Shown: positions 1 to 35,807 of the stretch, piece by piece | Layout of the letters: the number at the start of each line of letters is the position of its first letter | How positions within the stretch are numbered: position 1 is the first letter of the stretch | Source of the DNA: Candidatus Fermentithermobacillaceae bacterium | GTDB taxonomy: Bacteria; Bacillota; Sulfobacillia; Fermentithermobacillales; Fermentithermobacillaceae | DNA length: 35,807 nucleotides | Direction: 5' to 3' | Assembly: GCA_012842425.1 (NCBI GenBank) | Contig: DUSU01000045.1 | Location: 1-35,807 of the forward strand | Made by a program: the position numbers and the translations under genes | The notes under the pieces: model-generated | The model's database searches: none | The model's input: only the letters and a program-made list of their open reading frames with translations | Told to the model about the DNA's origin: nothing

Positions 1-2
1 AG

Positions 3-477
3 ATCATCTCGTATGGCCTCAGCAGTTTCGGCTATGACATCAGGATCTCCAACGAGTTCTACATCTTCTCCAACGTTTGCGGCAGTGCGGTTGTAGACCC
101 GAAGAACTTCCCGGAGGAAGCCATGGTCAAGCGGGTCGTCCAGCCCCATGATGCAATCATTGTTCCACCGAATACCTACGTGCTTGGCCGGTCCGTGGAG
201 TATGTGCGCATGCCGGACGATGTGATGACGGTCTGTATAGGGAAATCGACCTACGCCCGCTGCGGGATTATCGTCAATGTCACCCCTCTTGAGGCGGGAT
301 GGGAAGGCCACGTGACCATAAGAGATCAGTAACTCCACTCCTCTGTCTGCCAAGGTCTACGCCTACGAAGGGATCCTGCAGGTGCTCTTCTTCAGGGGTG
401 AACGACCGGCCGTGACCTATGCCGACAGGAAGGGTAAGTACCAGGAGACGAGAGGTGTTGTGTTCTCGAGGGTCTAG
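3..477 (+). pseudogene. dcd: dCTP deaminase, 5' partial and frameshifted
   Basis: Deaminates dCTP to dUTP in pyrimidine deoxynucleotide synthesis. The reading frame is open from base 3 and carries family hallmarks: SSFGYDIR near the start, then [27 protein letters not shown]. That frame stops at 330-332. The rest of the family sequence ([24 protein letters not shown], shown here only as a description of the match) continues in the next frame from base 322 to the stop at 475-477. A single extra A near 319-321 therefore splits the gene. Roughly 20-30 N-terminal residues lie outside the window. The protein is otherwise well conserved on both sides of the break. The lesion is thus either very recent or a sequence error near a contig edge. 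Family assignment is very secure; whether the gene is truly inactive is not. Confidence 0.9.
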
Positions 478-546
478 CGGCAATAACGTGATACGAAGTG
501 AAGAAAAAGGCCATCTCGGCTCGGCGATTGCGACGGAGGCTTAAAG

Positions 547-887
547 ATGAGCTCGTTCCTTTTCTTTATGTCCATACTGGTGCCGCTAACTATGGCGCTC
601 ATTGGGGCCCGCTTCAGGAAGAACCACCCAAGCGGGTGAACTGGTTCTTCGGCTACCGGACTTCGCGTTCGATGAAGAGCCAGGAGGCGTGGGATTACGC
701 TAATAGGAGGATGGGCGAAGTCTGGTGGAGCGCAGGGCTATTCGTCGGAGGTGCCTCAGCCCTAGTAGCAGCCTTGTGTTGGAGAAACCTCGAGACAGTA
801 TCCCTGTGGCTTCTGGGGTTTCAGATGCTGGCAATGCTGCTCACAATAGTGATCATAGAGCGGGACCTAAAGCGGAAGTTCGACTAG
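547..887 (+). pseudogene. SdpI-family membrane protein, frameshifted
   Basis: The downstream part reads KRVNWFFGYRTSRSMKS, then EAWDYANRRMGEVWW, the conserved loop of SdpI/YfhL-type immunity and membrane proteins, followed by two hydrophobic helices. The expected first helix is in another frame. ATG at 547 has a good Shine-Dalgarno site (GGAGG, 535-539) and encodes MSSFLFFMSILVPLTMALIG, then ARFRKNHP, before running to a TGA. Restoring one base in the CCC run at 627-629 would join both parts into a normal protein of about 113 residues with three helices. A longer uninterrupted frame exists from 498, but its N-terminus is charged and does not look like the family. In Bacillus, SdpI protects against the SdpC toxin. 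Many homologues are uncharacterised and no sdpC-like gene is seen here. Confidence 0.75.
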
Positions 888-902
888 AGAGAAGTACTCT
901 CC

Positions 903-1280
903 GTGGACCCGACCAGTGGTACCCATGGAAGGGAGTTCGTGTACGCGCTAACAGAAGGCGACCCGCGCCACAAGTCTTCCAGATGCCTAGTGGAGGCTGT
1001 GGCCGAGGGCATCGTTCCTGCCGCTTTGTTCCTACAAAATCTGTTGGAGTTCCTCGCAGTTGTCACCAATCCGAGGAGGATTGCAAGGCCGCTGACTCTT
1101 GAGCAGGCGCTTAAGGAGGTAACGGTTGACCGGCACGTGGTTGGACGCCGGAGACTGCTAGATCCCGACGAGTCAGGGATATCAACGAAGGCGGCCGCGG
1201 CAGGCTATCGTATCGAAGTCGAGGAGCACTGCATCGTGGCGCGAAAACAGGGGAGAGGCAGGAGGGCTCCAACCGCATAG
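903..1280 (+). pseudogene. PIN-domain (VapC-like) ribonuclease toxin, degraded
   Basis: The middle of this frame (FVYALTEGDPRHKSSRCLVEA, broken here into the parts FVYALTEGD, PRHKSS and LLEFLAVVTNPRRIARPLT) matches the core of VapC-type PIN nucleases. The usual first motif, an acidic residue in a V-D-T-N context, appears to be disrupted: VDPTSGTHGREF sits where VDTN-x-FVYAL is expected. The C-terminal acidic motif region is also aberrant, with EEHCIVARKQ where a D-x-Y/C-x-V-A-T pattern is usual, and the end is truncated. Start codon would be GTG at 903, with no convincing ribosome site. No antitoxin gene is adjacent. I read it as a toxin remnant, third in a run of damaged genes. Confidence 0.55.
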
Positions 1281-1400
1281 GGTTGAGTGGATTTGTCGGC
1301 GTTCGGCAGGCTGCCTAACGGCACACCCAAAGGTAACATCCCGGCAGGCCAGCTCATTACCCCTTGGAAAAATGCACTCCGAAACCGCTCACACATCTTG
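1281..1400. other. Intergenic stretch without recognised gene
   Basis: Between the PIN remnant and the dtxR promoter I see no credible coding frame and no clear hairpin with a T-tract. Confidence 0.5.
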
Positions 1401-1446
1401 TTGCATGACTTAGGGTAACCTAATATACTTATGAGGAATACCTAAT
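1401..1446 (+). promoter_or_regulatory. dtxR-feoB promoter with two DtxR-type boxes
   Basis: A sigma-A-type promoter is visible: TTGCAT (1401-1406), a 17-base spacer, and TATACT (1424-1429). The spacer contains the inverted repeat TTAGG-GTAA-CCTAA (1410-1423). A second copy with one change, TGAGG-AATA-CCTAA, lies at 1432-1445, just downstream of the -10 box. The two centres are 22 bases apart, about two helical turns. The half-sites are those of DtxR/IdeR iron boxes, although the 4-base centre is shorter than in the classical 19-bp box. Binding would occlude RNA polymerase, giving metal-dependent autorepression. Confidence 0.75.
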
Positions 1447-1564
1447 AGAATAAGAGTGAAATAGGCCCCGGCGTGAGAAGGTGAGTTAGAAACAAGCAGG
1501 AGAAGCAGGGCCGAGTACAGAGCAGGCGTTCGACAAAGCCTACCGGCAAGGAGGGTAGAAGACT

Positions 1565-2203
1565 GTGGAGCAGCGGTTTGAAAGCCAAGAAGAGTATCTC
1601 GAGCAAATATACCGCATAGACCCGGTTGGTCAGGTGCCTTTTTCCCAACTCGTCAAAGCGTTGGGGGTAAGAGGTCCATCGGTTAGCGAGATGTGCCGAA
1701 ACCTCGCCGCAAAAGGCTTGGTTCAATATACACCTCGGGTCGGCGTGGCACTCACCGATGAAGGGCGAAAACAAGCCCGTCAACTCATCCGGAGACACAG
1801 GCTGGCAGAGCGCTTGCTGACTGACCTGATAGGTCTCCCGTGGGAACGTGCCCACGACGAAGCCTGCAAGTACGAACACATCATGTCTGAGGAAGTCGAG
1901 CAGCTCTTGGCAGACGCTCTCCCAAATACCTGCCCCCACGGGAACCCGATAGACGGGACGGCTCCTAGCGCCGAGCCGCTTAGCTGTTTGGAGCTCGTGA
2001 CGCCGGCGGAAGTCGTACGCATTGAGCGCGAGGAGTCGAAGGTACTTAAGTATTTGGCCCAACTCGGGCTCGTTCCCGGAGCGAGCGTCAAGGTGATGGA
2101 CCGGGCCCCCCTAAACGGTCCGCTCCTCATCTCGGTCGGGGACGCCGTCTACGCTTTGGGGCGTGATGTCGCGGACCGGGTCATGGTGAGGAGGGATGCT
2201 TGA
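1565..2203 (+). CDS. DtxR-family metal-dependent transcriptional regulator
   Basis: Iron- or manganese-responsive repressor of 212 residues. Domain order: winged helix (about 1-65, FSQLVKALGVRGPSVSEMCR as the recognition region), dimerisation and metal-binding helices (about 66-135), then an SH3/FeoA-like C-terminal domain (about 140-210). The primary-site signature is C101-x-x-E104-H105, which corresponds to the Cys-Glu-His of DtxR/IdeR and not the Glu-Glu-His of MntR, so I favour Fe(II) sensing. Position 10 is Glu, where DtxR has Met. GTG start with AAGGAGGG at 1548-1554. The gene is the first of an operon with feoB (stop and ATG overlap at TGATG), and its promoter carries two matching inverted repeats. 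Family is certain; the metal is inferred. Confidence 0.92.
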   Translation: MEQRFESQEEYLEQIYRIDPVGQVPFSQLVKALGVRGPSVSEMCRNLAAKGLVQYTPRVGVALTDEGRKQARQLIRRHRLAERLLTDLIGLPWERAHDEACKYEHIMSEEVEQLLADALPNTCPHGNPIDGTAPSAEPLSCLELVTPAEVVRIEREESKVLKYLAQLGLVPGASVKVMDRAPLNGPLLISVGDAVYALGRDVADRVMVRRDA

Positions 2204-4335
2204 TGCAGCTGAGACGCAGGTGGCGTGCCGGTAAGGCCGGTGAATCTCAGCGGGCCCCATCTTGCCATCAAGTAGGGCCAAGCCTTCGGAAAGGGCCCGG
2301 CCATGATGTGGGATCATGCCATCAAAGGGGGACGGCAGTTTGTCCGGGCGGTTCGTGCTCGACGTGCCCGCTGGCTCCCGGCCATGGAGAGCTAGCCGTC
2401 GCTCTTGCCGGAAACCCGAACGTCGGCAAGTCAAGCCTCTTCAATCACCTTACGGGTTCTCGCGTTACTACCGCCAACTACGCTGGCAAGACGGTCGCGC
2501 TTAGCAAGGGACGTTCTGTGGCCTTCGGCAAAGTGATGACCGTTATCGATACCCCTGGAACGTACTCGCTCCAGGGCTTTTCCGAAGACCAGATCGTAGC
2601 AAGACACGGGCTAACAAACCCCAAGCCCAACGTAATAGTGGTTGTTCTAGACGCATCGAATCTGCGGCGCAATCTGCAGCTCTACGTTGAAGTAGCAGAC
2701 CTCGGAATACCGGTTGTTGTAGCACTCAATTTGGAAGACGAAGCACGGCGACTGGGGCGAATAGTAGAGCCTGACCGTCTTGCCTCTGTGTTGGGCGTAC
2801 CGGTCGTCGTCACAAACGGCCAGACCGGAGAAGGGATCCGGAGTCTCTGCGAGGCCGTCATGCAGGCGGCAGTGAGCCGTCCGGCCAGTCCCGTGAGATT
2901 GTCTCCCGAAGCCGAGCGCGCTATCGCAGAAGTTGCTGATGCCGTTTCACAGAAACTCCCCTCGGGTGTAGGCGGGCTGGGGCTCAGGGCCACGGCACGC
3001 TTGCTCATAGAGGGTGACTCGGAAACTTGGTCCCTCTTGGGCGATGGGCTCGCGGAGCGAGTCCGCCCCGTCGTAGAAAGAGTCAAGCAGAACCTCAGGG
3101 AGGCAGGAGCGTGGCCCCTTGCTACCGAGCGCGTGAGGGCCATCGCCCGGCTGGCCGTAGACGTCACCCGACAGATGAGGCGCAGTGGCGACTGGCTGCT
3201 ATCTCTGTGGCGCCTCAGCATCGACCGCACGTGGGGACCCCTTATACTGCTGGGAGTCCTAGGGTTTACTTTCTGGTACATGTACTCTGTCGGCGGCATC
3301 CTATCCGAGACTCTGGGAGGGCTCTGGGGAGACATCGCCATGCCACATATAGCTGCCCTCGGAAGCCTGCTGTTCGGGTCGGGAGTGCTGTCGCGCGTGT
3401 TCGTCTGGACCTTCGGCAGTGGAATCGAGGCACTCCTAACCGTAGGTATCCCGTACGTGTTCACCTTCGAGCTGCTGCTATCGCTCCTCGAGGATAGCGG
3501 GTATCTAAACGCCGCGGCCTATCTCGCCGATTCAGTGATGCGCCCGCTCGGCCTTAACGGGAGGGCCATAATCCCGATGATATCCGGCACAGGCTGCAAC
3601 GTGCAGGCGATTTTGGGTACTCGGATACTCGCAAGCAGGCGAGAGCGGTTAATAGCCTCAACCCTCATCGCGCTCGTACCATGCTCGGCGCGTATTGCCG
3701 TGATCATGGGATCGGTCGGCGCGGTCTCGGGCTGGGCTGCCGCCGCAGCCCTGGGCGTGGTCCTGATCCTCATAATGGGGGCCGTGGGCATCTTGCTGAA
3801 CCGGATCCTTCGGGGCGAGCGCCAAGAGATAATGATGGAGATGTTTCCTCTGAGGCGCCCGCTCCTGAAAGCCGTGCTCGGGCGTACCTGGGATAAGTTC
3901 TCGGGTTTCATGCGCGAGGCCGTGCCCTACATGCTCCTGGGAAGTATGGTCGTCGGGTTCCTTTACGAGACGGAAACCATGTACCACCTGGTGAGACCCC
4001 TTAAGCCGGTTGTGTCGGGGATACTCGGACTTCCGGAGGTCGTCGGTATCGCCCTGCTTTTCGCCGCCCTGCGGAAAGAGATCGCCCTTCAGCTCTCCGT
4101 GGCGCTTGCCGCGATGGTAACCGGCAATCCTTCGGCGACTCTGTCTTCGCTCATGGACCCCAACCAGATATTCATTTTTGCCCTGGTGAGCAGCCTGTAT
4201 ATCCCGTGTTTGGCGACATACAGCGCTCTCTCCCACGAGCTCGGGAAGCGGCAGGCTTTCGGGATCTCCATTGTCACAATCGTCCTGGCGGTATCTGTAG
4301 GCTTCCTCACGCGAGTCGTACTTGCCGTGTTCTAG
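2203..4335 (+). CDS. feoB: Ferrous iron transporter FeoB
   Basis: Cytoplasmic-membrane Fe(II) importer of about 710 residues. Residues 1-62 form an unusual hydrophilic leader with Cys at 21, 39, 47, 52 and 55, including two Cys-His-Gln motifs and CPGGSCSTC. The G domain follows: G1 GNPNVGKS (70-77), G3 DTPG (116-119), G4 NLED (176-179). A helical GDI-like segment leads into the membrane domain, with the gate motif SGTGCNVQAILGTR and a second conserved segment ending YIPCLAT. The ATG overlaps the regulator's stop codon by one base, implying translational coupling; an in-frame TTG lies one codon upstream. No separate feoA is present. Expression is expected to be shut off by the upstream DtxR protein when iron is plentiful. 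Confidence 0.96.
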   Translation: MQLRRRWRAGKAGESQRAPSCHQVGPSLRKGPGHDVGSCHQRGTAVCPGGSCSTCPLAPGHGELAVALAGNPNVGKSSLFNHLTGSRVTTANYAGKTVALSKGRSVAFGKVMTVIDTPGTYSLQGFSEDQIVARHGLTNPKPNVIVVVLDASNLRRNLQLYVEVADLGIPVVVALNLEDEARRLGRIVEPDRLASVLGVPVVVTNGQTGEGIRSLCEAVMQAAVSRPASPVRLSPEAERAIAEVADAVSQKLPSGVGGLGLRATARLLIEGDSETWSLLGDGLAERVRPVVERVKQNLREAGAWPLATERVRAIARLAVDVTRQMRRSGDWLLSLWRLSIDRTWGPLILLGVLGFTFWYMYSVGGILSETLGGLWGDIAMPHIAALGSLLFGSGVLSRVFVWTFGSGIEALLTVGIPYVFTFELLLSLLEDSGYLNAAAYLADSVMRPLGLNGRAIIPMISGTGCNVQAILGTRILASRRERLIASTLIALVPCSARIAVIMGSVGAVSGWAAAAALGVVLILIMGAVGILLNRILRGERQEIMMEMFPLRRPLLKAVLGRTWDKFSGFMREAVPYMLLGSMVVGFLYETETMYHLVRPLKPVVSGILGLPEVVGIALLFAALRKEIALQLSVALAAMVTGNPSATLSSLMDPNQIFIFALVSSLYIPCLATYSALSHELGKRQAFGISIVTIVLAVSVGFLTRVVLAVF

Positions 4336-4423
4336 CAGTATCCTGGGAGGCGTTCACCCGGAGACCATTAGTCCCGGGGATACGGGTCCGCGCGGTTTTC
4401 CGGCGGTCTCCGGTCGGGCTCGC

Positions 4424-4453
4424 GTCACAAGTGGCGTCGCCGGAGAGTATGAT
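4424..4453 (+). promoter_or_regulatory. Probable promoter of the NiCo riboswitch-CDF unit
   Basis: GTCACA (4424-4429) and TATGAT (4448-4453) are separated by 18 bases and would place the transcript start just before the riboswitch aptamer. An alternative -10, TACAAT, lies at 4455-4460. Assignment rests on position and partial consensus match. Confidence 0.45.
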
Positions 4454-4467
4454 GTACAATGGTGATG

Positions 4468-4557
4468 ATCTGAGCAGGCGATGAGCCCGACCGGGTTCAT
4501 GGGGCCGGGCCTATTCTTAGGCAGCAGGTGACTATCGAACGCATCTGCGGGACAGAT
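4468..4557 (+). ncRNA. NiCo riboswitch aptamer (czcD motif)
   Basis: The stretch fits the four-way-junction NiCo (Ni2+/Co2+) riboswitch. P1 is ATCTG (4468-4472) with CAGAT (4553-4557). The conserved junction TGAGCAGGC (4471-4479) follows. P2 is ATGAGCCC (4481-4488) paired with GGGTTCAT. P3 is GCCTA (4509-4513) with TAGGC (4518-4522) after the conserved GCCGGGC. P4 is CAGGTG (4525-4530) with CATCTG (4542-4547), followed by the conserved GCGGGACAG. These elements match, from memory, the crystallised NiCo RNA in order and junction sequence. It sits directly upstream of a cation-efflux gene, the usual location of this class. Confidence 0.9.
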
Positions 4558-4576
4558 ATTCCGCAGATGCGTTTTT
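4539..4576 (+). terminator. Intrinsic terminator, riboswitch expression platform
   Basis: A 12-bp perfect stem, ACGCATCTGCGG (4539-4550) with CCGCAGATGCGT (4561-4572), is followed by TTTTT. Its 5' arm contains the CATCTG that forms aptamer helix P4 and the GCGG of the conserved junction, so aptamer and terminator are mutually exclusive. Metal binding should hold the aptamer together, block the terminator and switch on the efflux gene. Confidence 0.9.
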
Positions 4577-4601
4577 CTGTCACGGGGTTGGAGGAATGAC
4601 C

Positions 4602-5540
4602 ATGATACGCTTCTTGATCGCGCGGTTTGTCAAGGACTATCAGAACGTGGCCGACAAGAACGTGAGGGAAGCCTACGGGACCTTGGCCGGAACACTGGGG
4701 ATCGTCTGCAATGTGTTGCTTTTCGCGTTGAAGATCTCCATCGGTCTCCTCACTAACAGCGTGGCTGTTATCTCCGACGCCGTTAACAACCTAACGGACA
4801 CCGGTTCCTCGGTCGTGGCCATCCTCGGCGCCAAGATGACAAACCGCCCCCCGGATAAGGAGCATCCCTACGGGCACGGCAGATCGGAGTACATCGCATC
4901 GCTGGTTGTCTCTTTCATCATCTTCGCGATGGGCGTTGAGCTTATGAGGACTTCCTTCGGGAGACTTCTGAGCGGGGAGAAGGTGCTTTGGAACCCATAT
5001 CTCACGGTTGCGCTCGCGCTCTCGGTCCTCGTGAAGGTGTGGATGTTTTCCTACAACAGGTATATCGCGAATGTCATCGACTCGAAGCTGAGCCGGGCGG
5101 CCGCTAAGGACAGCCTCAGCGACGCTTTCGCCACGGGAGCAGTTGTCATGAGTACGGTGTTGGGAAGATACACCGCGTTTCCGGTTGACGGCGTGCTCGG
5201 CATGGCCATCAGCGTTGCCATCATGTATACCGGCTTCAGCACGGCAAGGGACTCCATTGACCAGCTCCTGGGCCTCCCGCCCGACCCCGAGATGAGAGCG
5301 AAGATCGAGGCCACAGTCATGAGCAGTAAGAGCATACTTGGAGCCCACGACTTGAGAGTCCATGATTACGGTCCCGGACGCACCCTTGCCTCAATCCACG
5401 TACAGGTTTCCGACGAAGCAAACATCGTCGAAATCCACAACGAAATCGACCGCATCGAGAAGCAGATCGAAAAGGAACTCGGCGTGAGCATGGTGATCCA
5501 TGTGGATCCCGAACCGCCTGAGCCCGGACACCTGGCATGA
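4602..5540 (+). CDS. Cation diffusion facilitator (CDF) metal efflux protein
   Basis: Inner-membrane metal/proton antiporter of about 312 residues: six predicted helices and a C-terminal cytoplasmic ferredoxin-like domain (from about 210, ending HVDPEPPEP). Signature segments are SDAVNNLTDTGSS in the second helix, HPYGHGRSEYIASL after it, and DSLSDAFATG in the fifth helix. The Asn/Asp-xxx-Asp site residues resemble the MneP/MneS (manganese) branch of the family. The NiCo riboswitch upstream points instead to export of nickel or cobalt; either or both are possible. Two ATGs compete. I prefer 4602, since GGAGG at 4590-4594 is only one base from the 4596 ATG but seven from the second. It ends 14 bases before the convergent arginase-family gene, with no clear terminator between. 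Confidence 0.93.
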   Translation: MIRFLIARFVKDYQNVADKNVREAYGTLAGTLGIVCNVLLFALKISIGLLTNSVAVISDAVNNLTDTGSSVVAILGAKMTNRPPDKEHPYGHGRSEYIASLVVSFIIFAMGVELMRTSFGRLLSGEKVLWNPYLTVALALSVLVKVWMFSYNRYIANVIDSKLSRAAAKDSLSDAFATGAVVMSTVLGRYTAFPVDGVLGMAISVAIMYTGFSTARDSIDQLLGLPPDPEMRAKIEATVMSSKSILGAHDLRVHDYGPGRTLASIHVQVSDEANIVEIHNEIDRIEKQIEKELGVSMVIHVDPEPPEPGHLA

Positions 5541-5554
5541 CCTGCCGGATTCCC

Positions 5555-6451
5555 CTAACCTCGTTTACCGCCAAGTCCCGAGGTTGCCAGGAGGATTGCC
5601 TTCATGACCTCCTTGAGTGTCCGGCCGTCTTCGTCGCTGTCGGCCCTGTAAGACACCAGAGAGAGCGCGCTTACCTTCTCATCGCTGACCATGTAAGCCA
5701 GAGCCCGGCCGAGCTGTTCTCCGGTCAGCCCGCCCGGTGACGGCAGTCCGGCTGCGGGAGCCACGCCGGGGTCCAGGATGTCGAGGTCCACGTGAACGTA
5801 TACCGCATCTACTCGGCTTGAGAGATCGGCCAGGGCTGACTTCAGGTCGGGACCCAGCTCGATAAGGTCATCCTCCCTGAGCACTGTCAACTTGTCCTCG
5901 GCTATGGCTTCTTTCTCCAGTTCATCGAGGTCCCTCATGCCCGCCATGATGATGTCTGAAAAGAGCACGGGCGTGAGCATACCGCTCCGGCCCCTCAAGC
6001 GGGGGAGACACTTTCCTGCGGCCACTGCCACCGGCATCCCGCCGAGCATCCCGGACGGACTGGTGTCGGGCGTGTTGTAGTCGCCGTGGGCATCCACATA
6101 GACGAGTCCAACCCTAAGACCTTCGCCCGGACTGTTCTGAAGTCCACCCAGAACTCCCAGGCACCCGTTGCAGTCTGCGAGGAGGCCCAAGATGAACGAG
6201 CCTTCTTCCCTTGCGTTTTTCACCAGCCGGCAGAGGTGGCCTCCCGCCAGCGCCACGCGGTTCCATCCTCCGTACTGGGCTTCCTCTTCGGAAGATAGCT
6301 GCACACTGACAGGTTCCGGCACTTCATGCCCCTGTCGCCGGAGCTCCTCTACAAGCCCCGCTCTGAGTAGTGCCCCAGGGCCGGATGCCCCTCCCGTGCC
6401 CTTTCCTTGCATGTTATAGGAAAGCGTGACTATCTGGATTTTCCTTCCCAT
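5555..6451 (-). CDS. Arginase/agmatinase/formiminoglutamase-family hydrolase
   Basis: Ureohydrolase-fold enzyme of 298 residues, normally a dinuclear Mn enzyme cleaving guanidino or formimino groups. Two metal motifs are intact: DAHGDYN (120-126) and DLDILD (222-227). The first motif, usually G-G-D-H-S, reads L-A-D-C-N (91-95), so a Cys replaces a canonical His metal ligand while the Asp is kept. The substrate is therefore uncertain: arginine, agmatine, formiminoglutamate or another guanidine. A Shine-Dalgarno GAGGAG lies 10 bases before the ATG. A hairpin (6496-6515) separates it from the dipeptidase gene upstream, so it may be transcribed by read-through or from its own promoter. Confidence 0.85.
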   Translation of the reverse strand: MGRKIQIVTLSYNMQGKGTGGASGPGALLRAGLVEELRRQGHEVPEPVSVQLSSEEEAQYGGWNRVALAGGHLCRLVKNAREEGSFILGLLADCNGCLGVLGGLQNSPGEGLRVGLVYVDAHGDYNTPDTSPSGMLGGMPVAVAAGKCLPRLRGRSGMLTPVLFSDIIMAGMRDLDELEKEAIAEDKLTVLREDDLIELGPDLKSALADLSSRVDAVYVHVDLDILDPGVAPAAGLPSPGGLTGEQLGRALAYMVSDEKVSALSLVSYRADSDEDGRTLKEVMKAILLATSGLGGKRG

Positions 6452-6495
6452 GGCGTGCCATCTCCTCGTTTAGTATCAGAAAGTGGTATCAGAAA

Positions 6496-6515
6496 GGGGG
6501 CACTTCTGTGCCCCC
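6496..6515 (-). terminator. Hairpin between dipeptidase and arginase-family genes
   Basis: GGGGGCAC and GTGCCCCC form an 8-bp stem with a 4-base loop. On the minus strand it is followed by TTTCTG, a weak T-tract. It probably ends or attenuates transcripts coming from the dipeptidase gene. Confidence 0.55.
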
Positions 6516-6556
6516 TCAACTGTCTCGATTTCGATTGCCGACCTATGAGTCCCGGC

Positions 6557-6591
6557 TTTACATCCGGCATGCAGTTTACACCCGGCATGCA
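6557..6591. repeat. Two tandem 17-bp repeats
   Basis: TTTACATCCGGCATGCA (6557-6573) and TTTACACCCGGCATGCA (6575-6591) differ at one base and are spaced 18 bp apart. They lie in the 3' untranslated region after the dipeptidase gene. Function unknown. Confidence 0.7.
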
Positions 6592-6628
6592 ATGAAATCG
6601 GTTAAGCCAGGAAAGCCGGTCAAGCCTC

Positions 6629-8089
6629 TTAGGCCAAGAGGTCGGCGAACAGCTTCCTCCAGGACTTCCACGCCAGGACTGCCTGTTCGTTCGTGTAATC
6701 TGTGAGCATGGCAACCGCTTTGGCCGGGTCTTCCTCGAAGGCCGTCTGCACTTTGGCTTCGAACTCGGCCTGCGCGGCTTCCCACTTCTTCTCCAAGGCA
6801 TCCCTGCGGGCGGCGATCTCTCCGATCACCGTGGCGTATGAGGCATCCGCCAGGTCTTGAACGTCCTGGAATGCCCACCATGCGCGGCCCGGACGGTGGG
6901 AAAGGTCCGCCGGCGGCACGTCAAAGTGGTTGGCTGCGCCGACGTGGGGGGCGTACCATCCGTAACCCATCGGGATTCGCTCACTGCCCAGGTACCAAGG
7001 GACATAGGGGCTAGTGCACGGGTTCAGGGTTGCCCTCCATATGCATGTTAGGGCCGGGTTCTCGCGGAACTGGATGACGAAGCTTTCGAGGGTTGTCGCC
7101 GTGCAGATAGTCCGGTTCCCGGTGCGGTGCGGGTTCTTGGAATACCCTTCGGACAGGTCGTCGTCAGTGCCTTCGTAGTGGGTGCGCATCACCTTCTTAA
7201 CATCGGCGATACCCAGTTTCCGAGGAGGCTTTACCGAGAACGCCCGGATATCCTCCGGTTCCCTTTCGAGGATGATCCTCAGGGCGTTCTTGTGACGCAC
7301 CATGTTGCCCGCCTGGTTTTGCTCCGGGTCCTGGTATGCGAGAGCGAAGTCAAAATCGCTGTAATCGCCCTCTTCGGCTGGAGTGTACCATCCTCGCTTG
7401 ATGGCGTACGTGATGATGTCGGGCGATGCGATGAGGTTCTCCTTGTCACTTAGGTCAACGCCGTGGATGGTGTACCAGTTTGGCATGAAGAAAACTTCGT
7501 CGTCGGGGACCCGCTTGGCCACATAATGCTTTCCCTTGACGACCTGGAATACCCAACCCTCGTCCTTGTCGACAATCATGTATGAGCGTCCCGCTCCGGT
7601 ATATCCCCACTGGGACACCAGTTCGGCGGCTATCTGAACGCCTTCCCTTGCCGTCTTTGCCCGCTGGGCGACGATGTGTCCGACCCCATAGCCGATCCCG
7701 CCGTTTACGAGCTCCGGCATATCCTCTCTGGTACGGCCGCAGCTATCGCTGGCTATGGCCACTCCCCACTCGTTTATGAACGTATCGCTGAAGGATGCCT
7801 TCCAACTCGCCCTCGTTTCGGACCAGAGGTAAGCCCACGTCTCGGGGACCTGGGGGATCTTGGCGCACTCGGGCTCGAAAGTGAGGAGTTCGCCGGGTTT
7901 GTGGGTGGCTCTCGGGACTCTGTACTGGATCATGGCGTTGTTGCCGGAGTCATCTTCGTTGTGTCCGAAGAGGACTTCTCCGGTCGCCGAAGCCTTCTTG
8001 CCTACAATCATCGCGCTGCAGTCGTCAAGAACGGACTCGTCTACCCACGGCTTCCCGAAGGGGTAGGGGTTATTGTCGTACTCCATCAT
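6629..8089 (-). CDS. C69-family dipeptidase
   Basis: N-terminal-nucleophile peptidase of 486 residues, related to dipeptidase A/PepD of lactobacilli. The expected nucleophile is Cys24 in LDDCSAMIVG, preceded by a 23-residue propeptide that would be removed autocatalytically. Downstream family segments include GHNEDD, INEWGVAIASDSC, GYTGAGRSYMIVDKDEGWVFQ and TGNRTICTATTLESFV. The start is ATG at 8089 (AGGGAG five bases upstream). A longer frame with a TTG start 14 codons earlier lacks a ribosome site. No signal peptide is visible, so it likely works in the cytoplasm on imported peptides. It has a recognisable promoter with a palindrome in the spacer and a repeat array further upstream. Confidence 0.92.
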   Translation of the reverse strand: MMEYDNNPYPFGKPWVDESVLDDCSAMIVGKKASATGEVLFGHNEDDSGNNAMIQYRVPRATHKPGELLTFEPECAKIPQVPETWAYLWSETRASWKASFSDTFINEWGVAIASDSCGRTREDMPELVNGGIGYGVGHIVAQRAKTAREGVQIAAELVSQWGYTGAGRSYMIVDKDEGWVFQVVKGKHYVAKRVPDDEVFFMPNWYTIHGVDLSDKENLIASPDIITYAIKRGWYTPAEEGDYSDFDFALAYQDPEQNQAGNMVRHKNALRIILEREPEDIRAFSVKPPRKLGIADVKKVMRTHYEGTDDDLSEGYSKNPHRTGNRTICTATTLESFVIQFRENPALTCIWRATLNPCTSPYVPWYLGSERIPMGYGWYAPHVGAANHFDVPPADLSHRPGRAWWAFQDVQDLADASYATVIGEIAARRDALEKKWEAAQAEFEAKVQTAFEEDPAKAVAMLTDYTNEQAVLAWKSWRKLFADLLA

Positions 8090-8171
8090 CTGTGCTCCCT
8101 TCAGTGATTGGTTGAGGGACTTAGCCGACAAGGGTTTCGCTAACGAGCAGCCTGTTTCCTGCTGAGGTGTC

Positions 8172-8200
8172 CGTATATGCTATGGTTGATCAACTGTCAG
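8172..8200 (-). promoter_or_regulatory. Dipeptidase promoter with operator-like palindrome
   Basis: On the minus strand CTGACA (8200-8195) and TATACG (8177-8172) are separated by 17 bases. The perfect 10-bp palindrome GTTGATCAAC (8185-8194) fills part of the spacer, so a bound protein could block initiation. A second TTGATCAA copy lies at 8307-8314. Confidence 0.5.
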
Positions 8201-8314
8201 AACTTGCTAGATAGGCAGCCCGCAACCGGCAAGAATTGCTAGATGACTCGGGCGATACCGGCAGAAAATGCACGATACCCGGCCCGCAATGTACATGAAC
8301 TGATAGTTGATCAA
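8186..8314. repeat. 15-bp inverted repeat pair
   Basis: TTGATCAACTGTCAG (8186-8200) and CTGATAGTTGATCAA (8300-8314) are inverted copies with one mismatch, 99 bases apart. Each contains the palindrome TTGATCAA. They may be two binding sites for one regulator, or the ends of an old insertion; no coding frame lies between them. Confidence 0.7.
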
Positions 8315-8384
8315 TTGAGCACCGATGAGAATTGCCGAGATGGACGGAGTCAACCGGTAGAACATGAGCAGCAATAGCCGGTCC
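8193..8384. repeat. Six degenerate 32-bp tandem repeats
   Basis: This otherwise gene-free stretch contains units starting at 8193, 8225, 8257, 8289, 8321 and 8353, a strict 32-base period. The core is roughly ACCGGCAGAATTGC followed by AGAT. By eye the first and third units agree at about 23 of 32 positions; the fourth is the most divergent. The period is close to three helical turns and is not a multiple of three, so a coding origin is unlikely. It lies upstream of the dipeptidase promoter. It lacks the conserved repeats and unique spacers of a CRISPR array. Confidence 0.65.
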
Positions 8385-8402
8385 CAGAGGAAAGGGACCG
8401 GC
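8377..8402 (-). terminator. Hairpin after tldE
   Basis: GCCGGTCCC (8377-8385) and GGGACCGGC (8394-8402) form a 9-bp stem with an 8-base loop, 30 bases beyond the tldE stop. The following T-tract is weak. It is the likely end of the tldD-tldE transcript and overlaps the last 32-bp repeat unit. Confidence 0.65.
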
Positions 8403-8431
8403 TTAGTGCCTTGAGGTGTTTGATTATCGCT

Positions 8432-9736
8432 CTACTTGCCCGAAATCGTCGCGCCGTACATGGCTATCCACGGCATTACAGAGAAGCCCGAGCTCACCCT
8501 TTCTTTCGAAATAGCAGTTATGTTCATGAGCATCTCCGCGAAGTTGCCAGATATCATCGACTCGCTGATCGGGTACTGGATCTTCCCGTTCTCAATAAGA
8601 TAGCTGTTCTTGGCTATACCGGAGAAGTCGCCGTTGGCGCTGGGGTTCCCGCCGGAGAACCTGGCAAGGATGATCCCCCTGTCTACTCCCTTGACCATGT
8701 CTTCGAAAGACGTATCTCCCGGCTCGATCACCCACGCGCCGCCCTGGTTGACGGCTCTTTCTTTGCCGGTCTTCTTAGCCCCGTACAGACTCAGCATGTA
8801 GCCCTTGAGGACTCCTTTGTCTACGAGAGTCATGTTCTCTGCCTTGTAGCCATCGGCGGTGACGAAGTAACCGTCAGCGATCTCATCGGATACCGGCCGG
8901 CAGTGTATTGTGAGAGACGGGCTTGTGACCTCCTTGTTGAGGCTGTCTTTGTATATGCTGGTCCCCGCTATCATCGGGCCGTCGCTCACCGAGTACGCCA
9001 AGAAACCAAGGATATCTTCCAGGCATTCCGGTGTGACGATGACATGGCCGACGAACTTGCCTTTGATCGGGTAGGTCTTTACTTGCTCGCCGGACTCCCT
9101 GAGGAGCCTGTCCAGCCCGGCGCATTCAAGGAGAGGCTTGTCGAGCTCTCTCATCGAGAACGCCGTGTAGTTAAAGGACGACACGTTGTCCCCTTCTTGC
9201 GAAGAGAACATGGTGAAGAAGCGATAAACTCCGGCCGTGGTCTCGAAATCGACTCCGTTGGAGTTCAGGATGAAGCTCCTGGTCTTGGTGAAGTCCAAGA
9301 ACGCCTGGCGGATGACTGTTTTGGGGTGGCGGACCTTAACCTCCTTCAGGAGTTCCGCCACACGCATGTGCATCTTATCGAGGTCGGGGGAGTCGCTCCC
9401 TGCCTTGAAGACTTCCGCCGGCTGACGCTCGGCTATGTCGTAGGCGTCATCCGGCTGCGAAGCCTCGGCGATGTTCAAAGCATCCGCGGCAGCCCGCTCG
9501 ATTGACTCGGGATCCGACTGATTGGCCGCCGTCTGGCCTCTCTTTCCGCCCTTTATCGCGGTCAGCCTTACCTGAGTGTCAAAGGTGGTCCTAAGCAGGC
9601 TGAATTCTCCTGCGTCAACGTTCATTTCGTGTTTTTCCACGAGTGATACTACGCTCTGCGCCTTATCCGCGCCTAGCCGGAGGAGCGCTTCCAGGCCGCG
9701 CTTTGCGGTTACTCTGCCATTCTCCATGTTTCTCAT
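8432..9736 (-). CDS. tldE: TldE/PmbA-family metalloprotease subunit
   Basis: Partner of TldD in the heterodimeric TldD/E protease, known from microcin B17 maturation, CcdA degradation and processing of some modified peptides. About 434 residues in the PmbA fold; as in known TldE subunits there is no HExxxH motif, the catalytic zinc being in TldD. Recognisable parts are SNGVDFETTAGVYRF in the middle and GGNPSANGDFSGIAKNSYLI near the C-terminus. The ATG at 9736 overlaps the tldD stop as ATGA, indicating translational coupling; AGGAGG precedes it by only three bases, so a second ATG at 9727 is a possible start. No peptide precursor gene is visible nearby. Confidence 0.9.
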   Translation of the reverse strand: MRNMENGRVTAKRGLEALLRLGADKAQSVVSLVEKHEMNVDAGEFSLLRTTFDTQVRLTAIKGGKRGQTAANQSDPESIERAAADALNIAEASQPDDAYDIAERQPAEVFKAGSDSPDLDKMHMRVAELLKEVKVRHPKTVIRQAFLDFTKTRSFILNSNGVDFETTAGVYRFFTMFSSQEGDNVSSFNYTAFSMRELDKPLLECAGLDRLLRESGEQVKTYPIKGKFVGHVIVTPECLEDILGFLAYSVSDGPMIAGTSIYKDSLNKEVTSPSLTIHCRPVSDEIADGYFVTADGYKAENMTLVDKGVLKGYMLSLYGAKKTGKERAVNQGGAWVIEPGDTSFEDMVKGVDRGIILARFSGGNPSANGDFSGIAKNSYLIENGKIQYPISESMISGNFAEMLMNITAISKERVSSGFSVMPWIAMYGATISGK

Positions 9737-11112
9737 CTGCCTCCTATGCTGACCACGCACTTGATGGCCGGGCCGCCCATGCCGACCGGGATCGCTTGCT
9801 TCTTCCCGCACATCCCCGCGCATGTCCATTTCATGTCGTCAGATACCATGGTGACCGACTTGAGCAGTTCGAAAGCCACTCCCGAGATGGTCGTGTCCCT
9901 AATCGCCCTTCCGAGTTTTCCGTTCTTGATCTCGTATCCCAGCGTAACGCCGAACATGAACTCGCTAGTGGAGTCGGCTTGGCCGTTGCTGGGCCTAATG
10001 AGGTAATACCCGTCGTCGACCGACGCGATCATGTCCGCCAATTTGCTCGTCCCCGGCAGAATGGCGGTGTTCCTCATCCTGATGAGGGGTTCGTCTGAGA
10101 ACTGGAACGCCCGCGCGTTGCCCGTCGGAGCGACGCCGAAGTGAGCGGCGCTCTCTTTGCTGTGCATGTAGCCCTTGAGGATTCCCTTCTCTATGAGCAC
10201 TGCGTCTTCGGCCCTGGTCCCTTCGTCGTCCACGTAGACGGGTACGGGACAGGTTACTCCCAGGGCCGTGTTGGCGAAGTCAACCAGCGTCACAAGCGGG
10301 CTCGCGGCCTCTTTGTTGAGCAGGGGACCGGCTACAGACCCGCCCAAGACCAGGTCGGCTTCGGTGGTATGACCGATTGCTTCGTGGGCAAGGATCCCAG
10401 CGAGTTCCGCGTCCAGCACGCAAGTCTTTACTCCTGCGTCGGCGAAAACGCCCTCGCTCTTCTTCATGAGGTGCTCGAAATGAGTCTGCAGGCCTCCGTA
10501 GATATCGCCGGGCGACTCAAACGCATCCTCAAACTGCCCGAGCCCTCCGTAGACCGACGACAGGTCGACGGGCTTTCCGTCTTTCTCCACGGTCATCGTC
10601 ACGCGGATAGTGCTCCTCGGGATCAGCGAGTGGCTGTACGATCCGTCCGACGTGAGGAGTATCTTCTCCATATCCAGGCAGTTGAGGCTGATTGTCCGGC
10701 TGGAGAGGTTGGGGTATGCCTTCAGGATGTGGTTGTCGATCTCCCTTACGAACTCCACGAGTTCCTTCTGGCTGAGTCTCGGCTTGGTTGTCTTGAAAAG
10801 GTTCTCGGAGGTAACTGGTGTTGAGGGCAGGGCGCCCTTACCCTTCTTCTCCCTCGAGTCGAGGAAGGCGGCGTTTTCCGATGCCGCTTTGATTACCGAT
10901 GTGATGGCCTCCCTTGAAAGGTCGGGGCTGGAGGCGAACCCCCATGATCCGTCCTTGTATACTCTGGCCGAAATGCCGCCTATGTCCGTTCGCGAGTTCG
11001 ATGCTATGCTGCCTTTTACAGCGAGGATGCTCACAGTCCTGTTCTCCTGGGCCCTAAGCTCAGTGTAAGCCTTGAAGAGGCCGGAGAACTCTCTGAGGTC
11101 CACATTGCGCAA
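9733..11112 (-). CDS. tldD: TldD-family zinc metalloprotease subunit
   Basis: Catalytic half of the TldD/E protease, about 459 residues. The zinc motif HEAIGH (HExxxH) is at 243-248, and the third-ligand region with Cys appears near the C-terminus (C431 and C435, before GKKQAIPVGMGGP). A TTG at 11112 is preceded at seven bases by AAGGAGG and begins the family-like N-terminus, so I choose it over a longer frame starting at 11226. A GTG three codons later is an alternative. It is first in a two-gene operon with tldE and is divergent from the formiminotransferase gene. The substrate peptide is unknown. Confidence 0.92.
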   Translation of the reverse strand: MRNVDLREFSGLFKAYTELRAQENRTVSILAVKGSIASNSRTDIGGISARVYKDGSWGFASSPDLSREAITSVIKAASENAAFLDSREKKGKGALPSTPVTSENLFKTTKPRLSQKELVEFVREIDNHILKAYPNLSSRTISLNCLDMEKILLTSDGSYSHSLIPRSTIRVTMTVEKDGKPVDLSSVYGGLGQFEDAFESPGDIYGGLQTHFEHLMKKSEGVFADAGVKTCVLDAELAGILAHEAIGHTTEADLVLGGSVAGPLLNKEAASPLVTLVDFANTALGVTCPVPVYVDDEGTRAEDAVLIEKGILKGYMHSKESAAHFGVAPTGNARAFQFSDEPLIRMRNTAILPGTSKLADMIASVDDGYYLIRPSNGQADSTSEFMFGVTLGYEIKNGKLGRAIRDTTISGVAFELLKSVTMVSDDMKWTCAGMCGKKQAIPVGMGGPAIKCVVSIGGR

Positions 11113-11361
11113 CGAAATCCCTCCTTCTACCTGATTGCGTGCGGAGATGGTCAGAAGCAAGTTCTTCGCGGATGGAGATGTCACCTTCTTCCATTGGGAG
11201 ACCATCGCACGGACATAGTGTTGCACCTCTCAGGCGCAGGGCTCCCTCTATGTGCAGAGACGCGAAACGCGGTCCTGGGCATGCCGGGCCCGATATGCAG
11301 ACTCAATATGCAGGACTTGACCCTCTTCCGGGGAATAAGCTAAACGGAGGGAGAACGTTCC
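11113..11361. other. Divergent intergenic region tldD / formiminotransferase gene
   Basis: About 250 bases that should hold both divergent promoters. A TTGACC occurs on the plus strand at 11317-11322, but no good -10 box is at the right distance. No gene or strong hairpin seen. Confidence 0.4.
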
Positions 11362-12975
11362 ATGGCTAAAGACTGCCTGGTTGAATGCGTACCGAATTTC
11401 AGCGAGGGCCGGGATCAGAGGATAATCGATGAAATAGTCAGGTGCATCCCTGAAAACGGCTGCCGGCTCCTGGATGTCCAGTCCGACGCGAGCCATAACC
11501 GGTCGGTCGTTACCTTCATCGGACCGCCGGATAAGGTGATGGAAGCGGCCTTCGCGTGCACGAAAAGGGCAAGCGAGCTCATCAACATGGAGCTGCATAG
11601 CGGTGAACACCCCCGAATAGGCGCGACCGACGTGATACCCTTTGTCCCTATCCAGGGGGTATCCATGGACGAATGCATTGAGATGGCCAAAACCGTCGGG
11701 CAGCGTATTGCCTCCGAACTCGGGATACCCGTCTACCTGTACGGTAAAGCCGCTACAAGGCCTGACCGCGTAAGGCTCCCCGACGTGAGGCGCGGGGAAT
11801 ATGAGGGGCTCAAGGTGGCGATAAGTACTGACCCCGAGCGTGTGCCCGACTTCGGCCCGCCCAGGATGCACCCGACGGCGGGCGCCACAGCCGTGGGAGC
11901 CCGGCCGCCGCTCATAGCGTACAATGTCAACCTGGATACGGGCGACATCGTAAAGGCACGGACCATCGCAAGGGCCATCAGGGAGTCATCCGGCGGCCTG
12001 CCTGCCGTCCAGGCGAAAGGCATCCTCATAAAGGAGACAGGGGACGTCCAGGTCACCATGAACCTGACCGACCACAAGGTGACTTCCATAGATGCCGTCA
12101 TGCGTCACCTTGAGATGGAAGCGGAAAAGGTCGGCGCGGAGATCAAGAACTCCGAGATTGTCGGCCTTCTCCCTCTGGATGCGCTCTTGGATGTCGCGAT
12201 CGCGAGGCTCAATCTCACCGGGTTTTCCAGGCGGCAGGTCCTCGACCTGGTGGGCCAGCAGGCAGAAGGAACGGGCGAGGGCCCGCGCCGTGACGATGCA
12301 GAGAGGGATTCCGGCTCAACCACTACCCAGAAGGAGTGTTACTACTTGGCTCAGATGGACCTATCTAAGTTTATAGATGATCTGGCAGCCCCGACGGGAG
12401 CGCCCGGAGGTGGGGCCGCAGCCGCGGTGGCAGGCGTCCTGGGCTGCGCCCTCATAAGGATGGTGGCAGGTAATACCCTGAGCAAGGCGAGGTTTAAAGA
12501 GGGCCGGGACAGGCTGGAAGAGATCAGGAAGGCCTCTCAAGATATGATCGGCAAGTTCCAGGAACTCGCCATCAAGGACACCGAGGCCTACTTGGCAGTC
12601 GAGACTGCCATGAAGATGCCCAGGGAGACCGAGGAGCAAAAGGCGGCCCGCCGCGCTGCGATGCAGGAAGCTTTCAAGGGAGCCACTCTCGCGCCCCTCG
12701 CCACGGTCCGTGAGATCATCGAGGCGATGTCTCTGTTGCCCGACCTTACCCGGTATGGGAACCCCAACGCCATGACCGATATGGCGGTAGGCGCCCTTCT
12801 CCTTGACGCCGGAAGGCGCGGGGCCACCATGAACGTGCAGGTGAACTTAGGCTCCATAGACGACGAAGCCTTTGTGGCTAAGGCAAAAGAAGAGATATCT
12901 CTCGCGGCGTCCAAGGCACAGGAGTTGCTTAATAGCGTGATCGAGGGCACACAAGCCCAGGGTCTGGATTTCTAG
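11362..12975 (+). CDS. Bifunctional glutamate formiminotransferase / formiminotetrahydrofolate cyclodeaminase
   Basis: Transfers the formimino group of formiminoglutamate to tetrahydrofolate, then deaminates it to methenyl-THF: the last steps of histidine breakdown and a source of one-carbon units. 537 residues. The formiminotransferase part (1-300) contains VPNFSEGRD at the N-terminus, ASHNRSVVTF, and HPRIGATDVIPFVP with the presumed catalytic His83. A charged linker (about 301-325) leads to the cyclodeaminase domain (about 330-530) with FIDDLAAPTGAPGGGAAAA, including Asp340. The order is the same as in animal FTCD. Start ATG at 11362 with GGAGGGAG upstream. No other hut genes are in the window, but an arginase-family enzyme that could be a formiminoglutamase lies 5 kb away. 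It ends 16 bases from convergent trkH. Confidence 0.95.
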   Translation: MAKDCLVECVPNFSEGRDQRIIDEIVRCIPENGCRLLDVQSDASHNRSVVTFIGPPDKVMEAAFACTKRASELINMELHSGEHPRIGATDVIPFVPIQGVSMDECIEMAKTVGQRIASELGIPVYLYGKAATRPDRVRLPDVRRGEYEGLKVAISTDPERVPDFGPPRMHPTAGATAVGARPPLIAYNVNLDTGDIVKARTIARAIRESSGGLPAVQAKGILIKETGDVQVTMNLTDHKVTSIDAVMRHLEMEAEKVGAEIKNSEIVGLLPLDALLDVAIARLNLTGFSRRQVLDLVGQQAEGTGEGPRRDDAERDSGSTTTQKECYYLAQMDLSKFIDDLAAPTGAPGGGAAAAVAGVLGCALIRMVAGNTLSKARFKEGRDRLEEIRKASQDMIGKFQELAIKDTEAYLAVETAMKMPRETEEQKAARRAAMQEAFKGATLAPLATVREIIEAMSLLPDLTRYGNPNAMTDMAVGALLLDAGRRGATMNVQVNLGSIDDEAFVAKAKEEISLAASKAQELLNSVIEGTQAQGLDF

Positions 12976-12991
12976 CGAGGTTCTTGATTGC

Positions 12992-14431
12992 CTACCGCTT
13001 CCAGAACGTCGGAGTCAGGGTCACGAATACGGTAAACAGCTCGAGCCTGCCCAACAGCATGAGGAAGGTCAGCACGATTTTCCCTGAAGCGGGCACCGTG
13101 GCGAAACTCGCTGCCGGCCCCACAAGGCCTAGCCCGGGGCCTATATTGCCAAGAGTGGCTGCCACTGCCGACAATGCGCTCACGATGTCGAGACCGAGCC
13201 AGAGCATATAGAGGGTGCCCGCCATAGCGCAGGCCAGGTAGATGGCTATGAACACGAAGACGTTCCTTACCGTGCTTTCCGGTATCACCCGGTCTCCGAC
13301 CCGCACCGGCAAGACTGCACGGGAGTGGACCATACGCCCCAGCTCGCTGAAGACGGCTTTGGCGGCGACCATCAGCCTTGCGATCTTGATGGATCCTGCC
13401 GTTGAGCCTGAACAGGCGCCGACAAACATGAGGAGCAAGAGTACACCTCTCGACAGGTCAGGCCACAGATCGAAGTCTACTGTGGTGTAGCCCGTGGTGG
13501 TGATTATCGAGACAACCTGGAAGGGCCCGTGGCGGAGGCCTTCGATCAAGCCGTGCGTGCTGCTCAGATCTAGGATGATGATTAGACTTGCGGTCAGGAT
13601 CACAGCAGCATAGGTCTTGAACTCCGGATCCCTGAAGATTGCGGAGAGTTTCCTCGTGTGGACGGCCTTGTAGTAAAGACCGAAATTCACACCTGCTACA
13701 AACATAAAGAAGAGGATGATCAGCCGGATCCAAGGGCTCTGGAAAGCCCCTACGCTCAGCGCGCGGTTGGAGAAGCCCCCGGTCGCTACTGTGCTGAACG
13801 TATGTATCAATGCTTCGTAAAGGCTCATTCCTGCGAGGCGAAGACAGATTGTCTCAACCAGCGTGATAACCCCGTATATCCTCCATAGAAGGACCACGGA
13901 TTGCCTGAGCCTGGGCGTGAACCGGCTAACCTCCATCCCGGGGAGCTCGGCTCTGAACAACGGGTCGCTCCCTTGGTTGGCCATTGGTACGATGGCCAAG
14001 AAGGCTAGGATGATGCCCATCCCCCCGAGCCAGTTTAGGAAACTGCGCCAAAAGAGAAGGCCTGCTGCCGGCACCTCGATCTGGCTCATGACGGTGGCTC
14101 CCGTGGTAGTGAAGCCCGACATTGCCTCAAACAAGGCGTCGGCAGGGTTGGGCAACACCCGGGAGATGATGAAGGGAATGGCTCCCGCGACGGGGCACAA
14201 CACCCAGCTTCCCGATACTATGACGAAGGAATCTCTGCTTCCAAGGTTTGCCTGGCCTTTATTGCGGCGGAGAAGGAAGAGCCCCGGTACTCCCACTATA
14301 ACCATGGACCACACGAATGCCGCAGTATCCGGCGTGCGGTAATACCATGCCCAGAATAGGGGGAGCAGCATGGAGGCTGCCAGTAGTACCAGGAGAAATC
14401 CGAATACACGTCTAATGTTTTCCCAGTGCAA
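12992..14431 (-). CDS. trkH: Potassium uptake protein TrkH
   Basis: K+-translocating membrane subunit of the Trk/Ktr system, 479 residues with the expected four pore-loop repeats. The filter segments are visible: TTTGAT, ATGGFS, TTTGYTT and LGNIGPG, each carrying the central glycine. It lies 27 bases downstream of trkA on the same strand, so both subunits are probably made from one transcript. No c-di-AMP (ydaO) riboswitch is visible in the leader of the pair. Confidence 0.95.
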   Translation of the reverse strand: MHWENIRRVFGFLLVLLAASMLLPLFWAWYYRTPDTAAFVWSMVIVGVPGLFLLRRNKGQANLGSRDSFVIVSGSWVLCPVAGAIPFIISRVLPNPADALFEAMSGFTTTGATVMSQIEVPAAGLLFWRSFLNWLGGMGIILAFLAIVPMANQGSDPLFRAELPGMEVSRFTPRLRQSVVLLWRIYGVITLVETICLRLAGMSLYEALIHTFSTVATGGFSNRALSVGAFQSPWIRLIILFFMFVAGVNFGLYYKAVHTRKLSAIFRDPEFKTYAAVILTASLIIILDLSSTHGLIEGLRHGPFQVVSIITTTGYTTVDFDLWPDLSRGVLLLLMFVGACSGSTAGSIKIARLMVAAKAVFSELGRMVHSRAVLPVRVGDRVIPESTVRNVFVFIAIYLACAMAGTLYMLWLGLDIVSALSAVAATLGNIGPGLGLVGPAASFATVPASGKIVLTFLMLLGRLELFTVFVTLTPTFWKR

Positions 14432-14458
14432 AGCCTTTTCTCCTCACAATTAAGGGAT

Positions 14459-15811
14459 TTACAAGCCGAAGAGCTTCTGGACCCTGGGCACAGCGTCGTC
14501 TTCCGCAAAGACCACCACCCGGTCTCCCGGGCGGATCTCCGACAGACCGTGGGGGATGATGACGTCGGTTCCTCGGATGATCGTGCCCACCAATGAATTC
14601 CTGGGGAGCCCCGAGTCTTTGAGTGCCTTGCCTGCTATTGGGGCATCGTCAGATATCACTACCTCCATGACCTCGGCCTGCCCTTGCTTCAGGAACGAGA
14701 GGTCTACCAGTTTCTTTTTCCTGAGCAGTTTCAATATAGTGCTGGACGTGAGGATGCGCGGGACTACGGTGGCCTGGACTCCTATTGTGTCCGCGAGGGC
14801 CGCGTACTCTTGGCGTCCCAGCAGCACGATGATTTCCTTGACCCCCAGCTTCTTTCCGAGCATGGCTACCAGTAGGTTTACTTCCTCGGTGCCGGTTGCC
14901 GCAATCAGGGCATCTGACTCGTCTACCCGTTCCGACTGGAGTACGTCCATCCTTGCTCCGTCGCCGTTTATGACCAGGACTCTAGGCAATCTCTCCGCGA
15001 GCCACACGGCCTTTTCCGGGTTTTTCTCGATAAGTTTGATAGATAGACCTTCTTCGTGATGCTCGGATAGGATCTCACAGATCCTGAGGCCTGCCTCTCC
15101 TCCCCCGACAATGGTCACCGTCTTGATCTCGTCCGGGATGCGCCCGCTCAGGAAGACCGACCCTTCAAAGTCCCCGGTCCTTCCAATTACGTAGATGTAG
15201 TCGCCCAGTTTGACCTCAGTTGTTCCATCGGGAATGATCAGATCTTCATCCCTGGAAATAGCGACGATGAGGAAGTCCCTGAGACCCAGTTGCCAGAGCG
15301 GTTTGTCGATTATGGGCGAGTTTGATGAGGTGATCCGGAGCCCCAAGAGCTGGATCTTGCCGTCCGCGTAGAAGCTCACCTCGCCTGCGGTGGGCGTCTT
15401 AAGGAGTTTCACGATCTCAAGGGCGGCGAGACGCTCGGGATGGATAATCAGATCGATTCCCACTTGTCCGTGTACCAGGGCTTTGGCGGGCAGCGTGTAA
15501 TCGGGGTTTCTCACCCTCGCCACGGTTGTGGAAACGCCGTAGTACTTGGCCGTGAGGCATGCGATTATATTGACTTCGTCGTAGGTGGTGACCGCCACCA
15601 CCAAGTCGGCCTCGCTTACTCCGGCTTCTTCAAGGACGGCAGGCGATGCCCCGTTGCCCAGTACCGGCAAGACGTCAAGCGCTTCGCGGGCCGGCGCAAG
15701 CGCTTGCTCAGAAGTGTCTATGAGCACTACGTCATTGGATTCTCGAGCGAGTTGTTCCGCTATGTGATAGCCCACCTTGCCGGCCCCGATAACTATAGCT
15801 TTCACGCTCAT
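14459..15811 (-). CDS. trkA: Trk potassium system NAD-binding gating protein TrkA
   Basis: Cytoplasmic regulator that gates TrkH by binding NAD(H) or adenine nucleotides. At 450 residues it is the double-length form with two RCK units. The first Rossmann motif is VIGAGKVGYHIAEQLA at the N-terminus, followed by a TrkA-C domain (about 140-215). The second Rossmann motif is TIVGGGEAGLRICEIL (from about 232), again followed by TrkA-C. ATG start with GGGAGGGCGG directly upstream. It is the first gene of a trkA-trkH pair. Confidence 0.95.
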   Translation of the reverse strand: MSVKAIVIGAGKVGYHIAEQLARESNDVVLIDTSEQALAPAREALDVLPVLGNGASPAVLEEAGVSEADLVVAVTTYDEVNIIACLTAKYYGVSTTVARVRNPDYTLPAKALVHGQVGIDLIIHPERLAALEIVKLLKTPTAGEVSFYADGKIQLLGLRITSSNSPIIDKPLWQLGLRDFLIVAISRDEDLIIPDGTTEVKLGDYIYVIGRTGDFEGSVFLSGRIPDEIKTVTIVGGGEAGLRICEILSEHHEEGLSIKLIEKNPEKAVWLAERLPRVLVINGDGARMDVLQSERVDESDALIAATGTEEVNLLVAMLGKKLGVKEIIVLLGRQEYAALADTIGVQATVVPRILTSSTILKLLRKKKLVDLSFLKQGQAEVMEVVISDDAPIAGKALKDSGLPRNSLVGTIIRGTDVIIPHGLSEIRPGDRVVVFAEDDAVPRVQKLFGL

Positions 15812-15988
15812 CCGCCCTCCCGCCTGTGTCTGGAGTCTTTCATTTCACCGAAGTCCATGACTTAACCTTCCCCGCACCCGGTTGTCCTGAGCGAGACTGG
15901 TCAAATGTAGCGATGGGTCAACTTGTGCCAAAGAAGATATGCTTAGCGGAAAAGACGCAGGTCCGTAACCGCGAGTTCCGAAATACGC
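15812..15988. other. Leader region of trkA
   Basis: No gene seen. On the minus strand two TTGACC motifs occur, but neither has a good -10 at 16-18 bases. The region must contain the trkAH promoter. Confidence 0.35.
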
Positions 15989-16014
15989 GAAGCCCCTTCC
16001 TGGGAAGGGGCTTC
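15989..16014 (-). terminator. Hairpin after pepF
   Basis: GAAGCCCCTTCC (15989-16000) and GGAAGGGGCTTC (16003-16014) form a strong stem 26 bases beyond the pepF stop. On the minus strand it is followed by a poor T-tract (GCGTATTTCG). Probable terminator. Confidence 0.65.
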
Positions 16015-16039
16015 AGCGCTACGTCTCTTCATCAGATGA

Positions 16040-17827
16040 TCAGAAGCTGTCGATGACCTCATCCACCAGTTTTCCGACGTAAGCGACGGCTTCGCGGATG
16101 GGGTCGGGTTTGGTCATATCCACTCCCGCCATCTGGGCGAGCTCAAGCGGCTTCTTGGTGCCGCCCGCCTTGAGGACGTTTACCCAGCGTTCGGCGGCCG
16201 GGGCGCCTTCTTCGCGTATGGCTTTGGCGACCATCGTCCCGATAGTGAGTCCGGCGGAGTAGCTGTACGGATACAGGCCCCGGTAGTAGTGGGACTGGCG
16301 CATCCAGACCATCCTGGCGCCGTCATCGATCTCCACTTCGCCGCCCCAGAACTCGTCGAGGATCTCTCCCTGTACCCGGTTAAGGACGGAGGCCGTGATC
16401 GGCTGGCCTTTCTCAGCCAGGGCGTAAGTGCGGCGCTGCAGTTCTCCCTCAATGAGGTGACGGACGAAGTTGTGGTGATAGGTCTTCAGGAACTGCATGA
16501 TGAGCCAGCGGCGCTTTCTCTTGTCCTGGCTCTGAGAGAGGATATAGTCTCCCACCAGTGTCTCGTTGCAGGTCGAGGGCGCTTCAATGAAGAACATCGT
16601 AGGCCTTGTGTTGGCGAAAGCTTGGTAGCGCTGAGCGAGGACGCCCTGTCCCGCGTGTCCGAGCTCGTGGGCGAGCGTGAGGGCATTCCGCAGGCTGTTG
16701 GTCCAGGTCATGCTGATGTACGGGTGGACGCCGTAGACAGAACTGCAGAAAGCCCCTGTCTGCTTCCCGACATTGTCTGCCCGGTCTACCCAACGGTTCT
16801 TGAGGGCGTTTTCGACGATTTCTATGTACTCGGGACCGAGCACCTTGAGGCCGTTTAAGATGATCTCCGAAGCTTCTTCGAACGTAGTAGGTACTTCGTA
16901 TTCGGGATCGAGCGGAGCCTCAATGTCGCAGTAGAGCATCTTGTCGAGGCCTAACACTTTCTTCCTGAGCTGGGCATACCGGCGCATGTGGGGGGCGAGC
17001 TCGGTCAGGATGATATCGTGAAGGTTGTTGTAGATGTCAATGGTCACCTTTTGCCTGTCCAGGAGCATATGGATGGCCGAAGGATAGCCCCTCAGTTTGG
17101 CCATTACGACATTCTTCTTAACTTCGGTTCCCCACGCAGCCCCATAGGTGTTCTGGTACGCCTTCAGGCGCTCCGTGAACTGGTAGTGGGCGTTGCGCCT
17201 TAAGACCAAATCGGCGGCGCCTTCGTACCGGCCGAAGGCCATCGGGTGCTTAACACCCTTGCTATCCTCAACGGGCTCGAAGGTCATGTCGGCCGTACGC
17301 GACCGGTTGTAGATCATGGATGGGGCGTTCAGGACTTCTCCCAGGGCGGCCAGCGCCATCTCGGTCTCGGGGTGGAGCCTATGCGGCTTTGACTCTATAA
17401 GCTCTTCGATGGTGAGGCGGAACGGCTCAAGGCCCGGTTCCTCCTTAAGATACCGTTCCATGGTGCCGTCGGGCAGGCTGAGTACCTCCGACTCTATAAA
17501 CGTCGTTTCGGCGCGAATCCGGGTGGCCAGGGCCGATGCTTTTCCCGCCATGGCCTGGTTAGCCGGGGATGTCCCGTCCGCCGAGTTGTTGAGCGAAGCG
17601 TATGAAGACACCTTCACAAGTCTCTTCTGTAGGGCTTCCTGGGCTTCCAAGCATTCCAAGAGGACCTTCGGACCCTCGTGTAGCCGGCCTTTGTACTTGG
17701 TGACCGTAGGGATAAGGTCGGCCACGGCCTTCATCTCTTCCTCCCATGCCTCTACGGAAGGAAAGATGTCCGCGAGGTTCCAAGTCATCTCTACAGGGAC
17801 TTCCGAGCGAGTGAGCTGTCTTGCCAT
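16040..17827 (-). CDS. pepF: Oligoendopeptidase F-type M3 metallopeptidase
   Basis: Cytoplasmic zinc peptidase of 595 residues that trims oligopeptides. The zinc motif HELGH is at 387-391 and the third ligand Glu is about 415 in FFIEAPST, as in M3B peptidases. N-terminal helical region with TWNLADIFPS typical of PepF. Length matches the family. ATG with GAGGAGG six bases upstream. Monocistronic by position: a divergent CNNM gene lies upstream and a hairpin downstream. Together with the C69, M20, TldD/E and DmpA-type enzymes it supports a peptide-using lifestyle. Confidence 0.95.
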   Translation of the reverse strand: MARQLTRSEVPVEMTWNLADIFPSVEAWEEEMKAVADLIPTVTKYKGRLHEGPKVLLECLEAQEALQKRLVKVSSYASLNNSADGTSPANQAMAGKASALATRIRAETTFIESEVLSLPDGTMERYLKEEPGLEPFRLTIEELIESKPHRLHPETEMALAALGEVLNAPSMIYNRSRTADMTFEPVEDSKGVKHPMAFGRYEGAADLVLRRNAHYQFTERLKAYQNTYGAAWGTEVKKNVVMAKLRGYPSAIHMLLDRQKVTIDIYNNLHDIILTELAPHMRRYAQLRKKVLGLDKMLYCDIEAPLDPEYEVPTTFEEASEIILNGLKVLGPEYIEIVENALKNRWVDRADNVGKQTGAFCSSVYGVHPYISMTWTNSLRNALTLAHELGHAGQGVLAQRYQAFANTRPTMFFIEAPSTCNETLVGDYILSQSQDKRKRRWLIMQFLKTYHHNFVRHLIEGELQRRTYALAEKGQPITASVLNRVQGEILDEFWGGEVEIDDGARMVWMRQSHYYRGLYPYSYSAGLTIGTMVAKAIREEGAPAAERWVNVLKAGGTKKPLELAQMAGVDMTKPDPIREAVAYVGKLVDEVIDSF

Positions 17828-18032
17828 TTCGATCCTCCTCTGCTAAGTTGACCGGGCTACCCGGATATTTCTAGCCTCGAAGTGTTATTCCTCTTAGCTT
17901 CCAGAAGTAGAGACACCTCGTGACAAACGGACAAAAGAAGGGTATTATTGCGGTTACGTTGAATATCATTAGGCAGACGTTCGATATATCTTTCAGTACA
18001 ATTATTGAGCGAATTCGGATGGTGATGATGGG
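17828..18032. other. Divergent intergenic region pepF / CNNM gene
   Basis: About 200 bases, locally AT-rich near 17940-18010, with TTGAAT (17959-17964) and possible -10 elements GATATA (17983-17988) or TACAAT (17997-18002), none ideally spaced. Likely holds both promoters. Confidence 0.35.
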
Positions 18033-19343
18033 TTGGATGACCCTGGAGGTAGTAGTTACTTATTAGCGGTCCTGTGGCTACTCTTGTCTGCGTTTTTTTC
18101 GGGTTCTGAGAGCGCGCTGTTCTCCTCGGATTACATTAAGCTCAAAAGCAGGTTCGGCAATCATAAAAACCTAGAGCGAGTGCTGGATCTTAAAGACAAC
18201 CCGCAGGCAGTACTCTCCAGCTTGCTATTGGGCAATACACTGGTGAACGTGCTGTTCGCTTCCTCTCTGGCTGCCATATGTTTCGCGCGGCTCAACCTTT
18301 GGAGGAGCGCTATCGATATGGTCGCCACTCTGGCCGGTACGTTCCTGGTCCTCATTTTCGGAGAGATCACGCCCAAACTGGTCGCCGGAGCCAATCCTGA
18401 AGGCTTCGCCGTCAGGCTGTCTCCGGTCTTCTCCTTGCTGAATGCCCTTATGAAACCCTTTGCCAAGGGCCTTGAGAAGAGCGCTTCGTATATTACCGAC
18501 CGGATGCCCGGCTTGGAGGAGCGAAGCGAGGAGATAACCGAGGCAAGGCTGTACGCTACCGTGGATTACGTGGAGAACTCGGGCGCCATCCGCAATGACG
18601 AGAAAGAGATGATCATCGGGGTTATCGAGACAAAGGAACTTGAGGCCGTGGACGTCATGGTGCCCCGTCCCAAGATGATCGCCCTGCAGGAAGACAGGAC
18701 GGCTTTCGACGCGTTGAATGTGATGCTCAACTACGGTGTCTCGAGGCTCCCCCTCTTCTCAGAGTCACGGGACAACATCACCGGCATTGTCAGCCTCAAA
18801 GACCTCTTGTCCGCGGACGGACAAGACGCCGGCTCCTGGCAGGAGATGCTTCGCGGCAGGACGGCCAAATCTTTCGCCACGCCTCCGCACTTCGTGCCTG
18901 AAGGCAAGGGGGTCAGGGACCTCCTTAGAGAGATGAAGTCATCGGGTATACACATGAGCATAGTGGTGGACGAGTTCGACGGAGTGTCGGGCCTTGTCAC
19001 ACTGGAAGACCTGCTTGAGGAGATCGTGGGCGACATAAACGACGAGTACGACCCGAGAGACCAGTCTGTTTACCAGCTCGGAGAAGGCGTATGGCAGGTG
19101 CCGGGGCACATGAGCCTCTCGGACCTTGAGTCGCTCATAGATCTCGATGTTGAGGTGGAGGACTGCGATTCGGTGGCGGGCGTGGTCATGGAGTGCTTAG
19201 ACCGCGTGCCGCTCCCCGGCGATTCGTTTGACCTGGACGACCCCCCGCTCTCCTTTGAGGTTAAGGAAGTGGAAGGGCCTAGGATCAAGAAAGTGATTAT
19301 CCGCAGAAGAGACATAGAGGTGTCTTCAAGAGATGGAAAGTGA
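18033..19343 (+). CDS. CNNM/CorC-type membrane protein with CBS pair
   Basis: Likely Mg2+/divalent cation efflux or homeostasis protein (HlyC/CorC, YrkA-type), about 436 residues. Domain order: DUF21 membrane domain (about 1-180, with SAFFSGSESALFS in the first helix), a CBS pair (about 205-330, VMVPRPKM at the start and DEFDGVSGLVTLEDLLEEIVG at the end), and a C-terminal CorC_HlyC domain (about 345-430). The start is uncertain: TTG at 18033 is the only usable in-frame codon before the first helix and its ribosome site is poor. The stop overlaps the next gene by 11 bases. Confidence 0.9.
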   Translation: MDDPGGSSYLLAVLWLLLSAFFSGSESALFSSDYIKLKSRFGNHKNLERVLDLKDNPQAVLSSLLLGNTLVNVLFASSLAAICFARLNLWRSAIDMVATLAGTFLVLIFGEITPKLVAGANPEGFAVRLSPVFSLLNALMKPFAKGLEKSASYITDRMPGLEERSEEITEARLYATVDYVENSGAIRNDEKEMIIGVIETKELEAVDVMVPRPKMIALQEDRTAFDALNVMLNYGVSRLPLFSESRDNITGIVSLKDLLSADGQDAGSWQEMLRGRTAKSFATPPHFVPEGKGVRDLLREMKSSGIHMSIVVDEFDGVSGLVTLEDLLEEIVGDINDEYDPRDQSVYQLGEGVWQVPGHMSLSDLESLIDLDVEVEDCDSVAGVVMECLDRVPLPGDSFDLDDPPLSFEVKEVEGPRIKKVIIRRRDIEVSSRDGK

Positions 19344-20460
19344 CATACCGCTGTGGGCGCTTGGTCTTCGCCTAGTGTTGTTCATCGCATCGTTCCTAAT
19401 AGTTGGGTTCTTTGCGGCGTCTGAGACCGCGTTTCTCTCCAAGGACAGGTGGGCGGTAGAAGGCCTCAAGGATGAAGACCGGAGAGCCCAAGTCTTGAGC
19501 GAACTGGACAGGGACTTCAGGAACACGACTTCGGCGCTTCTGATCGGGACCAATGTATTCACAGTCCTCGCATCCGTTATGGCTGCGTCTCTGGCGAATA
19601 TCCTAGCGCTCAATGAGACGATAAGTAGCACCGTGTTGCCTCTTGCGATCACGGCTCTCATGTTTTTCTTCAGCCAGCTGGTCCCAAAGACTTATGCATC
19701 ACGGTCGCCGACCGAGCTGGCGCTCACGGTCGCGCCGGTCCTCTCAGTCATTAGCCGTGTGTTGAGGCCGGTATCCAGCGTCTTGTCGCTGGGACCCCAC
19801 CTCTTGGCACAGTCGGTGGGGAACGGTTCAGAGACTGAAGAGTCGGTTTCCGACGAACCCGTGAGGCTGGCCGTAGACTTGGCCGCGGAGGGAGGTCAGG
19901 TTGACAGGGATGCCGGCGAGGTCATTGTGGGGGTGCTTGACTCATCAGACATAAGGGTCTCTGACGTAATGGTGCCCCTACCCAGCGCGTTTGTCTTTGA
20001 CGAGAACATCAAGGTGCAAGAGGCTCTAAACCAGCTCCGTACGCACCGTTTCAGCCGGGTCCCCGTAGTAGACGGGGATGGTAGAGTGGTCGGTCTTGTC
20101 TACATGAAGGATGTCCTCAGGCAGGTCATGAAGGAACCCGGTTGCACCCTAGAGGTGCGGGAGATTATGAGGAAGCCCCTTCGGGTTTCGCCTTCCGACA
20201 GCATCCTGGACGTACTGGGCACCTTGCGGAAAGACAGGGTTCACCTTGCCGTCGTCGTCGACGGTGGGCAGACCGTAGGAATAGTGACCCTTGACGACAT
20301 CCTCGAGGAGATAGTTGGGGACATGCATGAAACGGCGGTAGGGAAGGTGCAACCGAAGAAGCCGTCTCATGAGCCGCCTCGCGGGATGAAGGCAGTCGTC
20401 AGCGGCCTCGGCGAGTCAGATGCATTCGACACAGCTGAATTGAACGGATTTGGCAGGTAA
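19333..20460 (+). CDS. Second CNNM/CBS membrane protein, lacking the C-terminal domain
   Basis: Paralogue of the preceding gene, 375 residues. It has a DUF21 membrane domain (VGFFAASETAFLS in the first helix, FFFSQLVPKTYA later) and a CBS pair (SDVMVPLPSAF to GIVTLDDILEEIVGDM). After the CBS pair only about 45 low-complexity residues remain, where its neighbour has a full CorC_HlyC domain. The last residues show no similarity to that domain, so this is either a natural short form or an eroded end. It overlaps the upstream gene by 11 bases, suggesting co-translation and perhaps a heteromeric transporter. Confidence 0.9.
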   Translation: MESDIPLWALGLRLVLFIASFLIVGFFAASETAFLSKDRWAVEGLKDEDRRAQVLSELDRDFRNTTSALLIGTNVFTVLASVMAASLANILALNETISSTVLPLAITALMFFFSQLVPKTYASRSPTELALTVAPVLSVISRVLRPVSSVLSLGPHLLAQSVGNGSETEESVSDEPVRLAVDLAAEGGQVDRDAGEVIVGVLDSSDIRVSDVMVPLPSAFVFDENIKVQEALNQLRTHRFSRVPVVDGDGRVVGLVYMKDVLRQVMKEPGCTLEVREIMRKPLRVSPSDSILDVLGTLRKDRVHLAVVVDGGQTVGIVTLDDILEEIVGDMHETAVGKVQPKKPSHEPPRGMKAVVSGLGESDAFDTAELNGFGR

Positions 20461-20500
20461 GATGCAGGTCTTCGTGCCTTATTGTCGAATATGAAACCTC

Positions 20501-21970
20501 ATGTCTCGAGAAACGGAGCAAGCTGAACATCCTACTGCGAGTGCCAGGTGGCTGCCGTATGTCCCGGTGGTGGGACTGGCTCTCCCCCTCGGCATAACCA
20601 TTACACGGCACCTGCCGCTTTACTGGGCCATGGCTGCAGGCTCGGTGGTCGCGGCGATATCGGCCGTGATATACATGTCTCCTGTGTCTCGTCAGAGTGA
20701 ACGTCTGTCCGGCGAAGACGGTTCGAAGGCAGGTTCCTCGATTTCCCTGATATCCGGCTACGCTTTGAAGGGCGTCTCCCGGATAACCAACGTGGTGATC
20801 TTGATCCTCCTTGTGAATGCCATGACAGCGGTGTGGTTTTCGTCAGGTACCATTCAGAGCATGGTCTATTACGGCCTTTCCGTTATGAGCCCGGGGCAGG
20901 TTATGGCCGTTGGGCTCGTCATAGCCACAATCGTGTCGATGATGCTCGGGAGTTCGGTAGGAACGGTAGCCACCGTAGGCGTGGCGACCCTGGGCATAGC
21001 CAAAGCGCTCGGACTTCCTCAGGCTCCCGTGGCAGGCGCCATCATGTCGGGGGCGGTCTTCGGAGACCGGGTTTCTTTCCTTTCTCCCATCTTCCACCTG
21101 GCAGTTGACTTCACGGGCTCAGAACGAGGTAAAGCCTCGAGGCGCATACTCACGACCGGCATTGCCGCCTGGGTGGTCGCGCTCCTCGGTTACCTCGTCA
21201 TGGGATACTCCCTGGGGTCCGGCCTCGCCGGAGAGGGCTTCGCGGTACGCGATATGTACCTCGACCTGCTTTCCCGATCGGCAAGGATCGGTTTCTGGGC
21301 GCTCGTCCCTCCAGCAGTGGTTATGGTCCTCGCCGCAAGGAAGGTGCCGGTGAGGCTCTGCCTTATTGCGGGACTCCTTTCGGGAGTGCTTGTCGCCGTC
21401 ATCTATCAGGGAGAAGGCATTATCCCGGTGCTCCAATCGGCCCTCTTTGGTTATCACACGGAAGCCGCCGTAGGGGAGCTTTCGAGACTCCTCCGCAGCG
21501 GCGGAATCGCCGGGACAAGGGACATGATCCTGCTCCTCGGATGCGCAGGCGTGTATACAGGGATAACCGAGCTTTCGGGCATGATGGAAGAGGCCGTCCG
21601 CCCGGCAGTGCGCCGTCTGAAGAGCAGGGTTGGGTTCTTGGCGGCAGCGATGTGCGTCAGCGTGTTCTCGGCGGCTTTTGCGTCCAACCAGGCCATGTCC
21701 GTAATACTCCCGGCAAGGCTACTGGAGGGCAAGCGGAAGGAAACCGGTACATCGCAGGAGGACTTCGCCGGAGCTTTGTCTGACTCCGGGGTGGCCGCCG
21801 CGGCAGTCATCCCTTGGAATGTGATGGCGGCCATCTGTGCCCAGTCGCTCCAGATGTCTCCGCTGGTCTACGCTCCGTACGCGTTCTTCCTCCTGGCCCT
21901 CCCCGTTGCAGGCGCCGTGTATGCTTCTTACTCCCAGAGGAGAATCGATACTCAAGGCGCCCGCGCATGA
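20501..21970 (+). CDS. NhaC-family Na+/H+ (or organic anion) antiporter
   Basis: Polytopic membrane protein of 489 residues in the NhaC/ArsB-like ion transporter group, with about a dozen hydrophobic segments. The family-type segments are SMMLGSSVGTVATVGVA and GAVFGDRVSFLSPIFHLA, equivalent to the FGDKMSPLSDT region of NhaC. A duplicate-like segment SVFSAAFASNQAMSVILPARL lies near the C-terminus. Sodium export is the simplest function; exchange of amino or organic acids (as in malate/lactate antiporters of the family) is possible. The start is ATG 20501 with no clear ribosome site. Confidence 0.85.
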   Translation: MSRETEQAEHPTASARWLPYVPVVGLALPLGITITRHLPLYWAMAAGSVVAAISAVIYMSPVSRQSERLSGEDGSKAGSSISLISGYALKGVSRITNVVILILLVNAMTAVWFSSGTIQSMVYYGLSVMSPGQVMAVGLVIATIVSMMLGSSVGTVATVGVATLGIAKALGLPQAPVAGAIMSGAVFGDRVSFLSPIFHLAVDFTGSERGKASRRILTTGIAAWVVALLGYLVMGYSLGSGLAGEGFAVRDMYLDLLSRSARIGFWALVPPAVVMVLAARKVPVRLCLIAGLLSGVLVAVIYQGEGIIPVLQSALFGYHTEAAVGELSRLLRSGGIAGTRDMILLLGCAGVYTGITELSGMMEEAVRPAVRRLKSRVGFLAAAMCVSVFSAAFASNQAMSVILPARLLEGKRKETGTSQEDFAGALSDSGVAAAAVIPWNVMAAICAQSLQMSPLVYAPYAFFLLALPVAGAVYASYSQRRIDTQGARA

Positions 21971-22094
21971 GGGGCCTTTACGCCATGTCCGGGTTTGGCC
22001 CTGCGCAGGAACTCCTTGCAGGAGCTTGGTCACGCCGGGCGAACCTCTGAAGAGATAGCCCAATGAAGAAACTAGAAGTCGGGGAGCGGTTCAA

Positions 22095-23039
22095 ATGAAA
22101 ATCCTCTGCACTCGTCCGTGGGATGAATGGGAGAAGAAAGCCATCCTAGACGTCGTGGAAGACGCTCAGTTTCTGGAGAGCGGTCCGGGCCGGAAAATTG
22201 AAGACCTCGTAAACGAAGCCGATGTGCTCTACGGGTTTCCGGACATACCCATGAGCGTCATCGCGCGGTCAAAGACACTGCGTCTCATACATGTGCAATC
22301 CACCGGCGTGGACCGTTTCGCGCCGGCACTCATAGACTCGCCGATCATCTTGACCAACAGCAGGGGCGTACATGCCAAGCCCGTGGCCGAGCATGCAGTC
22401 GCCCTCATGATCGCGCTCGCGTATAACTTCCGTGGTCATACAAAGGTGCAGGAAGAGTGTCTTTGGAAAGATCCCGGTATCGACAGGTTGGAGGGCAAGG
22501 TGGCCGGGCTGCTCGGGCTCGGAGCCATAGGAGAGGAAATCGCCCGGAAGTGCAAGGCCTTTGACATGGAGGTTATAGGAGTCCGTAGAGACGTGTCTCG
22601 TCCGGTACCCGCCAATGTCGACAGGGTCTACGGCATGGACGAGATCGCCCGAGTGATGGCGGAGTCCGACTGTGTTCTGTGCTCACTCCCTCTGACCCGC
22701 GAGACGGCATCCTCTGTGAGATACGAGCACTTTGCCGCCATGAAGCCCACTGCTCTCTTCGTGAACGTGGGAAGAGGTCCCGTGGTGGACGAGGACGGAC
22801 TTATCCGTGCCCTCCGGGAAGGCAAATTGAGGGGTGCCGGGCTCGACGTATTTGAGACCGAGCCGCTCCCTCCGGACAGCCCCCTTTGGAAGATGGAGAA
22901 CGTGGTGATTACACCTCATACAGGCGGCAAGTCGCCGGAAAACAGAAGGCGCAGTCTCGCGATTCTCACCGAGAACCTGGGAAGGCTTCGGGACGGGAAA
23001 CCGCTAATCAACGTGGTCGACAAAGCCCTCGGTTACTAG
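22095..23039 (+). CDS. D-isomer-specific 2-hydroxyacid dehydrogenase
   Basis: NAD(P)-dependent reductase of 2-keto acids, 314 residues, in the phosphoglycerate/glyoxylate/lactate dehydrogenase superfamily. The Rossmann motif is GLLGLGAIGEE. Catalytic residues are visible: Arg in VNVGRGPVVDE, Glu in LDVFETEPLP and His in TPHTGG. GGGGAG precedes the ATG by eight bases. The next gene, an M20 peptidase, starts 66 bases later. A role in reducing keto acids from amino-acid fermentation is plausible; the exact substrate cannot be read from sequence. Confidence 0.93.
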   Translation: MKILCTRPWDEWEKKAILDVVEDAQFLESGPGRKIEDLVNEADVLYGFPDIPMSVIARSKTLRLIHVQSTGVDRFAPALIDSPIILTNSRGVHAKPVAEHAVALMIALAYNFRGHTKVQEECLWKDPGIDRLEGKVAGLLGLGAIGEEIARKCKAFDMEVIGVRRDVSRPVPANVDRVYGMDEIARVMAESDCVLCSLPLTRETASSVRYEHFAAMKPTALFVNVGRGPVVDEDGLIRALREGKLRGAGLDVFETEPLPPDSPLWKMENVVITPHTGGKSPENRRRSLAILTENLGRLRDGKPLINVVDKALGY

Positions 23040-23105
23040 GGAGAAAAGGCCGGGACTATACGGCGGACCTCCCGGCAAGTCGACGTTGAATGGAGGTGAC
23101 GGGAA

Positions 23106-24257
23106 GTGGTTTCGGAAAAGAGGCTTTTGGAGCTCCTTAAGGACCTCATTCGCATCCGGTCGGTGAACCCGGACCTGGTCCCGGGAGGAAACGGCGAAGA
23201 GGAGATAGCCCGGTTCATAGGCACTTATATGGAGTCTATGGGGTTGTCGGTCCGGTACCAGGAAGTGGCCCCGGGACGATTGAACGCGATTGGGGTCCTC
23301 AAAGGGATAGACGGCGGGCGGAGCCTCATGCTTAACGGCCACATAGACACCGTAGGAGTTGAGGGTATGAGCATAGACCCCCTCGACCCGGTGCTCCGCG
23401 ATGACCGCGTTTACGGCAGGGGCAGCTTCGACATGAAGGGCGGAGTTGCCGCCATGATTGAGGCGGTAAACGCCGTCGTGGATTCCGGTATCTCCCTCAA
23501 AGGCGATGTGGTTGTCGCATGTGTCTGCGATGAGGAGTACGCGAGCATGGGGACCGAGGCGGTGGCGAGGGAATATGTCACCGATGCCGCAATCGTGACC
23601 GAACCCACCGCGTGCCGGGTCTGCGTGGCGCACAAGGGGTTCGCATGGGTCAAGGTCGAAGTGACCGGCAAGGCTGCCCACGGGTCCCTGCCGTCCGAAG
23701 GCGTGGACGCCATTGTGGGCGCCGGGAAGTTCTTGTCCCGGCTCGACCTCTATGCCAGGGAGACGCTGGCCGCAAAGGAGCATCCTCTTCTCGGGTCGCC
23801 CTCGGTGCATGCTTCGCTTATCGAAGGCGGGTCGAATCTCTCGACGTATCCTTCCCGCTGCATTGTCCAACTCGAGCGCCGCACGGTACCGGGCGAAAGC
23901 AAGGAAACCGTGGAGAAAGAGATGGAGATAATCATCCAAGCCGTCAGGGAGAAGGACCCAAAGTTCCAGGCCAGCGCCGATGTCTTCTTCACGAGGCCCC
24001 CGTTTGAGGTACCTGTGGAAGAGCCCGTTGTGAGGGCGGTCAGCGAAGCCGTAGGCGAGACGCTCGGACGGGAGGCCGAGTATATCGGAAGCCACCCCTG
24101 GCTCGACTCTGCGATTCTATCCGGCGCGGGGATACCCACCGTGATCTTCGGGCCCGATGGATACGGCGCACACGGCGCGGTTGAATATGTCGACTTTCCG
24201 TCCGTAGTGGACACGGCCAGAGTGCTCTTTTCGGCGATCTCTAGGTTTGCGGGCTAA
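23106..24257 (+). CDS. M20-family metallopeptidase (ArgE/DapE-like deacylase)
   Basis: Dinuclear zinc hydrolase of 383 residues acting on N-acyl amino acids or peptides. Metal and catalytic residues are seen in order: H79 and D81 (NGHIDT), D109 (GSFDMKGG), E143-E144 (CDEEY), E166 (VTEPT) and a C-terminal His in YGAHGAVEY. A dimerisation domain fills the middle (about 175-290). GTG start with GGAGGTGA six bases upstream. The family covers acetylornithine deacetylase, succinyl-diaminopimelate desuccinylase and dipeptidases; the neighbours do not decide between them. Confidence 0.92.
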   Translation: MVSEKRLLELLKDLIRIRSVNPDLVPGGNGEEEIARFIGTYMESMGLSVRYQEVAPGRLNAIGVLKGIDGGRSLMLNGHIDTVGVEGMSIDPLDPVLRDDRVYGRGSFDMKGGVAAMIEAVNAVVDSGISLKGDVVVACVCDEEYASMGTEAVAREYVTDAAIVTEPTACRVCVAHKGFAWVKVEVTGKAAHGSLPSEGVDAIVGAGKFLSRLDLYARETLAAKEHPLLGSPSVHASLIEGGSNLSTYPSRCIVQLERRTVPGESKETVEKEMEIIIQAVREKDPKFQASADVFFTRPPFEVPVEEPVVRAVSEAVGETLGREAEYIGSHPWLDSAILSGAGIPTVIFGPDGYGAHGAVEYVDFPSVVDTARVLFSAISRFAG

Positions 24258-24306
24258 CCGGTTTGTTCTTTTCTTTTTGTTCTTTACTTAAGGTAGGTCG
24301 GTTGCG

Positions 24307-24702
24307 ATGGCCCCTCACAGGATAGGTGTGGATGTAGTGGCCGTAGGCCGTATAAGGCGGAGCCTGCAGTCCTTCGGAGACGCTTTCCGGAGGAAGCTCC
24401 TTACGCCCGGTGAGTCGGATTACTGCCGGGGACCTCGTGAACCCGAGAGGGTCGCCGGACGGGTGGCCGCCAAAGAGGCTGTGATGAAGGTCTTGGGGCT
24501 GGGATGGCCGGCCATCCCGTGGACTTCCATAGAAGTGCTTCCTGATGAATATGGGCGGCCGGCCGTAAGTCTCAATGGCAAAGCGGCAGAGGCCATGAGC
24601 CGGCTCGGGATTTCGGCCATCGACGTATCCATTACGCATGACGGCGATATCGCCATTGCGGCCGCTATCGGAACGGTAACCGTCCGGGGGGAGAAACCAT
24701 GA
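24307..24702 (+). CDS. acpS: Holo-[acyl-carrier-protein] synthase
   Basis: Transfers phosphopantetheine from CoA to acyl carrier protein, activating fatty acid synthesis. 131 residues, the usual AcpS length. The Mg2+-site motifs are present: IGVDVV (Asp9) and RVAAKEAVMKVLG, followed by VSITHDGDIAIA. It overlaps the next gene by four bases (ATGA). The order acpS - nnr - endoAI - endoA resembles Bacillus subtilis, except that alanine racemase, which sits within that neighbourhood in Bacillus, is missing. A pyrimidine-rich tract precedes the gene. Confidence 0.95.
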   Translation: MAPHRIGVDVVAVGRIRRSLQSFGDAFRRKLLTPGESDYCRGPREPERVAGRVAAKEAVMKVLGLGWPAIPWTSIEVLPDEYGRPAVSLNGKAAEAMSRLGISAIDVSITHDGDIAIAAAIGTVTVRGEKP

Positions 24703-26267
24703 TTTTCTTGGCCCGTTCAGACGAGATGCGCCGGATTGACCGGCAGGCTGTAGAGTCCGGTATACCCGTTTCCATCCTTATGGAGAACGCGGGCCGGGCC
24801 CTCGCGGACCGGGCGTCCGAAATAGCCGCTAAAGCCAGCGAAGGCGCCCCGGTAGTGCTGGCGGGCCCCGGACAGAACGGCGGAGATGGACTGTGCGCTG
24901 CGAGACATCTCGCATCCCGCGGCCTCATGGTAAAGGTAGTCCTGTTTGCGTCTCCCTCACGCATGACCGCCGAAGCCAAACTCAACTTGGATGCCTTGCG
25001 GTCTTATCCCGTTGAGGTCTTCCGGGTGGACGGGGAGGCCGGTTTTCAGGAAATCCGCGACCGTCTGGGCCGGGTCTCGGTGGTTGTGGACGCCCTCCTC
25101 GGGACCGGCCAGAAGGGGCCGCCCAGGCCTCCCATGGACGAGGCCGTGAGATGGGCCGGCGATGTAGGCGCCCCGGTCGTGGCGTGTGACATCCCTACAG
25201 GCGTGGACGCCGATACAGGGAACGTCTTCGGCCCGGTTATCAAGGCGGACTTAACCGTGACGATGGGATTGCCCAAGCGAGGTCTTTACGTTTATCCCGG
25301 CGCGAAGTTCGCGGGGCGCATAGTCGTGGAGTCCCTCGGACTGCCGCCTTCTTTACTCGAAGGCCCCTTTGACGTGGCGGCCTTAACCGCGAATGACGCC
25401 AGAAACCTCATGCCTCGCAGGGAGGCCGATCACCATAAAGGGCTTTCGGGCCACGTGCTGGTCGTCGCCGGTTCCATGGGTATGGCCGGCGCCGCTGCCC
25501 TGTCGGCGAAGGCGGCGCTCCGCGGAGGAGCCGGAACCGTTACGCTCTTGTGCCCGCAGGAGATCTACTCTGTGTGTGCCGGGATGGTACCGGAAGTTAT
25601 GGTTCTCCCGGCGTCGGAAGGAGGTTCCTTCTCAGCTGAAGACGGCACCATGGCCGTTATTGAGGACTTCTTGGTGAGATCAGAGAGCGTCGTGCTCGGA
25701 CCCGGTATAGGACGGGGAGAGCGGCAAGAGGCATTCGTCAAGGAGTGTGTCGGGCTCATCGCTTCCAAAGGCGTGCCTTGCGTGATCGACGCCGACGGTC
25801 TCAACAACCTCTGCGGCTCGGGCGGGCTATCATATCTCGCAGCCCTTGAGGGTAAGTTTATCCTGACTCCTCACCCCGGTGAGCTTTCCAGGCTCTTGGG
25901 CGCCGGTACTCGCGATATTGAGAGTGACCGGATATCCGCAGCGAGAGAGGCAGCGTCGAGAGGCAAAAGTGTGGTGTGTTTGAAGGGAGCCGGGACGTGT
26001 GTGGCGAACTCGGTAGGTAGAGTTACCGTCAGCACCACGGGAGACCCGGCGATGGCGACTGCAGGGTCCGGAGATGTCTTGGCGGGAGTGATCGCTTCCC
26101 TAGTATCTCAGGGTCTTCCGCTCTATGAGGCGGCTTGGCTTGGGGTTTTCTGGCACGGCCTTGCAGGCGAGATAGCCGCGGCGAAAACGGGATTATGCGG
26201 CGTGCTCGCAGGTGAGATATGCGATTACCTACCGGAAGCCCGCAAGACATTGGTGGGAGGTGAATGA
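24699..26267 (+). CDS. nnr: Bifunctional NAD(P)HX epimerase / dehydratase
   Basis: Repairs hydrated NADH and NADPH. 522 residues: an N-terminal YjeF_N epimerase domain (about 1-215; PVVLAGPGQNGGDGLCAARHL, then CDIPTGVDADTG) and a C-terminal ribokinase-like ADP-dependent dehydratase domain (about 230-515; CVIDADGLN, LTPHPGELSRLLG and the nucleotide-site GSGDVLAGVI). The fusion is common in bacteria. It overlaps acpS at its start and the antitoxin gene at its end, both as ATGA, so translation of these genes is probably coupled. Confidence 0.95.
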   Translation: MIFLARSDEMRRIDRQAVESGIPVSILMENAGRALADRASEIAAKASEGAPVVLAGPGQNGGDGLCAARHLASRGLMVKVVLFASPSRMTAEAKLNLDALRSYPVEVFRVDGEAGFQEIRDRLGRVSVVVDALLGTGQKGPPRPPMDEAVRWAGDVGAPVVACDIPTGVDADTGNVFGPVIKADLTVTMGLPKRGLYVYPGAKFAGRIVVESLGLPPSLLEGPFDVAALTANDARNLMPRREADHHKGLSGHVLVVAGSMGMAGAAALSAKAALRGGAGTVTLLCPQEIYSVCAGMVPEVMVLPASEGGSFSAEDGTMAVIEDFLVRSESVVLGPGIGRGERQEAFVKECVGLIASKGVPCVIDADGLNNLCGSGGLSYLAALEGKFILTPHPGELSRLLGAGTRDIESDRISAAREAASRGKSVVCLKGAGTCVANSVGRVTVSTTGDPAMATAGSGDVLAGVIASLVSQGLPLYEAAWLGVFWHGLAGEIAAAKTGLCGVLAGEICDYLPEARKTLVGGE

Positions 26268-26566
26268 CCCGTCCTCGGGGTCAGGTGAGATTGGCCGGTC
26301 TAAGAAGAGTCGTAGTGGGTTTTACAGAGGAAATGCTGTCCGGCATCGATAGTCTCGCGCAGGAGACAAACCGGTGCCGTTCCATGTTGATCAGAGAGGC
26401 ATGTTCTTTCTACATCGCAGAGAAACGCCGGGCGATGCTTCGCGAGCGCATGAAGGCGGGATATCTTGAGATGGCAGAGCTGAACCGCGCGCTGGCGGAG
26501 GAACTCGGTGCCGATCTAGAGGATCGGGACTGGTCCGGCGACGTATGGGTCTGGAGGAAAGCTTGA
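26264..26566 (+). CDS. ndoAI: EndoAI-like ribbon-helix-helix antitoxin
   Basis: Antitoxin of 100 residues that would bind and block the adjacent MazF/EndoA toxin and repress the shared promoter. The N-terminus RRVVVGFTEEMLSGID, then SLAQETNRCRSMLIREAC, fits a ribbon-helix-helix (CopG-like) domain. The acidic, aromatic tail (EELGADLEDRDWSGDVW) is the likely toxin-binding arm. The ATG overlaps the nnr stop by ATGA and the toxin starts immediately after its own stop, so antitoxin and toxin depend on a housekeeping transcript. Confidence 0.88.
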   Translation: MTRPRGQVRLAGLRRVVVGFTEEMLSGIDSLAQETNRCRSMLIREACSFYIAEKRRAMLRERMKAGYLEMAELNRALAEELGADLEDRDWSGDVWVWRKA

Positions 26567-26917
26567 TTGGAACCTACAAGAGGCGATATCTATTTCGCCG
26601 ATCTTAGTCCCGTAATAGGCTCAGAACAGGGCGGTTTTAGGCCTGTATTAATCATCCAGAATGATATCGGCAATAAGTACAGCCCTACTGTCATCATTTC
26701 CGCGATTACATCTCAGATCCAAAAGGCACGCCTCCCAACCCACGTTGAGCTTTCGGTCCGCGATTCAGGTCTTGACAAAGACTCTGTTGTCCTATTGGAG
26801 CAGCTCCGGACCATAGACAAGCGGCGGCTGAAAAGGAAAGTGACAAGGCTTTCTGAGGAGCTCATGAGAAAAGTAGACGAGGCTCTGGCGATCTCAATTG
26901 GACTCAAGCAAGTATAA
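26567..26917 (+). CDS. ndoA: MazF/EndoA-type mRNA interferase toxin
   Basis: Sequence-specific endoribonuclease of 116 residues. It closely resembles Bacillus EndoA, including [18 protein letters not shown], then [17 protein letters not shown] and LPTHVELS. The catalytic residues known in EndoA are conserved at the same positions: Arg25 and Thr48, with His59. The start is TTG directly after the antitoxin stop, with GGAGGAAAG inside the antitoxin's last codons. The weaker start codon may keep toxin below antitoxin. UACAU cleavage would be predicted by homology, not shown here. Confidence 0.95.
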
Positions 26918-26934
26918 AGAAAGGGAGATATACA

Positions 26935-27969
26935 GTGGATTTTGAAAAGATGGGGTTTCGCAGGGTGAAGCTGGCGGAAACCCCCACTCCTTTTGAAGAG
27001 GCCCCACGTTTCTCCAAGGCGGTTGGAGGCCCCAGGATATTCCTCAAAAGAGATGACGCCACCGGACTGGCCCTCGGGGGCAACAAAGCCAGAAAGCTCG
27101 AACTCCTCATGGGAGAAGCGCTCGAACTCGGAGTAGATACGGTCATTACCTGCGGAGGACCCCAGTCAAACCACGCCAGGATGACCGCGGCGGCAGCGCG
27201 GAAGCTGGGCCTCCACCCGGTCCTGGTGCTGGACGGGGATGACCCGGGAAAGCGCGAGGGGAACTTGCTGCTAGATCACCTTCTCGGCGCCGAGATAATC
27301 TTCTCCGGTCATAGGAGCTCCGGCGACCTTCTTGACGAAGTGAAGGATATGGTAATCGCGCGGGGCGGAAAGCCGTATGTCATCCCTCTGGGCGGCTCCA
27401 ACGCGTTCGGCGCGCTGGCGTACATCGAGTGCATGGAAGAGATCGTGGGCCAGTGCAAGTCGCTTGGTGTCTTACCGAAGGCCCTTTACGTGGCCTCCGG
27501 TTCTGTGGGAACCCTGGCCGGGCTTATCATGGGCAAGGTGATCTTTGGCGCGGGGCTCACCATCAAAGGGAAGGCCGTGAGCCCGGGAGCCGAAGCCAAG
27601 GCCCAGCGTACCGTCCAACTCATGACGGAGGCCCTATCGCTTCTCCGGTCTCGCGTTCCCAGTGTGGGTGCGGATCTCGCCCGCCTTCTGAACATGAGCG
27701 TCGAGAGCCTTTCTGAACTCGTGGATATCGACGACCGCCAGGTCGGAGAAGGATACGCCATTCCCACCGAGGCAGGACTCGAAGCCATCCGGCTCCTGGC
27801 CCGGACTGAGGGAGTGCTCACGGACCCGGTGTACACGGGCAAAGCCCTGGCGGGTCTCGTGAAGGATGCCCGCGACGGGCTTTACTCCCGGGACGACGCA
27901 GTGATCTTCCTGCATACTGGAGGTGTGCCATCGGATTTCGCTTTCCACGAGATTCTTTCGAGGCAGTGA
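26935..27969 (+). CDS. PLP-dependent D-cysteine desulfhydrase / ACC deaminase-family enzyme
   Basis: Fold-type II pyridoxal-phosphate enzyme of 344 residues. The PLP lysine is Lys51 in LGGNKARKLE, and the substrate-contact motif QSNH is at 77-80. The phosphate loop reads ASGSVGTLAG. The family includes D-cysteine desulfhydrase, 1-aminocyclopropane-1-carboxylate deaminase and L-cysteate lyase; D-cysteine or another D-amino acid is the best guess. GTG start with AAGGGAGATA upstream, 17 bases after endoA. The following C26 hydrolase and DmpA-type peptidase suggest a small set of genes for breaking down unusual amino acids or peptides. Confidence 0.88.
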   Translation: MDFEKMGFRRVKLAETPTPFEEAPRFSKAVGGPRIFLKRDDATGLALGGNKARKLELLMGEALELGVDTVITCGGPQSNHARMTAAAARKLGLHPVLVLDGDDPGKREGNLLLDHLLGAEIIFSGHRSSGDLLDEVKDMVIARGGKPYVIPLGGSNAFGALAYIECMEEIVGQCKSLGVLPKALYVASGSVGTLAGLIMGKVIFGAGLTIKGKAVSPGAEAKAQRTVQLMTEALSLLRSRVPSVGADLARLLNMSVESLSELVDIDDRQVGEGYAIPTEAGLEAIRLLARTEGVLTDPVYTGKALAGLVKDARDGLYSRDDAVIFLHTGGVPSDFAFHEILSRQ

Positions 27970-28029
27970 GCGGTTAGGTGCCCGGTTAGGGGTGTTTTCT
28001 TTCGTTATCATGAGAGGAGGAACCTTAGA

Positions 28030-28737
28030 ATGAGGCCTATTATCGGGATTACAGCTACCTACGATGAGGAACGGAACGCCGCAGGTGTGCCCATGACTTA
28101 CATAGAGGCCGTGCTCGAAGCAGGCGGCAAGCCTCTCCTCATACCCGTCATGCCTCAGGAAGTCGCCGAAGAGAACCTATCAGTAATCGATGCCCTGCTT
28201 ATCCCGGGCGGTGTCGACGTAGACCCGCGCCATTACAACGAGCGCCCCGTCCAGCAGTTGGGGAGGATCAACCCGCTCCTCGACGAGCTGGAGATCGGTC
28301 TCGCAAAGAAAGCCTTGGGGATGAACATGCCGATGCTGGGCATCTGCCGGGGATGCCAGGTAATCACCGTCGCGGCCGGAGGCTCACTCGTTCAGGATAT
28401 CCCAAGTCAGGTAGGAGGGGCTCAGAAACACTCTCAGCAAGCCCCTAGGTGGTACGGCACTCACGAGGTAGTGCTGGACGAAGGGTCCCTGTTTGAGCGC
28501 GTGCACAAGACCCGGAGGCTTCTGGTCAACTCCTATCACCACCAGGCCATCAAGAACCCCGGCGACGGCTTCACGGTGACGGCTCACGCCCTTGACGGCG
28601 TCGCGGAAGGCGCCGAGAGGAACAAGGGCTTCTGTCTCTGCATCCAGTGGCACCCCGAGGGCATGTGGCCGAAGAACCGGGTGTTCCTCGAGCCTTTCAA
28701 GGCGCTTATCAGAGCCGCTAAGGGAGAGGAAGTATAG
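28030..28737 (+). CDS. Gamma-glutamyl-hydrolase, peptidase C26 (PuuD-like)
   Basis: Class I glutamine-amidotransferase-like hydrolase of 235 residues, probably cleaving gamma-glutamyl amides such as gamma-glutamyl-GABA. The catalytic triad is visible: Cys106 (LGICRGCQ), His208 and Glu210 (IQWHPEGMW). Early family motifs are LLIPGGVDVDP and YNERP. A strong GAGAGGAGG precedes the ATG. Its stop is followed at once by the ATG of the DmpA-type gene, so the two are surely co-transcribed. Confidence 0.92.
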   Translation: MRPIIGITATYDEERNAAGVPMTYIEAVLEAGGKPLLIPVMPQEVAEENLSVIDALLIPGGVDVDPRHYNERPVQQLGRINPLLDELEIGLAKKALGMNMPMLGICRGCQVITVAAGGSLVQDIPSQVGGAQKHSQQAPRWYGTHEVVLDEGSLFERVHKTRRLLVNSYHHQAIKNPGDGFTVTAHALDGVAEGAERNKGFCLCIQWHPEGMWPKNRVFLEPFKALIRAAKGEEV

Positions 28738-29850
28738 ATGCCCAGTCCATCCCGAAGACCTAGGGTCAGAGAATTTGGCCTGGAGATAGGGTTCCTGTCT
28801 CCAGGCCCTAAGAACAGCATCTTGGACGTCCCAGGCGTGGCAGTGGGCCACACTACCCTTATTGAGGGTGACGGGAAGCTGGTGGTGGGAAAGGGGCCCG
28901 TCCGCACCGGTGTTACCGCGATCCTTCCCCACGGGGGGAACCTTTTCAGAGAGAAGGTGCGGGGAGCCATCCACGTGATAAACGGCTTCGGCAAGGCTAC
29001 CGGCATCGCGCAGGTGCAGGAGCTTGGGGTCATCGAGACTCCGATTGTACTCACGAACACCCTGTCGGTAGGGACGGCCTGGGACGCCCTATGCGAGTAC
29101 ATGCTCGAGCAGAATGAGGATATCGGTGTTGCAACCGGTACCGTGAATCCGCTGGTTGCCGAATGCAACGACGGATACCTCAACGACATAAGAGGAAGAC
29201 ACGTAAAGAAAGAGCACGTTTTGAGCGCCCTCAAGGGAGCTTCCACCGAAACCTGCCCGGAGGGCAATGTGGGAGCCGGTACGGGCATGTCGTGCTTCGG
29301 GTTCAAAGGCGGGATCGGGACGTCGTCTAGACGCCTGACCGGCGAGATTGAAGATAAACACCTCGGAGTCCTCGTGCTGGCCAACTTCGGCTCGACCAGA
29401 GATCTGATGGTAGCAGGGGTCGCCGTCGGGGCCGTTCTGGAGTCCCGCCGCGTGCCGCCGCAACCGCCCGGTTCGATCGTCATCGTCATTGCGACCGACG
29501 CTCCCCTCTCGGACAGGCAGCTCGGCAGGATAGCCAGGCGCGCTCAAGGTGGGCTCGCGAGGGTCGGTTCGGTTTTCTCGAACGGGAGCGGCGATTTTGC
29601 CATCGCTTTCACAACCGACGGGCGGGTTCCTCATTCTTCTCAAGGCATGATAGAGGAGAGAAGACTGGGAGATGATTCCCGAGAAATGGCCGGTCTCTTC
29701 AGGGCGACCGTGGAAGCCGTCGAAGAGGCGGTCTTGAACGCGCTCTTTGCCGCCGAAACGCTTATCGGGAGGGACGGCAACTCCCGCGAAGGTCTGCCCC
29801 TCGAGGAAGTGCGGTCTATTCTTGCCTCTAGGGGAGTACTAAACGAGTAA
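28738..29850 (+). CDS. DmpA/BapA-type S58 aminopeptidase
   Basis: N-terminal-nucleophile peptidase of 370 residues that removes N-terminal D-amino acids, beta-amino acids or L-residues, depending on member. The autocleavage site Gly218-Ser219 is in LANFGSTRDL, which would give alpha and beta chains. Other family segments: LDVPGVAVGHTT, INGFGKATGIAQVQELG, and GAGTGMSCFGFKGGIGTSSR. It follows the C26 gene with no gap. No signal peptide, so probably cytoplasmic. Specificity cannot be read from the sequence. Confidence 0.92.
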   Translation: MPSPSRRPRVREFGLEIGFLSPGPKNSILDVPGVAVGHTTLIEGDGKLVVGKGPVRTGVTAILPHGGNLFREKVRGAIHVINGFGKATGIAQVQELGVIETPIVLTNTLSVGTAWDALCEYMLEQNEDIGVATGTVNPLVAECNDGYLNDIRGRHVKKEHVLSALKGASTETCPEGNVGAGTGMSCFGFKGGIGTSSRRLTGEIEDKHLGVLVLANFGSTRDLMVAGVAVGAVLESRRVPPQPPGSIVIVIATDAPLSDRQLGRIARRAQGGLARVGSVFSNGSGDFAIAFTTDGRVPHSSQGMIEERRLGDDSREMAGLFRATVEAVEEAVLNALFAAETLIGRDGNSREGLPLEEVRSILASRGVLNE

Positions 29851-29950
29851 TGGGAAGCCGGCAGAAAGTTCGCTTTTTGCGGAAGGATATGCAGGCCAAT
29901 GGTAGAACTATCTTGACTCGGCTCTATTCATAGCAGTGAGGAGGATGACC

Positions 29951-30592
29951 ATGTCCCAACCGCCCCGTAAATCAAGGAGGCCTTCATATCTGTCGGGACC
30001 GGGCAATCCGCCCCCACTGTCTCAGGGCGAACCGGAATCGCCCGCGCCGCCTCCCAAAGAGAGCGCTCCCGAACCGGAAGAGGACCGCGAACTCCTGTCA
30101 TGGAGAGTATGGCTTCTGCCCAGGAGGCCGGTCGTCTCCGCGCTGGTCGTGGCAGTCCTTCTTTTTAGCATCTACCTAGCCTATTGGGCTCTTCCGCAGC
30201 TCTTGTTCGTAGTACTCATTACCTTTATCTTGCTCAACAGACTCGCGCCTTACCTGTTTCCGGTGAAGTACTTCCTAACCGAGCAAAAGGCGGGCTACAA
30301 GACTTTCCTTGCTGCTGATTCGAGGCCTTGGGAGCGGTTCTTCACGTATTACAAGTTCCATGATGGAGTGCTCCTGTCAAACGACACCCGGTCGGTGAGG
30401 GGCAGGTTACGTGAAGGGCTTTTCATGTATTACGGTGCCGAGACGCCTGTGGATGAGGTCCTCTCGATCGTCGCCTCCAAACTCCCGTCTCCCGAGGAGG
30501 CGATGAAGCCCAAGGATGAGCCTGACTTCAAGGGTGGCGTGGGTTCGGCCCTCCGGCGGATCCGCCGGCTCAGGGGCAAAGAGCGCTCTTGA
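29951..30592 (+). CDS. Uncharacterised membrane protein with two helices
   Basis: Not recognised. About 213 residues: a Pro/Glu-rich disordered N-terminus (about 1-45), two adjacent transmembrane helices (about 55-95, VVSALVVAVLLFSIYLAYWA and QLLFVVLITFILLN), then a cytoplasmic part (KYFLTEQKAGYKTFLAADSR and following) that looks beta-rich and could be a PH-like fold, with a very basic end (RRIRRLRGK). I choose ATG 29951 since GAGGAGG is six bases upstream; earlier in-frame GTG 29936 and ATG 29945 are badly placed. It may belong functionally with the ATPase block that follows, since it is on the same strand with no other gene between. Confidence 0.75.
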   Translation: MSQPPRKSRRPSYLSGPGNPPPLSQGEPESPAPPPKESAPEPEEDRELLSWRVWLLPRRPVVSALVVAVLLFSIYLAYWALPQLLFVVLITFILLNRLAPYLFPVKYFLTEQKAGYKTFLAADSRPWERFFTYYKFHDGVLLSNDTRSVRGRLREGLFMYYGAETPVDEVLSIVASKLPSPEEAMKPKDEPDFKGGVGSALRRIRRLRGKERS

Positions 30593-30610
30593 TAGGGACC
30601 AAAGCCGATA

Positions 30611-30627
30611 AAGCGCGGCGCGCGCTT
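30611..30627 (+). terminator. GC-rich hairpin after the membrane protein gene
   Basis: AAGCGCG (30611-30617) and CGCGCTT (30621-30627) form a 7-bp stem with a 3-base loop but no following T-tract. It could be a weak terminator or RNA-stability element. Confidence 0.35.
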
Positions 30628-30743
30628 GTCCTCAGGACTTCCGTCCTCTCGTCCTAGAAGCATTTGGATGGACGAGAAAGTGACGAATTACTGTAGAATA
30701 ATCAGGATAATTGGAGAACTAACGGGGGAAAGGGGTGACGCTC

Positions 30744-31166
30744 TTGTTTAGGGTTCCGGAGCCTATTGATCAGAAGCGGCGTGATGAGATAATCGAGGCT
30801 ATCGCCAAGCGCGTCGAACAGTTCGGTATGCTTGTGCCCGCCATATTCTTCCTCGAGATGCACAAGCCGCTGAGCTATATAACGGGCCAGGGGCTGCACT
30901 TCTTGGCCCCGATCGCGAGCGTGTTCTTCAATACCTTCGAGGATTATGCCTACTTCTTCGATGACAGGAACAATGTCGAACTCCTGATACAGAAACTAGA
31001 GAGTCTGGCAGAAAAGGAGGAGGAAAGAGCCCGCGAGCTTAAGGCCCAGCGCAAAGCAAAGAAGGCTGCCATGAAGGCTGCTAAGTCCGGTGGCACCATG
31101 ATGGACGAAGCCATCAAGATGTCCGGTGAGAACCCGGAAACAACCGATAATATTGCCCCCAAGTGA
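30744..31166 (+). CDS. Small uncharacterised protein upstream of MutL-type ATPase
   Basis: Not assignable to a named family. About 140 residues. A conserved-looking core (VEQFGMLVPAIFFLEMHKPL, then SYITGQGLHFLAPI and FEDYAYFFDDRNNVELLIQKLE) is amphipathic rather than clearly transmembrane. A Lys/Glu/Ala-rich coiled tail (AEKEEERARELKAQRKAKKA) and a flexible end follow. TTG at 30744 lies five bases after AAAGGGGTGA, the best ribosome site; GTG 30735 is an alternative. It ends 86 bases before the ATPase start. The core sequence suggests membrane-surface association. Confidence 0.7.
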   Translation: MFRVPEPIDQKRRDEIIEAIAKRVEQFGMLVPAIFFLEMHKPLSYITGQGLHFLAPIASVFFNTFEDYAYFFDDRNNVELLIQKLESLAEKEEERARELKAQRKAKKAAMKAAKSGGTMMDEAIKMSGENPETTDNIAPK

Positions 31167-31182
31167 GAAGGTTTTTTCGGTT

Positions 31183-31188
31183 TTGACA
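31183..31188 (+). promoter_or_regulatory. Candidate -35 element upstream of the MutL-type gene
   Basis: A perfect TTGACA lies 65 bases before the GTG start. A -10 at the right distance would overlap TATGGAT (31204-31210), which is a poor match, so the promoter call is tentative. Confidence 0.3.
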
Positions 31189-31252
31189 TCGTACTAAGTC
31201 ACTTATGGATTTTTACTCTCAGGGGTTGGCAAGCGAGGAGGGGAAAGCTTCA

Positions 31253-33109
31253 GTGCCGGAAGAGAAGGCTGCATTTACGCTGGACAGAGAGATAAACTCT
31301 GTTCTGGCTACAGACTGCGGTTCAACCACAACAAAAGCGATTCTCATTGAAAAAGTGGGTGATGAGTATCGCCTGATCACTCGTGGCGAGGCTCCCACTA
31401 CTGTCGAAGCTCCGTTCGAGGACGTGACCGCCGGTGCTCGCAACGCTATCCGGGAGGTCGAGGAGCTTACAGGAAGGACTCTACTTGACGAGAAGGGTGT
31501 TATCACCCCGAGGCGTCCCGACGGGACCGGCGTTGACATCTATATGTCCACTTCTTCGGCAGGTGGCGGACTCCAGATGATGGTCGCTGGCGTCGTGAAG
31601 ACCATGACTGCCGAGTCGGCCGCCCGTGCCGCTCTCGGCGCAGGCGCCATCGTTATGGACGTAATCGCTGTCGACGACGGGCGTAAGCCCCACGAAAAGA
31701 TCCAGAGGATCAGACAGCTGCGTCCTGACATGATCCTTCTGTCGGGAGGTATTGACGGCGGCACCATTACCCACGTAGTGGAGATCGCCGAACTTATCTC
31801 CGCCGCAGAGCCCAAGCCCAGACTGGGTATTGGGTACAACCTGCCGGTTATCTACGCAGGAAACAAAGACGCGAGGCCCCACATCAAGAACAGCCTCTCC
31901 AAGAAGGTTGACCTGCGCGTGGTAGACAACCTTCGCCCAGTGCTTGAGAAAGAGGTCCTGGGTCCCGCCAGAGAAGAAATCCACAATCTGTTCATGGAGC
32001 ACGTCATGGCCCAGGCTCCCGGCTATAACAAGCTGATGTCCTGGACCCCTGTCCCTATCATGCCGACCCCCGGGGCGGTGGGTATATGCATGCAGACTGC
32101 TTCCAAGGAATATGACTTGTCGGTTATCGGCGTGGACATCGGAGGCGCTACCACCGACGTATTCTCGGTGTTCGGTGAGTTCTTCAACAGGACCGTTTCG
32201 GCCAACCTGGGTATGAGCTACTCCATCTGCAACGTGCTCTTGGAGACCGGGGTCGCCAACATCATGAGGTGGATCCCCTTCGACATTAACGAGGGAGAGC
32301 TGAGGAACAGGATCCGCAACAAGATGATCCGTCCGACCACGATCCCCCAGACCCTCGATGACCTGATCATCGAGCAGGCCATCTCCAGAGAAGCACTCAG
32401 GCTCGCCTTCATCCACCACAAGAGCCTGGCCGTTGGACTCCGCGGCGTCCACAGGCAGAGGACCATCGGCGATACGTTTGAGCAGACAGGGTCAGGCGAG
32501 ACCTACATCGACATGATGGACCTTGGACTCCTCATCGGTTCGGGCGGAGTTCTTTCCCACGCACCGCGTAGGGCTCAGGCGGCTATGATGCTCTTGGATG
32601 CGTTCCAGCCCGAAGGCATCACGATGCTCGCGGTAGACTCGATTTTCATGATGCCCCAGCTCGGCATCCTGTCCACCGTACATCCGAAAGCCTCCATGCA
32701 GGTATTTGACCGCGACTGCCTCATCAAGCTCGGTACGGCGATCGCTCCTACCGGCCCCAGCGGCGGAGCCAAGGACGGAGATCCTTGCGTAAAGGTCGAG
32801 CTCGAGGTGGACGGCAAGACCATAGTCGAAGAAGTACCGTACGGTTCGATCAAACTCATCAAGCTCGAGGATGGCAAGAAAGCCAAGGCGATCATCCATC
32901 CCTCTAGGCAGTTTGACGTCGGTAAGGGCCACGGTCATACTCTCGAGACGACCGTAAACGGTGGAGTAGTCGGAGTCACCATCGATGCCCGAGGCCGTGT
33001 CTTTGATGTGCCGCAAGACAAGGCACTAAGGAACAAGAAACTGGTTGAGTGGTTCACGGCGATGAACCTGTATCCCGAGGATCTGCTCAAGAAATACGCG
33101 CAGGTGTAA
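31253..33109 (+). CDS. MutL/GlmL-type ASKHA ATPase
   Basis: Actin/Hsp70-superfamily ATPase of about 618 residues, related to MutL/GlmL proteins that were first found next to B12-dependent glutamate mutase. Nucleotide-site motifs: phosphate-1 ATDCGSTTTKAILIE at the N-terminus, phosphate-2 SVIGVDIGGATTDVFSV in the middle, and adenosine motif LLIGSGGVLSHAPRRAQ. The mutase subunits are absent from the window. The start is probably GTG 31253 (GAGGAGG at 31235-31241). An in-frame ATG at 31205 has no ribosome site and lies next to a possible promoter. The adjacent downstream gene, 17 bases away, is probably its partner. The role is unknown; reactivation or assembly of another complex is the family-based guess. 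Confidence 0.85.
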   Translation: MPEEKAAFTLDREINSVLATDCGSTTTKAILIEKVGDEYRLITRGEAPTTVEAPFEDVTAGARNAIREVEELTGRTLLDEKGVITPRRPDGTGVDIYMSTSSAGGGLQMMVAGVVKTMTAESAARAALGAGAIVMDVIAVDDGRKPHEKIQRIRQLRPDMILLSGGIDGGTITHVVEIAELISAAEPKPRLGIGYNLPVIYAGNKDARPHIKNSLSKKVDLRVVDNLRPVLEKEVLGPAREEIHNLFMEHVMAQAPGYNKLMSWTPVPIMPTPGAVGICMQTASKEYDLSVIGVDIGGATTDVFSVFGEFFNRTVSANLGMSYSICNVLLETGVANIMRWIPFDINEGELRNRIRNKMIRPTTIPQTLDDLIIEQAISREALRLAFIHHKSLAVGLRGVHRQRTIGDTFEQTGSGETYIDMMDLGLLIGSGGVLSHAPRRAQAAMMLLDAFQPEGITMLAVDSIFMMPQLGILSTVHPKASMQVFDRDCLIKLGTAIAPTGPSGGAKDGDPCVKVELEVDGKTIVEEVPYGSIKLIKLEDGKKAKAIIHPSRQFDVGKGHGHTLETTVNGGVVGVTIDARGRVFDVPQDKALRNKKLVEWFTAMNLYPEDLLKKYAQV

Positions 33110-33126
33110 GGAGGAGGGTTAGAAAA

Positions 33127-34248
33127 ATGGCACACGCATATACGCCTGGACTAAAAGTCACCGAAAGGGCGGTAATCCGAAAGACACGCCGCCTGCCCCT
33201 CCTCGGAGAAGTTCTTGTCCAACAAGGGGCGGCAGTATCACCGGATACTATTGTTGCCCGGACCAACATCCCGGGGAACCCGCAGACTGTGAACGTCGCC
33301 AACTCCCTGGGAGTGGAGCCTGAAGATATCGCCGATTTCATGAAGGTTAAGACCGGAGGCTCCATCAAGAAGGGCGAGGTCTTGGCTGAGTATAAGTCCT
33401 TCTTTGGGCTCTTCAAGCACACCGTTACCTCGCCGGTAGACGGTGTGGTGGAGATGATCTCCACTGTTACCGGTCAGGTTACGCTCCGCGAGCCCCCGAT
33501 CCCCATTGAGGTCGACGCTTACATCGACGGTGTCGTCGAAGAGGTACTACCTCAGGAAGGCGTCATCATTAAGACAGAGGGTGCCTTTATCCAGGGCATC
33601 TTCGGCGTCGGCGGAGAGACCCAGGGTGTCATCAGAGTGGCCGTTGAGGGTCCCGATGATATCCTTGACGAGGCTCAAGTGAAGTCCGACGACAAGGGCA
33701 AGATCATCGTCGGCGGTTCGCTCGTTACCGCGGCAGCCATCAAGAAGGCAGGCGAGGTCGGCGCCCTTGGCATCGTGGCCGGAGGCATTATCGACAGCGA
33801 CCTCATCGAGTACCTAGGCCACGACATTGGTGTCGCCATTACCGGACACGAAGATGTACCGGTGACCGTCATCATTACCGAGGGCTTCGGTAGGATGCGC
33901 ATGGCCCACAGGACCTTCGAGCTGCTCAAGAGGCTCCAGGGGTTCAGGGCTTCCATCAACGGGGCTACTCAGATCCGCGCGGGCGTTATGAGGCCCGAGA
34001 TCATCGTCCCCGGCTACCAGCCCCAGGAAGTGGCCAAGGAGCAAGACCTATCGCAGGGTCTTGTACCCGGAACGCCCCTCCGCATAATCCGCGAGCCTTA
34101 CTTCGGACAACTGGCCGAAGTGGTGGATCTGCCGCCTGAGCTCCAGGTCATTGAGACCGAGGCTCACGTCAGAATCCTCCGCGCCAAACTTGCCGACGGC
34201 ACTATCGTTACTGTGCCTCGCGCGAACGTAGAGATCATCGAGGCGTAA
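33127..34248 (+). CDS. Barrel-sandwich/KOW-like partner protein of MutL-type ATPase
   Basis: Uncharacterised, 373 residues. Residues about 80-155 contain two lipoyl/biotinyl-like half-motifs, TSPVDGVVEMIS and AYIDGVVEEVLPQEGVIIKT. There is no lysine at the turn that would carry a cofactor, so it is probably a structural barrel-sandwich. The central part (190-260) has an alternating hydrophobic pattern, VGALGIVAGGIIDSDLIEYL. The C-terminus (about 315-372) resembles a KOW/SH3 barrel, GTPLRIIREPYFGQLAEVVD with VTVPRANVEIIE. ATG 33127 is preceded by AAGGAGGAGGG. Tight linkage to the ATPase suggests a two-protein complex. A hairpin follows the stop. Confidence 0.78.
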   Translation: MAHAYTPGLKVTERAVIRKTRRLPLLGEVLVQQGAAVSPDTIVARTNIPGNPQTVNVANSLGVEPEDIADFMKVKTGGSIKKGEVLAEYKSFFGLFKHTVTSPVDGVVEMISTVTGQVTLREPPIPIEVDAYIDGVVEEVLPQEGVIIKTEGAFIQGIFGVGGETQGVIRVAVEGPDDILDEAQVKSDDKGKIIVGGSLVTAAAIKKAGEVGALGIVAGGIIDSDLIEYLGHDIGVAITGHEDVPVTVIITEGFGRMRMAHRTFELLKRLQGFRASINGATQIRAGVMRPEIIVPGYQPQEVAKEQDLSQGLVPGTPLRIIREPYFGQLAEVVDLPPELQVIETEAHVRILRAKLADGTIVTVPRANVEIIEA

Positions 34249-34270
34249 GGCGCTCGAGACTCACTTGCAC

Positions 34271-34309
34271 ACGCAGGACCCGCCTCTTAGGGGGCGGGTC
34301 CTCTTGCGT
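34271..34309 (+). terminator. Terminator-like hairpin closing the ATPase block
   Basis: AGGACCCGCC (34275-34284) pairs with GGCGGGTCCT (34293-34302), with ACGC/GCGT able to extend the stem. The T-tract is weak, but the hairpin is strong and lies 23 bases beyond the stop codon. Confidence 0.7.
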
Positions 34310-34414
34310 TAAGTATCTTATTATGGAGGGATAAAATCCCTGCGGAGAGAAAAAAGGTACACTAGTGGGAAGAACGTGTGCCTAAGAAGTAGAGAAGGGA
34401 GGCATAGCGAGAGC

Positions 34415-35365
34415 ATGGACAAGAACCTTCTCAAGGAGTTCATGGCCGAAGAGGCCATTCCTTTACGGACCAAGTTCGACGATTACCTCGCTGTTGCCCT
34501 AGGTGTAAGGCGGGCGACCCAGTTTATCTCACCGGCTGAACTGCCCGATGCCGCCATACTGGGCGCCACCATAGACGAGCGTTTCCGTCAGAAGATTGAG
34601 GGCCGGAGACTGCCCGGAGAATCCCTGAGCGATTTCATGAAGAACAAGATGGGGAAGTACTGGCGCAGAAACAGGGCCCACGAAGTGCGCTACCGGCTGG
34701 ATACGCTGAGAAACATCTACAAGGATGTTGTAGAGGGTTCTCACTCGTACCAGACCTACATGGGTTGGGCCAGAAAACTGGGCCTTTCTTATAAGGAATT
34801 GGAGTCTAGGCCCACCATTCGCGAGATATACCTTTTCAAAGACCCTGAAGTTGCCCGCGAGCTAGACGAGCTCCAGGACCTCCGGAAAGACATAAGGTGG
34901 GAGAAGATGCGGGCTCCCGGAGCCAATCAGCCGGGCTACGCCAGGGCTTTCCCCGAGGAGCAGAACCCGGCCTTCGTTAAGAAGCTGGGGCGAATACTCG
35001 GTTTCCCCGTGTGCTGCATTGAGCGGTACGCATTTGACAGAGAATCGGCGGTCTTGTCGCCCGAACAGCGCGCATCCAACCAGCTGGTGAATTTGGAAAC
35101 GGAAGAGGAGTACAATCCGTACGCGTTTTTCACCAAGGACTTCTTCCCGTGCCAGCCTGATTGCGAGAATGCTGCTCAAATGGGTATAGCTATCTACGAG
35201 TCCCTTCAGGCGATAGATCCCGATGTAGCAGCAGAGTACCTACGCCATCTGTCTCAGAACGTCGATCTGGTCCGGGAGTACCCCGAGATCATCCGGAAGA
35301 AGATTGAGGCCCTGGAGAAGATGGCGGCCACCGCAAAAGCCCAGGAAGGCGATAGTGTTGAGTGA
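34415..35365 (+). CDS. DUF483-like Cys-rich protein
   Basis: Function unknown. About 316 residues. The C-terminal half carries a four-Cys pattern: two adjacent Cys in LGFPVCCIERYAFD and two in FFPCQPDCENA, as in DUF483-type proteins. They are likely to bind a metal or Fe-S cluster. The N-terminal half is helical and charged, with KNKMGKYWRRNRAHEVRYRL. ATG 34415 has GGGAGG about 12 bases upstream; an earlier in-frame start at 34376 lacks a site. The stop overlaps the start of the uracil-DNA glycosylase gene, so the two are translated together. This suggests, but does not prove, a link with DNA repair or nucleic acid handling. Confidence 0.72.
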   Translation: MDKNLLKEFMAEEAIPLRTKFDDYLAVALGVRRATQFISPAELPDAAILGATIDERFRQKIEGRRLPGESLSDFMKNKMGKYWRRNRAHEVRYRLDTLRNIYKDVVEGSHSYQTYMGWARKLGLSYKELESRPTIREIYLFKDPEVARELDELQDLRKDIRWEKMRAPGANQPGYARAFPEEQNPAFVKKLGRILGFPVCCIERYAFDRESAVLSPEQRASNQLVNLETEEEYNPYAFFTKDFFPCQPDCENAAQMGIAIYESLQAIDPDVAAEYLRHLSQNVDLVREYPEIIRKKIEALEKMAATAKAQEGDSVE

Positions 35366-35807
35366 CAGCGCCAAGATAGAGCAACGTTCCCTGTTCGACT
35401 CCTTAGACGAACTACGGGTGCCTCAGGGACAAGCATCCCTTTTCCCAGTTGACGAGAAGGCCCCCAGTTGGGCGGACGTCCCCAAACCGGTGGACGTGCC
35501 CAAACCCGTGGAAGTGCCCAAGCCGTGCCGGGACAACGAGTGGCTGGGCATCGCAGACCTTGACGAACTCCGACGGGAAGTGGTCCTTTGCCGCTCGTGC
35601 GGCCTCAGGGATGGGGCCAGAGGAGTGGTCTTCGGCGAAGGAAACCCAAGCGCCGACATAATGTTTGTCGGTGAGGGGCCCGGTAGGACCGAAGATGAGA
35701 CCGGGCGGCCTTTCGTGGGACGCGCGGGACAGCTTCTCGAGTACGCCCTTAAGACTATCGGGCTTTCGCGCCGGGAAGTGTTCATAGCCAACATAGTAAA
35801 GTGCAGG
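35355..35807 (+). CDS. Family-4 uracil-DNA glycosylase, 3' partial
   Basis: Removes uracil from DNA. 151 codons are present before the window edge. The N-terminus is a variable leader (about 1-70) with tandem VPKPV(D/E) repeats. The catalytic domain begins about residue 72 with the first Fe-S ligands in LCRSCGLRDGARGVV, followed by the family motif VGEGPGRTEDETGRPFVGRA and VFIANIVKCR, where the next cluster Cys sits. The pattern fits the family 4 Fe-S enzymes common in thermophiles and many Bacillota. GTG 35355 or TTG 35358 is the start (AGGAAGG 35343-35349), overlapping the upstream gene by 8-11 bases. Confidence 0.92.
   Translation, partial: MLSDSAKIEQRSLFDSLDELRVPQGQASLFPVDEKAPSWADVPKPVDVPKPVEVPKPCRDNEWLGIADLDELRREVVLCRSCGLRDGARGVVFGEGNPSADIMFVGEGPGRTEDETGRPFVGRAGQLLEYALKTIGLSRREVFIANIVKCR
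35478..35525 (+). repeat. 18-bp coding tandem repeat in the glycosylase leader
   Basis: About 2.7 copies of an 18-bp unit encoding V-P-K-P-V-D/E, in frame, form a stiff proline-rich linker between the N-terminal leader and the catalytic domain. Confidence 0.8.

Follow-up and report, generated by a model that had tools for sequence, protein, structure and literature searches.

The window analysed here, a 35,807-nucleotide stretch of DNA from a Candidatus Fermentithermobacillaceae bacterium, contains a leader that very probably works as a transcriptional ON switch of the NiCo (czcD) class and controls a metal-export pump of the CDF family. The riboswitch itself is one more clear member of its class and its platform is ordinary. 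The setting matters more than the riboswitch, the class being already well populated. It is disputed whether the class has Ni/Co or Fe as its ligand in vivo, and a switch with a Mn/Fe-type exporter behind ferrous-iron uptake genes is a clean natural construct for that question, with a built-in comparison between 48 targets that have an HD-HD metal site (A-site) and 3 that have ND-DD. The original prediction for this leader missed both the iron-uptake operon just upstream and the fact that terminator and metal site overlap. The features discussed below are collected in Table 1.

Table 1. Features of the leader and its neighbouring genes in the window.
Feature	Position	Strand	Details and basis
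Palindrome TTAGGGTAACCTAA and degenerate copy	1410..1445	+	1410-1423, with the degenerate copy 22 bp on at 1432-1445; upstream of the regulator-feo genes
DtxR/IdeR-type regulator fused to FeoA domain	1565..2203	+	PF01325, PF02742, PF04023
FeoB ferrous-iron transporter	2200..4335	+	TIGR00437, 398.9 bits (cut-off 315.65)
Promoter -10-like block, TATGATGTACAAT region	4448..4459	+	Abuts the 5' side of the aptamer
NiCo (czcD) riboswitch aptamer	4460..4557	+	RF02683 match
P1, 5' strand AUCUG	4468..4472	+	Pairs with 4553-4557; Rfam alignment and fold
P2 hairpin	4477..4506	+	4477-4479/4504-4506 and 4481-4488/4493-4500; Rfam model and folding
First conserved GGG	4507..4509	+	Invariant in 38 relatives
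P3 hairpin	4509..4522	+	4509-4513/4518-4522; Rfam model and folding
P4 helix	4524..4548	+	Arms 4524-4530/4542-4548, 7 pairs, one G-U; Rfam model and folding
Intrinsic terminator	4537..4576	+	Stem 4537-4552/4559-4574, T-run (T5) 4572-4576; predicted fold
Conserved GGGAC junction, second metal-site strand	4549..4553	+	Invariant in 38 relatives; GGGA pairs within the terminator
Shine-Dalgarno GGAGG	4590..4594	+	
CDF metal exporter	4596..5540 (likely start 4602)	+	PF01545, E 3.1e-47; PF16916, E 3.5e-13

The leader had been assigned to the NiCo class from its letters, with a covariance-model search proposed as a check. That search, when run, returned a full-length match to the Rfam NiCo model (RF02683, model positions 1-96) at 4460-4557 on the plus strand, with 62.6 bits (E = 2.8e-12) against a gathering cut-off of 37 bits. 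The NiCo element stands alone among the Rfam matches in the 35.8 kb window, and it is the single NiCo copy in the source genome, which is about 84% complete. Matches to narK and mir-7445 near the aptamer scored far under the cut-off and were taken as chance. Rfam alignment and folding place the four helices as they had originally been seen, around a junction with the conserved sequences GAnCAGGC, GCCGGG, GGCAGC and GGGAC. When 38 relatives within the phylum are aligned, 18 columns are invariant, and the window keeps all 18, both GGG elements included. Compensating double changes occur in 15 of the 22 consensus pairs of this alignment, and P1 also covaries. Guanines G46, G47, G87 and G88 coordinate the metal in the class (PMC7689651). 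By alignment order, the two GGG elements of the window would correspond to these four residues, and GGG 4507-4509 probably represents the G45-G47 element of the Co-bound Erysipelotrichaceae structure.

The platform is followed by an intrinsic terminator. The original prediction of a perfect 12-bp stem that reuses the P4 3' arm was right about the 12 Watson-Crick pairs (4539-4550/4561-4572), but incomplete: the 5' side of the stem consists of the P4 3' arm plus the GGGA of the GGGAC junction, and flanking A-U and G-U pairs bring the predicted stem to 16 pairs. Since GGGA lies inside this stem, formation of the terminator would remove one half of the metal site along with P4. The leader has a minimum free energy of -56.1 kcal/mol, lower than all of 200 dinucleotide shuffles (z = -5.1). 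In stepwise folding of the growing transcript, a model that leaves kinetics, pausing and bound metal aside, P4 and P1 have formed by 4556-4558 (-37.1 kcal/mol), the aptamer stands with both closed at 4558-4564, and the terminator replaces it from about 4566 to reach the final -56.1 kcal/mol. The shared sequence and the stepwise folding thus bear out the proposed mutual exclusion of P4 and terminator, and the predicted order of events, aptamer before terminator, supports the ON logic.

According to the model that follows, without metal the P4 3' arm and the junction GGGA would pair with 4559-4574 to form the intrinsic terminator, and transcription would end about 25 nt ahead of the CDF start codon. 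A divalent transition metal bound at the four-way junction through its two GGG elements would keep P4 and P1 closed; the terminator strand would then be left partnerless, and polymerase could continue into the CDF gene. Metal binding and read-through are carried over to the window leader from the class and may be expected by analogy. The terminated state was also considered to include an anti-aptamer helix between the 5' strands of P1 and P4. This helix appears in the minimum free energy fold of the window and of one congener (G233), is absent in a second (G419) and is found in just 23 of 74 relatives, and we therefore leave it out of the proposed mechanism.

The same layout is widespread. Of 80 NiCo leaders, counting that of the window, 74 place a hairpin ahead of a T-run in which the GGG and the P4 3' arm are both paired within the hairpin stem, compared with 64 of 400 controls in which the downstream bases were shuffled. 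The terminator that takes up the P4 3' arm and GGG is a rule of the class and no speciality of the window, so the special value that had been placed on a readable platform was overstated. Nor does the description of a small class hold, as 72 of 398 genomes of the same phylum have a copy above the cut-off; 15 of 154 genomes of the same class do so. Within the phylum, the genes behind NiCo riboswitches encode a CDF protein in 52 of 76 cases and a P-type ATPase in 21 of 76, and one of these ATPases, when tested with NCBIfam, was most like PMR1-type pumps. Three genomes (G206, G255 and G181; loci L095, L090 and L089) contain two to three NiCo riboswitches within a few kb, with P-type ATPase and CDF targets.

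An element 124 nt past the feoB stop codon and with a strong predicted terminator might instead serve merely to end the feoB operon, without any sensing. We consider this highly improbable, since the NiCo match is full-length and far over the cut-off, all of the invariant junction residues are kept although a terminator does not need them, and the aptamer is preserved in G419 and G233 though the spacer is not. An inverted repeat, CCGGAGACC...GGTCTCCGG, occupies 4369-4425 between feoB and the aptamer, in spacer that is unconserved in the congeners.

The ON switch may have a promoter of its own. The -10-like block at 4448-4459 is preserved at all three congeneric loci, the spacer upstream of it is not, and a weak -35 match (GTCACA) lies at 4424-4429. 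Transcription coming from the feoB operon might also read the leader, and this weak promoter would then matter less; in G419 the aptamer begins only about 16 nt past the feoB stop. Across 80 NiCo loci (L031-L108 and the window), 43 have TANNNT no more than 14 nt ahead of P1, as against 13 of 80 in a control stretch, and the combination with a suitably spaced TTG -35 occurs at 21 loci versus 1 in the control. Because the promoter so often abuts the aptamer, the ACAGUA with which the Rfam model opens probably reflects promoter DNA, and not RNA structure, in many members. At the other end of the leader, the CDF gene likely starts at ATG 4602 rather than at 4596, judging from the sequence: GGAGG then leaves a spacing of 7 nt, and G233 lacks an in-frame start at the position of 4596.

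The genes upstream of the riboswitch point to iron. FeoB is preceded by a protein in which regulator and transport accessory are one, and the two listed reading frames overlap by 4 bp. The closest solved relatives of the regulator-FeoA protein are the iron-dependent IdeR/DtxR proteins. Its EACKYEH aligns with IdeR EACRWEH and keeps the metal-site Cys-x-x-Glu-His, while the Met of IdeR TTEMYL in the N-terminal helix is replaced by Glu; the NCBIfam cut-offs for DtxR and MntR were not reached by this protein. Both copies of the palindrome upstream of these genes are preserved in G419 and G233, and its stricter form occurs a single time in the genome of the window. The 1410-1445 pair is iron-box-like and a candidate operator of the TTAGGn4CCTAA type known for DtxR/IdeR repressors.

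The exporter itself, which matches both CDF domain models and which the original prediction had correctly taken as the target, is of an uncommon kind for the class. Aligned to E. coli FieF/YiiP, it has N, D, D and D at YiiP positions D45, D49, H153 and D157, that is, an A-site of Asn-Asp in TM2 and Asp-Asp in TM5 (ND-DD). Among 54 CDF proteins encoded behind NiCo riboswitches, 48 are HD-HD, three in total are HD-ND, HD-ED or HD-DD, and three are ND-DD: those of the window, of its congener G233 and of the unrelated G030 (41% identical). In a tree of 116 CDF proteins, the ND-DD proteins form a single strongly supported clade in which the NiCo-bearing members occupy two separate places, and no recognisable NiCo riboswitch was found at the scanned loci of CDF proteins nearer to that of the window, with identities of up to 58%. 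These two observations suggest that the switch was probably recruited to the ND-DD type of CDF at least twice, the alternative being a single gain followed by many losses. G386 has two NiCo riboswitches elsewhere and none ahead of its own ND-DD CDF. No other metal riboswitch was found at gathering level directly before ND-DD CDF genes at the loci scanned in the phylum.

A further set of 80 named ND-DD proteins was retrieved by a pattern search that included the NN motif, which accounts for the NDDD site in all 80; the named relatives of the window CDF are mostly from Bacillota. Directly before these 80 genes there was just one weak NiCo-like match, of 25.5 bits (cut-off 37), in a Lachnospiraceae MAG (L189:5760-5842). 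It has GGGAT for GGGAC and lacks a clear terminator, and it is possibly a degenerate or variant member of the class. In another genome (G361, L177:997-1171), a cobalamin riboswitch and a CDF gene of the HDDD type share a strand, the riboswitch lying just 3' of the gene.

The block of regulator-FeoA, FeoB, riboswitch and CDF is found together in three congeners. The fourth, G420, which is 97% complete, lacks the riboswitch, the CDF gene, a close FeoB and the palindrome. An in-frame stop in the CDF gene of G419 was considered as a disruption; it is instead where the gene, slightly shorter in G419, normally ends. Beyond this genus, no clear feoB was detected within 10 kb of the riboswitch among about 80 NiCo loci, apart from one weak partial match, and the neighbouring genes of about 75 NiCo loci had no common metal theme. 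A general link between NiCo riboswitches and iron uptake is rejected on the basis of these loci, feoB being near the riboswitch in this genus alone.

The question of the ligand has to be seen against this background. A review calls the cognate metal of the czcD riboswitch unclear: the original work described cooperative Co/Ni binding, later buffered anaerobic work found that Fe(II) and Zn(II) also elicit a response, and Fe(II) and Mn(II) are the sole metals expected at binding levels in cells (PMC7689651). On the side of the exporters, ND-DD is the A-site of a bacterial CDF clade shown to be Mn-selective, whereas HD-HD occurs in Zn and Fe clades; the authors themselves warn that the correlation between motif and selectivity is loose (PMC5703985). 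The Mn-exporting CDF proteins MneP and MneS of B. subtilis export iron too (PMC9993123).

Within the ON-switch model, we see about an even chance that in this lineage the leader in effect responds to an overload of Fe(II) (or Fe/Mn). Spelled out, this reading has an iron-repressed operon for Feo uptake and, behind it, a riboswitch that would permit transcription of the exporter at high free ferrous iron only. The IdeR-like regulator-FeoA fusion and FeoB lie directly upstream on the same strand, the iron-box-like palindrome is present in three congeners, and its absence from G420 coincides with that of a close FeoB, the riboswitch and the CDF gene. The ND-DD site of the exporter, together with the iron export by MneP/MneS and the restriction of expected cellular binding to Fe(II) and Mn(II), points the same way. 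However, the proximity of feoB is confined to this genus, no iron genes were found beside the ND-DD CDF gene of G030, which likewise follows a NiCo riboswitch, and 48 of the 54 CDF proteins of the class carry an HD-HD site found in Zn and Fe clades alike. The loose correlation of motif and selectivity also weakens the argument, and the window aptamer is unchanged at the invariant positions, with nothing hinting at a shifted ligand.

The switch might alternatively sense Ni(II)/Co(II), the CDF protein exporting Co/Ni and the Feo neighbours being coincidental. This agrees with what in-line probing and a Co-bound structure have shown for members of the class (PMC7689651), and with most members driving HD-HD CDF genes that have no iron genes close by. 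Such a reading does not sit easily with the ND-DD site of the window protein, with the joint inheritance of the whole block in the genus or with affinities that are weak relative to cellular Co/Ni (PMC7689651), and we regard it as rather doubtful, at roughly one chance in three. In this lineage the context is more in keeping with sensing of Fe(II)/Mn(II) than of Ni/Co, but it is lineage-specific and does not prove the ligand.

Taken further, the iron reading gives a picture that we hold tentatively, at a little short of even: the czcD-type switch was placed before an ND-DD CDF gene at least twice independently, and in this genus it ends an iron-repressed Feo operon, so forming a module that couples protein-based repression of uptake with RNA-based, iron-induced efflux. 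If true, the coupled module would count as contextual evidence, drawn from organisms beyond those already studied, for Fe(II) (or Fe/Mn) as the ligand of the class.

Finally, the window locus may be compared with known systems. MneP and MneS of B. subtilis and MntE are likewise CDF exporters tied to Mn, and MneP/MneS are also tied to Fe (PMC9993123), but MneP and MneS are controlled in B. subtilis by the protein MntR with no riboswitch. The window CDF scores 118.7 bits with the MntE equivalog model NF052621, under its cut-off of 500, and so is not named MntE. The yybP-ykoY Mn(II) riboswitch senses metal and exerts ON-type control over exporters of Mn and other metals, and by analogy the window leader would resemble it in this logic; no yybP-ykoY match was found in the window or at the other ND-DD CDF loci scanned in the phylum. 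The closest system is the NiCo/czcD class itself (RF02683), which the window element matches in sequence, four-helix junction, GGG metal-site elements, terminator built from the P4 3' arm and GGGAC, and CDF target. The difference is one of setting only, the target in the window being an ND-DD protein in place of HD-HD and lying behind a Feo operon.
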